From Gemmatimonadota bacterium (GTDB lineage: Bacteria > JAAXHH01): a DNA stretch of 64,000 nucleotides. This document shows positions 1-64,000 of the stretch, one piece after another. Numbering within the stretch: position 1 is the stretch's first letter; each line of letters begins with the position of its first letter. Position numbers and translations under genes: made by a program. The DNA lies in the NCBI GenBank assembly GCA_009837395.1, contig VXTP01000030.1, positions 83,211-147,210 on the forward strand, written 5' to 3'. The notes beneath the pieces were generated by a model, which did not search any database, was not told where the DNA came from, and saw nothing but the letters and a program-made list of their open reading frames with translations.

Positions 1-5
1 CATCC

Positions 6-725
6 CTACCGGCCTTCCTGTCGCAGGCATTCTTCGACGGCCTCCCGCGCCTGCTCGGCCAACCCGCGCCGGTCCTTCGTCGTATAGCCATCGGTCGCGA
101 TGGGCCTGCCAATGCGCACGGCGACCTGCGCGTCCGGCCGGATTCTCATGCTGCCGCGCACGAGGATGTCGAAGCTGCCGCAAATCCCTACGGGCACGAC
201 GGGCACGCCGGATTCTATGGCCAGCAGGAAAGCGCCGGCCTTGAAGGGCTGCAGTTCTCCGGTCCGTGTTCTCGTGCCTTCCGGGAAGACCACCGCGGGG
301 AATCCTTCCCTGATCTGCCGGGCCGCCTTCTTGAGACTCCGCATGGCTTTCTTCGGGTTGGTTCGGTTGATGCTGATATAGCCGGCCAGCCGCATGCACC
401 ATCCCAGGACCGGTATGTGGAACAGGGAATCCTTGGCAATGATCCTGAACTGGATGGGCAGCGAACCGAACAGGATGGGTATGTCCGCCGCGCTCGCATG
501 ATTGGAGACCAGCACGCACGGCTGCCCTTCGGGGATGTTGTCCAGCCCTTCGAGGCGGACCGGCACGCGGCCCACCCACAACAGAGTTCGCGCCCACCAG
601 CGGGCGAACCAGTGTACCAGGCGTCCCGAGGGATTGAACGGGGACAGCAACATGGCCGACAGCCCGAACAACAGGGTGAAGACCAGCACGCTGATGATCT
701 GAAGGATGGAATAGGCTGCGGTCAC
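6..725 (-). CDS. plsC: 1-acyl-sn-glycerol-3-phosphate acyltransferase (PlsC family)
   Basis: Transfers an acyl chain to lysophosphatidic acid at the inner membrane to make phosphatidic acid. The HX4D motif NHASAAD (residues 75-81) and the FPEGTRT substrate motif (147-153) are present after an N-terminal hydrophobic segment (about 5-27). The frame stays open upstream to a TTG at 779, but a TATAAT on this strand at 785-790 would place transcription start near that TTG, so I prefer GTG 725 (239 aa, normal family length). An ATG at positions 3-1, two bases past the stop, may begin the next leftward gene. Family call is firm; the start is not. Confidence 0.85.
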   Translation of the reverse strand: MTAAYSILQIISVLVFTLLFGLSAMLLSPFNPSGRLVHWFARWWARTLLWVGRVPVRLEGLDNIPEGQPCVLVSNHASAADIPILFGSLPIQFRIIAKDSLFHIPVLGWCMRLAGYISINRTNPKKAMRSLKKAARQIREGFPAVVFPEGTRTRTGELQPFKAGAFLLAIESGVPVVPVGICGSFDILVRGSMRIRPDAQVAVRIGRPIATDGYTTKDRRGLAEQAREAVEECLRQEGR

Positions 726-784
726 GCGGTCACCGGACTCGTTAGTTTCGGATGAACGGGGGGCGCCTCCCGGCTTCAAACCGG

Positions 785-790
785 ATTATA
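785..790 (-). promoter_or_regulatory. putative -10 box for the acyltransferase gene
   Basis: TATAAT on the minus strand, about 60 bases upstream of GTG 725. The matching -35 region is poor (CTGGTT at 17 bases), so this rests on the -10 match alone. Confidence 0.3.
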
Positions 791-919
791 ACCCAATCGC
801 CAGAAAAAACCAGTGTCATTTGTCTGATGTCCCGGACAACCGAAGGGTCGCGTATCGACTTCAGACCGCGGCATGCGAGAATGGCAGTTTTCTTCCGACT
901 ATTGGGTTAGTGACCAGGT

Positions 920-2404
920 ATGAAAGCACATGCTGAAACAGGTAATATGCTTCAAATCGCCGATTCGGATATCGCAGAAGCGCTCATCTGGCATCTGTGG
1001 CAGAAGGGACTGTCGCGGACGGGGCGGACGGGGCGGACCGGAAGTCTCCGGCTCACCGACGGCCGGACACTCAGGATCTATCATCCCGGCACCTTGAATC
1101 CCGACAGCGGCCCCGATTTCCTCCAGGCGGTCCTGTCCTTCGGACCCGGGAAGCGCCTCAGGGGAGACGTGGAAATCCATATCAGACCCGCCGACTGGCA
1201 GCGGCACGGCCATACGAGCGACCCGCTCTACAACAATGTCTTGCTGCACGTCGTCCTGTGGCACGACGAGAAGCTTCCGGCCGTCAGGAAGCAGAACGGG
1301 CAGTACGTCCCCACGCTGGTGTTATCCGAGCACCTCAGGCACGGCCTGGACCGGATACGAAAACAATACCGGCTAAAAACGGAGGACCCGGCCCCTGCCA
1401 GCTACCCCTGCCAGAGCCTGATGAAACAGCTGTCGGTCGAGCGCGTACATGCGTTGCTGGACCGGAAGGGATCCGACCGTTTTCGGAAGAAGGCGGCGGA
1501 AATGTCCGGAAGGATGGAACAGGTTTCCGCGGAACAGACGCTCTATGAGTTCGCCATGCGGGCCGCGGGTTACACGAAGAATGCCGATGCCTGCCAGTCG
1601 CTTGCCCGGCGCCTGCCCCTGGCGGCGATCCGCGCCCTGATCGGCACGGGGAACGGCCATCGCATCATCGATCTGCAGGCCTTGCTTTTCGGGGCAGCCG
1701 GGCTGCTGCCCTCACAGCGGCTTTCCTATAGCGGTGAAGTCCCAGACGACCCGTACGTCAGGGAAATTGAAACACGCTGGGAAGCTTTCCGCCCGTCCAT
1801 TCCCACCCGTCCCATGTGGGAACATGACTGGTTGTTTTTCCGGCTGAGACCCTTTAACTTCCCCACGGTCCGGCTGGCCGCCATGAGCTATTTCATCGCG
1901 TCGGGCCTGCGGGATGGCCTGGACACGCTGATCGCCGGCCCGATGAACGCCGGCGCCGGCCGGGGACCCGTCGCCTTGCTTCGGCAGACTGCGCGGAAGC
2001 TCGAGGAAATGATCCGGCCGCTGCCCGGCGACTACTGGTTGAAACACACAGTGTTCGGGGAGACCTCGCGAACTGCGCGCAAAGCGCTGATCGGCCGCGA
2101 CCGGCAGCGGGGCATGATGGTCGACGTAGTCCTTCCATTCATCTACGCCGTGGCCGACCGGGACAGCCAGTCGGACCGGATGAACGTCGTCCGGGAAATG
2201 TACGCCGGTTACGGCCGGCAGGCCAACAACAGCGTGATCCAGGCGATGACGAACCTGCTTTTCATCGATACACCTGAAAAAAAGGCCTCCATCGACCGGG
2301 CCGTCCTCCAACAGGGGCTGTTGCAGATCGATTTCGAGACCTGCCGCAACAAGGACTGCGGCCAATGCGTGATGAACGGTTCGACGCACTTCACGCGGAG
2401 TTGA
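920..2404 (+). CDS. DUF2851 family protein
   Basis: A 494-aa soluble protein of unknown function. The HIRPADWQRHG and YNNVLLHVV segments in the first quarter and the terminal cysteine cluster CxxxxCGQC are what I recognise as DUF2851, a family common in Bacteroidota and relatives. Residues 33-41 read RTGRTGRTG, encoded by a 9-bp tandem repeat that looks like a local expansion. An internal ATG at 947 is an alternative start, since neither has a strong ribosome-binding site. The gene runs divergently from the acyltransferase and is followed six bases later by a small hypothetical gene, probably cotranscribed. Confidence 0.8.
   Translation: MKAHAETGNMLQIADSDIAEALIWHLWQKGLSRTGRTGRTGSLRLTDGRTLRIYHPGTLNPDSGPDFLQAVLSFGPGKRLRGDVEIHIRPADWQRHGHTSDPLYNNVLLHVVLWHDEKLPAVRKQNGQYVPTLVLSEHLRHGLDRIRKQYRLKTEDPAPASYPCQSLMKQLSVERVHALLDRKGSDRFRKKAAEMSGRMEQVSAEQTLYEFAMRAAGYTKNADACQSLARRLPLAAIRALIGTGNGHRIIDLQALLFGAAGLLPSQRLSYSGEVPDDPYVREIETRWEAFRPSIPTRPMWEHDWLFFRLRPFNFPTVRLAAMSYFIASGLRDGLDTLIAGPMNAGAGRGPVALLRQTARKLEEMIRPLPGDYWLKHTVFGETSRTARKALIGRDRQRGMMVDVVLPFIYAVADRDSQSDRMNVVREMYAGYGRQANNSVIQAMTNLLFIDTPEKKASIDRAVLQQGLLQIDFETCRNKDCGQCVMNGSTHFTRS
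1016..1042 (+). repeat. 9-bp tandem repeat in DUF2851 gene
   Basis: Two exact copies of CGGACGGGG followed by a third degenerate copy, encoding RTGRTGRTG. Period 9 keeps the reading frame. Confidence 0.7.
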
Positions 2405-2410
2405 ACAAAC

Positions 2411-2686
2411 ATGGCGAACCCGGAAGGCGTCGAATGCAGGGCGGAATTCAAAGGCCATGAAATCAGGGCGTTCAGCACCTGGACCCAGGACGCCCGGCTT
2501 TACGTCGACGGAGTCTGCAGGGACCGCAGCATCCGCCGCGTGTCGCTGCGGAAAACGTGCATTCTAAGTACGAATCTGCGGATCGGCACCGACGAACACC
2601 GCGTGGAAGTGTTTGCCAAAGCGCTGTTGAGCGTTAGATTGCAGTTGCGAATTGACGGCAGGCAGGTAGCCGGTGAGGTTTTCTAG
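2411..2686 (+). CDS. small hypothetical protein
   Basis: A 91-aa protein I do not recognise. It begins MANPEGVECRAEFKGHEI and alternates short hydrophobic and charged stretches (RLYVDGVCRDRS, VSLRKTCIL), suggesting a small beta-rich fold. It has no signal peptide or membrane segment. It starts six bases after the DUF2851 stop, and the end of that gene and the next gene are on the same strand, which supports it being a real operon member. Function unknown. Confidence 0.6.
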   Translation: MANPEGVECRAEFKGHEIRAFSTWTQDARLYVDGVCRDRSIRRVSLRKTCILSTNLRIGTDEHRVEVFAKALLSVRLQLRIDGRQVAGEVF

Positions 2687-2767
2687 GTAACGACGGACGA
2701 TCCGAACTCGAAAACGGGCCGGAACAAGGACTTGCGGAAAGGATATTTACAAGCGCGGGAGGAGAAA

Positions 2768-3589
2768 ATGCCGGAGACGCAGTGGATGACCTTGATGGAA
2801 ACTGCGGACATGATGAAGAGGTTGCCCGACCAGGTGACGCAGATGTGCGAAGACGGCAAGCTGGAATACTACATGCAAGACGGCAGGTACTTCGTGTCCA
2901 AAGAATCCATCGACCTGTTCATGCATCCGCCGATCGACCAACCTGAGCCGGCGATTCCTGATTCGAACGGTACACCGCGACGTCAGTACGGCCGGGCGCC
3001 TCAGGACATCGAGCCATCACCGGAGTCTTCCTCCGAATCGCAAGCCGTAAACGGTCCGGACGAGTTGAACGCCGCTGGCGGTTCAGTGCCTGAAGACGAC
3101 ATGGCAGAAACGCCCGGACGCGGCGACGAAGTCGTGGAAGCGGCCGAAGAGGCGCAGCTCGCGGAAGGACTTGAGGCGGAAGGCGCGGTAACGGCGGAAG
3201 ACGCGCAGCCCGAGGACGACCTTGCGGACGAGTCGGCGGACGAGCCGCCGGACACGAAAGATCAGGCGGAATCGGAAGCCGTGCAGCCCGTGGACGACCT
3301 TGCGGTCACGGATCACGAGGAAACGGTCGAAGACCTGGTGGAAGCCGTGGAAGATGTGCAGCCCGCGGTAGCCGCGGAGGATTCCGGCGAACCCGATGAA
3401 AGGGCGGCGGAGATACTCGCCGACCTGCGCGCCGCGCTCTCCAGACATGCCCGGGAACACCAGGCCTTTTGCGATGAGATCGCCGCCCTGGCGGACGCCC
3501 TTGAAAGCACGCTTTCGCACGACGGCGACAAGACGAGCGAACTGACCCGGGAGATCTCGAGTCTCCTGGCGCGGTACACCCGGCGGTAG
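2768..3589 (+). CDS. acidic protein with N-terminal excisionase/MerR-like HTH and C-terminal coiled coil
   Basis: A 273-aa protein in three parts. Residues about 6-52 resemble a helix-turn-helix excisionase-type domain (TLMETADMMKRLP, then a YYMQDGRYFVSKESIDLF wing). Residues about 60-210 are a very acidic Glu/Asp/Ala linker with a repeated QPxDDLA element. Residues about 216-273 are heptad-like and probably helical. I chose ATG 2768 because GGAGGAG lies just upstream; the frame extends to 2732 without such a site. It may bind DNA and tether something through the long linker, but no function can be assigned. Confidence 0.6.
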   Translation: MPETQWMTLMETADMMKRLPDQVTQMCEDGKLEYYMQDGRYFVSKESIDLFMHPPIDQPEPAIPDSNGTPRRQYGRAPQDIEPSPESSSESQAVNGPDELNAAGGSVPEDDMAETPGRGDEVVEAAEEAQLAEGLEAEGAVTAEDAQPEDDLADESADEPPDTKDQAESEAVQPVDDLAVTDHEETVEDLVEAVEDVQPAVAAEDSGEPDERAAEILADLRAALSRHAREHQAFCDEIAALADALESTLSHDGDKTSELTREISSLLARYTRR

Positions 3590-3597
3590 CGGCAGCT

Positions 3598-4566
3598 TTA
3601 GCCGCAGGAGATGTCCAGGTTTTCGAGGGCTTCCCGCAGGGCTTCCCGGTGGGCCTCGTCCCGCCTGAGGGGGTTGTCGGGCAGTACGTAGTCCGTGGGG
3701 TACCAGCCGCGCATCTTCTTCACCATGGCCGCACTGTGCTTGTAGGCCGGCACGGGTGGCTGGAACGCGACCCGTCCCAGGAACTCCATCCGGTTCCCCA
3801 GGTCGTGGTACCGCGCGAGTTCGCCATCACGCAAGGCATCCGCGAGTTCCCGGAACTTGTCGGGCATGAAGGTCGCGATACCCAGCAGCGCGTCGCTTCC
3901 GTTGAAGATCATGGAGGCGAAATCGTAGTCGTTCCCCGTGTACAGCTTCTTTCCGATTCGATGGACCTTCCGCAGCAGCACCCATTCCATGGAAGGATCC
4001 AGGGACGAATGTTTCGCGCCCTCCCACTTGTCCCCGGCCAGGATCTCGATCAGCGCGTCATCCGGGAACATCCAGCCGTTCGGCGCGAAGACCGGGCTCA
4101 GTTCAAATGCCTTCAAGTCGCCGCGGGAGGCTTCGGCCAGCCCCTCATAGACGCGGACCACGGTAGCGGCATCCGCGTCTTTCAAACGCTCGGTCTGGAA
4201 TACGATCGGACTCGCGCCGTAATGGTTCTCCAGCTGCTCTATCTTGGCCTGGTACGCGCGGATGATGTCCTCGATACCGTCTCCCTGGATCTCGTCCTCC
4301 ACGTAGACACCCGCTGTAAAAGCCCGCCCGTTCATGACTTCCCGCGTCGTTTCCAGCCCCCTGACCTGATCCTCCAGCGTGCAGTGGTTGATCTGGTAGG
4401 TATCCATGAGCACCGCGGGTTCTATCCCGTGTTCCGCGGTTCTTTCCAGGTCCCGGGCGAAGACTTCGAAGTCGATTTTACCCGCTTCGCTCACGGGTAC
4501 GGACAACGCCGCGATGGTATGAGGCGCGCGGCCGAGCCCCCTGGGCGTATTCAGTGATGCTTCCAT
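3598..4566 (-). CDS. dihydrodipicolinate synthase/N-acetylneuraminate lyase family protein
   Basis: A 322-aa TIM-barrel class I aldolase-type protein. Lys185 in WEGAKHSS sits where the Schiff-base lysine is expected and precedes a helix beginning SLDPSMEW. True DapA is close to 290 aa and has other motifs, so this is more likely a catabolic lyase or dehydratase acting on a sugar acid or related keto acid; the substrate cannot be read. A strong AAGGAGAGG precedes ATG 4566. It lies 42 bases downstream of endonuclease III on the same strand and may be read through from that operon. Confidence 0.75.
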   Translation of the reverse strand: MEASLNTPRGLGRAPHTIAALSVPVSEAGKIDFEVFARDLERTAEHGIEPAVLMDTYQINHCTLEDQVRGLETTREVMNGRAFTAGVYVEDEIQGDGIEDIIRAYQAKIEQLENHYGASPIVFQTERLKDADAATVVRVYEGLAEASRGDLKAFELSPVFAPNGWMFPDDALIEILAGDKWEGAKHSSLDPSMEWVLLRKVHRIGKKLYTGNDYDFASMIFNGSDALLGIATFMPDKFRELADALRDGELARYHDLGNRMEFLGRVAFQPPVPAYKHSAAMVKKMRGWYPTDYVLPDNPLRRDEAHREALREALENLDISCG

Positions 4567-4608
4567 TGATGCCTCTCCTTCATTAGACCGGATACGCGAT
4601 TTGCACTG

Positions 4609-5268
4609 TCATCTGTGTTTCTCCACGCCGACCTGTTCACAAAAGGGCGACAGGCGGCAGCGGCTGCAGAAGGGCGAAACGGGCTTGCACAGGTTCTGGC
4701 CATACATGACGAGCAGGTCATTATACCGGATCCAATATTCGGAAGGCAACTTTTCTCTCAGGGCGAATTCCGACTGGTCCGAATTCCGGGTGGCGATATA
4801 CCCCCAGCGGTTGGAGATGCGGTGCACGTGGGTGTCGACGCAGATACCCGGCTTTCCGTACCCGATCGTGACCACGAGGTTCGCCGTCTTCCTGCCTACG
4901 CCGGGCAGCGTGACCAGCGTGTCGATCTCGTCCGGCACGATACCCCCGTACTCCTCCACGAGGATCTTGCAGATCTGCAGGATGTTGCGCGCCTTCGTGG
5001 CATGGAAGCCCACGGGATAGATGGCGCGGTCCACGGTTTCTTCGGGCAGTTCCTGCATGGTCTCGGGCGTGTCGGCCAGCCCGAAGAGCCGCTCGCAGGC
5101 CTCCGCGGTCGTCTCGTCCTTCGTCCGGAGGCTGAGCACGGTGCCGATCAGGATGCGGAACGGATCGCGCCGGGTCTGCTCGGCCACCAGCGTCAACGCC
5201 GTTTCGGTCCACCTTGAAGTCTCGTCCTCCAGGATGGCAATCACCCAGTGAATATCCCGGTCTTTCAT
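4609..5268 (-). CDS. nth: endonuclease III (base excision repair DNA glycosylase/AP lyase)
   Basis: A 219-aa enzyme that removes oxidised pyrimidines and cleaves the abasic site. The helix-hairpin-helix LPGVGRKTAN (121-130) carries catalytic Lys127, and Asp145 lies in CVDTHVHR. Four cysteines (194, 201, 204, 210) have the canonical C-x6-C-x2-C-x5-C spacing of the [4Fe-4S] loop. The frame is open far upstream, but ATG 5268 overlaps the stop of the preceding ubiX gene as ATGA and gives normal family length, so translation is probably coupled. Residue matches make this call secure. Confidence 0.95.
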   Translation of the reverse strand: MKDRDIHWVIAILEDETSRWTETALTLVAEQTRRDPFRILIGTVLSLRTKDETTAEACERLFGLADTPETMQELPEETVDRAIYPVGFHATKARNILQICKILVEEYGGIVPDEIDTLVTLPGVGRKTANLVVTIGYGKPGICVDTHVHRISNRWGYIATRNSDQSEFALREKLPSEYWIRYNDLLVMYGQNLCKPVSPFCSRCRLSPFCEQVGVEKHR

Positions 5269-5888
5269 TCCGCGGACTCCCCTTCGCCGGATGGCGCGTC
5301 CCAGGGGGTAAAGAGGCTCTGTTCGATGCCGAGCAGGTTCAGCACCCGTCCTGCTATGAAGTCGGCCAGATCGTCGAAACTGGAAGGCTTCTGGTAAAAC
5401 GCCGGCATGGCCGGCACGATGCGGGCGCCCGCCTCCGCGGCGGCGAGCAGGTTGCGCAAGTGGATGACGTTCAGGGGCGTTTCCCGGGGTACCAGCACGA
5501 GGGGCCGGGCCTCCTTGAGCGTGACGTCCGCGGCCCGCTCGATCAGGGAGGAAGAGGTGCCGTGGGCAATAGCTGACAGCGTCTTCATGGAGCACGGTAT
5601 GACGACCATTCCGTCGGTACGCACCGACCCGCTTGCGATCGATGCCGCCAGGTCCCCGATCTTGAATTCCGTGAGCGTGCCCTTCCTCACCTGGTCGCCG
5701 TAGAGGCCGGCCAGTCCGTCCTGCAGGTCGCCGCCCGTTCCCAGACCGGTTTCTTCCCTGAGTACGTACCGGCCGAAGCCGGACAGCACGACGCTGACCC
5801 GGTGGCCGCCGGACAACAGCGCGCGCAGGAGCCGGAGCGCGTACAGTCCGCCGCTGGCGCCGGTGACGGCGACGATGACATGTTTCAT
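5265..5888 (-). CDS. ubiX: flavin prenyltransferase UbiX
   Basis: A 207-aa UbiX/Pad1-family enzyme that attaches a dimethylallyl group to FMN, making the cofactor used by UbiD-type decarboxylases. The FMN-binding start VTGASGGLYALRLL (8-21), the central SGSVRTDGMVVIPCSMKT region and the PLNVIHLRNLL segment are all present. It overlaps nth and the methyltransferase gene by four bases (ATGA) on either side. With a UbiA and UbiE homologue upstream its likely role is ubiquinone or futalosine-route menaquinone synthesis. No UbiD partner lies in this window. Confidence 0.92.
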   Translation of the reverse strand: MKHVIVAVTGASGGLYALRLLRALLSGGHRVSVVLSGFGRYVLREETGLGTGGDLQDGLAGLYGDQVRKGTLTEFKIGDLAASIASGSVRTDGMVVIPCSMKTLSAIAHGTSSSLIERAADVTLKEARPLVLVPRETPLNVIHLRNLLAAAEAGARIVPAMPAFYQKPSSFDDLADFIAGRVLNLLGIEQSLFTPWDAPSGEGESAE

Positions 5889-6598
5889 GACCGCTTTTCC
5901 CCCCAGTAGACCGTGGCCACCCCCAGCGTGAGGTCACGCCAGCCCGTATCCACGAAACCCGCGTCCTCCATGAGCGTTCTGAAACGGTCCCGCTCCGGGA
6001 ACGCTTCCACTGATACCTGAAGGTACCGGTAAGCGTCCGCGTCTCCCGAGACCACGCCGCCGATCCAGGGTATGGCATGCGCGGCGTAGAGCCGGTACAA
6101 CTGGCGAATCACCGGATAACGGGGTACGGAAAGCTCCAGTACCACCAGCCTGCCCCCGGGCTTCAGCACGCGCCGGATGCACCGCAGGCCCGCGGCGCGG
6201 TCGGTGAAGTTGCGCACGCCGAAGGCCACCATTGCGCCGTCGAAGACCCCGGACCTAAGGGGCAGGGCTTCGGCGCTTCCCCCGACGAACCGGATGGCCC
6301 GCCGCTCGGGATGCGCCGATTTCTTCCGGCCGATCCGCATCATCCCCGTTGCGGCGTCCACCCCAACGATCAACCGCGGTTTCCGCCGGCCTTTCAGCGC
6401 TTCCAGCGCCAGGTCGCCGGTGCCGATGCCCACGTCGAGCAGCAGGTCTTCCGCGGACGCGTCCAGCGTGCGGACCGCGGCCCTGCGCCACCGGACATCG
6501 CCATATCCGCTCAGCAGGCGGTTGAGCAGGTCGTACCGGTGCCCGATGCGATCGAACATGCGCCGGATGTGCCGGGACTTTTCGTCTGCGGTACTCAT
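5885..6598 (-). CDS. ubiE: demethylmenaquinone/ubiquinone methyltransferase (MenG/UbiE)
   Basis: A 237-aa SAM-dependent C-methyltransferase acting late in quinone synthesis. The opening MFDRIGHRYDLLNRLLS is the classic UbiE/COQ5 N-terminus, motif I is DVGIGTGD (55-62), and motif GVRNFTDRAAGL follows. The frame stays open to 6754, but ATG 6598 matches the family start and overlaps the prenyltransferase stop as ATGA. With an apparently MqnP-like UbiA next to it, the product is more likely menaquinone than ubiquinone; that choice is inference. Confidence 0.93.
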   Translation of the reverse strand: MSTADEKSRHIRRMFDRIGHRYDLLNRLLSGYGDVRWRRAAVRTLDASAEDLLLDVGIGTGDLALEALKGRRKPRLIVGVDAATGMMRIGRKKSAHPERRAIRFVGGSAEALPLRSGVFDGAMVAFGVRNFTDRAAGLRCIRRVLKPGGRLVVLELSVPRYPVIRQLYRLYAAHAIPWIGGVVSGDADAYRYLQVSVEAFPERDRFRTLMEDAGFVDTGWRDLTLGVATVYWGEKRS

Positions 6599-7485
6599 AT
6601 CGGCCACAGGATATCGCCCAGCAGGAAAACGAAAAATACGACACTGACCAGGCCATTCGTGTTGAAGAAGGCGACATCGATCTTCGATAGGTCGTCCGCC
6701 TTGACGAGCGTGTGTTCGTAGACCAGCATCCCGGTCGCCAGTACGGTGCCGCACAGATAAAGCGCGTGCAGATCGAAAACCTGATGGACGGCCAGCAGGA
6801 ACACGACCGTGGCCGCGTGAAGCAGGCGGGCCGCCACCAAAGCCGGCCGGATCCCGAAGCGGCGGGGTATCGAGTGGACGCCCTGCGCGACGTCGAATTC
6901 GTAGTCCTGGCAGGCGTATATTATATCAAAGCCCGCCACCCAGGTCAACACGGCCGCCGCCAGCCAGATCGGTTCGAAATCGAAGGTGCCGGTCACGGCG
7001 ATCCACGCCCCCACCGGAGCGATGGCGAGGGAAAGGCCCAGGACCAGGTGGGTGGCCCAGGTGAAGCGTTTGAAATAGGAGTACGACAGGATCACTAGCA
7101 GGGCGAGGGGCGACAGCTGGAAGCACAGTTCGTTCAGCTGGTAGGCGGAAAAGACGAACAGCGCGCAGCACGCACCCACGATGATGGCGACGGTGCGGGG
7201 CGCGATCCGTCCCGTCGGCAACGCCCGGTCCCGCGTGCGGGGATTCTTCCCGTCCATCACACGGTCAGCGAGCCGGTTGAATCCCATGGCGGCGCTCCGG
7301 GCGGACACCATGGCGATGACGATCCACACCAGTTGCAGCCCTTCGATCCCATAACTCCGGGCGGCCAGGGCTACGCCGGCCAAAGCGAAGGGCAGCGCAA
7401 ATACGCTGTGGGATAGCTTTATCATCTTGCCGAATACGACCACGGATCCGATCGCGGACAGGGACGATGACATATTCTGGTTCAT
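6595..7485 (-). CDS. UbiA-family prenyltransferase (MqnP-like)
   Basis: A 296-aa integral membrane prenyltransferase with roughly eight hydrophobic helices. The first metal-diphosphate motif N70-xxx-D74-xxx-D78 (NRLADRVMD) is followed by NPRTRDRALP, and the second is YACQDYEFD. The MGFNR-D-NPRT form is the one I associate with MqnP of the futalosine menaquinone pathway as well as bacterial UbiA, so I give no gene symbol. Start ATG 7485 lies 11 bases beyond the dinG-like stop; ATG 7473 is an alternative. It is coupled to the downstream methyltransferase by an ATGA overlap. Confidence 0.85.
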   Translation of the reverse strand: MNQNMSSSLSAIGSVVVFGKMIKLSHSVFALPFALAGVALAARSYGIEGLQLVWIVIAMVSARSAAMGFNRLADRVMDGKNPRTRDRALPTGRIAPRTVAIIVGACCALFVFSAYQLNELCFQLSPLALLVILSYSYFKRFTWATHLVLGLSLAIAPVGAWIAVTGTFDFEPIWLAAAVLTWVAGFDIIYACQDYEFDVAQGVHSIPRRFGIRPALVAARLLHAATVVFLLAVHQVFDLHALYLCGTVLATGMLVYEHTLVKADDLSKIDVAFFNTNGLVSVVFFVFLLGDILWPI

Positions 7486-7495
7486 ACTGTGCAAC

Positions 7496-10435
7496 CTACG
7501 TGATGAATGAACCGCGTTCGACCCGGCGCTTGTCTCTCGCGCGGAACCAGTAGGACACCCCCTCCACCAGGCCGTCCGCGTCGGGGTAGACCTCCGATCC
7601 CGCCGGCAGGGATTCCAGGAACAGGCGTCCGTACGCCGTACTGACGACCCGCTGGTCCAGTATCGTGACGACGCCGTAGTCCCGGGTGGAACGGATGAGC
7701 CGGCCGAAGCCCTGCCTGAACTTGATGACCGCCTCCGGTACCTGGTACTCGAAAAAACTGTTGCGCCCCGCGTCTTCCAGGCGTTCCACCTGCGCCTGGA
7801 CCAGCGGTTCGGTCGGCACGGCGAAGGGAAGCTTGACCAGAATGACCATCTCCAGCGCCTTTCCGGGCACATCGACCCCTTCCCAGAAGCTGTCGGTGCC
7901 CAGCAGCACGGCGGTATCGGACCTGCGGAATCGATCCAGCAGCGCCGAGCGCGGTCCGGACGTGCCCTGCGCCAGAACGGCCACGCCGTGTTCCGCCAGG
8001 TCCGGTTCGATGTCCTGGAAGGTCCGGTTCAACTGGGTGTAGGAGGTGAACAGGACCAGGGTGCTCCGCATGGTGGAGACGACCAGGTCCAGGATGAGCC
8101 GGCTGACCTCGGTCTGAAACGCATCGGATCTGGGCGTCGGAAAGGCGGCGGGCACGCAGACCAGCACCTGGTCCGCGTAATCGAAGGGCGAACCGATGCC
8201 CTGCACCTGGAGCCTCCGGGGATCGATCCGGTCGAGCCCCAGCCGTTCGATCTGATAGTCGAAACGATCCCCGACCGTCAGCGTGGCCGACGTGAGCACG
8301 GCCGTACGCAAAGGGCGGAACAGGACGTCGTGCAGCCGGTCCGCCACCCGGAGCGGCGCGGCGGTCAGAACGCAGGACATGGGCTGAGACCTTGTGGCTT
8401 CGACCCAGTAGACGCGTTCTCCCTCGCTTGCCTCCGTCAGCACGAACAGTGCCTCTTCCATTTCCGTGCAGAAATCCATGGCGGCCACGATGGCGTTCCC
8501 CCGTGATTCCCGGTCGTCCAACCACGAATCGTGGACCTGGTCCAGCGTCGCGTGGAGCATGCCGAGGGATTCGCGCAGACCGGCGAGCCCCTCGATGAGC
8601 ACCCGCGCCGACGACCTCAGGATACCGGCATACTCGTCTTCGGCCCGGTACCTCAATTTGGTCCGGCGGGCCGCCCCATCGTCCGACTGGCCGAACGCTT
8701 CGTCGCTGGCGATGCGGAAAAAGTCCTCGATCCGGCGGTTCACCTCCGTGATCCGGTCAATGGCCATGCGGGTGCCCGCCGCCAGCGGAGACTTCCATTC
8801 CAGGTTCTCCGCCGCCTTGGTCGCCAGTCTGTCCAGTCCCGCCAGCACTCCGGTCCCGCCCCATTCGGGCGCGTGCATCCTGCCCAGTACGCGGCGCATG
8901 CGCCAGCCTCCGACCTCCAGGGTCAGGTGCTGCACAGCGGCGCGCTCCAGGTTGTGGGCCTCGTCGATGATGAGATGGCTGTACCGGGACAGCACGGCAT
9001 GGTCGGACTGGAGATCGGCAAAAAGCAGGGCGTGGTTGATGATCACCACGTGGGAAGCCATGGCCGCTCTCCGGACACGGTTGACGAAACACGCTTCCTT
9101 GAATACGCACCGGGGGCAGGCGGTCCCCTCGCCGTTGATTTTCTCCCACAGGCCGGCGCCGGCGCCCCGGTTGAAACCCGCGTGCTCCGAGATGTCCCCC
9201 GTCTGCGTTTCCCGCGCCCACACGGCCAGGGGGATCGCGGCCTCCCGTTCTTCCGCGGTCAGATGGTCCGCGGGCCGCCGGGTGACCTGCCGCCACCGGT
9301 CCAGGCACAGGTAATTGGACCGGCCCTTGAGCAGCGTGGCACGGAAAGGCAGCCCCAGGTTTTCCAGCAGGAAGGGCAGGTCCTTGTAGAAAAGTTGTTC
9401 CTGCAGGTTCCTCGTGTTGGTGGATACGACGACTCGCTGATCGTTCCGCACCGCCCAGAGCAGGGCCGGCGTCAGGTAGGAAAGCGATTTCCCCGTGCCC
9501 GTACCCGCTTCCACCAGCAACACCTCGCCCTCGTTGAATGCGCCGGCGACGCTGCGGACCATGGACACCTGCTGCGGCCGTTGCTCGTAACCTTCCATGC
9601 TGCTTTCGAACAGTCCGCCGGTCTCAAAAAGGCGGGCCAGCTCCTCAGTGTCCATGGGATCTAGATCGCCGTCCGCTTCGGCCGCGTCGCACGAGCCGTC
9701 GCCGATCGTGGGCAGGCCGAGCGCGGTATGCGAGATCGGCGATCTTTCCCCCGAACGGGCCGAACGGTCTGCGTAGGACGGGACATCACCGCGTCCGGCC
9801 GTCCGGGCCGACATCCGGGCAAGGAGGCGCTCAAGCCCGGTTCCGGTGCCCTCCGCGAGCAGAATCAGCGTCTCCATGGTGTCGGGATCCTGGGACGCCA
9901 GCAAATCCAGCAGCGCCCGGCAAAGTACCGCCGTCTGCAGGGCGCCATCGTTCCCGGAATCCGCTGGGGACGCGCCACCGGCCCCGTTCCCGGTCTCCAC
10001 GGGACCGGCGGCTTCATCCCCCGTTTCTGCGGGTCCCGCGACCTCGGCAACGGTCTCCAACGGTTCCGGGTCGAAGCATCGTTCGACCGTTGCGCGTTCG
10101 TAGTCCCTCAGTCCGGGCAGCAGGATCCGGGCGAGCAGGCGCACGTCCAGCACCACGGCGTCGATGCCGGCCGCGATCCGCCAGAGACGCTCGGACAAAT
10201 GGTCTTCCGGTCCATAGGCAGCGAGCAGGGATCCGGAGGCGTCCGTAGCGGCCAGGTCCCGGATCGCATCCAGATCCAGACCGGTACGTACTGCCGGTTT
10301 TTCATCGTGCCCGAAGCGCGCCACCGTATAGGACTCGTCCTGTGACGAGGACAGGTCATCCGGTTGGATCGCCAGAACGGTATACGGGAAGGGGAATCCG
10401 CCGGCGGGGATGTTGTTTGGCGTTCGTGCAGACAT
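7496..10435 (-). CDS. dinG: DinG/XPD-family ATP-dependent DNA helicase
   Basis: A 979-aa superfamily 2 iron-sulfur helicase. Walker A VEAGTGTGKS is near residue 306, the DEAH box LIIDEAHNLE near 487, and cysteines near 378, 440, 443 and 449 (YLCLD, CPRC, EACF) would hold the [4Fe-4S] cluster. C-terminal helicase motifs include SDTAVLLGTDSFWEGVD and QGFGRLIRSTRDYG. The first 250 residues contain a segment (VVLDVRLLARILLPGL) like the DnaQ-type exonuclease domain of Firmicutes DinG, but I find no intact DEDD residues. A Gly/Pro/Glu-rich duplicated linker (AGPAETGDE, AGPVETGNG) follows. It heads the quinone/nth operon. Confidence 0.88.
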   Translation of the reverse strand: MSARTPNNIPAGGFPFPYTVLAIQPDDLSSSQDESYTVARFGHDEKPAVRTGLDLDAIRDLAATDASGSLLAAYGPEDHLSERLWRIAAGIDAVVLDVRLLARILLPGLRDYERATVERCFDPEPLETVAEVAGPAETGDEAAGPVETGNGAGGASPADSGNDGALQTAVLCRALLDLLASQDPDTMETLILLAEGTGTGLERLLARMSARTAGRGDVPSYADRSARSGERSPISHTALGLPTIGDGSCDAAEADGDLDPMDTEELARLFETGGLFESSMEGYEQRPQQVSMVRSVAGAFNEGEVLLVEAGTGTGKSLSYLTPALLWAVRNDQRVVVSTNTRNLQEQLFYKDLPFLLENLGLPFRATLLKGRSNYLCLDRWRQVTRRPADHLTAEEREAAIPLAVWARETQTGDISEHAGFNRGAGAGLWEKINGEGTACPRCVFKEACFVNRVRRAAMASHVVIINHALLFADLQSDHAVLSRYSHLIIDEAHNLERAAVQHLTLEVGGWRMRRVLGRMHAPEWGGTGVLAGLDRLATKAAENLEWKSPLAAGTRMAIDRITEVNRRIEDFFRIASDEAFGQSDDGAARRTKLRYRAEDEYAGILRSSARVLIEGLAGLRESLGMLHATLDQVHDSWLDDRESRGNAIVAAMDFCTEMEEALFVLTEASEGERVYWVEATRSQPMSCVLTAAPLRVADRLHDVLFRPLRTAVLTSATLTVGDRFDYQIERLGLDRIDPRRLQVQGIGSPFDYADQVLVCVPAAFPTPRSDAFQTEVSRLILDLVVSTMRSTLVLFTSYTQLNRTFQDIEPDLAEHGVAVLAQGTSGPRSALLDRFRRSDTAVLLGTDSFWEGVDVPGKALEMVILVKLPFAVPTEPLVQAQVERLEDAGRNSFFEYQVPEAVIKFRQGFGRLIRSTRDYGVVTILDQRVVSTAYGRLFLESLPAGSEVYPDADGLVEGVSYWFRARDKRRVERGSFIT

Positions 10436-10547
10436 GAAACCGCGCAGTTCGGTGGAAGGTCACGTACAACGAAAGGATCGGGCAATGGAAGATAGGCGGC
10501 GGGGAGGGATTTGTCAAAGCAACGAACCGGTCCGGAAACAGGCCGCT

Positions 10548-11429
10548 TCAACTTTCCGGTATGACGAAGAAGCCGAAGGAATCCAGGGAGGCCGAACCGA
10601 ATACGCCGATCCCGCCGTCGAGATTGAAAACCGGTCTTTCGAAGGTATCCCCTGCCAGGCTGCCGAAACCGAAGGCGTTCTGTCCGGAGGCCTGCACGCT
10701 TCTGAGGAAATCGAACAGGTTCCGGTCCAACGCGTACACTACGACTTCATGTTCTCCGGAAGAGCCTATGGCGAACCAGGGCAGCAACAGCCGGCCGTCC
10801 CGTGCTTCCAGGGGAGGGGACCCCCCGTCTTCGGAATCGGGTTCAAGGACGATCACCTGGTAGGCTTCCACGTCGAGTGGATCGAAACGGACTTCGATCA
10901 GCCCCTCCTGATACGGGATCCTGTTCCCGGCGGCGGAATCGGGATCCAGGCGGCGGATGACCTCCATGGAAGGCTCTTCGAGGACGGCGATCTCATCGAT
11001 GACCAGGGGGGCCGGTGTGTTCGTGACCCCGCGGACTTCCTCTCCAAGCGCCCGCACGCGAAGCCGGTATTCGGTGTTGGGGCGTACCCTCGGCGCGCCG
11101 GCCGGCGGGAGGTAACGGCCCAGGTGACCGACACTCGCGTACGTGTACTCCGCAAGTCCCTGTATGACGGTAACTTCGGCATCATTCACCGAGGTGGCAT
11201 CCCCGGTCGCCTCCGCATCCGCCGTGCGGGTCCGGGTGATGATGATTTCCGGCAGCACGTGATCGACATACAGCACGGCGTCCACGACGATGGTTTCGCG
11301 CTCGGCCGGACCGAAGAGCGTCGCCGGATCCCGCTCTGCCGAACAACCTGGATGGGCGGCGACACCTGCGAGCAGGACGGCCGTCAGAACGGGCGTAATC
11401 CAATGGGGCAGCCTGGCCGTTTTATACAT
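10548..11429 (-). CDS. DUF4249-like lipoprotein, partner of the TonB receptor
   Basis: A 293-aa exported protein with an N-terminal hydrophobic stretch ending in a lipobox-like AAHPGC. The following IVVDAVLYVDHVLPEIIITRT and NTEYRLRVRALG segments match the style of DUF4249 proteins, which in Bacteroidota follow TonB-dependent receptors. It begins two bases after the receptor stop, so the pair is cotranscribed and probably coupled. It is likely an outer-membrane-anchored accessory of the receptor. Family assignment is by pattern and context and is moderately sure; the ligand is unknown. Confidence 0.65.
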   Translation of the reverse strand: MYKTARLPHWITPVLTAVLLAGVAAHPGCSAERDPATLFGPAERETIVVDAVLYVDHVLPEIIITRTRTADAEATGDATSVNDAEVTVIQGLAEYTYASVGHLGRYLPPAGAPRVRPNTEYRLRVRALGEEVRGVTNTPAPLVIDEIAVLEEPSMEVIRRLDPDSAAGNRIPYQEGLIEVRFDPLDVEAYQVIVLEPDSEDGGSPPLEARDGRLLLPWFAIGSSGEHEVVVYALDRNLFDFLRSVQASGQNAFGFGSLAGDTFERPVFNLDGGIGVFGSASLDSFGFFVIPES

Positions 11430-11431
11430 GA

Positions 11432-13663
11432 TCAGAAGTTGTAGTTCAGTCCGATGGTGGGCACGATGGGCAGCATCTTCACGACTTCCGCGGTAGTAAC
11501 CTCGTCGTCTTCCGTTTCATACTGGACAAACCACTCGTTGCGATGGTTGTAAGCGTTGAATACCTGCAGATACCATTGTAAGTCCCGGTCGAACAGGCGG
11601 AAATCCTGCTTGACGCTCAGGTCCATTCTGTGGTATGGCAGCAACCGCGAGGTGTTGCGGTCCGCGGGCAGGAAGTAGTCCTCCCGGATACCGGTCCGCG
11701 CCGATTCCCGCAATTCGTAACGGGCGGAGGCGGGTGTGAAGGCCTGGCCGGTAGCGTAGATCACATTGCCGCCGAATGTCCAGCGGCCTGCCCGGTAGTT
11801 GGCCGATACCACGAGATCGTGGCGGCGGTCGTATTTCGGAGGATACCATTTGCCCTGGTTCACTTCCGGGAACTGCCTTCGCGTCCACCCGAGCGTGTAG
11901 CCGATCCATCCGGTCAACCTGCCCGACACGCGCTCCACGAACGCTTCCACGCCCGTGGCATAGCCTTTCCCGCCGGTGATGAACACATCCTCCGATCGGG
12001 TCTCGTCGCCGCCCACCGCCCGCGTGTTGTCCACGACCACCAGGTTGCCCAGCCGCTGATAGTAGGACTCGAGCGAGAGACGGTAGCTCGGCGCCGGATC
12101 CCAGCTCGCGCCGATAACGTAGTGCCACGCCTGTCCGGGGGACACGCTCTCGTCGAGCGGCACCCAGAAATCACCGCCGCTGAAGCCTTCCGTCGTGATC
12201 AGCTGCAGGTACTGGTGGTACCGCCCGCCGCCGGCCTTCAGGCGCAGTCCCTCGGACAGCCGGTGGCTGATGGACAGGCGAGGTTCCAGGTCGATCGTTT
12301 CGCGTTCGCTGTAATAGTTCGCGCGCAGCCCGAGGCGTACCGAGGTGGAAGCTCGCGCCTGCCACTGATCCTGGGCATATACCGAGATCACATAGGGCTT
12401 CAGCCTGAGGTCGAGCTGGTCGTCCTGGTTGAAGCTTCTGATGAAACTGAACCGGTATGCCGAAGCGCGGAAACCTCCCTTCAACGCGTGTTCCCCATCG
12501 GCGACATAGTCCAGGTCGCCCTTGAAGCTGATGTCTCGAATGCTGTTCCTGAACAGGATCTCCGTGCCGTCGAAATTCGCCGAAAGCCGGCTCGTATAGT
12601 CACTGCCGGATACCATGAAATTGCCGAAAATCGTCGGCGTGAACAGGTGTGTCCATTTACCGGTGACCGCCGAGTTACCCCAGCGAACGTTGAAGAGATC
12701 GTCCTCGCTGGTTTCGAGGTTGAGATCGTCCCGGCCGAAGTATCCGCTCAGGACCAGATTGTCGGAGTAGGACAGATTCTGGTTGATTTTCGCGTTTACA
12801 TCATAGAAATAGTATCCAGGGATATCCTCCACGCGGGACCGGATATAGGCCAGTACCGGCTCCAGGTACGTACGCCGTCCCGAGACCATGAACGAGCCGC
12901 TCGCAAGGGGGCCTTCGACCATGGTGCGCATCGAGATGAGGCTGATCCCGCCCGAACCGCCGAGTTTGTTGCGATTGCCGTCGCGGTTGGTCACGTCGAG
13001 GACCGCGCCGAGATTTCCGCCGTAACTGGCGGGATATGCGCTCTTGTGCAGGCGCATGTCCTTGATGGCTTCCGGGTTGAAGATGGAAAAGAACCCAAAG
13101 GCGTGCGAAGGGTTATAGAGGGGGATCTGGTCGAGCAGGATCTGGGTCTGGTCGGGGCCGCCTCCCCGTATGTACAGGCCGCTGCTGATGTCCGAGGAAG
13201 CCTGGATGCCCGGGAGGAGCTGAAGGCTGCGCAACAGATCGGTTTCCCCGATGGCGGGCAACTCTTTCAATACCGCGGCCTGGAGGGCGACGAAACCGGG
13301 CTGGGCAAGCCGCTCGTCCCGGTATCTTTCCGCCTCTACGACGGCTTCGTCGCCGATCAGAACGGTCGGTACGAGTGCCACGTCCCGGCGGAGAAAGGCT
13401 TCGGGACCGAGACTCAGCGTGTCCCGGTACGTTTCGTATCCGATGAAGGACACGACGAGTTCGTAGGAACCCCCGGGAATCCCGGTAATCGCGTAGAAGC
13501 CGTTATCGTTGCTCAGGGCGCCGAGGGACGTGCCGATCAGGAACACATTGGCGGCAAGCAGGTACTCGCCGCTGCTGCGGTCCGTGACAAATCCGCTGAT
13601 CGTGGCGGCATGCGCCGAGGTGGGGATCAACAGCAGGTAAAACAGTACCGCGTAGCGCTTCAT
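11432..13663 (-). CDS. TonB-dependent outer membrane receptor with carboxypeptidase-like regulatory domain
   Basis: A 743-aa outer membrane protein. Residues 1-20 (MKRYAVLFYLLLIPTSAHAA) are a signal peptide. An Ig-like CarboxypepD_reg domain follows (TISGFVTDRSSGEYL to SFIGYETYRDTL), then the plug (LRSLQLLPGIQ, YIRGGGPDQTQILLDQIPLYN, YGGNLGAVLDV) and a long beta-barrel ending in Phe (GLNYNF), as required for barrel insertion. The frame opens at 13714, but ATG 13663 gives the clean signal peptide. SusC-like architecture without a SusD suggests uptake or surface sensing of an unidentified ligand with the downstream DUF4249-like protein. Confidence 0.9.
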   Translation of the reverse strand: MKRYAVLFYLLLIPTSAHAATISGFVTDRSSGEYLLAANVFLIGTSLGALSNDNGFYAITGIPGGSYELVVSFIGYETYRDTLSLGPEAFLRRDVALVPTVLIGDEAVVEAERYRDERLAQPGFVALQAAVLKELPAIGETDLLRSLQLLPGIQASSDISSGLYIRGGGPDQTQILLDQIPLYNPSHAFGFFSIFNPEAIKDMRLHKSAYPASYGGNLGAVLDVTNRDGNRNKLGGSGGISLISMRTMVEGPLASGSFMVSGRRTYLEPVLAYIRSRVEDIPGYYFYDVNAKINQNLSYSDNLVLSGYFGRDDLNLETSEDDLFNVRWGNSAVTGKWTHLFTPTIFGNFMVSGSDYTSRLSANFDGTEILFRNSIRDISFKGDLDYVADGEHALKGGFRASAYRFSFIRSFNQDDQLDLRLKPYVISVYAQDQWQARASTSVRLGLRANYYSERETIDLEPRLSISHRLSEGLRLKAGGGRYHQYLQLITTEGFSGGDFWVPLDESVSPGQAWHYVIGASWDPAPSYRLSLESYYQRLGNLVVVDNTRAVGGDETRSEDVFITGGKGYATGVEAFVERVSGRLTGWIGYTLGWTRRQFPEVNQGKWYPPKYDRRHDLVVSANYRAGRWTFGGNVIYATGQAFTPASARYELRESARTGIREDYFLPADRNTSRLLPYHRMDLSVKQDFRLFDRDLQWYLQVFNAYNHRNEWFVQYETEDDEVTTAEVVKMLPIVPTIGLNYNF

Positions 13664-13725
13664 AGATGCCGATCGGACCTGCACCAGGTTCGTCGATTCG
13701 AATATTTCAAGCAACCGGACCTACC

Positions 13726-14748
13726 ATGCCCCGGGAAGCATTCAATAGAAACCTAAGCCATCTTCGTCTCGAAGTCAACGAGGGGAAGGGCTTCGAGGTC
13801 TACACGGGCCGGACAGGCCGCCGGTTGCTGTGCCGGTACAACGCCGCGACCGGCCATCTGCCCCGGGACGAGTCGCCCAAACCCTGTTTTCATCCGGTTT
13901 ACACCCCTTCTGGCGGTTTAATAAGTGAATACCGCCCCGAGGACCACACCTGGCATCTGGGGTTGTATTTCGGCTGGGTACACGTAAACGATACGAATTT
14001 CTGGGGCGGTTCCTGGTACCTTCCGGAGCACGGCAAGTACGTTCCCGTTCCCGGCAGCCACGGCGTGCAGCGACACGATGAGTTCACAGAGGTCTCCGGC
14101 CTCGAATCCGGCGTCGCCGTCGGCGAGCGTCTCACCTGGCTGGACCGCAACGGCCGCCCGGTGATCCGGGAGGCGCGGCGGTTCGATTTCCTGGAGACCG
14201 CCGCGGTCAGCGAGGCCGGCCTGGCTTGCCAGACTGATCAGGGCGGCCAGGATGACCAGGCTGACCAGAATGACCAGGCCGGCCTGGCTTGCCAGACTGA
14301 CCGCTGCCTCTGGCTCATCGACTCGGTGATCACACCCGTCGAGGGAGAAGTCACCCTGGGCGCGTCGCGCGCCGCCCGATACAGCGGGCTGATCCTGCGC
14401 ATGGGACCGCCGTTCGCCGATGCCCACCATACCAGCGGCAGCGGCCTCAGCGGGCACGAAGCCATCATGAGAACGCGGGACAGATGGGTCGCCGCCGCTG
14501 GCGCACAGGGCGGCATGGTGGTCATGATGGACCATCCACGGAACCTTCGCCACCCGGTGCAATGGTTTACCCGGCGCAATCTCCTGGGCACCGGTCCGCT
14601 CATGGAAGAAGACCTTACGATCCCCGCATCGGACCGCCTCCATCTCCGTTACGGATTCCTGGTGCTTGACGAAGCGGCCGGCGAAGAAGAAATCGAGGAA
14701 CTGTACAGGTACTACGTATCCGCGGCCGACGAGCGTTCCCCGACGTAA
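13726..14748 (+). CDS. PmoA-like (DUF6807) family protein
   Basis: A 340-aa protein resembling the DUF6807 family, often labelled 'methane oxygenase PmoA' by name only. The segment HPVYTPSGG, the EDHTWHLGLYFGW motif and FWGGSWYLPEHGK are the recognisable parts. These proteins usually sit in carbohydrate-use loci and are not monooxygenases. ATG 13726 is used; the frame opens at 13666. Residues about 163-192 contain a Gln/Asp-rich insert flanked by two identical AGLACQTD peptides, encoded by a 25-bp direct repeat, which I read as a recent in-frame expansion. It runs divergently from the TonB receptor. Confidence 0.7.
   Translation: MPREAFNRNLSHLRLEVNEGKGFEVYTGRTGRRLLCRYNAATGHLPRDESPKPCFHPVYTPSGGLISEYRPEDHTWHLGLYFGWVHVNDTNFWGGSWYLPEHGKYVPVPGSHGVQRHDEFTEVSGLESGVAVGERLTWLDRNGRPVIREARRFDFLETAAVSEAGLACQTDQGGQDDQADQNDQAGLACQTDRCLWLIDSVITPVEGEVTLGASRAARYSGLILRMGPPFADAHHTSGSGLSGHEAIMRTRDRWVAAAGAQGGMVVMMDHPRNLRHPVQWFTRRNLLGTGPLMEEDLTIPASDRLHLRYGFLVLDEAAGEEEIEELYRYYVSAADERSPT
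14213..14300 (+). repeat. 25-bp direct repeat inside the DUF6807 gene
   Basis: Identical 25-base copies at 14213-14237 and 14276-14300, 63 bases apart so the frame is kept. The spacer contains GACCAG-type repeats. Together they encode AGLACQTD, a Gln/Asp-rich stretch, then AGLACQTD again. Confidence 0.85.
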
Positions 14749-14815
14749 CGACCGTGCGTGCCTGTCTTCCGGCCTTCGACCTGCGGCCAATTGAGCGCGT
14801 ACCGTTCATTCTTGC

Positions 14816-14845
14816 TTGACATGCGGCCGGTAACGGCCGATTTTC
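14816..14845 (+). promoter_or_regulatory. putative promoter with internal palindrome upstream of HU-TPR gene
   Basis: TTGACA at 14816-14821, then 17 bases to GATTTT (14839-14844). The spacer contains the perfect hairpin CGGCCG-GTAA-CGGCCG (14824-14839), followed by TTTT, so it could instead terminate the upstream gene. Which role dominates cannot be told from sequence. Confidence 0.4.
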
Positions 14846-14853
14846 GGAGCATC

Positions 14854-15831
14854 ATGAACAGAGATTCGCTTGTAAAAGAAGTGGCCTCCGATTTACAGGT
14901 ATCCAGGCACAAGGTAAGGGTCGTGTTGAACGGGTTCCTGTCGGAGGTTACCGAGGCGATGCACCGGGACGAGCGGGTGAATCTGCACCGTTTCGGCGCC
15001 TTCAACGTGAAGGTCAGGAAAGCACGTACGGCCCGCGACCTGAATACCAACGTGGAATTGCGCCTGAACGACCGCCATATCCCCCACTTCATGCCCTTCG
15101 ATACGTTAAAGGACACCGTCGCGCAGCAGTCTCCCGTTTCCGAGGAGCAAACCGGGCCTGTGGCCGTCGCTCCGGTGAGACAACAGGTTGAAGAGACGCC
15201 CAGAGAACGGTCCGACGATGTCACGGCCATGATGAACAGGGCTGAAGTCCTCGCGAACAAAGGCAAAATCGAACAGGCGATCCAGCAGTACAGGCGTGTA
15301 CTCGAACGGCAACCGGGACATGCCACCGCGACGGGCGGCCTGGGCAGGATGTTCTTTCGCCTCGGCGCCCAGGAAACCGCCCTCGAGCACTATAACCGCG
15401 CGCTGGGAAACGATCCCGGCCACCTGGACACGCTGGTAGACCGGGCGGAGTTGTTCGTGGAGATGGGACAGTACGAGGATGCCAGGACCGATCTGCTTCG
15501 CGTCCTGGAATACGACCCGTATTCCTACCCGGCCTGCTACATGCTCGGCGTGCTCTACATCACCATCGGTACCTACGACGCCGCGATCAGGGTGCTTTCC
15601 CGCGCGCTGGACGTGGACCGGACGAAAGCCGAGGTACATCTCCAGCTGGGCAAGGCTTACTGTCACGTGGAGAAGCACACGGAAGCGATCGAGCACTTCG
15701 AAGCCCTGCTTCGTCATGACCCGCGCAACGAGCAGGCGTACCGGTATCTCGGCACGATCTACGACAAAATCAAACAGGCCGACAAGGCGCTCGAGATGTA
15801 TCGGAAATCCAACGAAATCGGCCTGGTCTGA
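14854..15831 (+). CDS. HU-family DNA-binding domain fused to TPR repeats
   Basis: A 325-aa fusion. Residues 1 to about 92 are an HU/IHF-type histone-like domain: MNRDSLVKEVASDLQVSR, then VNLHRFGAFNVKVRKAR and an arginine-rich arm ending near PHFMPFDTLK. After a linker, residues about 122-325 form six tetratricopeptide repeats (for example MNRAEVLANKGKIEQAIQQY and AYRYLGTIYDKIKQADKAL). ATG 14854 follows GGAG; the frame opens at 14758. HU proteins are normally about 90 aa, so the TPR half would give a nucleoid-binding protein a protein-docking surface. Domain calls are firm, the role is inference. Confidence 0.82.
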   Translation: MNRDSLVKEVASDLQVSRHKVRVVLNGFLSEVTEAMHRDERVNLHRFGAFNVKVRKARTARDLNTNVELRLNDRHIPHFMPFDTLKDTVAQQSPVSEEQTGPVAVAPVRQQVEETPRERSDDVTAMMNRAEVLANKGKIEQAIQQYRRVLERQPGHATATGGLGRMFFRLGAQETALEHYNRALGNDPGHLDTLVDRAELFVEMGQYEDARTDLLRVLEYDPYSYPACYMLGVLYITIGTYDAAIRVLSRALDVDRTKAEVHLQLGKAYCHVEKHTEAIEHFEALLRHDPRNEQAYRYLGTIYDKIKQADKALEMYRKSNEIGLV

Positions 15832-15870
15832 TTTTCGATACCGCGTAAGGGCTCTGGTCCGGCTGAATTG

Positions 15871-15900
15871 TTGAAGATAACGAACCAAAATATGTATACG
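15871..15900 (+). promoter_or_regulatory. putative promoter of the sigma factor operon
   Basis: TTGAAG at 15871-15876, 18 bases, TATACG at 15895-15900, about 50 bases before the ECF sigma gene. The same arrangement (TTGAAG, 18 bases, TATACT) occurs at 39680. Confidence 0.4.
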
Positions 15901-15950
15901 GGTTTAATTAATGGTCAGGAAAGAGAAGGATCGGGAGGGTCTGTAACCGG

Positions 15951-16622
15951 ATGAACACCGTCAAGAACGTGCATTCGGTCGAAGGACGGATAAAACCGGC
16001 TGCGCGCGGCGCAGGCGAAGACCGGCGCGAAGAAGAACGAAGGTTGATGGAACGGGCTAAAGCGGGTGATGGCCCGGCCTTCGACGAAATGACGAGGCGC
16101 TACAGCGAGAAGGCCTATTCCGTGGCATACCAGATGCTCGCGAGTCATGATGACGCGCGCGATCTCGTCCAGGACGCGTTCCTCGAAGTATTCAGGACGC
16201 GGGAGCGGTTCAACACGCAGTACAGGTTTTCGACCTGGTTATACCGCATATTGATCAATAAGTGCATCAACTTCCGCAAGCGGGAAGCCCGTCGCCGCAT
16301 GTTCTCCTTTACGGATTACGGCTCGCGGAACGGCGGCGCCGGTCAACAGTTTCTGGTTTCCAATCTGCCCTCTTCCGAGAAGAACCCGCACGAGGTACTG
16401 GAAAGCGATGAATTGAAGCGGTCTATCATGGCCGCGCTGGATACCCTGTCGGAGCGGCACAGGACCGTTGTCGTGCTGTTCGACCTGGAAGGCCTCTCAC
16501 ACAGGCAGATCGCGGAGATCCTCCAGTGTCCCGAGGGTACGGTGATGTCCCGGCTGCATCACGGACGGCTCAAGTTGAAGCGCGTGCTGTCCAAGCGACT
16601 GGCCGGATACCTTGATCTATAG
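15951..16622 (+). CDS. RNA polymerase ECF sigma-70 factor (RpoE-like)
   Basis: A 223-aa extracytoplasmic-function sigma factor. Region 2 runs from FDEMTRRYSEKAYSVAYQML through HDDARDLVQDAFLEVF and FSTWLYRILINKCIN. Region 4 is LSERHRTVVVLFDLEGLSHR with the HTH QIAEILQCPEGTVMSRL. The N-terminus before region 2 carries about 40 charged residues. A zinc anti-sigma gene starts nine bases after the stop and an RseB-like gene follows, so it probably directs an envelope-stress regulon. Targets are not visible, though TolC and a VWA membrane protein lie just downstream. Confidence 0.93.
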   Translation: MNTVKNVHSVEGRIKPAARGAGEDRREEERRLMERAKAGDGPAFDEMTRRYSEKAYSVAYQMLASHDDARDLVQDAFLEVFRTRERFNTQYRFSTWLYRILINKCINFRKREARRRMFSFTDYGSRNGGAGQQFLVSNLPSSEKNPHEVLESDELKRSIMAALDTLSERHRTVVVLFDLEGLSHRQIAEILQCPEGTVMSRLHHGRLKLKRVLSKRLAGYLDL

Positions 16623-16631
16623 GAACGCGCC

Positions 16632-17123
16632 ATGAACTGCAACCAGATAAAGAAGCGGCTTACCCGATACCTGGAGCGCATGTGCGGCAACGAGGAATTC
16701 GCCGAGATCGCGCGCCATATCGAATCTTGCCCCGATTGCGCACGGGAATTGCGCGGATTGCAGTCCGTCCGCGGCATGTTGCGCTGCTGCCGCGCGGAGA
16801 AACCCGCGCCTGTTGAGGTTGCGGAGGTCCAGACCGCGGTGCTCGAGCGCACGACGCACGCCCACATGGTGCCGGGCATGAAGGGAAGGGACGCGCCGGA
16901 TCGCGAGCAGCCCGGCCGGTTCATCGCGGCGGCGGCCGTGCTGTTGCTGGTGGCGGGAGGGCTGATCTGGCAGTCGATTCAGCCGGTCGAGCCTCCGTCC
17001 GTCCAGCGCGCGCTTTCGGAAGACGATATGTTCTTCATCCTGCAGGAGCACGCCCTGATCGAAGACCAGAGCGTGTTTACCAGCGGTACCCTGGGATCCG
17101 TCATGGTCAACTACAAGGAATAG
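16632..17123 (+). CDS. membrane anti-sigma factor with zinc-binding ZAS domain
   Basis: A 163-aa single-pass membrane protein. The cytoplasmic N-terminus has the ZAS signature H29-x3-C33-x2-C36 (ARHIESCPDCARE). A transmembrane helix spans about 97-114 and the remaining 50 residues are periplasmic. It should hold the preceding ECF sigma factor inactive until proteolysis or ligand signalling releases it. Spacing of nine bases from the sigma stop and ten to the next gene indicates one transcript. Confidence is high from the zinc motif plus position. Confidence 0.88.
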   Translation: MNCNQIKKRLTRYLERMCGNEEFAEIARHIESCPDCARELRGLQSVRGMLRCCRAEKPAPVEVAEVQTAVLERTTHAHMVPGMKGRDAPDREQPGRFIAAAAVLLLVAGGLIWQSIQPVEPPSVQRALSEDDMFFILQEHALIEDQSVFTSGTLGSVMVNYKE

Positions 17124-17133
17124 GTGGAACGAG

Positions 17134-18273
17134 ATGCGGTTACGGCCTGTATTCCTTTGTCTCGTCACGACGGCGTGTATCGCGGTGACCGCGCAGGCCC
17201 GCGGCGCCGATCCGGACATCACCTATCAGAAGATCATGGAAGCCCCGGACCGGGTGAGCTACCGCGCCACCCTGACGAAACAGCGTTTCAGCGCGGACGG
17301 GGATACCACCCGTTACGTCCAGATCATCACCCATCAGCGTCCGGACCGCGACCGGATCGACATCCCCGATGCCGAAGGTCGTATCCGCGAGGTCATCATC
17401 CGCGTCGACCATGACATATACCGGCGTACCGATTCGGGGGATTCGCTCTTCTATTCACATCGCCGCCAGTCGAACTCGAACGTGCTCGACATGAACCTGG
17501 AGTTCAGCAGTCTCGACCTGCTCCAGACCAACTACGACCTCGAGATCGCCGGTGCCGACCGGCTTCTCGACCGTCCGGTGGCCGTCCTGGCCTTCAAGCC
17601 CCGCCATCCCGGCAGGATGACCATGACGGCCTGGATCGACGAGGAGACGGGCCTCGTGATGCGCACGGAAGAACGCAACGAGGCGGGTGTGCTGGTCGAG
17701 GAAGTCTTCCTGACGGAATTCGAGCAGGACCCGCAGATTTCGCCGGACATCTTCGATACGGAGGAATGGACGGGCAAGTCCGTCGAAATCAACCAGGTCA
17801 TCGCCTGCGGGTCCATCAGCGAGGTGCAGAAGGAGGCGGAGTTCAAGTTGAACGCCCCGGTCTACGTACCACCGGGGTTCATCCTGCAACAACGCCGCGT
17901 CATGCAGCACCACGGCCAGCCGCTCGTGCATTTCATGTACAGCGACGGGCTCTCGCGCATCTCCCTCTTCCAGCGGATCGCTTCCTCTGAATCGTCGCAC
18001 CGGTCTCCCAGGGGCACGCCCGAATTGCATGGCGACGTCCGTGTCTGGGAACGAGGCCCCTATTCCATTCTGCGGCGCCATTACGACGGAAAGCTCTTCA
18101 CCCTGATCGGCGACGTGGCCGTAAGCGAATCCGTTGAGCTGCTCACTTCGCTTTGCACCATCAACCCGGCGGTCGCCGCATCCTCCGCTCCCGAGGGCTA
18201 CTCCTCGTGGATCGGTGCGGGCGCGGGACTCCTCGCGGTCGGCCTGTGGATCCTCTGGCGTCGCCGCATGTGA
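17134..18273 (+). CDS. RseB/MucB-like periplasmic regulator with C-terminal membrane anchor
   Basis: A 379-aa exported protein. A signal peptide (about 1-23) precedes an RseB/LolA-type beta-barrel domain (FSADGDTTRYVQIIT, RPDRDRIDIPDAE, LDRPVAVLAFKPRHPGRMTMTAWID). A second domain continues through FKLNAPVYVPPGFILQQ. A final hydrophobic segment SWIGAGAGLLAVGLWILW and positive tail (RRRM) anchors the C-terminus, which classical soluble RseB lacks. By position it likely senses envelope lipids or misfolded lipoproteins and modulates the anti-sigma factor. Confidence 0.75.
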   Translation: MRLRPVFLCLVTTACIAVTAQARGADPDITYQKIMEAPDRVSYRATLTKQRFSADGDTTRYVQIITHQRPDRDRIDIPDAEGRIREVIIRVDHDIYRRTDSGDSLFYSHRRQSNSNVLDMNLEFSSLDLLQTNYDLEIAGADRLLDRPVAVLAFKPRHPGRMTMTAWIDEETGLVMRTEERNEAGVLVEEVFLTEFEQDPQISPDIFDTEEWTGKSVEINQVIACGSISEVQKEAEFKLNAPVYVPPGFILQQRRVMQHHGQPLVHFMYSDGLSRISLFQRIASSESSHRSPRGTPELHGDVRVWERGPYSILRRHYDGKLFTLIGDVAVSESVELLTSLCTINPAVAASSAPEGYSSWIGAGAGLLAVGLWILWRRRM

Positions 18274-18323
18274 CGGGTGTTGGCCCTTCCTCTGCTTCTC
18301 CGTTACCCGGAAACCTTCCACGC

Positions 18324-18343
18324 TATCTGTGGTCTAACAGATA
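18324..18343. promoter_or_regulatory. perfect inverted repeat, operator-like
   Basis: TATCTGT, six bases, ACAGATA, about 100 bases before tolC. No T-run follows, so it is more like a protein-binding site than a terminator. A half-copy, GATCTGT, follows at 18348-18354. Confidence 0.4.
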
Positions 18344-18444
18344 AACCGATCTGTTGCGCGGGATTTCGGTTGAAATTCCGTCTAATCAAATATAGGGAAC
18401 TTCCATAAGGGACTTCTTCATCCACCGTAACAAGGAGCTATTTC

Positions 18445-19806
18445 ATGAAGACGCGTCATGCCATCGGCTGGGCCGTCCTGATCGCGGCCGGCCTGTTCAC
18501 CCGGGGAGAAGCGGCATTCGGTCAGGTCTCCGGATCCGCCACGACCGCGGCCGGTCCGTACACGCTGGAACAGTGTATTCAGATCGCAATGCAGAACAAT
18601 CCCCAGATCGAGATCGCCCGGAAACAGGTGGAAGTCCGACAGGCAGCCGTCCTGGGTTCTTATACGGGTGTCATGCCACAGTTGACCGCCAACCTGATGA
18701 ATGCGAATCGGACGACTTCAGGCGATTCCCAACTCTTCCTCGAGGGCGAGTTGATCCGGGAGTCGCCGGGCAGCACCCGGACGAATTACGGCAACAATGT
18801 CTTCCTGCGCATGAATCTGTACAATGGCGGCCAGAACTGGAACGCGATCCGTCGTGACCGGCAGCTTGTAGACAACGAGAAACTGGGGCAGGTAAGTACC
18901 GAAAACCAGATTACCGTGGATGTGAAGACCGGTTATTTTGGCCTGCTGCGAGCCCTGCGGCTCAAGGAAGTGCAAGAAGAAAACGTCCGCCTTAACGAGG
19001 AACAACTGCGCCGGACCCAGAGTATGTACGAGATCGGTTCCGTGGCCCGCGTGGAGGTGCTTCAGACCACGGCACAGCTTGGCGCGGCGAGGATCACATT
19101 GCATAACCGCGAGAAGGACGTAATGCAGGCCCGGGCAGGACTGGCCAACGTCATGGGCATCCGTACCGACGAGGTTTTCGAGATCATAGATCCTTTGGAA
19201 GGCGAGGCGCTCGATACGACGGCGTCCATGGCTTTAACGGATGCGCTTCGGATGGCCAACCTCACCAATCCCGCCATCCAGCGGGACGAGGGCGGCATTC
19301 GTTCCGCGATGCTCGGGACCAAGATGGCCCGGGGCGGACTCTGGCCGACGATATCAGGCTCCGTCGGTTACAGCCGGTCGGGTGTGCGTTTCCAGGACGT
19401 CTACGGCACCTATGACAAGAACTGGCGCATGTCCTTTAATCTGAATCTCAGCATGCCGATCCTCAACGGCACGCAGACCTATGCCGAGATCTCACAGGCG
19501 CAGGCTCAGCAGTTGATCGCGGAGGAAACGCTTCGTCAGACGCGCAGGACGACCTCGCTGACCATCCGGAACGCCTTGCTCGACCTGGAAACGGCCCGGG
19601 AAGTCATCACACTCAGCAACGACAACATCGTGGCGTCGGAGGAGAGTCTCCGATTGGCGGAAGAACGGTACCGGGTGGGGTCCGGCACGCTGCTGGAGGT
19701 GTTTACGGCGCAGGAGGCCCTGGTCCGGGCGAAATCCGACCTGGCCGGCGCGCAGTACGATTACCTGATCGCCCAGGCCAGGTTGGACGGCGCCCTGGGT
19801 AAGTGA
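18445..19806 (+). CDS. TolC-family outer membrane efflux protein
   Basis: A 453-aa outer membrane channel component. A signal peptide (about 1-27) is followed by YTLEQCIQIAMQNNPQIEIARKQ, the usual TolC opening, and long helical repeats of the OEP domain twice over (about 50-230 and 260-450). The second repeat ends in AQEALVRAKSDLAGAQYDYL. AAGGAG precedes the start. It would pair with an inner-membrane pump and adaptor; the nearest such set in the window is the RND operon at 55.8-64 kb. Its position 170 bases after the sigma/RseB operon suggests possible stress control. Confidence 0.9.
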   Translation: MKTRHAIGWAVLIAAGLFTRGEAAFGQVSGSATTAAGPYTLEQCIQIAMQNNPQIEIARKQVEVRQAAVLGSYTGVMPQLTANLMNANRTTSGDSQLFLEGELIRESPGSTRTNYGNNVFLRMNLYNGGQNWNAIRRDRQLVDNEKLGQVSTENQITVDVKTGYFGLLRALRLKEVQEENVRLNEEQLRRTQSMYEIGSVARVEVLQTTAQLGAARITLHNREKDVMQARAGLANVMGIRTDEVFEIIDPLEGEALDTTASMALTDALRMANLTNPAIQRDEGGIRSAMLGTKMARGGLWPTISGSVGYSRSGVRFQDVYGTYDKNWRMSFNLNLSMPILNGTQTYAEISQAQAQQLIAEETLRQTRRTTSLTIRNALLDLETAREVITLSNDNIVASEESLRLAEERYRVGSGTLLEVFTAQEALVRAKSDLAGAQYDYLIAQARLDGALGK

Positions 19807-19838
19807 AAGCACTTGATCGTTAACACCGGAACTCTCGT

Positions 19839-22028
19839 ATGCCCGTGGATATCCAAACGGATTCCCTGATCTGGATCCTCATCGCCTTCATCCTCGTGGG
19901 AATCCTGATCTACGGGCTTTCCCGACGGCTGTTCAGCCAGTTGTCACCGGCCGCCGCATGGGGTCTCATCGGCCTGCGGATCGCGGCCGCCGCCGTGGCG
20001 CTTGCGGTCCTTAGCGATCCCGTCTCGAGGATGGTGCTGGAAAGGACCGAGTCGCCTCGCCTGGCCGTACTCGTCGACACCTCGGCGAGCATGGGTCTGA
20101 CGGACCGGCTGGGCAGGCGGAACGAAGTCCTGGCCTCGGTCCTGTCCGGCGACGCGTTGCATGCCCTGGAGTCCCGTCACCGCGTCCATCGCTACCGGTT
20201 CGCGGAAAACCTTTCGCCCCTGCCCGAAGACGTGATCGATTCCCTGTCCACAGAAGGCACGGGTACCGACATCGGCGGCGCCATGTCCTTTCTCGAAGGC
20301 GGTTCAGGCGCCGGCCGTTTCGGCGCCGCCGTCCTGGTCACCGACGGGAATTTCACCGCCGGGCGCGATCCGCTCAGGGTCGCCGAGGATCTCGATATGC
20401 CCGTGTACACGGTGGGCATCGGCGACACGCTGGGCGTCCGGGACATCGGCGTTTCCCATTTGGCGGTGAACGAAGTGGTTTACACCGGGAGCAATGTTCC
20501 CATCGAAGTCGGCGTGAGAGGGCGCGGGTTCGGCAGCGTGCGCGTACCCGTCATCCTGCGGGATGAAGGCCGCATCCTCCAGAGCGAGGAAGTCACGCTT
20601 GATGATACGGATGAGGAACGGACCGTCGTTTTCCACGTCGTTCCCGAGACCGAAGGCATTCACCGGTACCAGGTGGAAGTGCCCGAACTGGATGGCGAGA
20701 TCACCGCGGGGAACAATCGCCGTGAATTCGCGATCAGCGTGCTGAAATCCGGACTGCGGGTGCTGTATATCGAAGGCGCCCCCCGTGCCGACATGGGCTT
20801 CCTGAAGCGCTCGATGGAGAAGGACGCCAATCTGGAAGTGACCAGCATCCTGTTCCGGCCGGACGATCGGACCTTTCCCGAACCCATGCCCGCTTCGCGG
20901 ACGGACTGGTTCTCCTATGACCTCGTCATCCTGGGCAGCGTGGACTATGAACGCATCCGGCCATGGGCGCCATTGCTGGTAGCCTTCGTCGAGGAGCGGG
21001 GCGGCGGATTGATCGCCTTCGGCGGACCGCACAGCTTTGAAATGGGTGGTTACGCCGGAACGCCCGTCGGTGATCTGATGCCCTTCGCCATCGCCGCGTC
21101 GGCCAGGGGTCTGTCCGAAGAGGCCTTCGTACCGGACTTGACGTCAGACGGCCGCACGCATCCGATTACCCGACTGGATGATGACCCGGCCGAATCGGAA
21201 CGGCGCTGGCTGGAACTGCCGCCGCTGCCCGGCATGAACCAGGTCGGGCGCGCGAAACCCGGTGCGACGGTACTGGCCAGGCACCCGACCTGGCGGACCG
21301 AAGACGAGCGCACGCCGGTCATCGCCGAGCATCGTTACGGGCAGGGCCGGGTACTCGCCATCGCCGCCCAGGGCCTGTGGCGCTGGGACCTGATGATGTG
21401 GGGCAGCGGCGGGACCAACGCGGCGTACGAAAGGTTCTGGAACAACGCCGTGAGGTGGATTACCGTGCGCGAAGGCAGCCGCAGGATACGCGTCGTTTCG
21501 GACAAGCTTCAGTACCACGGCGGTGAAACGATCCGCTTCGACGGTCAGGTCTATGACGAAAACTACAGGCCGGTCGAAGGGGCGGAACTGACCGTGACCG
21601 TTCGGCCGGCACAGGACGAAGCGGATGCGCTTCAAATCAACCTCACGTCCACGGGGCAGGGGTTCGGCCGATACGCGGGACGCCTTCAGTTTCTGCCCGC
21701 GGGCGCGTACTCCTTCGAAGCGTCCGCCGTGCTGAGCGGCGTACCGATCGGGACCGACCGGGGGGGATTCGTCGTGGGTGAAGCCGGCGCCGAATTCGAG
21801 CGAACCCGCATGAACCGGGAACTGCTGGTCCAGCTGGCCGATATGACGGGCGGCGGTTTCTACCTGCCATCGGACATCGACCGCATGGCCGACGATATCG
21901 AGCTGGACGAGATCACCGTACAGGAGTCCCGCACCGTCTCGCTGTGGAACCACCCCGGCGTGCTGGCGCTGCTGGTCTGCCTGCTCGCGGCGGAGTGGTT
22001 CTACCGGAGGTACCTCGGGATGGTCTGA
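19839..22028 (+). CDS. membrane-anchored VWA-domain protein with glutamine amidotransferase-like region
   Basis: A 729-aa membrane protein. Two N-terminal helices (about 10-26 and 38-58) and one C-terminal helix (HPGVLALLVCLLAAEWF) bracket a large extracytoplasmic body. A von Willebrand A domain starts with an intact MIDAS motif D80-T-S82-A-S84 and VTDGNF. The middle, beginning VLYIEGAPRADMGFLKR and containing GGGLIAFGGPHSFEMGGY, resembles the class I amidotransferase-like fold seen in many such proteins, without an obvious catalytic Cys. It follows tolC by 32 bases. The role is unknown; it probably assembles surface or envelope complexes. Confidence 0.78.
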   Translation: MPVDIQTDSLIWILIAFILVGILIYGLSRRLFSQLSPAAAWGLIGLRIAAAAVALAVLSDPVSRMVLERTESPRLAVLVDTSASMGLTDRLGRRNEVLASVLSGDALHALESRHRVHRYRFAENLSPLPEDVIDSLSTEGTGTDIGGAMSFLEGGSGAGRFGAAVLVTDGNFTAGRDPLRVAEDLDMPVYTVGIGDTLGVRDIGVSHLAVNEVVYTGSNVPIEVGVRGRGFGSVRVPVILRDEGRILQSEEVTLDDTDEERTVVFHVVPETEGIHRYQVEVPELDGEITAGNNRREFAISVLKSGLRVLYIEGAPRADMGFLKRSMEKDANLEVTSILFRPDDRTFPEPMPASRTDWFSYDLVILGSVDYERIRPWAPLLVAFVEERGGGLIAFGGPHSFEMGGYAGTPVGDLMPFAIAASARGLSEEAFVPDLTSDGRTHPITRLDDDPAESERRWLELPPLPGMNQVGRAKPGATVLARHPTWRTEDERTPVIAEHRYGQGRVLAIAAQGLWRWDLMMWGSGGTNAAYERFWNNAVRWITVREGSRRIRVVSDKLQYHGGETIRFDGQVYDENYRPVEGAELTVTVRPAQDEADALQINLTSTGQGFGRYAGRLQFLPAGAYSFEASAVLSGVPIGTDRGGFVVGEAGAEFERTRMNRELLVQLADMTGGGFYLPSDIDRMADDIELDEITVQESRTVSLWNHPGVLALLVCLLAAEWFYRRYLGMV

Positions 22029-22088
22029 CCGATCGGGGAGGGCGGACCGAGTGGTGCCGGGACGGAATCGCGCCTGCGGAAGTATCCG

Positions 22089-22117
22089 TTGACACGGCCG
22101 TCCGCTTTCCATACACT
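22089..22117 (+). promoter_or_regulatory. sigma70 promoter of the thiamine operon
   Basis: TTGACA at 22089-22094, 17-base spacer, TACACT at 22112-22117. Expected transcription start is near 22124, directly at the 5' edge of the TPP aptamer. Confidence 0.75.
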
Positions 22118-22125
22118 TCCTTTTA

Positions 22126-22205
22126 CCGTTAGGGGCGGCTCCTCGCGAGCCTGAGAATCACGACCCTTCGAACCTGACCTGGGTTATTCCAGCGTAGGGA
22201 AACGG
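22126..22205 (+). ncRNA. TPP (THI-box) riboswitch aptamer
   Basis: Conserved THI-box elements appear in order: AGGGG near 22131, GCCTGAGA at 22149, ACCCTTCGAACCTGACCTGG and CCAGCGTAGGGAAA. P1 is closed by CCGTT (22126-22130) with AACGG (22201-22205). It precedes thiO and has its own promoter, so thiamine pyrophosphate should repress the operon. Confidence 0.95.
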
Positions 22206-22244
22206 CTGAACGAAGCCGTTTCGCAGAGAAGCGGCTTTTTCTTT
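22201..22244 (+). terminator. riboswitch-controlled terminator/antiterminator
   Basis: AGCCGTT (22214-22220) can pair upstream with AACGGCT (22201-22207) or, as AAGCCG, downstream with CGGCTT (22232-22237), which is followed by TTTCTTTT. The upstream pairing uses the P1 3' strand of the aptamer. TPP binding therefore frees AAGCCG to form the terminator; without TPP the antiterminator forms. This is a transcription-attenuation expression platform. Confidence 0.8.
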
Positions 22245-22269
22245 TCCGGTGAGGAAGTGGCGGAGTTCC

Positions 22270-23424
22270 GTGGCGCAGCGATCGGACATCGTGGTCATCG
22301 GCGGTGGGATCATCGGTCTGGCCGTGGCGAGACGGCTGAGTCTATCCGGCAGTGCGGTCACGGTTTTGGAACGGCACCGGATCGGACGCGGCGCGTCCTG
22401 GGCGGCCGCGGGCATGCTGGCGCCCCACTGCGAATTCGATGAGCCCGATCCCTATTTCGTCCTGTGCAGGACCGGACTGGAACGCTACGCCGATTTCATC
22501 GAAACGCTCAGGGAGGAAACCGGATGCCCGATCGATTACAACTCGACCGGCGTGGTTTTTCCGGCATTGAGCGACCGGGGACAGGCGCGGCTGGAGACGC
22601 GGTATGAACGGCATCTCCGGGACGGCGTATCCGTAGATCGGTTGTCCGTACGCGAGGCGCGGCGCCTCGAGCCGAATCTGACGAACGGAATCCGCATGGC
22701 GTTGCGCTACCCGGACGACCACCAGGTCGAAAACCGGGACGTCGTTACGGCCCTCGCGCAATCGGTTCTGAAAAGCGGCGGCGTGATCCGTGAAGGCGTT
22801 TCCGCGCGGAAGATCCTGCTGGACGGCCACCGTGTCGCCGGAGTGGACACAACTGAAGGCACCTGGAAAACTCAGACGGTGGTGAACGCCATGGGTTGCC
22901 GGGCGCGCTACCTGGACGGCATTGCACCCGCCTGGAGAGTTCCCGTCCGTCCGGTGCGCGGGCAGATCCTCGCGCTGCGGGGAGGTGCCGCGCCGCCGTT
23001 CCACCATACGATCTATACCAGCGGCGTATACATGGTGCCCCGTTCGGACGGGCGGTTGATCATCGGCGCTACCGTGGAGGAAGCTGGGTTTCGGGACGAG
23101 GTCACACTGGGCGGCGTCATGCAGCTGTTCCGGGACGCCCTTGAACTCGCGCCCGGACTGAAGACCTGGGCGTTGGATTCCACCTGGTCGGGGCTGCGGC
23201 CGGTGGCACGGGACGGATGGCCCGTGCTCGGGGCCACGGGGACGCCCGGTCTGTTCGCGGCCACGGGGCATGGCCGGAACGGCATACTGCTGGCGCCGCT
23301 GACCGGAGACCTGCTCGCCGAGGCCATCCTGCACGACCGGGTACCTTCCGTCATGCGGCCCTTTCTGCCCGGCCGGTTTTACCCCGCTCGAACCGGAGAG
23401 ACGAACGATGAACGTGACCGTTAA
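22270..23424 (+). CDS. thiO: glycine oxidase ThiO (FAD-dependent)
   Basis: A 384-aa flavoenzyme oxidising glycine to the imine used for the thiazole ring of thiamine. The dinucleotide-binding motif GGGIIGLAVARRL begins near residue 12. The C-terminal part contains WSGLRPVARDGWPVLG and the ATGHGRNGILLAP signature of DAO/ThiO proteins. An in-frame GTG at 22249 lies within the terminator tail with no ribosome-binding site; GTG 22270 has GGAG five bases before it, so I use that. It overlaps thiS by 17 bases. The aerobic route (ThiO, not ThiH) is implied. Confidence 0.9.
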   Translation: MAQRSDIVVIGGGIIGLAVARRLSLSGSAVTVLERHRIGRGASWAAAGMLAPHCEFDEPDPYFVLCRTGLERYADFIETLREETGCPIDYNSTGVVFPALSDRGQARLETRYERHLRDGVSVDRLSVREARRLEPNLTNGIRMALRYPDDHQVENRDVVTALAQSVLKSGGVIREGVSARKILLDGHRVAGVDTTEGTWKTQTVVNAMGCRARYLDGIAPAWRVPVRPVRGQILALRGGAAPPFHHTIYTSGVYMVPRSDGRLIIGATVEEAGFRDEVTLGGVMQLFRDALELAPGLKTWALDSTWSGLRPVARDGWPVLGATGTPGLFAATGHGRNGILLAPLTGDLLAEAILHDRVPSVMRPFLPGRFYPARTGETNDERDR

Positions 23425-23608
23425 CGGGACGTCAAGGCAACTTCCCGAAGCAACGAGCATCGCCGACCTGCTGAAGGAACTCGGCGTGGCTACCGAAGGG
23501 ACCGCCGTGGCCCTCAACGGCGCGGTCGTCCCGAGGAAGGAACACGGGACGGCCATGCTCGCCGACGGGGACGTGCTCGAGGTGATCCGGGCGGTCGCGG
23601 GCGGGTGA
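23408..23608 (+). CDS. thiS: sulfur carrier protein ThiS
   Basis: A 66-aa ubiquitin-like carrier that brings sulfur, as a C-terminal thiocarboxylate, to thiazole synthase. It starts MNVTVNGTSRQLPEATSIAD and ends in the required diglycine (IRAVAGG). Its start lies inside the end of thiO, implying coupled translation. The adenylating enzyme ThiF is not in the window. Confidence 0.95.
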   Translation: MNVTVNGTSRQLPEATSIADLLKELGVATEGTAVALNGAVVPRKEHGTAMLADGDVLEVIRAVAGG

Positions 23609-23677
23609 CTACCTTTTCCGCGTGGCGAGGAATCCCAACGCGTATCTACAAACGGCGATTGTAAACGAATCCTGAAT

Positions 23678-23707
23678 TTGACAAGTACGGAGTCCCTGGA
23701 CTGTACA
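23678..23707 (+). promoter_or_regulatory. possible internal promoter before thiG
   Basis: Consensus TTGACA at 23678-23683 in the 118-base thiS-thiG gap, but the -10 at 18 bases (TGTACA) is weak. The gap holds nothing else I recognise. Confidence 0.25.
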
Positions 23708-23726
23708 GGCAAAGGAGCAGACCGAC

Positions 23727-24509
<783 letters not shown>

Positions 24510-24514
24510 CCTCC

Positions 24515-25138
24515 ATGGTTGACTTCAGGTTCTATCTGATCGGCGATCGGACCCGCTGTGCCGGACGATCGCTCGCCTCGGCGTTGGGCCAGGCCTGTCG
24601 CGCTGGCGTCCGCGCGTTACAGATCAGGGAAAAAGACCTGAAGACCCCGGACCTGCTGGCGTTGACCAGGGAGGTGCAGGCGGATCTCGGATCGCTCCGG
24701 CCCGTGCTGATGGTCAATGGCAACCTGGAGGTCGCCGCTGCCTGCGGGGCTCAGGGCGTTCACCTGCCGGAATCCGCTATGCCGGTCCGCGAAGCCCGCG
24801 AAGCACTCCCCCCCGGCACCCTGATCGGCAGATCGACCCACGGCACGGAAAGCGCGCTCGCCGCGGAAGCGGAAGGGTCCGAATTCGTCACATTCGGACC
24901 TGTATACGAAACGCCGTCCAAGGCCGGATTCGGTCCACCCGTGGGGCTTCGAGCGCTCGCGGAAGCGGCCGGCTCGGTGACGATCCCGGTTTTCGCCCTG
25001 GGCGGCGTGACTCCCGACCGCACGAGGGCGTGCCTGGAAGCGGGTGCCCACGGCGTCGCCGCGATCTCGGCGGTGCTGTCACAACCGGACATTCCCGCAG
25101 CCGTCAGAGAGTTCGAAAAGACCCTCGGCGGCCTGTGA
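24515..25138 (+). CDS. thiE: thiamine-phosphate synthase ThiE
   Basis: A 207-aa TIM-barrel enzyme coupling the pyrimidine and thiazole phosphates to thiamine phosphate. Recognisable motifs are LQIREKDLKTPDLL, QGVHLPESAMPV, GRSTHG, FGPVYETPSKAGFGPPVG and the ALGGVTPDR phosphate loop. The frame runs back into thiG, but ATG 24515, six bases after the thiG stop, gives family length. The cluster lacks thiC, thiD and thiF, which must lie elsewhere. Confidence 0.95.
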   Translation: MVDFRFYLIGDRTRCAGRSLASALGQACRAGVRALQIREKDLKTPDLLALTREVQADLGSLRPVLMVNGNLEVAAACGAQGVHLPESAMPVREAREALPPGTLIGRSTHGTESALAAEAEGSEFVTFGPVYETPSKAGFGPPVGLRALAEAAGSVTIPVFALGGVTPDRTRACLEAGAHGVAAISAVLSQPDIPAAVREFEKTLGGL

Positions 25139-25163
25139 CCGTTCGCGGCATCCAAAATAGTTG

Positions 25164-25187
25164 TTGACAATTCCGGTAAACTTACCG
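25164..25187. promoter_or_regulatory. TTGACA followed by palindrome CGGTAA-AC-TTACCG
   Basis: TTGACA (25164-25169) is followed by an inverted repeat at 25174-25187, upstream of the thioredoxin-like lipoprotein gene. I find no convincing -10 at 16-18 bases, so an operator is more likely than a plain promoter. Confidence 0.3.
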
Positions 25188-25263
25188 AAGTTACTCGCGA
25201 ACCATCGACAATTCGGATATCTCAACAGCCTTCCGCTTACTTTATTCCAAAGTGAGGCGACGT

Positions 25264-26055
25264 ATGCGCCGCTTGTGGAAAGAAATGAATCGAACGCTCC
25301 TGATGTCGGGCCTGCTTGCAGGAATGATCGGAATCGCATGCAGCGGGACGACGGTCGAGGAGGAATCCGCGGCCGTCAGCACCGAGACGATCGGCACCGA
25401 GATCGGCCATATAGCGCCGAACTTTGAAGTGTATACCATGGATGGCACGAAGGTCACCCTGGAGGACTTCCGGGGCCGGCCCCTGTTCGTGAACTTCTGG
25501 GCGTGGTGGTGCCCACCCTGCATCAGGGATGCGGAACCCCTGATGAACATCGCGAAAAAGTACGAGGGACGGATCGACTTCCTGTTCGTTGGCGTAAACA
25601 AATTCTACAGGGACGAGCAACCGCTCGATCCCGCGGAATTTGAGGAAGGATTCGGCCCCGGGCTGGACCTGTTCAAGCGAGAACTTCAGGCGTCCAGGCT
25701 GGTTCGTCCTTCCGACGAATCGGAGAAGAACGATCCGGAGATTATGGCCGGGATCGCGGCGCGGAACGAAGAAGTCATCGCGTACTATATGAACAGCCCG
25801 ACCTCCCTTTTCGATTTCCGCGGCTACTGGGAACGCCAGTTCCGTGCCAAGACCAACCAGCGATACGGGATTCCCGTCACCTACCTGATCGACAGCGGGG
25901 GGCGCATCAAGCTGGACGTCCACCCCAACGATCAGCACTGGGACAAGCACGACGATATCCTGGAAGACCTGATCGCGGGCAAGGACCTGTCCCACTACGC
26001 GGAGCGCTTCCCCATTCCACCTAAACACCAGCGCGAGGAGGCGGCGGGAAGCTGA
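25264..26055 (+). CDS. TlpA/thioredoxin-like lipoprotein
   Basis: A 263-aa exported thiol-disulfide protein. A signal peptide ends in a lipobox (GIAC, Cys26), so it is probably lipid-anchored. The fold starts at IGHIAPNFEVYTMDGTKV, the active site is C83-PP-C86 in WAWWCPPC, and a late VTYLIDSGGRIKLDVHP strand follows. An insertion of about 90 residues lies between them. ATG 25264 follows GAGG; GTG 25252 is possible but lacks a site. Its stop overlaps the proposed CTG start of the metalloprotease gene. Confidence 0.85.
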   Translation: MRRLWKEMNRTLLMSGLLAGMIGIACSGTTVEEESAAVSTETIGTEIGHIAPNFEVYTMDGTKVTLEDFRGRPLFVNFWAWWCPPCIRDAEPLMNIAKKYEGRIDFLFVGVNKFYRDEQPLDPAEFEEGFGPGLDLFKRELQASRLVRPSDESEKNDPEIMAGIAARNEEVIAYYMNSPTSLFDFRGYWERQFRAKTNQRYGIPVTYLIDSGGRIKLDVHPNDQHWDKHDDILEDLIAGKDLSHYAERFPIPPKHQREEAAGS

Positions 26056-27860
26056 TCACCGGTACGATAGCTTTCTTCAAGCGTCTTTTCCTGGCCTGTA
26101 TCGCCGGTGCGGTCACCCACGCCGGCGTATACGCCCAGGAACCCTCCGGTCAACGCTGCGGTACGCTGCACCTCCATCCCTTCGTCCAGCCCCCTGAGGG
26201 CGGGCTCGCCGCCCGGGCCCACCGGCCCGAACAGGTCGGCCCGGGCAGGCCCACCATACCCGGCGAAGGGGACCGCACGAACAACCTGGGCCATACCTAT
26301 ACGGCAGAGCCCGAATTCTACGTCAGTCCCGGCGGCCACTTCAAGATCTGGTACGTCACCACGACCGAAGACCGGCCCGGTGCGGGCTGGCCGGCACTGG
26401 AAGACGAAGCAGGCGGCGCCGTTCCCGAATATGTCCGATACTGCGGGTTATTCCTGGATGAATCCCGCCGTGTCATCGTGGAAGAACTGGGTTACCGTCC
26501 GCCGCCCGTGGACTTTGATCATCACGATCGATACGAGGCGATGGATGCGGACGATGGCGGGGACGGGCTATATGACGTCTATATAACCGATCTCCCGAGT
26601 CAGTTCAGTGGTTATACCCGCCCGGAAGCGGTCACGACCGGCGCGGCCCTCCCTTCGTACATCGTCGTGGACAACGACTACGCCGAGTCCCGGAGGACGG
26701 TGGAGAAGGCGCTGGACCTGCTGCGAATCACTCTCGCCCACGAGTACTTCCACGCCGTGCAGTTCGGTTACGACGCGGGGGAAGAGGCTTTCTGGCTGGA
26801 ACAGAGCGCCGTGTGGATGGAGGAGCAGGTCTATGACGAGGTCGACGATTACCTGACCTACCTGCCCACGTTCAGCGGTTTCCTGACCGAGCCATGGATA
26901 TCGCTCGATACGGCGAACGGGGAGCATGAATACGCGGGCGTGCTCTGGCCGCTGTACCTGGAAAAGCGGCACGACCGGGACCTGATCCGCGGCATCTGGG
27001 AACGGGCCAGGACGAGCCGGGCGCTGGATGCCATCGACGGGGGGCTGCGCAGCGTCGGCAGCGATCTGAAATCAGCCTTCCATGAATTCACCACGTGGAA
27101 CGTCTTCACCGGGGACCGGGCCAACGCGGACCGGTTCTACGAAGAAGGCGCCGCCTACCCTCAGGTCGAACTGAGCGGATTGCATGAACCCGATCTCCAG
27201 GGCGCATCGGGCACGTATCTTTTCGACGGTCCCCTGATCCCCGCCCACCAGTATCCGGCCCACCTTGCCGCGAATTACATACGCTTCGTCCCGGATCCGT
27301 CGCTTTCCGGCGGGCTGCGCATCGATTTCACGGGCATAACCGGAGAATGGGGCGTATCCGTGGCGGCCAGCGGCGCCGTCGACACGGTGATGACGGCTCC
27401 CGCGACCCGGGGAAGTGTGACCATCGAGATACCCGATTGGACGCGGTACGAGACGGTCATGCTCGTGGTGGCGACGCTCGATCGCACCGGAGACGGTTTC
27501 GAATACGCTTACACGGCGGCCTTCGATCCAGGTCTTACGGGCGACGACCAGGCTGGCCGGCCGATTGCCGCGTCCCTCACCACCTATCCGAATCCATTCT
27601 ACCTGAGCAACGGACCCGCCACCGTCCGATACGAAGTCGGCCGGCCGGGTGAGGTTCAGCTCACCCTGTACAACGTTATGGGCCGGAAGGTCCGCACGCT
27701 GGTGGACGGCAACCATGACGAGGGCACGTTCACCACCACGTGGGACGGGAAGGACGATGGGGGAAGAAGGGTGGCCAGCGGGGTCTATCTGTGCCGGATG
27801 ACGACCGGAGGGACGGCGGAGCGTTCCGAAGTAACGCGCAAGCTGTTGTTCCTAAAATAG
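26052..27860 (+). CDS. secreted MXAN_6640-like zinc metalloprotease with FlgD-like C-terminal domain; apparent CTG start
   Basis: A 602-aa exported protein. From CTG 26052 the frame gives a signal peptide (FFKRLFLACIAGAV to VYAQEP), then QRCGTLHLHPF and GHFKIWYVTTTEDRP, matching the start of MXAN_6640-type putative proteases. The zinc motif is HEYFH (230-234), and a FlgD/T9SS-like domain closes the protein (YPNPF to KLLFLK). No ATG, GTG or TTG exists between the in-frame TAA at 26022 and the signal peptide; the first usual start would be GTG 26478, which removes about 140 residues. CTG 26052 overlaps the upstream stop as CTGA, with GAGGAGG ten bases before. Confidence 0.7.
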   Translation: MITGTIAFFKRLFLACIAGAVTHAGVYAQEPSGQRCGTLHLHPFVQPPEGGLAARAHRPEQVGPGRPTIPGEGDRTNNLGHTYTAEPEFYVSPGGHFKIWYVTTTEDRPGAGWPALEDEAGGAVPEYVRYCGLFLDESRRVIVEELGYRPPPVDFDHHDRYEAMDADDGGDGLYDVYITDLPSQFSGYTRPEAVTTGAALPSYIVVDNDYAESRRTVEKALDLLRITLAHEYFHAVQFGYDAGEEAFWLEQSAVWMEEQVYDEVDDYLTYLPTFSGFLTEPWISLDTANGEHEYAGVLWPLYLEKRHDRDLIRGIWERARTSRALDAIDGGLRSVGSDLKSAFHEFTTWNVFTGDRANADRFYEEGAAYPQVELSGLHEPDLQGASGTYLFDGPLIPAHQYPAHLAANYIRFVPDPSLSGGLRIDFTGITGEWGVSVAASGAVDTVMTAPATRGSVTIEIPDWTRYETVMLVVATLDRTGDGFEYAYTAAFDPGLTGDDQAGRPIAASLTTYPNPFYLSNGPATVRYEVGRPGEVQLTLYNVMGRKVRTLVDGNHDEGTFTTTWDGKDDGGRRVASGVYLCRMTTGGTAERSEVTRKLLFLK

Positions 27861-28823
27861 AAGATCGGGGAATGACCGGATGATCTGCTCGCAGGTGCCG
27901 GCCGGATCTTCCCCTTCGTCCACGGTGAACCATTCGATGCCCCCGGTTTGCCTGAACCAGGTCAACTGGCGCTTCGCGTATTGCCTGGACCGCTGCTGAA
28001 TGGCCGAAACCGCCTCTTTCAAATCCAGCTCGCCCCCGATGTACCGCAGCATTTCCGCGTAACCTAACGTCGACATGGCGTGGGTCCCGGGACCATACCC
28101 CCGATCCATCAATCCGTGGACCTCCGCTTCGAAGCCCGATTCGATCATTTTCTCGACCCTGGCGTCGATTTGCGCATAGAGTGCGGCGCGGTCACGGCGC
28201 AACCCGACCAGAAGCGTTCGGCGAGAACGGGATCGGGACTGAACGGGCCTTTCGAACCATGAAGTCAGGGGCTCGCCCGTCGCGTCGTGGACCTCCAGCG
28301 CCCTCTCGATACGTTGCCGGTCGTTGGGATGAATGCGGTTGGCCGACGCCGGATCGACTGCGCGCAGCCGTCCATGGAGCGCGGCGGTGGTCGCCGATCG
28401 GTACTCGTTCGCCAGGCGTTGCCTGACCGCCGGCGAGATCTCCGGCGCGTCGAACAGTCCGCCGTCAAGCGCCTTGATGTACAACCCCGCGCCGCCGACG
28501 ACGAGGGCCGGCACATCCCTGGTCGCAAGGTCCTGGATCGCGTCCCGGGCCAGGCGACCGTATTCGCCGGCGCTGAACCGCACGTCCGGATCGACCACAT
28601 CGATGAGGTGATGAGGGGCCGCGGCCTGCTCTTCCGCGGTGGGCTTGGCCGTGCCGATATCCATGTACCGGTAGATCTGGCGGGAATCCGCCGAGACGAT
28701 TTCCGCACCGAATCGCCGGGCCAGCTCAATACCCACGGCGGTCTTTCCGACGCCCGTGGGACCCGCGAGAACCGGTATGGGGCGAGTATCGGCGGCGCCG
28801 GATGCCATCGGACGGGAGGTCAC
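27852..28823 (-). CDS. miaA: tRNA dimethylallyltransferase MiaA
   Basis: A 323-aa enzyme that adds a dimethylallyl group to A37 of tRNAs reading codons that begin with U. The P-loop GPTGVGKT (21-28), SADSRQIYRYMDIGTAKP, the DVVDPD segment and QIDARVEKMIESGFEAEV are all canonical. GTG 28823 overlaps the deacetylase stop as GTGA and has GGGAA upstream; ATG 28808, five codons in, lacks a site. The 3' end overlaps the convergent metalloprotease gene by nine bases. Confidence 0.94.
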   Translation of the reverse strand: MTSRPMASGAADTRPIPVLAGPTGVGKTAVGIELARRFGAEIVSADSRQIYRYMDIGTAKPTAEEQAAAPHHLIDVVDPDVRFSAGEYGRLARDAIQDLATRDVPALVVGGAGLYIKALDGGLFDAPEISPAVRQRLANEYRSATTAALHGRLRAVDPASANRIHPNDRQRIERALEVHDATGEPLTSWFERPVQSRSRSRRTLLVGLRRDRAALYAQIDARVEKMIESGFEAEVHGLMDRGYGPGTHAMSTLGYAEMLRYIGGELDLKEAVSAIQQRSRQYAKRQLTWFRQTGGIEWFTVDEGEDPAGTCEQIIRSFPDLLF

Positions 28824-29590
28824 GAGTCGTTCCCGGCGCCTTTCGCGGCGGACCGCCAGTCGCGAACCAACCGGGCGACGGCGATGACGGGGGCGGTCCA
28901 GATGCGGTCGCGGTGTGCCCGGAGATAGCCGCACAGCCCGCTGAAATCGGCCTCCGTCACGGACAGATGCCCTTCCGAGATCCCATGAAAAGTCAAAACG
29001 GCCCACTGTCCCCGGCTCATGGCCTCCTCCACCAGACCGATCATCCCGGACTGGGCCTGGCGTTCCACGGGGAAGGAATAGAGGTGGTGCAAATCGGCGG
29101 TCAGGGGATGATTGGCGAAGTCCCCCTTGCCCCGGCCGGCGATATGGTGGCGGGCCACGACCGGAACATAACTCCGGCGGCCCGGTCCCTCGCCCACGTG
29201 GGCATGGTAGCAGGGATAGCAGAAGGTGAAATCCACCTGTCCCGGGATAGCTTCGGCGATGCGCCGCCTGCCCTCGCCGATCTCCCACTCCATGTCGTCG
29301 AGGGTCATCGTTTCCAGGCAGTCCGTGCGGGTCTCCTTGAACGCACAGGAACAGGGGTGGTTCACCGTATGGTTGCCCACCTCGTGTCCGGCGTCCGCCA
29401 CGGCCTTCCACGGCGCGAGCAGGCCGCGCCAGTCCGGACCCCGGGGATTGACGTAAAACGTGCCGTGAAGACCGTTTTCGGCCAGTATCGGCAGGGCCCG
29501 GCCGAGCTGGGACGGCATCCCGTCGTCGAAGGTCAGGGAGACGGCGCCTTCGCATCCTTCCCGCCATGGATGGCGGTGCCCACCGGTCAT
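28820..29590 (-). CDS. polysaccharide deacetylase (NodB family)
   Basis: A 256-aa carbohydrate esterase 4-type protein. The catalytic/metal motif is SLTFDDG (Asp22, Asp23) and the metal-binding motif is NHTVNH (His74, His78). LTFHGISEGHLS near the C-terminus supplies the last active-site His. No signal peptide is seen, so it is probably cytoplasmic. It deacetylates an N-acetylated sugar polymer or small substrate that cannot be identified here. AAAGGCGG precedes the start; miaA overlaps its stop. Confidence 0.85.
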   Translation of the reverse strand: MTGGHRHPWREGCEGAVSLTFDDGMPSQLGRALPILAENGLHGTFYVNPRGPDWRGLLAPWKAVADAGHEVGNHTVNHPCSCAFKETRTDCLETMTLDDMEWEIGEGRRRIAEAIPGQVDFTFCYPCYHAHVGEGPGRRSYVPVVARHHIAGRGKGDFANHPLTADLHHLYSFPVERQAQSGMIGLVEEAMSRGQWAVLTFHGISEGHLSVTEADFSGLCGYLRAHRDRIWTAPVIAVARLVRDWRSAAKGAGNDS

Positions 29591-29611
29591 GAAATCCGCC
29601 TTTCATTCACC

Positions 29612-29640
29612 TTGATTGTATGCCTTGCGCTCCGTATAAT
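29612..29640 (+). promoter_or_regulatory. sigma70 promoter for the aminotransferase gene
   Basis: TTGATT at 29612-29617, 17 bases, perfect TATAAT at 29635-29640. It lies in the divergent gap and would leave a leader of about 75 bases before ATG 29722. Confidence 0.7.
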
Positions 29641-29721
29641 ATACCATAACCGGTGCCCGGCACCCTGTCAATTTCCCAATATCCGACTTCCTGTAACACA
29701 CTCGATAGAAAGTACCACGCG

Positions 29722-31068
29722 ATGACCTACGGCGACCGTGACCAACTGCTGAGGGACGACGCATTCCTGATCCATCCCCTGCAGCACCGCGACGACCATG
29801 ACCAGCCCCTGATCTGCGTGCGCGCGGAGGGCTCCACGCTCTTCGACATCGAGGGCAACCGCTACCTCGACGGGCTTTCGAGCCTGTGGAACGTAAACGT
29901 CGGCCACGGCCGGTGCGAGCTGGCGGCCGCCGCCGCGGACCAGATCGAGGAACTGGGGTTCTTTTCTTGCTACGCTGGGGCGACGAATGTCCCGGCCATA
30001 CGCCTGGCCAGCCGCCTGAAGGAACGGGCGCCGGGCGCGCTGAACCATACCTTTTTCACGTCCGGCGGCGCCGTATCCAACGACAGCGCGATCAAGACGG
30101 CGCGGTATTTCTGGCAACGGGCCGGCCGGCCGGACAAGACCTCCATCATATCCAGGAGACATGCCTACCACGGCGTGACCATCGGCGCCATGAACGCCAC
30201 CGGCCTGGAGGCCTACTGGGAGGACTTCGGGTCCAGCCTGCCCGGATACGTCCATATCGACGCGCCCTATCCCTATCACTACAGGCCGGAGGATCCCGGA
30301 GTGGGATGCGGCGAGGCGAGCGCCCGGGCGCTCGAGGACGCGATCCTGCGGGAGGGCCCCGACAACGTGGCCGCCTTCATCGGAGAACCCGTACAAGGCG
30401 CGGCGGGCGTGATCGTGCCGCCGGAGGACTACTGGCCGAGGGTCCGGGAGATCTGCACGAAGTACGACGTACTCCTGATCGCCGACGAAGTGATCACTGG
30501 GTTCGGCCGCATCGGCCACTGGTTCGGCGTGTCTTACTGGAACATCGAACCGGACATCATCACCTTCGCGAAGGGGATCACCAGCGGATATCTGCCGCTT
30601 GGGGGCATCATCGTCTCGGACGAGATACACGACTGCATCCAGAACGCCCCCGGGGACCGGAAATGGAACCACTCCTTCACCTACTCCGGACACCCGACCT
30701 GCTGCGCCGTCGGACTGGCGAATCTCGATCTCCTGGAGCACGAAGGCCTTATCGAGCGCAGCACGATCATGGGCGAAAAGCTGATGGAAAGCCTGCGGAC
30801 GTTGCGGACGCTACCGCACGTGGGCGACATCCGCGGCATCGGGCTGATGGCCGCCGTGGAGGTGGTGGAAGACCCCGCATCCCGCAGACCCTACGATCCC
30901 GGGTCGAAGATAGGCGGACGCATCGTGAAGAAGATGCTCGAAAACGGTGTCTACACCCGTTGCCGGGGAGACAGCGTCAACTTCGCTCCCCCGTTCGTCG
31001 TAACTGCCGAAGAGCTGGATCGGATGGTTAACGTAGCCGGAGAGGCCATTGAATCGGTTACGGCCTGA
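29722..31068 (+). CDS. class III (omega) aminotransferase
   Basis: A 448-aa PLP enzyme of the omega-amino acid:pyruvate/taurine aminotransferase group. YLDGLSSLWNVNVGHGR opens the fold, FTSGGAVSNDSAIKTAR binds phosphate, DEVITGFGRIG holds the PLP aspartate and Lys284 (FAKGITSGYLPLGG) is the Schiff-base residue. It probably moves an amino group from a terminal amine to pyruvate or glyoxylate. The frame opens at 29653, but ATG 29722 matches homologous starts. It heads the catabolic island and is followed 28 bases later by a c-di-AMP receptor gene. Confidence 0.88.
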   Translation: MTYGDRDQLLRDDAFLIHPLQHRDDHDQPLICVRAEGSTLFDIEGNRYLDGLSSLWNVNVGHGRCELAAAAADQIEELGFFSCYAGATNVPAIRLASRLKERAPGALNHTFFTSGGAVSNDSAIKTARYFWQRAGRPDKTSIISRRHAYHGVTIGAMNATGLEAYWEDFGSSLPGYVHIDAPYPYHYRPEDPGVGCGEASARALEDAILREGPDNVAAFIGEPVQGAAGVIVPPEDYWPRVREICTKYDVLLIADEVITGFGRIGHWFGVSYWNIEPDIITFAKGITSGYLPLGGIIVSDEIHDCIQNAPGDRKWNHSFTYSGHPTCCAVGLANLDLLEHEGLIERSTIMGEKLMESLRTLRTLPHVGDIRGIGLMAAVEVVEDPASRRPYDPGSKIGGRIVKKMLENGVYTRCRGDSVNFAPPFVVTAEELDRMVNVAGEAIESVTA

Positions 31069-31096
31069 AGAAGACACAGGAACCAGGAGGCGCGCC

Positions 31097-31426
31097 ATGA
31101 AACTCCTCATCGCGATCGTCAACAAAAGGGACATCCAGCATCTTACCGATGCACTGATCGACAACGATTTCCGGTTCACCGAAATCGGAAGCACGGGCGG
31201 GTTCCTGCGCGCCGGCAACGTCACCCTGTTGATCGGGGTAGACGACGAGCGCGTGCCTCCAGTGCTCGAACTCATCCAGAACCACTGCCACGCGCGGGAG
31301 GAAGCCATCGACGTCGCCCAGATCGGCACCCACCTCGACGCACTTGGACTGGGCGAGGCCGTAACGACCACGGTGGGCGGCGCGCAGGTATTTATCATCC
31401 AGGCCGAACGCATGGTCGTGGTCTGA
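31097..31426 (+). CDS. cyclic-di-AMP receptor, PstA/DarA-like (DUF970)
   Basis: A 109-aa PII-like trimeric signal protein that binds c-di-AMP. MKLLIAIVNKRDIQHLTDAL, TEIGSTGGFLRAGNVTLLIG and VGGAQVFIIQAERM match the family closely, including the TGGFLRxGNxT ligand loop. AGGAGG precedes ATG 31097. Its output partners are not known in most bacteria. It lies between an aminotransferase and an oxidoreductase gene, with no diadenylate cyclase or potassium transporter in view. Confidence 0.88.
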   Translation: MKLLIAIVNKRDIQHLTDALIDNDFRFTEIGSTGGFLRAGNVTLLIGVDDERVPPVLELIQNHCHAREEAIDVAQIGTHLDALGLGEAVTTTVGGAQVFIIQAERMVVV

Positions 31427-31448
31427 TCGGGGACCCTTCCTATAACCA

Positions 31449-31497
31449 GACTATCCGGGCGATTCGGACTATCCGGGCGAACCGGGCGATTCGGACT
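31449..31497 (+). repeat. imperfect short tandem repeats before oxidoreductase gene
   Basis: GACTATCCGGGCGA occurs at 31449 and 31467, and CCGGGCGATTCGGACT at 31455 and 31482. The block fills most of the 91-base intergenic gap. Confidence 0.75.
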
Positions 31498-31517
31498 GAC
31501 AGAACAGGAGTACTGGG

Positions 31518-32618
31518 TTGAAAATCGGCATCATCGGGCACACCGGCTGCGGAGACTACGGACATTCCCTGGACCAGGCTTTCGTGGGCGTGGAGGGCGC
31601 CGAGATCGCCGCCCTGGCCGATCCGGTCGAAGAAGGGCGCCGGGAGGCGTTGCAACGCACCGGCGCGGCGAAGGGATACGCCCGGTACACGGATATGCTG
31701 GAACGGGAGCAGCTGGACATCGTCGTCCTGGCCACCCATGAGATGAGCAACCATCTCGCCATGGTGCTGGCCGCCGCCGACCAGGGGACCCACGTGTACG
31801 CGGAGAAGCCCCTGGCGCGCACTCCGGCCGAAGTGGACGCCATGGTGGAGGCATGCGACCGCGCAGGTGTCCTGTTGATCATGGCCCACCCCTGGCGGGG
31901 ACGGCCGGAAATCCAGCGCCAGGCCATCCCCATGATCAGGGACGGGGGGATCGGGGAGCCGCGATGGGCACGCATGTACGGTTTCGGCGGAGAACACGGG
32001 GGAGACCAGTGGCTCATCGATCTCTATCCCCATTTCTTCGATTTCCTGTGGCAGCTCTTCGGCGAACCGTCGTGGTGCCAGGCGATCATCACCCAGGACG
32101 GCCGTCCGGCCCGCCCGTCGGACCGGAAGGAAGGGCTGTTCGGCATGGGCACCTCCGCGGGAAACGGCCTCTGGGCCCATTACCAGTTCGACGGTTTCAA
32201 CGCGGAGTTCGAGTCCTTCGCGGGCGACGGTATCGAGAATCCCTATCGCATCGACATCCACGGGACAGAGGGCACGCTCATCCTGCCCGGCCCCACGCAG
32301 GACGGGCCGGACATCTACTTTCATCCCCATTCCAACCCGCGGCCCTTCGACGATGACCGCTGGGAAGTGCTCGCCCACGAGCGGGTAACGGGCGGGCAGA
32401 AATGGATCAACGCCCACCATCGCATGGCCCGATCCATGATGGATCTCATCGAAGGCAGAAAGCCCGAATACGAGCTTTGCCACGCGCGCACGGCCCGCCG
32501 CCATATCGAAATGGCCATGGCGGCGCACCGTTCCCACATCACGGGCGCGCGGGTGGCCTTCCCCTTTACCGAAACGGGCAATCCCTTCGACACCTGGACG
32601 GAAGAAGGGCGGGCGTAG
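31518..32618 (+). CDS. Gfo/Idh/MocA family NAD(P)-dependent oxidoreductase
   Basis: A 366-aa Rossmann oxidoreductase. A glycine-rich nucleotide-binding start (IGIIGHTGCGDYGHS) is followed by the EKP motif (residues 96-98 in VYAEKPLART) and a C-terminal alpha/beta substrate domain with GTEGTLILPGP. TTG 31518 is the start, with AGGAG seven bases before it. The next gene begins directly after its stop (TAGATG), so they are coupled. The substrate is probably a sugar, inositol or sugar acid. Confidence 0.88.
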   Translation: MKIGIIGHTGCGDYGHSLDQAFVGVEGAEIAALADPVEEGRREALQRTGAAKGYARYTDMLEREQLDIVVLATHEMSNHLAMVLAAADQGTHVYAEKPLARTPAEVDAMVEACDRAGVLLIMAHPWRGRPEIQRQAIPMIRDGGIGEPRWARMYGFGGEHGGDQWLIDLYPHFFDFLWQLFGEPSWCQAIITQDGRPARPSDRKEGLFGMGTSAGNGLWAHYQFDGFNAEFESFAGDGIENPYRIDIHGTEGTLILPGPTQDGPDIYFHPHSNPRPFDDDRWEVLAHERVTGGQKWINAHHRMARSMMDLIEGRKPEYELCHARTARRHIEMAMAAHRSHITGARVAFPFTETGNPFDTWTEEGRA

Positions 32619-33527
32619 ATGGACATGGACCGCTTCCGGCACCACCTGGCCGGGCCCGTCGCCTCAATCAACACTCCTTTTCTCGAAAACGACGACATCG
32701 ATTACGACGGGTTGCGCCGTTTCGTGGATTTCTGCATCGAAGCCGGGGCGGGAACCGTCCTGTTCACGCCCGGGGACAGTCTCTACTCGGTACTCACAGA
32801 GGCGGAGGTCGCCGAGTTGACGGCCTTCACCGCCGGTGTCGTGAACAAGCGGGCGCTGTTCATCGCGAGCGCGGGGTTCTGGTCCACGCCGCAGACGGCC
32901 GCCTTCGCGGAGTACGCCCGGGACCGCGGCGCGGACGCGGTGATCGTGGCGCCGCCCGACCGTGGGATGACGGTGGACGGGCTCGTGGCGTACTACGATG
33001 CGGTGTCGCGGGCCCTGCCGGCCTTCATCCTGAGCGCCGGGCTGGTCAGCGTGGGGGTCCGGAGCGCGCTGGAAACGGTCGAACGGCTCCTGGAGGAAGT
33101 ACCGGGCGTCGTGGGATTCAAGGAAGACTTCGGCCCCGATTTCGCCCGGGGTGCCTGCGCGAGGGCCCACGACAAGTGGGTGATCTTCGCCGGCGGCCAG
33201 AAGCAGACTCACTTGGACATGCTGCCGTACGGCTGCGACGGGTACATGTCGACCTTCATCAAGTTCAAGCCGGACGTAGCCCACGCCTACTGGGCCGCCA
33301 TAGAGCGCGGAGACCTCGATGCGGCCACGGACGTCATCGCGCGCTACGACATGCCCTTTTTCGACTACCTGTACAACACCTTTCCGGCGGGCGGTGACGC
33401 GGCGCAGCACGCCGTCCTGGAACTGGCCGGTATCTGCGGCCGCTGGCGGAGAAATCCCCTGCCTGAACTCTCGGACGCGGAGATGGAGCAGCTCAAGGGC
33501 TTCCTGGCGGACGGCGGCATGCTTTAG
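32619..33527 (+). CDS. DapA-family aldolase/lyase
   Basis: A 302-aa TIM-barrel protein. Lys168 in VVGFKEDFG is the Schiff-base lysine. The usual GTTGE phosphate/carboxylate motif is replaced by FTPGDSLYS and the YNxP tyrosine motif by FILSAGLVS, so it is not dihydrodipicolinate synthase. Such variants often act on keto-deoxy sugar acids, but the substrate is not readable. It begins immediately after the oxidoreductase stop and 28 bases before a sugar isomerase-like gene. Confidence 0.8.
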   Translation: MDMDRFRHHLAGPVASINTPFLENDDIDYDGLRRFVDFCIEAGAGTVLFTPGDSLYSVLTEAEVAELTAFTAGVVNKRALFIASAGFWSTPQTAAFAEYARDRGADAVIVAPPDRGMTVDGLVAYYDAVSRALPAFILSAGLVSVGVRSALETVERLLEEVPGVVGFKEDFGPDFARGACARAHDKWVIFAGGQKQTHLDMLPYGCDGYMSTFIKFKPDVAHAYWAAIERGDLDAATDVIARYDMPFFDYLYNTFPAGGDAAQHAVLELAGICGRWRRNPLPELSDAEMEQLKGFLADGGML

Positions 33528-33555
33528 GCGGCAAGCTTAAAATGGAACCACGCCC

Positions 33556-34398
33556 ATGCAAATAGGCTATACGACCTGGGGCATGCCCAAAGTACCCGTG
33601 GACCAGGCCCTGACGTTCCTGCACGACGTGGGCTTCGACGCCGTGGAACTGACGGTCCTGCCGAACTACACGACGGCCGTGGACGGGCTGGACGCCGGTG
33701 AACGGCGGCGCATCAAAGCGCTCTGTTCAGGATACGGCCTGGCCATGCCCGCCGTCGCCGCCCACCGCTCTCTCCTCGAAGAGGACCCCGACGCGCATCG
33801 GGAGAACATGCGCCTGTTGAAACGGGCCGTCGACCTGTGCGCGGAATGGAGTGACGGCAGCGGCAGGCCGGTCCTGGACACGGTAATGGGCGGCGCGCCG
33901 GAAGACTGGGAAACCAGGCTGGATTTCATCCTGGAACGGGTCCGGGAACTGGTGGATTACGCCGCGGACAGGGGTGTGGTGATCGGCATGGAAGCCCACG
34001 TGGGATGCGCCTTGGATACCGCGGAGAAGTCGGTCCAACTCGTAGAGGCCATGGACACGCCCCACCTGGGGCTAAATTTCGACATCAGCCACTTCGACGT
34101 CCTGGGCATGCCCATCGAGGAGGCGGTCCGGCTCATGGCGCCCTACGCGGTGCACACCCACGTCAAGGACCAGCGGGGCCGCGTGCCCGATTTCGAGTTT
34201 CTCGTGCCGGGGGAGGGCGATTTCGACTTCACGGCCTACTTACGGGCCATGCATGCCGCCGGATACGAGGGCTCCATCACCGCGGAGGTCAGCAACATGG
34301 TGCAGCGAAAACCGGGATACGACCCCTTCGAAGCGGCCGCTCTGTGCTACCGGACTTTGGAAAACGCCTTCGCCGAAGCCGGTGTGCCCCGGCCGTGA
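33556..34398 (+). CDS. sugar phosphate isomerase/epimerase-like TIM barrel
   Basis: A 280-aa AP endonuclease 2/xylose isomerase-like protein. Candidate metal ligands follow the family order: Glu in VVIGMEAHVG, Asp/His in NFDISHFDVLG, His in VHTHVKDQRG and Glu in SITAEVSNM. Members isomerise or epimerise keto sugars, inosose or hydroxypyruvate-type substrates. It follows the oxidoreductase and aldolase in one apparent transcript, so a three-step conversion of one carbohydrate is plausible. Confidence 0.85.
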   Translation: MQIGYTTWGMPKVPVDQALTFLHDVGFDAVELTVLPNYTTAVDGLDAGERRRIKALCSGYGLAMPAVAAHRSLLEEDPDAHRENMRLLKRAVDLCAEWSDGSGRPVLDTVMGGAPEDWETRLDFILERVRELVDYAADRGVVIGMEAHVGCALDTAEKSVQLVEAMDTPHLGLNFDISHFDVLGMPIEEAVRLMAPYAVHTHVKDQRGRVPDFEFLVPGEGDFDFTAYLRAMHAAGYEGSITAEVSNMVQRKPGYDPFEAAALCYRTLENAFAEAGVPRP

Positions 34399-34430
34399 GC
34401 AACCTGGCCGTGAGCAAACCGGCCGTGAAT
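34389..34430 (+). repeat. 14-16 bp repeat across a stop codon
   Basis: Three imperfect copies of CCGGCCGTGAGCAA, the first containing the isomerase-like gene's TGA. They fill most of the gap to the next gene. Confidence 0.7.
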
Positions 34431-34473
34431 ACGCAGCGCGCCATTTAAGAACCCGCTACTTGAAAGGATGATC

Positions 34474-35454
34474 ATGGAATACCGCTATCTGGGCAAGACC
34501 GGCCTGCAGGTCTCGCCGATCTGCCTCGGTACCGCCTTCCGGGGCGCGATCGACGAGCACGCCGGCATCCGGGTGATCGAGACGGCCCTCGACCTGGGAT
34601 GCAACTTCATCGACTCGGCGTTCTACGGGGAGGGGAGGTCCGAGAAGATCATCGGGAAAGCGCTGAAGGGCCGGCGCGAACACGTCGTGCTGTGCACCAA
34701 GATCTTCGGTACCTCGGGCAAGGGACCCAACTTCACGGGGCTTTCACGGTTCAACCTGATGCAGGGCGTGGAAAAAAGCCTGAAACGGCTGCAGACCGAC
34801 TACATCGACCTCTACCTGGCCCACAGTTTCGACCCGGTCACGCCGCTAGAGGAGACCCTTTCGACCTTCGACGACCTCGTGCGCCAGGGCAAGGTCCGGT
34901 ACATCGGCTGCAGCAACTGGCCGGTGTACAAGGTGGTGGATGCCCTCTGGACCAGCGACCGGCGCAACCTGGAACCCTTCGTCTGCCTACAGTACAACTA
35001 CAGCCTGCTGGCCCGGTGGGAGACCGAACTCGAGCTCATGCCCATGGCCCGCGACCACGGGCTCGGACTCATGTGCTACAGCCCGCTGGCCATCGGCCTG
35101 CTGACCGGCCAGTTCCGCCGCGGAGCCGTACCTCCCGAGAATAGCCCCTGGGGGAAGAACCCCCGTCCGGGACTGAGCCGCTCGAAGTATCCCTTCGACG
35201 AGGCCATGACCGACAAGCTGGACGGCATCGTGCAGACGCTGATCGACGTGGGGGAAAAGTACGGGAAGACGCCGGCCCAGGTGGCGCTGGCCTGGCTCCT
35301 GGACCACGAGGAAGTGACGGCGCCGATTATCGGTCCGGATTTTCCCGAGCAGGTCGAGGAATCCTTCGGGGCCGTGGGATGGACGCTCGAACCGGAGGAC
35401 CGCACCTTGCTGGACGAGGTCTCCGCTCCGGACCTTCCGGGCAAATACGCCTGA
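34474..35454 (+). CDS. aldo/keto reductase
   Basis: A 326-aa NADP(H)-type aldo/keto reductase. The catalytic set is visible: Asp/Tyr in DSAFYGEGRSE, Lys in LCTKIFG and His in LYLAHSFD, followed by the GCSNW strand and FVCLQYNYSL. ATG 34468 is adjacent to the AAAGGA site, so the second ATG at 34474 has better spacing. It is last in the rightward set of the island and converges on a small membrane protein gene. Confidence 0.88.
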   Translation: MEYRYLGKTGLQVSPICLGTAFRGAIDEHAGIRVIETALDLGCNFIDSAFYGEGRSEKIIGKALKGRREHVVLCTKIFGTSGKGPNFTGLSRFNLMQGVEKSLKRLQTDYIDLYLAHSFDPVTPLEETLSTFDDLVRQGKVRYIGCSNWPVYKVVDALWTSDRRNLEPFVCLQYNYSLLARWETELELMPMARDHGLGLMCYSPLAIGLLTGQFRRGAVPPENSPWGKNPRPGLSRSKYPFDEAMTDKLDGIVQTLIDVGEKYGKTPAQVALAWLLDHEEVTAPIIGPDFPEQVEESFGAVGWTLEPEDRTLLDEVSAPDLPGKYA

Positions 35455-35557
35455 ATTCGACGTAAGGATGGCGACGGTCTGCGCTGGGCCGGAGTCCCGC
35501 CTGTTACGGACGCCTAGCCGGTGGAGCGCGCCGGCCCGTCAGCCGATTACGTGCCCG

Positions 35558-35797
35558 TCAACCGAAGGGTTCGTCCCGGTTCCCGGAAGGCGGCTTGCGC
35601 TTCTTCGCTTCCACCCTGGTGGCATTGTAGATGGCTCGAATGCGGCGGAACTTCTGCGCGACGAGCGCGATGAACACCACCAGGATCACGCCCAGGACGA
35701 CCTGATAAAGCGGGTTATCCCAACCCAGGATAACCGGCCAGAGCGCGAGGATGGCGAGGATGGTGAAGCCCGCTTCGAGTTTTTCTTTCTTAGTCAT
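35558..35797 (-). CDS. small two-helix membrane protein
   Basis: A 79-aa protein starting MTKKEKLEAGFTILAILALW with two hydrophobic segments (about 10-25 and 30-47) and a basic tail (RRIRAIYNATRVEAKKRK). I do not recognise a family. The frame opens at 35938 inside the neighbouring gene, but ATG 35797 gives the sensible start. It lies 53 bases downstream of the ThuA-oxidoreductase fusion on the same strand. Confidence 0.6.
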   Translation of the reverse strand: MTKKEKLEAGFTILAILALWPVILGWDNPLYQVVLGVILVVFIALVAQKFRRIRAIYNATRVEAKKRKPPSGNRDEPFG

Positions 35798-35799
35798 AT

Positions 35800-35837
35800 C
35801 CGACGTCTCTCTTCCGAAAACCGACGTCTCTCTTCCG
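35800..35837. repeat. 17-bp direct repeat
   Basis: CCGACGTCTCTCTTCCG is present exactly at 35800-35816 and 35821-35837, separated by AAAA, between the fusion gene and the small membrane protein gene. Confidence 0.9.
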
Positions 35838-35850
35838 GGTCCGCGGCCAA

Positions 35851-37515
35851 TCAGAAATCGAATTCCACTTCCACCAACCGGTTCTCTCTCGAGGCCGTTT
35901 CGCACCCCTCGATGAGTTGAATCGGGCCCTTCGCCCATTCCCCCGTGATCTCAAGGGGCAGGCCGGCAAGCAGGTGATCGGCCACGTTCTTGTAATAACC
36001 TTGCCAGTTATGTCCCCGGTCATAGGGTTTCACTTCGACGACACGGTGGCGGCCGTCGGCCGAGGCCATGGTCACCGTGCCCGCGCCGTCCCCGCCTTCC
36101 ATGACGATCGATCCGGCGGTGCCCTGGACGGTCCACATGGGCCTGCGGGACGCGTGGATGGATGAGGTCATGAACTGCGCCTCGACGCCGGAGTCGAAAC
36201 GGGCGTAGGCCCGGCAGTAATCCTCGTTGGTGCTGCTGTGCCAGACCCGCTTCATGTAGTTCCCGTAGAGCGTCGCCCGCTTGTTGATCCGGTTGCCCTG
36301 TCCGTCGTATCGCGGCACCAGCTGCAGGATCTTCTCGAAATTGTGGGCGCCCCAATCGTACATCGCCCCGCCGGAAACCGGCTTGTGGGACCGCCACGCC
36401 TGGCCCGGCAGGCCGTACCCCACCAGGGCGCTTTCGATCGAATAAACCTCGCCGATATCGCCCCGGTCGACGATCTCCCTCATCGAAAGGATGTCCGGGT
36501 CCCAGTGCCGGTTATGGTACGCCGAGATCATGACGCCCCGGTCCCTGGCCAGGCCGATCAGTTCGTCCGCCTCGGAAACCTTGACCGTGAAGGGTTTCTC
36601 CGTGATGACGTGCAGGCCCGCTTCAAGCAGCGGCTTCGCCACGGGCGCATGGTAGGCGTGGGGCACGATGACGATGGCGAGGTCGATGAGTCCGCTTCCG
36701 GCCATCTCCCCGGCATCCTCGAACATGGGCATGTCCTCGCCCTGCTCCTCCCGCGCCGCTTCCAGCCGGGCGGGGTCCCGGTCGCAGACCGCTCCCAGTT
36801 CGAACCCCTGCGTCGCGGCGATCTGCTCGCTGTGGTGCCTCCCCATGCCGAACAACGGCCCATATCCCACCAGCCCGATCCGGACGGGCGATCCATCGGT
36901 CATCCCGCAGACGTAACGAAGCCCCTTGATCAACTGGTCCTGGAAGTCGGCATGGACGAAGGTGCGGTTGTCGTGGCCGAGGGCGGTGTAGAACACCCGT
37001 CCCTTTCCGTAATCCCGCAGGTAGCCCAGCGGCTGGCGTTCGAGTTTCCATATGCCGTGCTGGAACCACCTGAGCGGCGCCTCCGTCTTGATATCCATGT
37101 TGTAGCACTCGTCCTGGACGCGGAAACTCCGGCTCATGCGCGGCAGGATGTCGTCGAAGGCCGGATCGACTTCCACGTCGAAGTCGCCCAGCGGATCGTG
37201 GCCGATGAACTCGGTGCCGATCATCTCGATGTAGTCGGCGTACTGCGCCAGTCCCGCGTTCGCGGTGTGCACGGCCAGCAGCCCGCCGCCGTTCCGCACA
37301 TAGCCGGTGATCCCCTTTTCCTGGTCCCGGGTCAGTTCGCCGGACGCGATGTAGAGCGCCAGGGCATCGTAATCCGACGGGTCACAGAGCGCGTTCCGGT
37401 CGTCGGTGACGTCCAGGGTGAACTGCGAAGCACCGTTCACGAGCCGCTCGAACATGGCGGCGAACTGGCTGAACGGCGGGCTGTGCGCGTTGATCAAGAG
37501 CAGTATGCGTTTCAC
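35851..37515 (-). CDS. ThuA domain fused to Gfo/Idh/MocA oxidoreductase
   Basis: A 554-aa two-domain protein. Residues 1 to about 208 are ThuA-like, an amidotransferase-type fold (MKRILLLINAHSPPFSQFAAMF, NGGGLLAVHTANAG, ECYNMDIKTEAPLRWF, GRVFYTALGHDN). From about 212 a Rossmann oxidoreductase begins (VRIGLVGYGPLFGMG) with the EKP motif in HVITEKPFTV and a typical C-terminal domain (GGAMYDWGAHNFEKIL). ThuA is linked to trehalose and keto-disaccharide use in rhizobia. GTG 37515 follows AAGGGA. It is usual to find these two genes side by side; fused they suggest sequential handling of a glycoside. Confidence 0.85.
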   Translation of the reverse strand: MKRILLLINAHSPPFSQFAAMFERLVNGASQFTLDVTDDRNALCDPSDYDALALYIASGELTRDQEKGITGYVRNGGGLLAVHTANAGLAQYADYIEMIGTEFIGHDPLGDFDVEVDPAFDDILPRMSRSFRVQDECYNMDIKTEAPLRWFQHGIWKLERQPLGYLRDYGKGRVFYTALGHDNRTFVHADFQDQLIKGLRYVCGMTDGSPVRIGLVGYGPLFGMGRHHSEQIAATQGFELGAVCDRDPARLEAAREEQGEDMPMFEDAGEMAGSGLIDLAIVIVPHAYHAPVAKPLLEAGLHVITEKPFTVKVSEADELIGLARDRGVMISAYHNRHWDPDILSMREIVDRGDIGEVYSIESALVGYGLPGQAWRSHKPVSGGAMYDWGAHNFEKILQLVPRYDGQGNRINKRATLYGNYMKRVWHSSTNEDYCRAYARFDSGVEAQFMTSSIHASRRPMWTVQGTAGSIVMEGGDGAGTVTMASADGRHRVVEVKPYDRGHNWQGYYKNVADHLLAGLPLEITGEWAKGPIQLIEGCETASRENRLVEVEFDF

Positions 37516-37553
37516 GGCGGTCCCTTCTCAGGCGGGTGGATAAACAGTACACT

Positions 37554-38342
37554 TCAGGCTACTTCCTGCCGTTCGGCGTCCAGCGTGACCCGGATGCCGA
37601 AGCGCAGATAGCCCAGGGAAAGCAGTACGCATGCCGGCCACCAGAACCAGTCCGGCAGCGGGGATTCCATGAGCATGTGCACGGTGTCCAGCACGACGGC
37701 TGGCGTGATGGCGATGATGGCCAGGTTCAGGAGCGTACGGTACGGCAGCGCTCCTCCGGCGGGCGCCGTGAAAAAGGATGCCACGTAGGCGTACAGCAGC
37801 GTCTGTACGGTCCGGTACGCATAGGACAGCACGAGCAGAATTGGGAAAAGCAGTGTATTGACCAGGGACCGGGTCCAGTCGGCAATCACGTACAGGTCCT
37901 CCCGGGTCAGCGTCTCCGGAGGTCCGTCCGGCAGGGTCGTAACGTCGACCTGGTCGCCCTCTCCCCGGATGAATATCTGGGTGCGCGTTACCAGCACCGG
38001 CGCCTCGGTGTCGTCCAGGCTGGTGTACTGACCGGTGGGGTCGATGACGGCCAGCACCGTCCCGTCCCGATCACGCAGGAGCGTCGGCTGGGACGAGGAC
38101 GAGGACAGTTCGCCACCGGACAGACTGAGATCAGGGACCTGGTCGATATAAAAGGGGGCTTCCCGGCTGACCCATTCATTCACCTGGTTCTGCATCTGGA
38201 GGGTGAAGGGAATCCAGGTCAGTGCCAGCAGCAACAGGAGGTACAGAAAGGTCCGGTTTCGCCAATGCCGGGCCACATCCTCGTAAATCGCCCCGTCGTA
38301 GAAAGCCATCCAGAGCGGATGCAAAATACTGAATCGACGCAT
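37554..38342 (-). CDS. DUF1189-like polytopic membrane protein
   Basis: A 262-aa inner membrane protein. One N-terminal helix (FLYLLLLLALTWIPFTL) is followed by about 115 extracytoplasmic residues containing VLAVIDPTGQYTSLDD, then about three further helices. That arrangement and the TREDLYVIADWTRSL segment are why I place it with DUF1189, a family of unknown function. It lies nine bases downstream of the enolase-superfamily gene on the same strand. Confidence 0.7.
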   Translation of the reverse strand: MRRFSILHPLWMAFYDGAIYEDVARHWRNRTFLYLLLLLALTWIPFTLQMQNQVNEWVSREAPFYIDQVPDLSLSGGELSSSSSQPTLLRDRDGTVLAVIDPTGQYTSLDDTEAPVLVTRTQIFIRGEGDQVDVTTLPDGPPETLTREDLYVIADWTRSLVNTLLFPILLVLSYAYRTVQTLLYAYVASFFTAPAGGALPYRTLLNLAIIAITPAVVLDTVHMLMESPLPDWFWWPACVLLSLGYLRFGIRVTLDAERQEVA

Positions 38343-38351
38343 GGCGAAACC

Positions 38352-39479
38352 CTAAACCGAATTGGCTACCGAGCCGTCCGACCTGAGCAGCGTATTCGCG
38401 GTATTCATCGGGGTGAAAACCGCGCCTTCCAGCCGTTCGTCATCCAGTTCCACGCCCAGGCCCGGGTCCCGGGGAATTGGGATGTACCCGCCTTCCCGGC
38501 GTATGTTGGTCCGGTACAGCTTGCTGGCTTCCGACTCGTCGCCCATGCTGTACTCCTGGGTCACGAAGTTGGGGATGCTGGTATCCAGGTGTACGGAAGC
38601 GGCGGTAATGAGGGGCGTCAGGAAATTGTGCGTCACGACGGCGCAGTGGTGGGCCTCGGCGATGGCCGCGATCTTCTTGCAGTGGGTCAGGCCGCCGGCG
38701 AGGGCCACGTCCGGCCGCACGTATTGCGGTCCTCCGTGGGTCAGGAGCTCCTGGAACTCCCAGATGGTGTTCAGGCGTTCCCCGTTCCCGACGGGGATCC
38801 CGATCCGCCGGGCGATTTCGCCCTGGGCCATGATGCTGTCGATCTGGATGGGGTCCTCGATGAAATAGAGGTTGAATTCGGTCAGCGCGTTGGCCAGGGG
38901 CATGGCGGTCAGCGGCGTCAGCTTGCGGTGGACCTCCACGATGAGATCCATGTCCGGGCCGCCGCCTTCGCGGGCGGCCGCGACGAGATCCCGGGCGGTA
39001 CGGATCATCCGGTCGAGGGCCATGTCCTGGTAGCCGCCCGGCAGGGGATCGAACTTGAGCGCCGTGAAGCCCTCCGACGCCGCGTTCCGGGCGGATTCGA
39101 GCATGGCCTCCGGGGTCCCGCCGCCACCCAGCAGGTGCAGCCTGACCCGGTCCCTGCAGTTTCCGCCGAGCAGTTCCCAGACCGGAACGCCGAAGTGCTT
39201 GCCCTTGATGTCCCACAGGGCGATGTCGACGGCGCTGACCGCCCCGGACAGGGCGCTGCCCCGGAAGGGCGACATGCGGTAGAGATACTGCCAGTGATGC
39301 TCGATACGGAACGGATTCTGACCCACCAGGTAATCCTTGAACCGCTCCACGATCTGGTGCACGGCTTCAGGATATCCCCAGCAGGCCGTCTGCCCGACCC
39401 CGGTGAGCCCGCTGTCGGTCCGGACGCGGATGACGTATCCGCCGCCGATGAAGTACGAGGTGATGTCTTCTATTTTCAC
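38352..39479 (-). CDS. mandelate racemase/muconate lactonizing enzyme family dehydratase
   Basis: A 375-aa enolase-superfamily enzyme. The capping domain (KIEDITSYFIGGGYVIRV) leads to a barrel with candidate base K-x-D (LKFDPLPGG) and metal ligands in LIVEVHRK, FIEDPIQID and GNGERLN, plus the His in THNFLTP. This order resembles D-galactonate/sugar acid dehydratases. The start is GTG 39479 with AAAGG seven bases upstream. It likely dehydrates a sugar acid to a keto-deoxy acid for an aldolase such as the DapA-like protein nearby. Confidence 0.85.
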   Translation of the reverse strand: MKIEDITSYFIGGGYVIRVRTDSGLTGVGQTACWGYPEAVHQIVERFKDYLVGQNPFRIEHHWQYLYRMSPFRGSALSGAVSAVDIALWDIKGKHFGVPVWELLGGNCRDRVRLHLLGGGGTPEAMLESARNAASEGFTALKFDPLPGGYQDMALDRMIRTARDLVAAAREGGGPDMDLIVEVHRKLTPLTAMPLANALTEFNLYFIEDPIQIDSIMAQGEIARRIGIPVGNGERLNTIWEFQELLTHGGPQYVRPDVALAGGLTHCKKIAAIAEAHHCAVVTHNFLTPLITAASVHLDTSIPNFVTQEYSMGDESEASKLYRTNIRREGGYIPIPRDPGLGVELDDERLEGAVFTPMNTANTLLRSDGSVANSV

Positions 39480-39828
39480 TTAGGTTGCCTTTCGTGACGC
39501 ACCGGCGGAAACCGGCGGTCGGCGTCCTGCGGTCGCCCTGGAACAGGATGGGGTCGTCCACCGGATCAGCGCCTGTCAATAGCTGTCGGATAGACCCCTA
39601 CCAAGTAAGCGGTGTTTCATCCACCCCGCAACCAGAAATCGGCACCGCAGTCCTCAATCCTTTAAAAAGCAGTTTTTACTTGAAGACCCCCATGCGTCCT
39701 CTGTATACTTTGTTTACAGAACTCTCCACATTTCGCTGTTTTTCCAGACCCCTGGCACGGTCCGGCGCGCTGGCCTGCACCGTACATTCCGTCGGTGCGT
39801 GCCGGAGGTACCAGTAAGGAGATGCACC
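39480..39828. other. 349-base divergent intergenic region
   Basis: No credible gene. It holds a direct repeat ACCGGCGG near 39501-39517 and a promoter-like pair for the rightward gene (39680-39709). A 110-codon frame across it is a low-quality shadow. Confidence 0.6.
39680..39709 (+). promoter_or_regulatory. putative promoter of the Tat-exported PLP enzyme gene
   Basis: TTGAAG at 39680-39685, 18 bases, TATACT at 39704-39709, leaving a leader of about 110 bases before ATG 39829. Confidence 0.55.
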
Positions 39829-41253
39829 ATGATTACGGAAGAGTCCGGATTTAACTTCGATCCGAAATTTGAAGATCCCGAAAAGCTGAAAGCGTTGTCC
39901 CGCAGAGGGTTCATGGGCCGGATCGCGGGCGGTCTCGCCGCCGGAACGGCTCTCTTGTCCATGACCGGAAAGGCCGCGGCGAAGCCGCCGATGCCCGAAG
40001 ACCACCTTCCGGAACCCGACGACGTGGCGTACTGGAACTGGGTGGCCGATCAGTACATCATCCGCGACGGCGTTTCCTTCATGAACACCGGGACGCGCGG
40101 ACCGTCCCCGGGTCCAGTGCACCGGGCGCAGATCGCCGCGCTCGAAGGCGCGAACACGGATTACAAGAGTTATACCAGTTACGTCTACAACAGCGACTTC
40201 CGTGCACAGATGCGGGAGAAGATGGCGAAGTACCTCGGCTGCAAGTCGAACGAGGTCGCCTTCACCAACAACACGACCGAAGGCATGGTCTTCGGCACCT
40301 TCGGCATCGACATGGAGCCGGGCGACGAGATCGTGACGACCAATCACGATCATTCCAGCGGCGTGCAGCCCATCAACCTCCGGGCCGTCCGCCAGGGAAC
40401 GAAAACCGTCATGATCGACCTCTCGTCCCCCGAGTACCACCCGCCCGACAGTCCCGACGCGTTGCTCAAGGCCTTCGAGGCCGCCATCACGCCGCGCACG
40501 AAGATGCTCAGCTTCTGCCATATCAATTACGGCGACGGGCTCGTCCTTCCCGTGAAGGAAATCTGCGAGATGGCCCGTTCGAAGGGCATCATCACCCTGG
40601 TCGACGGGGCGCAGCCTCCGGGCATGCTCGACCTGAACATGCACGACCTGGGTTGCGACATGTACGCGGGTCCGTGCCACAAGTGGATGATGGCGTCCAT
40701 GTACACGGGCTTCTTCTACGTGAAAGAGGATATCCTGGACCAGGTGTGGCCGACCCTGTACGCCGGTCCGGTGAACGGCCTGACCATGTACGGTCAGGAA
40801 CCCACGGGCTTCGCCAAAGTATTCTACGAAGAGTACCTGGCAGGCGCATCCAAGTTCGAACTGCGGGGTTCTTCCAATGCCCCGGCGCGGGTCGCCATCG
40901 ACGCGGCGCTGGACTTCCACAACATGATCGGACCGGCCGCCGTCGAGAGCCGGAACCGCTACCAGGCCACGCGCGTGGCCAACGCCCTGCGCAACATGGA
41001 CGGCGTGGAAGTGTACAGTTCGCCCGATCCCCGCATGAGCGCGGCGCTCGTTTCGTTCAAGGTCACCGGCGTGGGTACGCGCGATGTCAACGACATGCTG
41101 TGGGATCGCCACCGTATCTATATCCGGAACGTTACGCACGACGAGATCAACTGGGACGCCAACCGGACGTCGATGCATATCATGGTCACCGACGCGCAGA
41201 CCGACCAGTTCATCGGCGCCATCGAGGAAATCGCGAAAGAGAAGCGCCTGTAA
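39829..41253 (+). CDS. class V aminotransferase-family PLP enzyme with Tat signal (isopenicillin N epimerase-like)
   Basis: A 474-aa protein. Residues 24-29 (SRRGFM) followed by a hydrophobic stretch to about 45 and AAA are a twin-arginine signal, so it should be exported folded with PLP bound. The enzyme body has NTGTRGPSPGPV, FTNNTTEGM, TTNHDHSSGV, LVDGAQPPGML and Schiff-base Lys285 in GPCHKWMMAS. Family members are epimerases, desulfurases or lyases; the reaction is not readable. AAGGAG precedes ATG 39829. A VOC protein gene follows after 31 bases. Confidence 0.85.
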   Translation: MITEESGFNFDPKFEDPEKLKALSRRGFMGRIAGGLAAGTALLSMTGKAAAKPPMPEDHLPEPDDVAYWNWVADQYIIRDGVSFMNTGTRGPSPGPVHRAQIAALEGANTDYKSYTSYVYNSDFRAQMREKMAKYLGCKSNEVAFTNNTTEGMVFGTFGIDMEPGDEIVTTNHDHSSGVQPINLRAVRQGTKTVMIDLSSPEYHPPDSPDALLKAFEAAITPRTKMLSFCHINYGDGLVLPVKEICEMARSKGIITLVDGAQPPGMLDLNMHDLGCDMYAGPCHKWMMASMYTGFFYVKEDILDQVWPTLYAGPVNGLTMYGQEPTGFAKVFYEEYLAGASKFELRGSSNAPARVAIDAALDFHNMIGPAAVESRNRYQATRVANALRNMDGVEVYSSPDPRMSAALVSFKVTGVGTRDVNDMLWDRHRIYIRNVTHDEINWDANRTSMHIMVTDAQTDQFIGAIEEIAKEKRL

Positions 41254-41284
41254 TTCTGGACGATAAGCTCAGGAGGGAGGCGTA

Positions 41285-41692
41285 ATGGCCTATCTGCGTC
41301 ACCTCGCATTGCGGTGCCGGGACGTGTCGGTCTCGCAGCGTTTCTACGAGGATGTGATCGGCTTTACCTTTATCGGCCGGCGGGGCAACGGCGAGGCCGT
41401 CGATCTCAGCGACGGCACCGCCAACATCACGCTGCTGCCCCATAACGATCCGTCGCGGCCCTCGCTCGAGGAAGGCGAGGAGTATATCCATTTCGGTGTG
41501 CTGGTGGACGACCTCCACGCCGCCTGGCACAGGGTCCGGAACTGGGGTGCCGAAGCGCCGAAGACCGTGAAGGGCCGGGACGCCATCTCCTCCGATACCC
41601 CGCCGGAGATCGCTTTCAAAGCCATCGATCCCGACGGCAACATCGTAGACATCTCCGGTGACCGGGACGAGTGGCGCGGCGTGAAGATATGA
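41285..41692 (+). CDS. VOC (glyoxalase/dioxygenase superfamily) protein
   Basis: A 135-aa single vicinal-oxygen-chelate domain. LRHLALRCRDVSVSQRFYED opens it with the first metal His, HFGVLVDDLHAAWHRV is the second repeat and DPDGNIVDI the closing strand. Such proteins bind a divalent metal and act as isomerases, dioxygenases or resistance proteins. AGGAGG precedes the start. It lies between the Tat-exported PLP enzyme and the MurT-like gene on one strand. Confidence 0.85.
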   Translation: MAYLRHLALRCRDVSVSQRFYEDVIGFTFIGRRGNGEAVDLSDGTANITLLPHNDPSRPSLEEGEEYIHFGVLVDDLHAAWHRVRNWGAEAPKTVKGRDAISSDTPPEIAFKAIDPDGNIVDISGDRDEWRGVKI

Positions 41693-41727
41693 ACAAGGGT
41701 TGATTCCCCGGATTCGATCAACCTCCT

Positions 41728-43086
41728 ATGCGTATGCTCAGATCGGCCGCCCTTTCCATTGACAAGTCCGTCGCGAGGGCGGCCGATTTGTTTGATTTCT
41801 CCCGTGGCCGCATCCCGCCCGGCACCCTCACTGCCGCCCTCTGGCCTGGCCTGGTCCGGTCCCTGGTGCGCCAGTTCAGTCAAGGCGTGGCCGGGGTCAC
41901 CGGAACGAACGGCAAGCATACGACCTGCCGGATCCTGGCCGCGATTCTGCAGCAGGCCGATGCCCGGACGCTCCACCCTGAAGACATCGCCCCATCCATC
42001 GACGAAGTGGTCTCCACCCTGGTCCGGGCGACCGATCACCGCGGCAGGATCCATGCGGACTACGGGGTGTTCGGATTCGAGACCGGCATGCTCGACCGGG
42101 CGATCAGGGTATGCAATCCCGGCACGCTCGTATTGAACAACCTGTACGACGACGAATCGGTGCAGGGGGTTGACCGCGCTGCCCTGATCGGGAAATGGTG
42201 CGACTGGTTCGGCACCATGTCCGCCCGACAGCACATCCTCGTCAATGCAGACGATCCGGTCCTCTGCGGCGGATTCACGCGGGGCGTGCCGCCCCGGTTG
42301 ACCTACTACGGCGTGGAGGATGAACGCCTGCACCTGGCGGATGCCGCCACCCCCGAGGTACCGTGCCCCCGGTGCGGCGTGCCCCTGGCCTACCGGATCA
42401 CCAGCCTGGCCCACCTCGGCGACTATGCCTGCGAAGGCTGCGGTTGGGAAAGGCCGCTGCCCACCGTCTACGCGATCGATGTGGATCTGGGACCGGATGA
42501 AACGAACTTCCGGATCATCACGCCGCGGGGTCCGCTGGACGTGTGTCTCCGTCTTTCCGGGTTGCACAACGTGTACAACGCCGCGGCGGCCGCGGCGGCC
42601 GCGCTATCTCTCGGCCTGAGTCCCGTGACGATACGCAAGGGTCTCGAATCCGTGAGGTCCACCGGAGGGCGGGACGAACGGCTGGTGATTCATGACCGGG
42701 AAGCCCGCCTGATGACGATCAAGAACAGGACCTCGCTCCTCGAAGCGCTCAGGACCTGCCGGCTGGACCGGCAGCGGGGCCATTTCCTGTTCCTGCTGGA
42801 CGAGGCCGTACGGGGCGGACGCGGCGGTCCGTGGATCGTGGACGAAGACCTGGAAGGCATGGTGAACCATTCGAGGTCCGTGCACGTGGCCGGCGCGGGC
42901 GGCGCGCACCTGGCCCTTATGGACGAGCAGATGGACCCGGAATACATGGCAACCGCCGTGGACGTCAGCGACGTGTTTCACGACATTATGCGGCGGCTCA
43001 CTCCGGGCGACCGCCTGTGGGTCCTGGCGACCGAAGGCGCCATGTACGCGGTCAGGCGGGAACTGCGGGACATGGGGATCATCTGA
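41728..43086 (+). CDS. MurT-like Mur ligase family protein with variant P-loop
   Basis: A 452-aa Mur ligase resembling MurT, which with GatD amidates the D-glutamate of lipid II. The MurT hallmark zinc ribbon is intact: Cys213, Cys216, Cys235, Cys238 (CPRC, CEGC). RLSGLHNVYNAAAAAAAAL is the Mur central motif. The P-loop reads GTNGKHTT (59-66) where GTNGKTTT is expected, putting His64 at the Mg/ATP threonine. No GatD-type glutaminase gene is adjacent. It may act on a different amide substrate or be impaired. Confidence 0.8.
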   Translation: MRMLRSAALSIDKSVARAADLFDFSRGRIPPGTLTAALWPGLVRSLVRQFSQGVAGVTGTNGKHTTCRILAAILQQADARTLHPEDIAPSIDEVVSTLVRATDHRGRIHADYGVFGFETGMLDRAIRVCNPGTLVLNNLYDDESVQGVDRAALIGKWCDWFGTMSARQHILVNADDPVLCGGFTRGVPPRLTYYGVEDERLHLADAATPEVPCPRCGVPLAYRITSLAHLGDYACEGCGWERPLPTVYAIDVDLGPDETNFRIITPRGPLDVCLRLSGLHNVYNAAAAAAAALSLGLSPVTIRKGLESVRSTGGRDERLVIHDREARLMTIKNRTSLLEALRTCRLDRQRGHFLFLLDEAVRGGRGGPWIVDEDLEGMVNHSRSVHVAGAGGAHLALMDEQMDPEYMATAVDVSDVFHDIMRRLTPGDRLWVLATEGAMYAVRRELRDMGII

Positions 43087-43147
43087 GCGCGGGCACAAGC
43101 GCCGGGCCGGCAAACGGTACCGGGCCGGCGTCGGTGCCAGCGCGGCG

Positions 43148-43921
43148 TCAGTTCCAGGGCGGCCGGTCGCACCCCTTAAACGGGTAGTGATCGCCAGGCC
43201 TGAACCGGGGGAGCGGAGGGTAGTTATTGATTCCGTCCACGGCCTTGCCCCGGCACAGGTAGGCGGGGAAGTTCTCGCGCTTGATGCGCGTGGTCGTGGG
43301 TATATACCGGAGGGTCAGTCCGCACCGGCGCCGGTCTGAAAGATTGGCCTTCGAACCGTGAATCAGGTAGGGATCGTGCAGGGACACTCCGCCCGCCGGC
43401 ACGACGACATCGACCGCCTCGGATTCATCCACCTTCACATCCAGTTCCGAACTCAATACGTTGTCCCCTTCGGTTCTACGGTGCCGGTACAGATGCTGGC
43501 CCCTGTGGCTGCCGGGTATGACCCGCATGCACCCGTTCTCCGGGGTCGAGTCGTCCACGGCCAGCCAGATGGTAATGACTTCCATGGGTTCCAGCGGCCA
43601 GTAGTTCCCGTCCTGGTGCCACAGCACCGGCTGCCCGTCCCCGGGGGGCTTGCTGATGTAATGGGCCGCGAAGAGCGCGATGTCGGGCCCCAGAAAGGGT
43701 TCGATGACGTCGATGAGCCGTGGATCGGTGCAGAGGCGGATCCAGAACGGATCGTCCACGATGAGGTGGTGATGGTACTGCTCCGGCCGGACGTCGGGGT
43801 ACTTCTCTCCCATCCACTCGACATGGCCCTGGGCCTCGGCGGTCAGGTCGCCGTCGATGACCCCGGGCAGGACGACATAGCCGTCTTCTTCGTACCGGCT
43901 TACGATATCGGCGCCGTTCAA
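43148..43921 (-). CDS. phytanoyl-CoA dioxygenase (PhyH) family protein
   Basis: A 257-aa Fe(II)/2-oxoglutarate oxygenase. The iron ligands are His102 and Asp104 (WHQDGNYW) and His188 (LIHGSKAN), with a 2-oxoglutarate Arg in DRRRCGLTLR. MRVIPGSHRGQHL is typical. TTG is the start codon, with GGGAGG six bases upstream. These proteins hydroxylate diverse small molecules; the substrate is unknown. It converges with the MurT-like gene. Confidence 0.9.
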   Translation of the reverse strand: MNGADIVSRYEEDGYVVLPGVIDGDLTAEAQGHVEWMGEKYPDVRPEQYHHHLIVDDPFWIRLCTDPRLIDVIEPFLGPDIALFAAHYISKPPGDGQPVLWHQDGNYWPLEPMEVITIWLAVDDSTPENGCMRVIPGSHRGQHLYRHRRTEGDNVLSSELDVKVDESEAVDVVVPAGGVSLHDPYLIHGSKANLSDRRRCGLTLRYIPTTTRIKRENFPAYLCRGKAVDGINNYPPLPRFRPGDHYPFKGCDRPPWN

Positions 43922-43968
43922 ACCGGACCTCCCCGCTGTTCGTGTTCGATTTGATATCTGTCTTACTA

Positions 43969-43997
43969 TAATTATCCTGTAATTGCAACAGCGTCAA
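43969..43997 (-). promoter_or_regulatory. putative promoter of the PhyH gene
   Basis: On the minus strand TTGACG (43997-43992), 17 bases, TAATTA (43974-43969); GATAAT at 15 bases is an alternative -10. Confidence 0.45.
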
Positions 43998-44298
43998 CCG
44001 GTCTTCCCCGGCGCACGGATTTTCCGGGTTCCGTCGCCGATCTGAGGGGATCAAAACACAGGCCCCCGGCCGAAACCGGGGGCCTGTATATAAAATAAAA
44101 AAAGGCGAAGAACGGGAAACCGGTCAACAAATGCCGACTCGAAGCACGATGTCAACCGCGAGTCGTCTCCCGGTCCCTCACGGAATATCTACATCGTTGT
44201 CAGCTCGGCGTCAAGCTCAAATTCCAGGCCGGAAAGCCGTACCATATTCTTCCACGAAAACCGAACGGGACGTCTTCGTCCACAAAAGAACAGAAGGG
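43998..44298. other. central part of a 499-base divergent intergenic region
   Basis: The whole gap is 43922-44420. Beyond the PhyH promoter, the hairpin at 44058-44087 and the kor promoter at 44299, I find no gene. The A-rich stretch at 44088-44104 is lower in GC than its surroundings. Confidence 0.5.
44058..44087. terminator. perfect 12-bp stem hairpin
   Basis: ACAGGCCCCCGG pairs with CCGGGGGCCTGT around a six-base loop CCGAAA. On the minus strand it is followed by TTTTGA; on the plus strand by A-rich DNA. As a terminator it would act leftward, but no leftward gene lies to its right. Confidence 0.5.
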
Positions 44299-44327
44299 TT
44301 GACACCCCACCTGGGACTGTGTATTTT
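44299..44327 (+). promoter_or_regulatory. sigma70 promoter of the 2-oxoacid:ferredoxin oxidoreductase operon
   Basis: Perfect TTGACA at 44299-44304, 17 bases, TATTTT at 44322-44327, about 93 bases before ATG 44421. Confidence 0.7.
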
Positions 44328-44420
44328 GTTGGTTCCCACTATGCTGTGTACTACCTTTACAGAAACGCGTACGCACGTCGGCAGATCAGCTTGTCCGTGA
44401 TGTACAGACAGGAGAATCCG

Positions 44421-46271
44421 ATGAGTTCAGAAAGATTCGACTTTGCCATTGCCATAGGCGGCGCCGCGGGCCAGGGTATCGCCACACCGGGCAACGTGCT
44501 CGCCCGGATATTCATCCGCCGCGGACTGCATCTCAACGCCTACAATGCCTACCAGTCGATCATCCGGGGCGGTCATATTTTCCTCACGATGAGGATCAGC
44601 GATGAACCGGTCCACAACCATGGCGATAAACTCGACCTGCTGGTCTGCCTGAACCAGGATACGATGGACCGGCACCTGGGCCTCATGGGACCCGGCACGC
44701 GGGTCCTCTACAACAGCGACACGATCACGCCCGGCACCCCGGAAGACGGCGTGCACCTCTGCCCGCTGCCCATCAACGAACTGACCGACAACAACCGCAA
44801 CAAGCTCGTGCAGAATACCGTGGCACTCGGGACGATCCTCTACCTGCTCGATGTGGATTTCCAGATTCTGGAAGACATCATCACCATGCAGTTTCAGCGC
44901 AAGGGGCAGGAAGTGGTCGATGAGAACGTGGGCGTGGCCCGCGCGGGATACGACTACGCCGCGGCGCACTTCGAACCTTTCACGCAGTCCCTGCCTTCCG
45001 GCGGCAAGCCACTTGCCGTATGGACGGGCAACGACGCGCTCGCCATGGGCGGCGCGTCCGCCGGGGTCAAGTTCTACTGCGCCTATCCCATGAGTCCCTC
45101 CACGGGCGTCCTCCACTGGATGGCGCAGAACGCGCGGGAACTGGGCATCATGGTGCGGCAGGTCGAAGACGAGATCGGCGTGGCCAACATGGCCATCGGC
45201 GCAGCCCACGTGGGCTGCCGGTCCATGTGCGCCACGTCGGGCGGCGGCTTCGCCCTGATGACCGAGGCCGTGGGCAGCGCGGCCATGATGGAAATCCCGG
45301 TCGTCTTCATCGACGTGCAGCGCGCCGGTCCATCCACGGGCGTACCGACCAAGACGGAGCAGGGCGATCTCTGGCAGGTTCTCGGCGCGAGCCAGGGCGA
45401 TTTCGAGCGGTTTATCGTGGCGCCGACCGATGCGCTGGATGCTTTCAATACCGTGCCCGAACTGTTCAACCTGGTGGATCAATTCCAGTGCCCCGGCATC
45501 GTGATATCCGATCTGCTGATCTCCGAAGGCACCTTCAGCGTCGACCCGGACGCCATCGACATGCAACCCGGAATAAACCGGGGCGAGCTGATCACCGAGT
45601 CCGGGAACGGCGCGAGCGACATCCCGACGGGTTCGCAGCTTTCCAACGGGCACGGCCTCATCGGCGCGCCGAGCAACGGTTACCTGCGGTACGTGAACAC
45701 GGAAAGCGGGATTTCTCCACGCGCACTGCCGGGCGTGGAGGGATACGCCCACGTGGTGGCTACCGACGAACATGATGAAGACGGCGTCCTGGTCAGCGAC
45801 GAGTTCACCAATCCCCACAAGCGGCGCAAGATGGTGGAAAAACGTGCCCGGAAGTTCAAGAACGTCGCGGAGCGCATCGACCCGCCCGTGCTTTCCGGTT
45901 CGAGCGCCGAAGACGCCGAGATCACGCTCATCGGCTGGGGATCGACCCTCGGCGTGATCCGGGAGGCGGTGGAGATCCTGAACCGCGAGGGCGTCGCCGT
46001 GAACCACCTGCCGATCAAGTGGATCGTCCCTCTTCACGTGGACGCCATCCAGGAAGTCTTCGACCAGGCGAAAAAGACCGTGATCGTTGAGAACAATCAT
46101 TCCGGCCAGTTCCACCGGTATCTGCGCAGCGAGACCGGGCTTTCGGCCGACGGCCACATCCGGAAGTACGACGGCGAGCCGTTCATGCCCCATCATATCG
46201 TGGACGGCGTCCGGGAATTGCTGGCCGGAACGACGGACATCTTCGTGCCCTATCAAGAAGTCATCGTCTAA
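44421..46271 (+). CDS. korA: 2-oxoacid:acceptor oxidoreductase, fused gamma-alpha subunit (KorA-like)
   Basis: A 616-aa subunit of a ferredoxin-linked oxidoreductase that decarboxylates a 2-oxoacid to its acyl-CoA. Residues 1 to about 190 are the gamma domain (IGGAAGQGIATPGNVLARIF, GGHIFLTMRIS). The alpha domain follows with YPMSPSTGVLHWMAQNA, a good match to the YPITPST motif, and VEDEIGVANMAIGAAHVG. The kor-type fusion with a separate beta gene suggests 2-oxoglutarate, but pyruvate or branched substrates cannot be excluded. GGAG precedes ATG 44421. Confidence 0.88.
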   Translation: MSSERFDFAIAIGGAAGQGIATPGNVLARIFIRRGLHLNAYNAYQSIIRGGHIFLTMRISDEPVHNHGDKLDLLVCLNQDTMDRHLGLMGPGTRVLYNSDTITPGTPEDGVHLCPLPINELTDNNRNKLVQNTVALGTILYLLDVDFQILEDIITMQFQRKGQEVVDENVGVARAGYDYAAAHFEPFTQSLPSGGKPLAVWTGNDALAMGGASAGVKFYCAYPMSPSTGVLHWMAQNARELGIMVRQVEDEIGVANMAIGAAHVGCRSMCATSGGGFALMTEAVGSAAMMEIPVVFIDVQRAGPSTGVPTKTEQGDLWQVLGASQGDFERFIVAPTDALDAFNTVPELFNLVDQFQCPGIVISDLLISEGTFSVDPDAIDMQPGINRGELITESGNGASDIPTGSQLSNGHGLIGAPSNGYLRYVNTESGISPRALPGVEGYAHVVATDEHDEDGVLVSDEFTNPHKRRKMVEKRARKFKNVAERIDPPVLSGSSAEDAEITLIGWGSTLGVIREAVEILNREGVAVNHLPIKWIVPLHVDAIQEVFDQAKKTVIVENNHSGQFHRYLRSETGLSADGHIRKYDGEPFMPHHIVDGVRELLAGTTDIFVPYQEVIV

Positions 46272-46283
46272 GGAGTCTTCAAC

Positions 46284-47204
46284 ATGTCAGTGGAAACTTT
46301 ACCACGCGAGGAAGTGGAAGCGAAACCGGTAGCGCCATTGAAAGCGAAGGACTTCAAGGGCAAGGTGGATCCGGACTGGTGCCCGGGATGCGGCGACTTC
46401 GGCGTGCTGAGCAGTCTGCAGCGGGCCTGCGTGAACCTGGGTCTCCGGCCCCACGAGATCCTCACGATCAGCGGGATCGGCTGCTCCTCGAATTTCCCGG
46501 GGTTCTTCAACTCGTACGGCATGCATACGCTGCACGGGCGTGCCCTGGCCGTGGCCACGGGCGCGCAGATGGCGAACCACGAACTCACCGTGTTCGTCAC
46601 GGGGGGAGACGGCGACGGCTACGGGATCGGCGGGAACCATTTCACCCACACGGCGAGGCGGAACGTCGACCTGACCTATATCGTCATGGATAACCAGATC
46701 TATGGCCTGACCACGGGACAGGTATCCCCTACCAGCAGCATCGACATGCGGACCAAGAGCACGCCCTTCGGCAGCGTGGAAGCACCGATCAATCCCATCA
46801 CGGCCGCCATCATGAACGGCGCGACCTTCGTGGCCCGGGCCTTCAGCGGCGACGCCCGCCATCTGACTGGGCTCATCGAACAGGCTGTCCAGCACCGCGG
46901 CTTTTCGCTGATCGATGTATTCAGCCCCTGCGTCACGTTCAACAAGGACAACGACTACCCCTTCTTCAAGCAGCGCGTCAAGAAGCTGGAGGACGAAGGA
47001 CACGATCCCGGCGATTGGAAGACGGCCTGCGAGAAGGCGATGATCTGGGGGGATGAGATCTACACCGGACTGTTCTTTCAGAAGAAAGGCGCACCTACGC
47101 TGGGTGACCAGGAGCCGGTGCTGGACGAAGGCGGCGCGATCGCGCGGCGCGACCTGGGGATCAGCCAGGAGCAGTCCGACCGGATCATCAAGCGCATGAT
47201 GTAG
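46284..47204 (+). CDS. korB: 2-oxoacid:ferredoxin oxidoreductase beta subunit (KorB-like)
   Basis: A 306-aa thiamine-diphosphate-binding subunit. CPGCGDFGVLSSLQRA and GIGCSSNFPGFFNSYGMHTL carry cluster-coordinating cysteines, and GGDGDGYGIGGNH is the ThDP/Mg motif. The VMDNQIYGLTTGQVSPTS stretch is highly characteristic. AAGGAG lies 12 bases after the alpha stop. The two subunits have no ferredoxin-like delta subunit nearby, as expected for Kor-type enzymes using soluble ferredoxin. Confidence 0.93.
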   Translation: MSVETLPREEVEAKPVAPLKAKDFKGKVDPDWCPGCGDFGVLSSLQRACVNLGLRPHEILTISGIGCSSNFPGFFNSYGMHTLHGRALAVATGAQMANHELTVFVTGGDGDGYGIGGNHFTHTARRNVDLTYIVMDNQIYGLTTGQVSPTSSIDMRTKSTPFGSVEAPINPITAAIMNGATFVARAFSGDARHLTGLIEQAVQHRGFSLIDVFSPCVTFNKDNDYPFFKQRVKKLEDEGHDPGDWKTACEKAMIWGDEIYTGLFFQKKGAPTLGDQEPVLDEGGAIARRDLGISQEQSDRIIKRMM

Positions 47205-47227
47205 CGGTAACCGGGTGATTCCGCGAT

Positions 47228-47887
47228 TCAGATGAAGGGGATTTCCTGCAATTCCCGGTGCGCGGCGCGGTAGAGGGGGACCGGCGGGGCGTTTTCTGCC
47301 GGGCGTTCCCCGCCGGTGACTTCGATCATGCCCAGTGACAGGACCTTGTCGCTGAAACTCCCCGATTCCAGCTTTTCACCCAGCCCCTGTTCATATACGC
47401 ACTGCAGTTCCGCCATTGTGAATTCACCGGGGAGCAGCAGCAGCGCGATATTCGTGTAGTTCAGTTTGGCCGCGATCCTGTCCGTGCAAACCTTCAGAAT
47501 CTCATTGTGATCGTACGCCAGCGACGGGGTGTCATTGACGTAGAACCATTCCCCCGTGCGGTACTTGTCCACCGGTTCGAAGGGCTCGCCCGGGCGGTCG
47601 GGAAACCCCATGTAGGCCGTCGAGATCGTTCGTCTCCTGGGGTCCCGGTCGATGGCGGAGAAGGTGTAGACCTGCTCGAAGTAGGCGCTCGACCGGCCGG
47701 TTGCCTCGCGATAGGCGCGCCGCACCGCCGCCTCCAGGTCTTCAGTCTCGAGCACCAGGGTCCCGGGCAGCGAATAACGGCCCACGAAGGGTTCGATCTT
47801 CAACTCGACCAGGTAGACGAGCAACTTGCCGTCGAGGAACCGGAAGATGCCAAGGTCCGTGGCCGCGTATGGTTTGGTCGGAATCAT
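47228..47887 (-). CDS. Nudix-like transcriptional regulator (NrtR type)
   Basis: A 219-aa protein with an N-terminal Nudix fold (ATDLGIFRFLDGKLLVYLVELK, RYSLPGTLVLETEDLEAAVR) and a C-terminal half (MAELQCVYEQGLGEKLESGS and FSDKVLSLGMIE) that fits a winged helix. The Nudix box lacks the REUXEE glutamates (RRAYREATG), so hydrolysis is unlikely, as in NrtR regulators of NAD metabolism. ATG 47887 is used because the frame to 47926 adds a non-conserved leader. It converges with the kor operon. Confidence 0.7.
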   Translation of the reverse strand: MIPTKPYAATDLGIFRFLDGKLLVYLVELKIEPFVGRYSLPGTLVLETEDLEAAVRRAYREATGRSSAYFEQVYTFSAIDRDPRRRTISTAYMGFPDRPGEPFEPVDKYRTGEWFYVNDTPSLAYDHNEILKVCTDRIAAKLNYTNIALLLLPGEFTMAELQCVYEQGLGEKLESGSFSDKVLSLGMIEVTGGERPAENAPPVPLYRAAHRELQEIPFI

Positions 47888-47943
47888 CGCAAGGTCATGT
47901 TTGCATCGTTTGGAAGGGTGTGGCAAGAGAAAAATTGGTGAGA

Positions 47944-47990
47944 GCGCAGGTAGCCGGGGGCGCAGGTAGCCGGGGGCGCAGGTAGCCGGA
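47944..47990. repeat. three-copy 16-bp tandem repeat
   Basis: GCGCAGGTAGCCGGGG at 47944-47959 and 47960-47975 exactly, then a third copy to 47990, in the divergent gap between the Nudix-like regulator and the transporter gene. Confidence 0.9.
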
Positions 47991-48057
47991 AGTGGTTTGC
48001 GCCCGAATCATCGCACGCGCGAAGCGCACGCGAGATTAAGGAGCCGTTACACGTACT

Positions 48058-48927
48058 ATGGACCTGGATGTCCTGAATACCGTCGTGCAACTCGTATCCG
48101 GCGCGCTGATAGGCGCTTGCATCGGTATGACCGGCATCGGTGGCGGGGTACTCCTGCTGCCCGTTCTGACGCTGGGATTCGGCCTGCCGCCCACGGTGGC
48201 GGTAGGTACCGCCCATCTCTATTCCTGCCTCTGCAAGCTCCCGGCCGTGTTCTTCCATTTCAGGCAGGGGACCATCAGGTTCCGCACCTCGGCCTATTTC
48301 CTGGCGGGCGCGGTGCCCGTCTCCGTGGCCGTCGCCCTCTGGATCACGGGATATGCCGGCGACATGGATCCGGCCGACCCGGCCTGGCGCGAACTTCAGA
48401 CTAATCTTCGACAGTTCATCGCGGCGGTGGTCATCCTGTCAGGCCTGCTGATCCTGTGGCACACGTTCATGCGGCCGGTTTCCCGCGCCGTAAAGGACCG
48501 GGCGGCCCAGGAGAGCCGGGCGGGCAGGTTGGGCCAGGCGGCCCGCCGGATTTCCGCACGGATCACGAGTGCGAAGATCGTCCTCGCGGTAGCGCTGGGC
48601 GCTTTCATCGGCGCGTTGATCGCCGCCACCTCGGTGGGGAGCGGCATCCTGATCGTCCCGCTGATGATCATCGTCTACCGCCTCAACGCGGTGGACACGG
48701 TGGGCTCCTCGATCTTCATCGCGCTTTCGCTGACCTTCACGAGTTCGATCATCTATGCCGGCAGCAGCCAGCTGGATCTCGCCATCGCCGTGACCATGGC
48801 GGCCGGATCGCTGGCAGGCGTGCCCCTGGGCGTGCGGATGTCCCGAAGGCTGCCGGAGCGATACCTGCAGATCACCATCACGGGGCTGGTGCTGGCGGCG
48901 GGAGGGATCATGCTGTTCGGAGGTTGA
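48058..48927 (+). CDS. TauE/SafE family membrane transporter
   Basis: A 289-aa polytopic inner-membrane protein with about eight helices in two repeats (IGACIGMTGIGGGVLLLPVL and GAFIGALIAATSVGSGIL). Family members are thought to export sulfite, sulfonates or other organic anions. The GxGxGGG and SVGSGIL elements near the start of each repeat support the call. No taurine or sulfite metabolism gene is adjacent, although a sulfatase lies about 1 kb away. The substrate is undefined. Confidence 0.88.
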   Translation: MDLDVLNTVVQLVSGALIGACIGMTGIGGGVLLLPVLTLGFGLPPTVAVGTAHLYSCLCKLPAVFFHFRQGTIRFRTSAYFLAGAVPVSVAVALWITGYAGDMDPADPAWRELQTNLRQFIAAVVILSGLLILWHTFMRPVSRAVKDRAAQESRAGRLGQAARRISARITSAKIVLAVALGAFIGALIAATSVGSGILIVPLMIIVYRLNAVDTVGSSIFIALSLTFTSSIIYAGSSQLDLAIAVTMAAGSLAGVPLGVRMSRRLPERYLQITITGLVLAAGGIMLFGG

Positions 48928-48936
48928 CTGGCGGGA

Positions 48937-49731
48937 TCAGGGCGACGCGAATATATCGTTCAACATGCCGCTCAGGCGGATGCCGGCCTGCAGCAGTCTG
49001 AGTCTGACCCCGTCGGCATGCTTGAAGATATAGTCGTACCCCAGGTAAGGGGATCTTTCGGATCGGGAGTCGCCGAAGTCGTAGACGGCCGGCAGCATGC
49101 TGCGCGACTCCCGCGCCCAGTCATATACGTCCGAACGGCGCCATGTCTCGATCTCGCCGGGTTCGGCGTGTCCGAAGAACCGGACCCATTCGGTGAAACT
49201 CAGCCGTTGGTGCTCGACGAGGTGCTCGTCCCAGACTCTGTGGAGGTTCGTGGTTTCGCCGAACCACCGGACCCGGATATCGTTGCCGCCGCGGTCGCTG
49301 GCATAGCCCACGTGCAGTGGCTGGTGGACGTCGGCCACGAAGTGCGCCAGGAATTTCAACGCTTCCACCCGTTCCTTCCTGCTCGATCCGCGGTTTCTCA
49401 ACACCCGTTCGAAACGCTGAATGGCCTCGACCACGTCGCCGCCCGGACTTCTTTTCGCCGATTCAATCGACTGGCCGGGCGCCGCGTTGACGTAATGCCA
49501 CGGCGAGGCATGGTCCCAGGCGGGATCGGACTTGATCTCGTCTGCCCACGTGCCGATCTGTGCCAGCGAAGCGCGGCCGACGAGATCGGAAATGCCCTTT
49601 CGGGCCGCGTCCGTGAGGTGGTTCTCGGCGATCTGGCCCACGATGCGGTGGCCGTTCGGTCCCCAGGCTGCGGCCGGCAGGGACCCGCACAGCAGGAGGA
49701 TCGAAGCGATGGCTATTCGTGCATTGCGCAT
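48937..49731 (-). CDS. S1/P1-family secreted nuclease
   Basis: A 264-aa zinc-dependent phosphodiesterase. The signal peptide ends at AAA so that mature Trp (residue 23, AWGPNGHRIVG) is N-terminal, as needed because its backbone ligates zinc in this family; His28 is the next ligand. KFLAHFVADVHQPLHVGYAS and the VWDEHLVE segment supply further metal ligands. It degrades single-stranded DNA or RNA, or 3'-nucleotides, in the periplasm or outside. It overlaps no gene and lies 21 bases downstream of the sulfatase gene. Confidence 0.92.
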   Translation of the reverse strand: MRNARIAIASILLLCGSLPAAAWGPNGHRIVGQIAENHLTDAARKGISDLVGRASLAQIGTWADEIKSDPAWDHASPWHYVNAAPGQSIESAKRSPGGDVVEAIQRFERVLRNRGSSRKERVEALKFLAHFVADVHQPLHVGYASDRGGNDIRVRWFGETTNLHRVWDEHLVEHQRLSFTEWVRFFGHAEPGEIETWRRSDVYDWARESRSMLPAVYDFGDSRSERSPYLGYDYIFKHADGVRLRLLQAGIRLSGMLNDIFASP

Positions 49732-49752
49732 GAGCGGTTCTCCGGTATGTGT

Positions 49753-51225
49753 TCAGGGTACGTAGGAGGATTTCGGATCCGTGGGAGGCGGCGGCCAGTG
49801 CAAACCCCGCTGGCCCGACAGGCCCCGGTTTGGCGGCAACGTGTATTCTCGGTCCGGCAGGCCGGTCAGTTCTCCGTTCTGTATCCACGCCGGGTCCAGG
49901 TCGGCCAGTTGGTCCACCAGCCGTGCCTTCAACCGACCGACGATTTCGGCATGACCGGACGAATCTGATAGATCGCGGCGTTCTCCCGGGTCTTGCTCGA
50001 GGTCGAATAACTGCGTTCGGTTGCCCACGGGGTAGTAGATCAGCTTGTGCTGGCCGTCGTGCATCATGCGGGTGGCCTGGGCATTTTCGCCGCACTCGCC
50101 GTAAAGGTATTCTCGCTTGTCCTCGCCTGCCATGGAAAGGCCTTCGACCGTGCCTGGTACTTCGATCCCCGCGAGGTCCAGCAGCGTGGGCATCACGTCC
50201 TGCCAGCCCACGAGCCGGTCGTCGGTGTGGTTGTGTCCGACCCGGTCGTCGCCGGCCCGGCCCACGAGTATCATGGGTACATTGGCCGACTGCTCGTAAT
50301 ACAGGCGCTTCGCCCACAGGCCGTGATCGCCCAGCATGTCCCCGTGGTCGGCCGTGAAGAGCACGATCGTATTGTCGATCAGGCCCTCCTCCCGCAACGT
50401 GCCGATCACTACGCGCAACTGGTGGTCGATGTGGGTACAAAGCGCGTAGAACGCCCTCCTCGCCCAGGCGACCTGGGCGTCGTTCATCCCGTCGACCCTT
50501 CCCCGGACCGCCTTCAGCGCATAGGGCAAGGCGTCGTGGTCCTCCGCCCAGTCGCCGCAGTACGGCGTGCCCGGATCCTCGTCACGGTACAGGTCCAGGT
50601 AACACTGCAGAGGGGTCAGCGGGGGATGGGGATGGCAGTAGGACAGGTACCAGAATCCCGGCCGTGTCGGATCGCGGCGCCGGATCATCCGGGCCATCTG
50701 GCGTGTGGTCCAGTTGGTCACGTGCATGGCCTCGGGCAGATGCCAGGGCCGCTGGCTGTAGTCGTTGTTGCTCATGCCGTGGGTGAAGCCTTCTCCGGCG
50801 TAACCGTTCTCACCAAGAAAAGCCTCGTAGTCGTCCAATGCGCCGATGTTCGGACGGCCCTCTTCGGCCAGGATCACGTCATCGAACCCGATCCGGTCCC
50901 GCTGCGGGTATACGTGCAGCTTGCCCACGGCGTAGGCCTGGTATCCGTTGTCCCGGAAGGTCTGGGCCACGGTGGGTACCGGCGGCATGGGATTGTCGAC
51001 CTTGAAGACCCGGTCACCGTGCGTTGCCGTGGTCGTACCGGTCATGATCGTCCTGCGGGCGGGAATGCACACCGGGCATTCGCTGTAGGCCCGCGTATAC
51101 CTCACGCCGCTGCGGGCGAGAGTGTCCAGGGTGGGCGTCTGGATCACCGGATGACCCGCGTGGCCGAACAGCCTGCCCGGCCAGTGATCGGTACAGACGA
51201 GCAGTACGTGGGGAGGTGACGGCAT
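49753..51225 (-). CDS. sulfatase (formylglycine-dependent, type I)
   Basis: A 490-aa alkaline-phosphatase-superfamily sulfatase. Cys53 in CPVCIPARRTIMTG is the C-x-P-x-R residue converted to formylglycine. Metal ligands include Asp13 (VCTDHW) and the TADHGDMLGDHG motif. No signal peptide is visible, so it is probably cytoplasmic or exported differently. It hydrolyses a sulfate ester, perhaps from a marine polysaccharide fragment. An activating FGE-type gene is not in the window. Confidence 0.92.
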   Translation of the reverse strand: MPSPPHVLLVCTDHWPGRLFGHAGHPVIQTPTLDTLARSGVRYTRAYSECPVCIPARRTIMTGTTTATHGDRVFKVDNPMPPVPTVAQTFRDNGYQAYAVGKLHVYPQRDRIGFDDVILAEEGRPNIGALDDYEAFLGENGYAGEGFTHGMSNNDYSQRPWHLPEAMHVTNWTTRQMARMIRRRDPTRPGFWYLSYCHPHPPLTPLQCYLDLYRDEDPGTPYCGDWAEDHDALPYALKAVRGRVDGMNDAQVAWARRAFYALCTHIDHQLRVVIGTLREEGLIDNTIVLFTADHGDMLGDHGLWAKRLYYEQSANVPMILVGRAGDDRVGHNHTDDRLVGWQDVMPTLLDLAGIEVPGTVEGLSMAGEDKREYLYGECGENAQATRMMHDGQHKLIYYPVGNRTQLFDLEQDPGERRDLSDSSGHAEIVGRLKARLVDQLADLDPAWIQNGELTGLPDREYTLPPNRGLSGQRGLHWPPPPTDPKSSYVP

Positions 51226-51354
51226 GGGGCTCCTGTCTAAAACATGCTTCGAGTTAAAGTGCTTTGTAGTGAATACAACAATATACTATGGGGGCTGCAC
51301 GGTGTCCACCGATACCGGTGATATCAGGCTGTGCATTTTCGGTGGCGAATCGTG

Positions 51355-51384
51355 TTGACAAGTCGAATTATATATGTATATTCG
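51355..51384 (+). promoter_or_regulatory. promoter and probable ArsR operator of the arsenic operon
   Basis: TTGACA (51355-51360), 16 bases, TATATT (51377-51382). An inverted repeat CGAAT-N11-ATTCG (51364-51384) with an AT-rich core overlaps the -10, the usual position for ArsR-family repression. The leader to ATG 51513 would be about 120 bases. The rest of the 287-base gap shows no gene. Confidence 0.65.
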
Positions 51385-51512
51385 TATATCAAGATATAGC
51401 CGTATCCATCGGGCGTTAGCCACCACACACGGGGCGATAATCCGGGATCTACGCCCAGATGATTCCGGGCACGGGGCATAGTACAAGAGACGGTGCGCAG
51501 GGGTTTTCAGTT

Positions 51513-51920
51513 ATGGACAAGGATGTAGCCGTATTCAAAGCCTGTTCGGACGCGACGCGCCTCCGCATACTGTTCCTGCTGACCGAACGGGAACTATGCG
51601 TGTGCGAAATCATGGCGGTCCTGGACATGCCCCAGGGCAAGATCTCCCGGCACCTGGCCGTGCTGAAGCAATACGGCCTGCTTACGGACCGCCGCGACGG
51701 AGTCTGGATCTACTACGCGCTGGCCACAGACTCCTCGATCGCGATGAAGTACGTATCGGTGTATCTCGTCTCGGCCCGCCAGGTCCACGAACGGGTCCAG
51801 GCGGACCTGGACCGGTTGCGCGGATTGGCCGATGAGGGCAAGATCTGCGTGCCCCGGCCCTCCATGGCGCTGCTACAGGTCGACGAACGTGAAGACCCGG
51901 CCTTGCTGGGCCAACCCTGA
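51513..51920 (+). CDS. arsR: ArsR-family metalloregulatory repressor
   Basis: A 135-aa winged-helix repressor. The helix-turn-helix includes LDMPQGKISRHLAVLKQYGL and the wing DRRDGVWIYYAL. The arsenite-binding motif ELCVCEI has Cys29 and Cys31 on the recognition-adjacent helix, and Cys11 may be the third ligand. Arsenite binding should release it from its operator. The frame opens at 51459, but ATG 51513 matches the family start. It precedes an arsenate reductase-like gene and acr3. Confidence 0.93.
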   Translation: MDKDVAVFKACSDATRLRILFLLTERELCVCEIMAVLDMPQGKISRHLAVLKQYGLLTDRRDGVWIYYALATDSSIAMKYVSVYLVSARQVHERVQADLDRLRGLADEGKICVPRPSMALLQVDEREDPALLGQP

Positions 51921-51943
51921 CTGATGCGGAAGGAGCGGCGACC

Positions 51944-52639
51944 CTGGTCCCCGACGAATCTGGTTTCTACCCCGACCTCAGCCGTTATCTGCAGGCGCGA
52001 CTGGCGGAATCCAGCCAGATTCCGGCCGACCGCAGACAGACGCTGGACCGTGTTTCGGCGTATGTCTCCGCGCGGATTAGAAGCGGTGAGCCGGCCCAAC
52101 TGATCTTCATCTGCACACACAACTCCCGCCGGAGCCAGTTGGCCCAGATCTGGGCGTACACCGCCGCGCGGTTCTTCGGCATACAGGGAGTTGCCACCTA
52201 CTCCGGCGGAATGGAGGCCACCGACTTCGATCCGAGGGCCGTATCTGCGATGGTCCGGGCGGGATTCCGGGTCGAAAGGCAATCGAAGGAGGCCAACACG
52301 GTATTTCTCGTTCACGCGGGGAGCGAGATTCCCCCGGTGCGCGCGTTCTCCAAGGCTTACCACGATCCATCGAATCCACAGCACGGTTTCTGCGCGGTAC
52401 TGACCTGTTCGAGCGCCGACCGCGAATGTCCGGTGATACCCAGCGCGGACCGGCGCGTGCTCGTCCCCTACGAGGACCCGAAGTCCGCCGACGGCACGGA
52501 ACGGGAGGCGGAGGTCTACGACGAAAGGTGCCGGGAGATCTGCCGGGAGATGGTATGGCTGTTCGCGAGGACGGAGGGAGCGGCCGGGACGGGCGGGACT
52601 GACCAAGCGGCCGGGACGGACCAAGCGGCCAATGCGTGA
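51944..52639 (+). CDS. arsC: arsenate reductase, low-molecular-weight tyrosine phosphatase type; apparent CTG start
   Basis: A 231-aa protein. The phosphatase P-loop CTHNSRRS starts at Cys57 (CX5R) and [14 protein letters not shown] follows, as in Bacteroidota-type arsenate reductase-like phosphatases, which share the N-terminal [10 protein letters not shown] and [10 protein letters not shown] helices. No ATG, GTG or TTG precedes the P-loop in this frame; the first, TTG 52139, lies nine codons past the catalytic Cys. CTG 51944 has AAGGAG (51930-51935) eight bases upstream and gives the expected N-terminus. The C-terminus carries a TDQAA repeat. It reduces arsenate to arsenite for export by Acr3. 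Confidence 0.8.
52601..52630 (+). repeat. 18-bp period repeat at the 3' end of arsC
   Basis: GACCAAGCGGCC is exact at 52601-52612 and 52619-52630, encoding TDQAAG then TDQAAN. Related GCGGCCGGGACG copies flank it. Confidence 0.8.
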
Positions 52640-52709
52640 CGCACGCGCTCGCGCGCTGTACCAGCGAGCATTCGAAGCGTCCTATCGTAAAATCACAAGA
52701 ACGGAAGCC

Positions 52710-53750
52710 ATGAATACAACGACGACTAAACTGTCGGTGCGCGACCGGTACCTGACCCTCTGGATCTTCCTGGCCATGGGCCTCGGCGTCGGGCTTGGCG
52801 TATGGACGCCGGAGGTGCCCGCCCTGATCCAGCTCGGGCAGGTGGGCACGACCAATCTGCCCATCGCCATCGGGCTCATCCTGATGATGTATCCCCCGCT
52901 GGCCAAGGTGAAGTACGAGGAACTGTGGGACGTGTTCCGCAACGTAAGGATCCTCGGCGCGTCCCTCTTCCTGAACTGGGTCGTCGGCCCCATCCTCATG
53001 TTCGGACTCGCCGCGCTCTTCCTGCCGGCGCATCCCGAGTACATGACCGGCCTGATCCTCATCGGCCTGGCCCGGTGCATCGCCATGGTCATCGTGTGGA
53101 ACGAACTGGCGAAGGGAAACACGGAGTATGCCGCCGGTCTCGTGGCCTTCAACAGCCTGTTCCAGGTCTTCTTCTATAGCGTGTACGCCTACGTCTTCAT
53201 CACGGTGCTGCCACCCTGGTTCGGGCTGGAGGGCAGCGTCGTGCCGGTAACGATCGTGCAGATCGCCGAAAGCGTGCTCATCTACCTGGGCATTCCCTTC
53301 TTCGGCGGGATGGCGACCCGCCTGGTCCTGCTGCGGCTCAAGGGAAGGCCGTGGTACGAGTCGACCTTCATCCCCCGCATCAGTCCCATCACCCTGGTGG
53401 CGCTGCTGTTCACCATCGTGGTCATGTTCAGCCTGAAGGGCGATACGATCGTGGCTATCCCCCTTGACGTGGTCCGGATCGCCGTTCCGCTCCTCGTCTA
53501 TTTCGTGCTCATGTTCCTGATCACCTTCTGGATGGGACGGAAGATCGGCGCGGACTATTCAAAGAACGCCACGCTTTCCTTCACGGCCGCGAGCAACAAC
53601 TTCGAACTGGCCATCGCCGTGGCCGTAGCCGTCTTCGGCATCGAATCGGGCGTGGCCTTCGCGGCCGTCATCGGCCCCCTCGTCGAGGTGCCGGTCATGA
53701 TCGCGCTGGTCAACGTGGCCCTGCGTTTCCGGCGCATGTATGACCGGTAA
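52710..53750 (+). CDS. acr3: arsenite efflux transporter Acr3
   Basis: A 346-aa membrane protein with about ten helices that expels arsenite using the proton gradient. The essential Cys123 in [18 protein letters not shown], and the [17 protein letters not shown] and [20 protein letters not shown] segments are diagnostic. The frame opens at 52632 but ATG 52710 gives the usual N-terminus. It completes the arsR-arsC-acr3 operon, 70 bases after arsC. Confidence 0.95.
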
Positions 53751-53776
53751 GCCGTCGCGGCGTCCCACGGCCGGGG

Positions 53777-53801
53777 CTGAACGCCGGGACCTGAACGCCG
53801 G
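53777..53801. repeat. 11-bp direct repeat
   Basis: CTGAACGCCGG at 53777-53787 and 53791-53801, offset 14 bases, just after acr3. Confidence 0.7.
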
Positions 53802-53816
53802 CGCCGAACTTTAACG

Positions 53817-53846
53817 TTGCTTCCTGGCGCTCCCGCTTGGTATAAT
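53817..53846 (+). promoter_or_regulatory. putative promoter of the EamA transporter gene
   Basis: TTGCTT (53817-53822), 18 bases, perfect TATAAT (53841-53846), about 27 bases before the ATG. Confidence 0.5.
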
Positions 53847-53872
53847 CTCGCCCTGCCGTTTCCTCTCGCTTC

Positions 53873-54784
53873 ATGCCTCCCGCGAAAAGGCTGGCCTGGG
53901 TGACCCACATCGACGAAAACCAGCCGTTGTCGACGAGGTCCGTCCTCCTCGTGCTGATGCTCTGCACGCTCTGGGGCGGCCTGGTCGTATCGGTCAAGGT
54001 GGGCCTGCAGGGCATCCCGCCGATCCTCCTGGCGGTGCTGCGGTTCGGCGTCGCCCTGGTGTGCGTCTTCGCCTGGACGCGCCTGGCCGGCGTCTCGCTT
54101 TACGTGGCACGGGGCGACCGCCTGATCATCGCCGTACCCGCCCTCGTCATGGCCGCGCAGATCCTCTTCCTGAACATCGGCGCGGAGCGGACCTCCGGAA
54201 GCCACGCCGTGCTGTTCATGCAGACCTACCCCTTCGTCGTCGCCGCCATCTCCCACTACATCATCCCGGGTGACCGCCTGACGTTGATGAAGAACCTCGG
54301 GCTGGTCCTGGCCGGCGCCGGCATGGTGCTGACCATATACGACGAGGCCGGTGGGCCGTCGACGCCGCTGGGAGACGTGCTTGTCCTCGGCAGCTCCATC
54401 AGCCTGGCCATACAGATCATGATCAACAAGGTCCTGGTCCGGCGCATCTCCCCCGTCTCGGTCATATTCTGGCAACAGGTGGTCGTGCTGCCCATCTTCA
54501 CCGTCCTCTGGGCACTGACCGAATGGGACCTCCCCGTAACGATCAACCTGGCCATCATCGCCGCGATTTTCTACCAGGGCGCCATCGTGGCCGGATTCTG
54601 CTTCCTCGTATGGATACGACTGCTGCAGCGGCACAGCGCCACCCAGATCAGCGCCTTCTTCTTCACGACGCCCCTGTTCGGCGTCCTCCTGAGCTGGCTC
54701 ATCCTCGGTGATCAGGTGACCACCTACCTCACGGGCGGCCTGGTGCTGCTGGCGGCCGGACTCTGGGTGGTCAACCGGTACTGA
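53873..54784 (+). CDS. EamA/DMT-superfamily transporter
   Basis: A 303-aa ten-helix membrane protein made of two EamA repeats. The first has LMLCTLWGGLVVSVKVGLQG and ERTSGSHAVLFMQTYPFVVA; the second contains GFCFLVWIRLLQRHSATQIS and FFTTPLFGVLLSWLILGD. Members export amino acids or other metabolites, and the substrate cannot be assigned. It has its own promoter-like sequence, so it need not belong to the arsenic operon. An amidohydrolase gene follows after 67 bases. Confidence 0.88.
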   Translation: MPPAKRLAWVTHIDENQPLSTRSVLLVLMLCTLWGGLVVSVKVGLQGIPPILLAVLRFGVALVCVFAWTRLAGVSLYVARGDRLIIAVPALVMAAQILFLNIGAERTSGSHAVLFMQTYPFVVAAISHYIIPGDRLTLMKNLGLVLAGAGMVLTIYDEAGGPSTPLGDVLVLGSSISLAIQIMINKVLVRRISPVSVIFWQQVVVLPIFTVLWALTEWDLPVTINLAIIAAIFYQGAIVAGFCFLVWIRLLQRHSATQISAFFFTTPLFGVLLSWLILGDQVTTYLTGGLVLLAAGLWVVNRY

Positions 54785-54851
54785 CGACCGGCCAACCGGC
54801 CAGGGACGACCGAAGGCCGACAACCCGCAACTTCAGAAAGGAAAACCAACG

Positions 54852-55691
54852 ATGATCATCGACTGCCATGCCCACGCGTGGGATTACTGGCCCTACGAAC
54901 CGGAAGTCCCGGATCCGGAGAACCGGGGCCGGGCCGAGATGCTGCTTCACGAAATGGACCTGGTAGGGGTGGACAAAGCGGTGCTGGTCTGCGCCAGGAT
55001 CGAACACAATCCCAACAACAACGACTACGGGGCCGAGTGCGTCCGCCAATACCCCGACCGGTTCATCCAGTTCGCCGACGTGGACTGTTCCTGGTCCGAC
55101 ACCTACCACATCCCGGGCGGCGCCGACCGGCTGGCTGAATCGGTAGAGAAGTACCGGCTGAAAGGGTTCACCCACTACCTGAAGGGTGATACGGACTGGT
55201 TCGAGTCGCGGGAAGGACTCGCGTTCTTCGAGAAGGCGGCCGAACTCAACCAGATCGCTTCCCTGGCCCTGGGTGCGGCCTGGATGCCCGCGCTGCGCAA
55301 GCTCGCGCAACGGTTTCCGGAAACGCCCTTCCTCTGCCATCACATGGCCGGCGTGAAGGTGGGCGAACCAGCGCCCCGGCCGATGCTCAAGGAGGTCCTG
55401 GCATCGGCGGACGTACCCAACATCCACATCAAGCTGTCCGGGTTCCAGTATGTATCGGAGACCGCCTGGGAATATCCCTACTCGGACTGCATGTGGATCG
55501 TCCGCAAGCTCTACGAGTACTACGGGGCCGACCGCCTCTGCTGGGCGTCCAACTATCCGCCCGTCGCCCGGGCGAGTACATACCAGCACTCGCTCGAAGC
55601 CGTACGAACCCACTGTACCTTCATCGCGAAGGCGGACATGGACCTCGTCCTGGGCGGGAATATGGTGCGTTTGCTGGCGGCGGCGGGGTGA
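54852..55691 (+). CDS. amidohydrolase_2-family hydrolase or decarboxylase
   Basis: A 279-aa TIM-barrel metal-dependent hydrolase. The first metal motif is DCHAHAWDYW (HxH), with LCHHMAG in the middle. The usual C-terminal aspartate motif (GSDYP) is ASNYPP here, an Asn variant seen in some members of this family. Such enzymes open lactones or decarboxylate aromatic acids. AAAGGA precedes ATG 54852. It may be cotranscribed with the EamA gene. Confidence 0.8.
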   Translation: MIIDCHAHAWDYWPYEPEVPDPENRGRAEMLLHEMDLVGVDKAVLVCARIEHNPNNNDYGAECVRQYPDRFIQFADVDCSWSDTYHIPGGADRLAESVEKYRLKGFTHYLKGDTDWFESREGLAFFEKAAELNQIASLALGAAWMPALRKLAQRFPETPFLCHHMAGVKVGEPAPRPMLKEVLASADVPNIHIKLSGFQYVSETAWEYPYSDCMWIVRKLYEYYGADRLCWASNYPPVARASTYQHSLEAVRTHCTFIAKADMDLVLGGNMVRLLAAAG

Positions 55692-55697
55692 AACCTT

Positions 55698-55718
55698 GTA
55701 ATAATCGGAAACTATTAC
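55698..55718. promoter_or_regulatory. inverted repeat GTAATA-N9-TATTAC
   Basis: A six-base inverted repeat seven bases after the amidohydrolase stop. It may be a weak stem-loop or an operator for the efflux operon. Confidence 0.3.
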
Positions 55719-55789
55719 CGGGCGCCCGCTGTCTAATGGAGCAGACAGGCGCGAACTTCCCGTGAATAACAGGCTATCGCGGGTGTATA

Positions 55790-55817
55790 TTAACAATAGT
55801 TAGTATTGATTTAGTAT
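55790..55817 (+). promoter_or_regulatory. putative promoter of the RND efflux operon
   Basis: TTAACA (55790-55795), 16 bases, TAGTAT (55812-55817). TTAGTAT is repeated 11 bases apart (55800 and 55811), which could be a repressor-binding direct repeat over the -10. Confidence 0.4.
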
Positions 55818-55836
55818 CGTTCTGACAGGAGCAGGC

Positions 55837-56976
55837 ATGCGTCGTCCAGGCGTTCTACCTTTAGTAATGCGTCTTTCCCGGACAGCCGCCGCCGCGGTGT
55901 GCATCGCTTTCCTGGCGGCATTCGTTGCGGCGGGGTGCGGCGACGCAAGTTCGGATACGGCCGATGACGATTCCAGCGAAGAGAAGGTCGTCGGCAAGGA
56001 CGGCGAGGCCGAAGCAGACACCACGGAGGTGCCGCCGGTCCCGGTAAACGTGTTCGAGGCTTCCCTCGGCACCATTTCGGATGTCGTGCTGACGACCGCG
56101 ACGGTGGAAGCCGACCGCGACGCCCAGATTTTCCCGCGGACGACCGCCATGATCGAAGAGATGCGCGTCGAGGAAGGCGACTACGTGAAGCGGGGCGACG
56201 TCCTCGCCGTGCTGGAAAACGACGAAGAGGAAGTAAGCCTGGCGCGCGCGGAGGCCATCCGGGACGCCCGCAAGCAGGAATTCGATCGTTCGGAGGCCAT
56301 GCTGGAGGGACAGCTCATCAGCGAGGTGGACCACGAGGCGAAGGAACGGGAGCTTATCATGGCCCGGGCGGACTGGGAGTCCGCCAAGGTCGCCTTCGAC
56401 AAGACCACCATACGCGCGCCGTTCAGCGGCACCATCACGGAACGCCACCAGAACGTCGGCAACATGGCCAGGCCGGGGGATGCGCTTTTCACACTGGTCG
56501 ACCTCAACACGTTGCTGATCTACACCCACCTGCCCGAAATGGAGTGGTCGCACGTGGCCCCGGGCCAGCAGGTCATCCTCGAAACGGAGACCCTGCCGGA
56601 CGGCACGTTCAACGGCACGATACACCGGGTGAGCTCCATCATCAATCCGCAGAACGGCACCTTCAAGGTCACCATAAGGATCGACGATCCCGGTTGGCGG
56701 CTCAAGCCGGGCATGTTCGTCAAGGTGACCATCCTCGCAGACCAGCACGAAGGCGTACTGCTGATCCCCAAGATCGCCCTGCTGGAAGACGATGAAGTCT
56801 TCACCGTGAAGGACAGCATCGCAACCCGCGTCGCCCTCACCCTCGGCCTGCAGGACGCGGACTTCACCGAGATCCAGGAAGGGTTGAGCCCGGGCGACCT
56901 GGTCGTGATCGCCGGCCATCGCAGCATGAAAGACAGCACCCGGGTTAAGATCGTCGCTCCCGAAGCGCCGGAATAA
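55837..56976 (+). CDS. RND efflux periplasmic adaptor (membrane fusion protein)
   Basis: A 379-aa lipoprotein adaptor. A signal peptide ends in a lipobox (VAAGC, Cys34). The barrel-sandwich lipoyl half-motifs are DAQIFPRTTAMIEEMRVEEG and IRAPFSGTITERHQNVGN around a helical hairpin (about 120-180). Beta-barrel and membrane-proximal domains follow to the end. AGGAG precedes the ATG. It starts five bases before the first permease gene and should bridge the pump to a TolC channel. Confidence 0.92.
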   Translation: MRRPGVLPLVMRLSRTAAAAVCIAFLAAFVAAGCGDASSDTADDDSSEEKVVGKDGEAEADTTEVPPVPVNVFEASLGTISDVVLTTATVEADRDAQIFPRTTAMIEEMRVEEGDYVKRGDVLAVLENDEEEVSLARAEAIRDARKQEFDRSEAMLEGQLISEVDHEAKERELIMARADWESAKVAFDKTTIRAPFSGTITERHQNVGNMARPGDALFTLVDLNTLLIYTHLPEMEWSHVAPGQQVILETETLPDGTFNGTIHRVSSIINPQNGTFKVTIRIDDPGWRLKPGMFVKVTILADQHEGVLLIPKIALLEDDEVFTVKDSIATRVALTLGLQDADFTEIQEGLSPGDLVVIAGHRSMKDSTRVKIVAPEAPE

Positions 56977-56981
56977 CCTCC

Positions 56982-59900
56982 ATGAACATCGTTGATTTCG
57001 CCATTCGCAAGCCCGTCACCATCACGATGCTGGTACTGGCTGCGCTGATCTTCGGATACGTGTCCTTCCAGCGTCTGGCGGTCAATCTCCTTCCGGACAT
57101 CTCCTACCCTTCCCTCACGGTGCGCACGGAGTACGAAGGCGCCGCTCCCCAGGAAATCGAAAACCTCATATCCCGCCGGATAGAAGAGGACGTGGGGGTC
57201 GTTACCGGCCTGGTGGAAGTCAGTTCCATCTCCCGGGCGGGCGTCTCCGACGTGGTGCTCGAGTTCGATTGGGACACGGACATGAACCTGGCCATCATGG
57301 ACGTGCGGGAACGGGTGGACCGCGTATTCCTGCCCCAGGACGCCGAGCGTCCCATCCTCTTGAGGTACAACCCGGAGCTCGACCCCATCATGCGCCTGGG
57401 GTTGTCCGGAGACGACCTGATCATGCTGCGGAACCTGGCGGACTGGGAGATCAGGCGTCAGCTCGAAACGGTGCCGGGCGTAGCCTCGGTCCGCATCAAG
57501 GGCGGGCTGGTCGAAGAAATCCAGGTGGAGATCAACGAAGCGCAATTGACCCGGCTGGGACTTACCTTCGGCCAGATCAACCAGCGTCTCGCCGCGGAGA
57601 ACATCAACCAGGCCGGGGGGCAGCTCCAGGAAGGCGACGAAGCGCTGATCGTACGGGCGGTCAACGAATTCCAGACCGTCGAGGAAATCGGCGAGATCAT
57701 CATCTCCAGCCGGGGCGAGGTACCCGTGCGCCTCCACGACGTAGCCACGGTCCGGCGGCATTTCAAGGAAAGGAAGACCCTTACGCGGATCAACGGCCGC
57801 GAAAGCGTGGAAATCGCCCTGTTCAAGGAAGCGGACGCCAACACGGTGACGGTCGCCCGGGCGATCCGGGAACGGCTGGGCGATGTGGAAACGGGAGATG
57901 CGGACCCAACGGGAGATGCGGAACCAGTAGTCGCCGAAGGAACGGAAGACGAAGCAACCGAGCAGTCGGATGACACCACCGAGCAATCGGAAGAAACGGC
58001 CGCGGCCGGTGCGGAAACAACGGGCGCCGGACCCGGTGCCGCCGTGATGAGCTTCGAGACGAACACCATCGTTTCGACGCTGCCCGAAGGCGTGACCCTG
58101 CACCTCGTGTCGGACCAGTCCCGCTTCATCGAAAACGCCATCGACGAGGTGATCAAGACGGCCCAGAGGGGCGGCGTGCTGGCGATCCTCGTCCTCTTCC
58201 TCTTCCTGCGCAACCTCCGCAGCACACTCATCGTCGGCGTGGCCATCCCGGTGTCCGTGCTGATCACCTTCATCCTGATGTTCTTCAGCCAGACCACGCT
58301 CAACATCATGTCCCTCGGCGGCCTGGCCCTGGGCATCGGCATGCTGGTGGACAACGCCATCGTCGTGCTGGAGAGCATCTTCCGCTGCCGGGAGGAAGGC
58401 GACAGCATGGTGGAAGCCGCCCGCCGCGGCGCGTCGGAAGTGGGGATGGCGGTGACCGCTTCGACCCTGACCACCATCGCCGTGTTCTTTCCCATCGTAT
58501 TCATCGAAGGCATCGCCGGCCAGATCTTCACCGACCAGGCCCTGACCGTCACCTTCGCCCTCCTGGCGTCCCTGGCCGTGGCCCTGACCTTCATTCCCAT
58601 GATGGCTTCGCGGGAAGGCAGCCTGGGCGAGAGGGCGGGGCGGGGCCTCTGGGTACAGTCGGCCTTCGGAGATTTCAGGCGGACGGCCGCGGAGGAGCGC
58701 GGTGGGGCGATCCGATGGTTTGCCGGCAGGCTGGGCAGCGATTCGGCGAACTGGTTCGTGAACACCTTCCCGGGCCTGCGCTGGTTCGGTGAGATCGCTC
58801 AGCATTTCCGGCAGAAGGGTGGCGATCGGTCCCCAGGCGCGGCCCGCTGGATCCTGTTCTTTCCCTTATACCTTGTCGGCAGAATCCTCCTGCTGGCAGG
58901 CCACTGGCTATGGGGCAGCGTCAGGCAGTACCGGAGCCCGGATGTTCGCCCTCCCAAGAACCGGTGGCTGCGTGCGGTCGCGTGGGCTCCGCGCTGGATC
59001 CTCGTCTTCCTCACCCGGCTGATCCTGCCCGGCTACCGGCTCGTCCGGTTCCTGGTCGGCAGTCTGTTCAAGATCCTGTTTACGATCGTCCCCAACCTGC
59101 TTCTCGTGGCCCTCTTACCCGTGTGGTTTCTCCTGCGCGGGGTCTTCTGGGTGCTGGGCAAGGTGGCTCAACCGATCCTTTACGTTTTCAACAAGGGGCT
59201 TGAAGGCCTTCAGTCGGCCTATGTGTCCTTTCTCACCAGGGCGCTCAACCAGCGTTTTGTCACGTTGCTCGCGGTCGCGGTGATCGTCGGGACGACCATG
59301 GTACTCATTCCCCGCCTCGGTACCGAGCTGATCCCGGAAATGGAGCAGGGCGAGTTCGCGGTGGACCTCATCCTGCCCACCGGCACACCGCTGGAGGAAA
59401 CGGACGAAACCGCGACGATGATCGAGTCCCTGATCAGGGAGGATGCGGATATCAGGCAGGTCTACGTCGTGGTGGGCGCGACGGAGTCCAGTGGATCGCT
59501 CATGGATGAAGAGCGCGAGAACGTGGCCCGCGTCGGGGTCATGCTCGACGCAGAGGCCATTCGGACACGAGGCAGCGATCCCGTCATGGACCGTCTGCGG
59601 CAACGCCTGTCCGATATACCGGACGCCCGGGTCGAATTCGTCCGGCCGGCGCTGTTCAGCTTCAAGGCTCCGCTGGAGGTCGAGATCCGGGGATACAACC
59701 TCAAGGACCTCCGCGGCGTCAGCGGAGAGGTGGTCGACGTCTTAGGCGACCTGGAAGGCCTGAGGGACGTGCGGTCCCTGATGGAGGCGGGCTACCCCGA
59801 AGCCGTAATCGTTTTCGACCGCGACCGGATGGCGGCCCTCGGCGTGGACATCGGGCAGGCCGCGGACGCGATCCGGAACAAGGTGCGCGGCAGCGTGGCC

Positions 59901-60890
59901 ACCCGGTTCTCGGCGGGAGAACGCAAGATCGACATCCTGGTGCGGGCAAGGGAAGAAGACCGGAGGCAGATCGCCCAGTTGAAGGCCATGGCCGTAAACG
60001 CGGGCGAACGGGGGAACGCCGGGCAGAGCGAGCGGACAGGCGGGAACGAAGAAGGGGAGGAGTCGGCATTCCGGGCGGGCGCCCAGGCTTCTGCTTCCCG
60101 CGCCCTGGAAAGCGGTCCGATCCAGCTCGGTGCCGTGGCCCGGGTACAGCTGGACGAGGGTCCGAGCGAGATCCGGCGCATCGACCAGCAACGCGTGGCC
60201 CTGGTGACGGCGAATCTGACCGGCATCGACCTGGGAAGCGTGGCCGGCGACATGCAGGAGAGGCTGGCCGGAATGCGTCTTCCCGACGATTTCAGCATCG
60301 ACATCGGCGGCCAGTACCGGGAGATGACCATCGCTTCGCGCAGCATGCTGCTGGCCATCGCCATGGCCGTGTTCCTGGTCTACCTGGTCATGGCTTCGCA
60401 GTTCGAGTCGCTGCTCCATCCCTTCATCATCATGATCTCCTTTGTGCTTGCCCTCTCGGGGGTTTTGCTTACCCTTTATCTACTGGACATCGCGATCAGC
60501 GTGATCGTCCTGATCGGCATCATCATGCTGGCCGGAATCGTGGTGAACAACGCCATCGTGCTGGTGGACTATATCAACCAGCTGCGGCGCCGCGGCATCG
60601 AGCGGATCGAGGCGGTCATCACCGCGGGCCGGGTCCGGCTTCGCCCCATTCTCATGACTTCGGCCACGACGATCCTGGGACTGCTTCCGCTCGCGCTGGG
60701 CCTGGGCGAAGGCGCAGAGATCCGCACGCCCCTCGCCGTTACCGTGATCGCGGGACTGATCGCTTCGACCTTCCTGACCCTCATCGTGATCCCGGTGATC
60801 TACTCGCTGGTGGACCGGGATCAGCACAGCGCTCCCGCAGAGGCTGCGCCGGCGGAGGGTCCCGTCCCGGCAGGTCCCGTCCAGTCATGA
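56982..60890 (+). CDS. RND efflux permease with large insertions
   Basis: A 1302-aa inner-membrane proton-driven pump; AcrB-type proteins are near 1040 aa. TM1 and porter starts (IRKPVTITMLVLAAL, LLPDISYPSLTVRTEYEGA) and GLALGIGMLVDNAIVVLESI, the proton-relay helix, are canonical. Extra material lies at about 301-356 (acidic Thr/Glu linker with a repeated TGDA element), 546-746 (a central stretch with several hydrophobic segments before the second-half TM at about 757) and 1006-1045 (Gly/Glu-rich). Substrate unknown. Confidence 0.92.
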   Translation: MNIVDFAIRKPVTITMLVLAALIFGYVSFQRLAVNLLPDISYPSLTVRTEYEGAAPQEIENLISRRIEEDVGVVTGLVEVSSISRAGVSDVVLEFDWDTDMNLAIMDVRERVDRVFLPQDAERPILLRYNPELDPIMRLGLSGDDLIMLRNLADWEIRRQLETVPGVASVRIKGGLVEEIQVEINEAQLTRLGLTFGQINQRLAAENINQAGGQLQEGDEALIVRAVNEFQTVEEIGEIIISSRGEVPVRLHDVATVRRHFKERKTLTRINGRESVEIALFKEADANTVTVARAIRERLGDVETGDADPTGDAEPVVAEGTEDEATEQSDDTTEQSEETAAAGAETTGAGPGAAVMSFETNTIVSTLPEGVTLHLVSDQSRFIENAIDEVIKTAQRGGVLAILVLFLFLRNLRSTLIVGVAIPVSVLITFILMFFSQTTLNIMSLGGLALGIGMLVDNAIVVLESIFRCREEGDSMVEAARRGASEVGMAVTASTLTTIAVFFPIVFIEGIAGQIFTDQALTVTFALLASLAVALTFIPMMASREGSLGERAGRGLWVQSAFGDFRRTAAEERGGAIRWFAGRLGSDSANWFVNTFPGLRWFGEIAQHFRQKGGDRSPGAARWILFFPLYLVGRILLLAGHWLWGSVRQYRSPDVRPPKNRWLRAVAWAPRWILVFLTRLILPGYRLVRFLVGSLFKILFTIVPNLLLVALLPVWFLLRGVFWVLGKVAQPILYVFNKGLEGLQSAYVSFLTRALNQRFVTLLAVAVIVGTTMVLIPRLGTELIPEMEQGEFAVDLILPTGTPLEETDETATMIESLIREDADIRQVYVVVGATESSGSLMDEERENVARVGVMLDAEAIRTRGSDPVMDRLRQRLSDIPDARVEFVRPALFSFKAPLEVEIRGYNLKDLRGVSGEVVDVLGDLEGLRDVRSLMEAGYPEAVIVFDRDRMAALGVDIGQAADAIRNKVRGSVATRFSAGERKIDILVRAREEDRRQIAQLKAMAVNAGERGNAGQSERTGGNEEGEESAFRAGAQASASRALESGPIQLGAVARVQLDEGPSEIRRIDQQRVALVTANLTGIDLGSVAGDMQERLAGMRLPDDFSIDIGGQYREMTIASRSMLLAIAMAVFLVYLVMASQFESLLHPFIIMISFVLALSGVLLTLYLLDIAISVIVLIGIIMLAGIVVNNAIVLVDYINQLRRRGIERIEAVITAGRVRLRPILMTSATTILGLLPLALGLGEGAEIRTPLAVTVIAGLIASTFLTLIVIPVIYSLVDRDQHSAPAEAAPAEGPVPAGPVQS
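57892..57925 (+). repeat. 18-bp tandem repeat in RND permease linker
   Basis: ACGGGAGATGCGGA appears twice, 18 bases apart, encoding TGDAD-P and TGDAE-P in the acidic linker. A looser EQS repeat follows. Confidence 0.75.
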
Positions 60891-60911
60891 CCGGAAACCA
60901 ACGAGCCTGAT

Positions 60912-63900
60912 ATGTTCAAATTCCTATCCCCCCACAACTGGACCGCCTTCGCCTTCCGAAGGCCCGTCACCGTGTTCATGGTCCTGGTGAGCGCGATCCT
61001 CTTCGGGGCGGTCTCTTTCCGGTTGCTGCCGATGGAGCTCGTTCCGGCGAGAGACGGGATCTGGATGAACGTCTGGGTACCCTATCCAAATTCCACGCCG
61101 GAGGACAACGTCCAACTGATCGCCCGTCCGCTGGAAGGAGAACTGAAGACCCTGCGCGGACTGCAGCGCGTGGAATCCAATTCGAGTACCAACGGCGTGA
61201 ACGTCAACCTCGTCTTCGAACCGGGCACGGACATGAAACTGGCCTACGTGGAGGTCAGGGACCGCGTGGAACGGGTGCGGCCGGCGCTGCCGGACGAGAT
61301 CAACCGGATCTGGGTGCGGAAGTTCTCCAGCACGGACATCCCCATCATGTTTCTCTCCCTGTCCTGGCACGGCGACCGCGACGCCCTGTTCCAGGTCGTC
61401 GACGAGCAGCTGATCCCCCGCATCGAGCGGATCGACGGCATCGCCGGCATCGACGCGTGGGGGTCCCAGTCCAGGCAGGTAATCATCGACCTGGACGAGG
61501 ACCTGCTGAAGGCGTACAGGGTGAACGTGGAACAGTTCATACGCGCCATGGACCAGGCCAACATGGACTCGCCCGGAGGCTACGTGGAAGACGGCGGGTT
61601 CCGCTATATCGTCCGGCTCTCGGGCGCCTTCGAAACCGTGGAGGACATCCAGTCCTACCCCATCAATGAAAGGGGCCTCAAGCTCAGCGACGTGGCCCGG
61701 GTGGAATACCGGAAACCCACGTCATTTCGCCGGTTCCGCCTGAACGGCCAGGACGCCGTGGGCATGGTGATCAGCAAGGAGTCGAACGCCAACACGGTGG
61801 AAGTCACGGCATCCGTGAAGGAGACCCTGAGCGACCTGACCCGCGATCCGCGCTGGCCCGGCCTGACCTACTTCATCTTCTTCGAGCAGTCTTCCTGGAT
61901 ACTGAATTCGCTCAAAGCGCTCGGGACCGCCGGCATGTGGGGCGGCCTGTTCGCCCTGGGCGTGTTGTTTTTCTTCCTGCGGAGGTACCGGACGACCTTC
62001 ATCATCGCCGCGTCCATCCCCGCGTCCATCCTCGTGACCTTTACGGTCATGTATTTTGTGAATACCGGTTACGGCATCCTGTCGCTCAACCTCATTTCGC
62101 TCATGGGACTGATGCTCGGTATCGGCATGCTGGTGGACAACGCCGTAGTGGTGCTGGAAAACATCGTCCGGCTGCGGCGGATGGGCCTGGAGCCCGTGCA
62201 GGCGGCGATCCAGGGCGCCCGTGAAGTATCTGTGGCCGTCAGCGCCGCCACGTTGACGACGGCCATCGTGTTCCTGCCCCTTTTGTTCATCGGAGGCGGA
62301 AACGCGCAGACGGAGATGCGGGAGTTCGGCCTCGTCATCACCATCTCCCTGATCTCGTCCCTGGTGATGTCGCTCAGTTTCATACCGCTCCTGGCTTCCC
62401 GGCTGTTGAAGGAAGGACGCCTGCCCACGGTCAGCTTGCTGGAGGCGCTCGAACAACGGTACGCCCAGGTGATCGGATGGGTACTGAACCACCGGCTCGA
62501 CGTGGCGCTCATCCTTGGGGGGTTCGTCATCCTGACCTTCCTGGTGCCCATGCGCAGCGTGACCCTGGACAATTCGTCCTCGGACCCGCGAAGGGTCTGG
62601 ATGTATATCGAACCCGGCGAGTTCGCCAGCCTGGAATACACCGATCGATTCGTGACCGACCTCGAGAACCAGTGGATGGCTTCGGCCGATTCGCTGAACA
62701 TCCGGGCTATTCGTTCCGATTTCCGGCCCGGGCGCATCACCTTTGAAGTGTTCCTCCATAGCGGTTCGGACGACTCGGTCTGGGACAGCCTCCGGCACAA
62801 CGCAAAAGCGCCGTGGGTCTGGGGATCGCTCGCCCTGTGCGCGGTCGTGCTCGTTCTGGTGCGCAGGAAAGCCAACGCGCTGCAGATTACCGCCGTGCTG
62901 ACGGCACTTTACATCGCGATCCTGTTGATCCTCGGCACCCAGGGCGGCGTGCAGTCGTACCGTTCTTCGGAAGAGGTCGCCCGGATCATCAGGGACACCA
63001 TCCCGGAGGTGCCGGGACTCGTCGTAAGATGGCGTTGGGGCGAGGGCGGCGAGGAAGATCCGAGGGTGAGCATCGCCCTGCACGGAGAAAATCCGAGGCG
63101 GCTCGAACAGATCGCGGAGGACGTGAACGCGCGGCTGAGCCAGTTGCCCGAGATCACGGCCATCACCACCGACCTGGACAACGAGGAAACGCAGGACGAG
63201 GTCCAGGTCACCGTGGACCGGGAGATCTCAGGCAAGTTCGGCCTTACGCCCCGGCGCGTCGCCGAAATGACCCTTTCGGGCATCCGGGGCAACGAACTGA
63301 GACGCCTGAAGACCGAAGACCGGGAGATCCGGGTGTGGGTACAGTCCAAGGAGGAAGACCGCGAGACCGTTCACCAGCTCCGGGACCAGGCGGTCTACCT
63401 GGACGACGGGACCCAGCTCCCGTTGGCCACCATGGCCAGTTTCACCCAGACGCCGGCCTTCAGGACCGTCTTCCGCAGGGACAGCGAGACCATCCTGATG
63501 GTCCGCGCGAACACCACCAAAGAGGGCATCGAGACCATCGGCGGCAAAATCAGCACCAGCCTGGCGGACCTCTCCCTGCCCAGGGGCTATTCATGGCGCC
63601 TCGGGGACCGGTGGGAGCGATTGGAAGAGGATACGGCCGCCATGGTGACCGCGATCCTTCTCGCGCTCGTTGCCGTGCTGTTGCTCCTGGGGTCCCTCTT
63701 CGAGTCCTATATCGATCCCCTGATCATCATCCTCGTATCCATTCCCTTCGCCTACTTCGGGTGCTACTGGATGCTATGGGCTACCGGTACCAACATGTCG
63801 GTACTCGCCATGATAGGCATCGTGATCCTGATCGGGGTCGTGGTCAACAACGCCATCGTCTTCATCGACCATATCAAGCACCTGGAGCGGGAAGGCCGCC

Positions 63901-64000
63901 TGAAGGGCCGGGAACTGATCATCCAGGCCGGTCGCGACCGCCTGCGTCCGATCCTGATGACGGCGTTCACCACCATGCTCGGCCTGCTGCCCATGGCGAT
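60912..64000 (+). CDS. second RND efflux permease, truncated by window end, with inserted hydrophobic pair
   Basis: At least 1029 residues, open at the right edge. FRRPVTVFMVLVSAILFGAV begins TM1, MLGIGMLVDNAVVVLENI is the proton-relay helix and LIGVVVNNAIVFIDHI the second-half equivalent; RLRPILMTAFTTMLGLLPMA is near the edge. Residues about 630-676, between porter strands ITFEVFLHSGS and IIRDTIPEVPGL, contain two hydrophobic stretches (WGSLALCAVVLVLV and ITAVLTALYIAILLIL) that AcrB lacks. It starts 21 bases after the first permease. A two-permease, one-adaptor operon resembles MdtBC-type heteromeric pumps. Confidence 0.9.
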   Translation, partial: MFKFLSPHNWTAFAFRRPVTVFMVLVSAILFGAVSFRLLPMELVPARDGIWMNVWVPYPNSTPEDNVQLIARPLEGELKTLRGLQRVESNSSTNGVNVNLVFEPGTDMKLAYVEVRDRVERVRPALPDEINRIWVRKFSSTDIPIMFLSLSWHGDRDALFQVVDEQLIPRIERIDGIAGIDAWGSQSRQVIIDLDEDLLKAYRVNVEQFIRAMDQANMDSPGGYVEDGGFRYIVRLSGAFETVEDIQSYPINERGLKLSDVARVEYRKPTSFRRFRLNGQDAVGMVISKESNANTVEVTASVKETLSDLTRDPRWPGLTYFIFFEQSSWILNSLKALGTAGMWGGLFALGVLFFFLRRYRTTFIIAASIPASILVTFTVMYFVNTGYGILSLNLISLMGLMLGIGMLVDNAVVVLENIVRLRRMGLEPVQAAIQGAREVSVAVSAATLTTAIVFLPLLFIGGGNAQTEMREFGLVITISLISSLVMSLSFIPLLASRLLKEGRLPTVSLLEALEQRYAQVIGWVLNHRLDVALILGGFVILTFLVPMRSVTLDNSSSDPRRVWMYIEPGEFASLEYTDRFVTDLENQWMASADSLNIRAIRSDFRPGRITFEVFLHSGSDDSVWDSLRHNAKAPWVWGSLALCAVVLVLVRRKANALQITAVLTALYIAILLILGTQGGVQSYRSSEEVARIIRDTIPEVPGLVVRWRWGEGGEEDPRVSIALHGENPRRLEQIAEDVNARLSQLPEITAITTDLDNEETQDEVQVTVDREISGKFGLTPRRVAEMTLSGIRGNELRRLKTEDREIRVWVQSKEEDRETVHQLRDQAVYLDDGTQLPLATMASFTQTPAFRTVFRRDSETILMVRANTTKEGIETIGGKISTSLADLSLPRGYSWRLGDRWERLEEDTAAMVTAILLALVAVLLLLGSLFESYIDPLIIILVSIPFAYFGCYWMLWATGTNMSVLAMIGIVILIGVVVNNAIVFIDHIKHLEREGRLKGRELIIQAGRDRLRPILMTAFTTMLGLLPMA

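Follow-up and report, generated by a model that had tools for sequence, protein, structure and literature searches.

In E. coli, infC starts at ATT, and in Streptomyces, sigR starts at GTC (PMC5472188). Both resemble the arsC gene described here in having no usable canonical start and in the repression by IF3 that is expected of them, as far as the account in PMC5472188 goes; infC and sigR, however, are presented there as experimentally characterised and regulatory, whereas the arsC case is limited to one species and is predicted from sequence. According to PMC11497404, CUG is a very poor start codon in E. coli, at 0.86% of AUG, and accounts for 0.024% of bacterial initiation codons. Our search of the literature on CTG or CUG starts in bacteria found few relevant reports.

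Start-codon switches with compensating Shine-Dalgarno changes have been described by Belinky, Rogozin and Koonin (2017, PMC5622118), and the arsC case is like them in that a point change separates close species and the ribosome-binding site is strong. The switches covered in that report are among AUG, GUG and UUG, whereas the arsC codon becomes the non-start GCG and the start would move two codons, to CTG. It is a known kind of event, of which this arsC is a new example: a clear natural loss of a start codon, seen by comparing closely related species, for which a CTG two codons downstream is the likely substitute.

The protein itself resembles the thioredoxin-coupled ArsC of the pI258 type (low-molecular-weight phosphatase fold), with which it shares the CX5R P-loop and another pair of cysteines spaced seven residues apart, and it sits in an arsR-arsC-acr3 operon. 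Unlike that type, it has about 50 extra N-terminal residues, and its TIGR02691 score of 50.9 bits is below the curated cut-off of 174.3 bits. It could be aligned to the ArsC chain 1jl3_A, with the catalytic Cys and the two Cys seven residues apart present, and it probably reduces arsenate, judging from family resemblance and operon context.

The arsC frame and its start region

We analysed a 64,000-nt stretch (the window) of contig C16 (279,014 bases) of G000, the genome of an uncultured bacterium; positions are those of the window unless a contig or locus is named. The operon order in the window is arsR-arsC-acr3, and the features that concern us are as follows.

51459..51920, + strand: arsR-type regulator (HTH_5 6.3e-17, NF033788 3.6e-26), likely start ATG 51513
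51893..52639, + strand: arsC open frame, stop to stop, with homologues in 11 of 11 congeners
51917-19, + strand: CTG, alternative in the arsC frame, overlapping the arsR stop as CTGA; no Shine-Dalgarno sequence, unconserved
51918-20, + strand: arsR stop TGA, 23 bases before CTG 51944
51930-35, + strand: AAGGAG, Shine-Dalgarno-like, 8 bases before CTG 51944
51938-40, + strand: GCG, remnant of the ancestral arsC start codon (alignment and separate codon listing)
51944-46, + strand: CTG, likeliest replacement arsC start (alignment and direct reading)
51944-52639, + strand: arsC coding part in its likeliest extent, 231 aa
52112-14, + strand: codon of the catalytic P-loop Cys57 of arsC, numbered from the CTG (alignment)
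52139-41, + strand: TTG, first canonical start in the arsC frame, downstream of the Cys57 codon
52637-39, + strand: arsC stop codon (direct reading)
52710..53750, + strand: acr3 arsenite efflux gene (TIGR00832 6.1e-135, above cut-off); its ORF is listed from ATG 52632, and ATG 52710 is the likely start

Read directly, the arsC frame contains no ATG, GTG or TTG upstream of TTG 52139, and because this TTG sits past the P-loop Cys codon, a product starting there would be without the active-site Cys. Homologues from outside the genus also have the N-terminal helices, and two of them (L035 and L045) begin exactly at the YP motif; a product from TTG 52139 would thus miss the helices in addition to the active-site Cys, and translation cannot start downstream of about 51965. 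Gene callers restricted to ATG, GTG and TTG would cut this arsC past its active site. The original prediction had placed the arsC start at a CTG upstream of every canonical start, with the TTG lying past Cys57, and all details of this description that could be checked agree with the sequence; direct reading likewise confirmed its AAGGAG at 8 bases from CTG 51944.

Six in-frame NTG codons precede TTG 52139, all of them CTG (51917, 51944, 51989, 52001, 52043 and 52100), together with the near-cognate codons ATT 52019, ATT 52076, ATC 52103 and ATC 52109. GTC 51947, which adjoins CTG 51944 and is farther from the Shine-Dalgarno sequence, was considered as an alternative start. We rejected CTG 51917, where CTGA lies on the arsR stop, for want of a Shine-Dalgarno sequence and of conservation, and also a frameshift into arsC from ATG 51924 (in the old frame of arsR), since the congeners have a plain in-frame start and no shift is needed. 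On the window's contig, 1.3% of 2807 internal in-frame CTG codons have a Shine-Dalgarno match of at least 6 bases at that distance. Of 66,264 internal codons of the same contig, 4.2% are CTG, which puts the chance of a CTG at about 4% for that one codon and about 12% across three given codons. A search of the assembly for 16S rRNA found none.

Start codons and selection in congener arsC genes

The arsC protein was sought in 59 genomes, its own included, and 27 matched, among them all 11 congeners, whose loci we put on the coding strand before listing and then aligning the start regions. In the column of 51938-40, all 11 congeners carry a canonical start codon (GTG in 8, ATG in 2 and TTG in 1, the last in a gene that also carries six extra bases further on), and this genome alone has GCG. 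The column of CTG 51944 reads CCG in 7 congeners, CGG in 1 and CAG in 3, with CTG conserved in none. A canonical start in 11 of 11 congeners versus GCG here indicates that an ancestral GTG was lost, by T to C at 51939. The proposal that arsC starts at CTG therefore stands in part: CTG 51944 is likely the best start available in this genome, whereas the orthologues start two codons upstream, a result close to the point change that the original prediction had itself named as refuting.

The alignment also bears on the surroundings of the old start. In all 11 congeners the start codon is followed by A (NTGA; GCGA here), and in 6 of them the TGA of this NTGA is the arsR stop, so that coupling of arsR and arsC looks ancestral. 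The arsR stop lies farther upstream of the arsC start in this genome and in G006, and at 23 bases before CTG 51944, coupling would need re-initiation. AAGGAG aligns with purine-rich sites ahead of the congeners' canonical start; G006 and G011 have GGGAGGAG where this genome has GGAAGGAG in the alignment, AAGGAG then being the best Shine-Dalgarno match. Its spacing is 8 bases to CTG 51944 and only 2 to GCG 51938. Because this site was the one used by the ancestral GTG, which stood 6 bases before the CTG, it is not independent evidence for the CTG. The only genome without the old start is, however, also the only one with an NTG at working distance, which favours CTG 51944 as the replacement.

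The gene is otherwise intact. Its frame runs through 231 codons without stops or frameshifts, and all 12 genus members retain the P-loop (FICTHN followed by S or A in the alignment), Cys57, Cys155 and Cys162. Against six congeners, dN/dS of arsC is 0.27-0.50, and among those six it is 0.24-0.44; the value of 0.50 between G000 and G010 is the highest of the 21 pairs computed. With five outgroups as references, G000 has a smaller dN than G010 in two comparisons and a larger one in three, and since this order is mixed, there is no consistent acceleration of G000 arsC relative to G010; nonsynonymous change does not appear clearly accelerated in this gene. We considered whether a second copy made the loss of the start tolerable, but no second arsC was found in the genome with the protein query, PF03960 or TIGR02691.

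Candidate CTG starts elsewhere and the initiation machinery

To look for further CTG starts, we compared gene starts with the corresponding syntenic regions of G006 and G008 and scored the point at which third-position changes set in, over 380 genes in 477 kb of the 3.80-Mb genome; the weights were chosen after first counts were seen. On the window's contig, 4 of 222 genes showed 4 bits or more of coding signal ahead of their first canonical start codon, namely arsC, the gene in the frame 26025-27857 of the window, an Ldh_2 dehydrogenase gene at C16:253414-254571 and one short stretch taken as noise. Had its start been lost, a gene would have been flagged in 121 of the 222 cases on this contig and in 99 of the 158 on a 198-kb stretch of contig C24, where the scan flagged 1 of 158 genes at 4 bits and a second one at 3 bits; each of these two signals is short and has no CTG. 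At the lower threshold of 3 bits, a scan centred on G006 picked out 5 of 247 genes and one centred on G008 picked out 5 of 253; both sets include Ldh_2, and neither includes arsC. The control, a genus with only two genomes, gave 0 flags in 95 genes, too few for comparing rates. The following flags were judged to be noise: C16:34258-35337 (11 codons, no CTG), C16:36062-37447 (15 codons, in the G006 scan only), C16:77367-78137 (3 codons) and the two on C24 (12 and 9 codons upstream). Credible cases thus number 3 in 380 genes (arsC, the 26052 gene and Ldh_2), 2 of them in this window and 0 in the C24 stretch.

Two genes besides arsC need description.

25252-26055, + strand: redoxin-like gene upstream of the 26052 gene; its TGA overlaps CTG 26052 (CTGA)
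26052-27857, + strand: gene for a FlgD_ig/DUF6055 secreted protein, frame from 26025, most sensible start CTG 26052
C16:253414-254571 (L127:7914-9071), outside the window: Ldh_2 dehydrogenase gene (PF02615), with CTG at C16:253486

The 26052 gene, which we assume to be the other CTG case of the original prediction, has AGGAGG upstream of its CTG, with ATC 26055 and ATA 26067 as alternative starts. The CTGA arrangement is common to six species (G000, G010, G007, G006, G002 and G003; G007 was read from its translation only), while G005 was left out of the comparison and G009 is incomplete. G001, G004, G008 and G011 carry in-frame ATG codons immediately ahead of the signal peptide, within a stretch absent from the six; among the six, some have a canonical codon farther in, inside the signal peptide or beyond it (G002 at +57, G003 at +141). 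CTG 26052 also belongs to the end of the upstream gene, so its conservation alone is no proof of a start. All 12 genus genomes have the Ldh_2 CTG, and 10 of them have no upstream in-frame canonical start; in G000 the nearest ATG downstream of this CTG is 15 codons away, and no clear Shine-Dalgarno sequence was found ahead of it. By sequence comparison, these two genes appear to be better candidates than arsC for conserved non-canonical starts, and they are the better leads to follow.

We also looked at the initiation machinery. Loci were fetched for 30 of 44 tRNA matches, and among them L112 holds a CAU tRNA with a GGG/CCC anticodon stem and a 1-72 mismatch, as expected of an initiator. With its CAU anticodon and GGG/CCC stem it looks normal, and we found no alteration of the kind that might accompany a relaxed choice of start codons. 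The initiator stem pairs G29-G31/C39-C41 are discussed in PMC11497404. The genome has one IF3 gene, whose infC start is an ATT (L086:1248, on G000:C47) after a GGGAGG-type site; the same arrangement occurs in 10 of 10 genus genomes in which that end is present, the gene being cut off there in 2 of 12, and one has to go back to a TTG within the last part of the preceding gene to find the first canonical codon of the infC frame. No loss of IF3 control was found in this comparison. A single IF3 gene with an ATT start suggests that IF3 discrimination is kept, so a CTG start should be weak.

A probable start relocation weighed against other explanations

We consider it probable, at roughly 60%, that the ancestral GTG of arsC was lost in one species and that CTG 51944 is a weak substitute start. 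A T-to-C transition would have turned the GTG into GCG at 51938, and initiation would most likely have moved two codons downstream to CTG 51944. Ribosomes may bind the AAGGAG left over from the old start, perhaps assisted by ribosomes that finish arsR 23 bases upstream, with initiator fMet-tRNA mispairing with the CUG. The expected ArsC output would be low and IF3-sensitive, with repression by IF3 presumed. Observed directly are the lack of a canonical start, the GCG that sets this genome apart from all 11 congeners, the Shine-Dalgarno sequence with its spacing and the intact frame; that the C at 51939 is real and that CTG 51944 is used, we infer from them.

Counted against CTG 51944 are the weakness of CUG in E. 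coli, the highest dN/dS occurring with G010 and the 23-base gap from the arsR stop. An error of assembly or of strain consensus would mean that the organism has GTG at 51938 and that the C at 51939 is wrong. A single base separates this genome from the state of 8 of 11 congeners, and the assembly, in 47 contigs and 95.61% complete, is probably a metagenome bin; such an error is nevertheless unlikely: that just this genome also carries a CTG at working distance would then be down to chance (about 4-12%), and a GTG at 51938 would have AAGGAG just 2 bases away. Slightly less likely still is that the loss is real and that no working ArsC is made, the gene being a young pseudogene in which stops have not yet gathered. 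The uninterrupted 231 codons, the three retained cysteines, the lack of a consistent nonsynonymous excess, the single copy of arsC and the intact neighbours arsR and acr3 all argue against a pseudogene, even if CUG gives very little product in E. coli, by the figures in PMC11497404, and the first canonical start yields a product without the catalytic Cys. The Shine-Dalgarno spacing and the NTG coincidence together make it more likely that the start has truly moved than that the assembly is wrong or the gene dead.

The further claim of the original prediction, that CTG initiation is a habit of this lineage with arsC as one instance, found no support and strikes us as very improbable. What can be said for it is that in 6 species another gene of the window (26052) has no sensible canonical start, and that all 12 genus genomes have the CTG of the Ldh_2 gene, which lies on the same contig. 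The arsC start is canonical in every congener, however, and the independent 198-kb stretch on C24 holds 0 credible cases in 158 genes at about 63% power; the initiator tRNA looks normal and infC retains its ATT start. A single gene that seems to start at CTG does not speak for a habit of the lineage until its orthologues have been checked, and the arsC change looks like an event of one species. A narrower idea, that the genus keeps a small, IF3-repressible set of CTG-start genes (26052 in 6 species, Ldh_2 in 12) which arsC has newly joined by relocation, is improbable; if it is true, CTG starts are seen here being gained and kept in nature.

A difference between canonical start codons was also seen in the window: at 44295/44319, in the ORF 44094-46268 (+ strand), three sister species have an ATG eight codons before the first canonical GTG, where the window has AGG.
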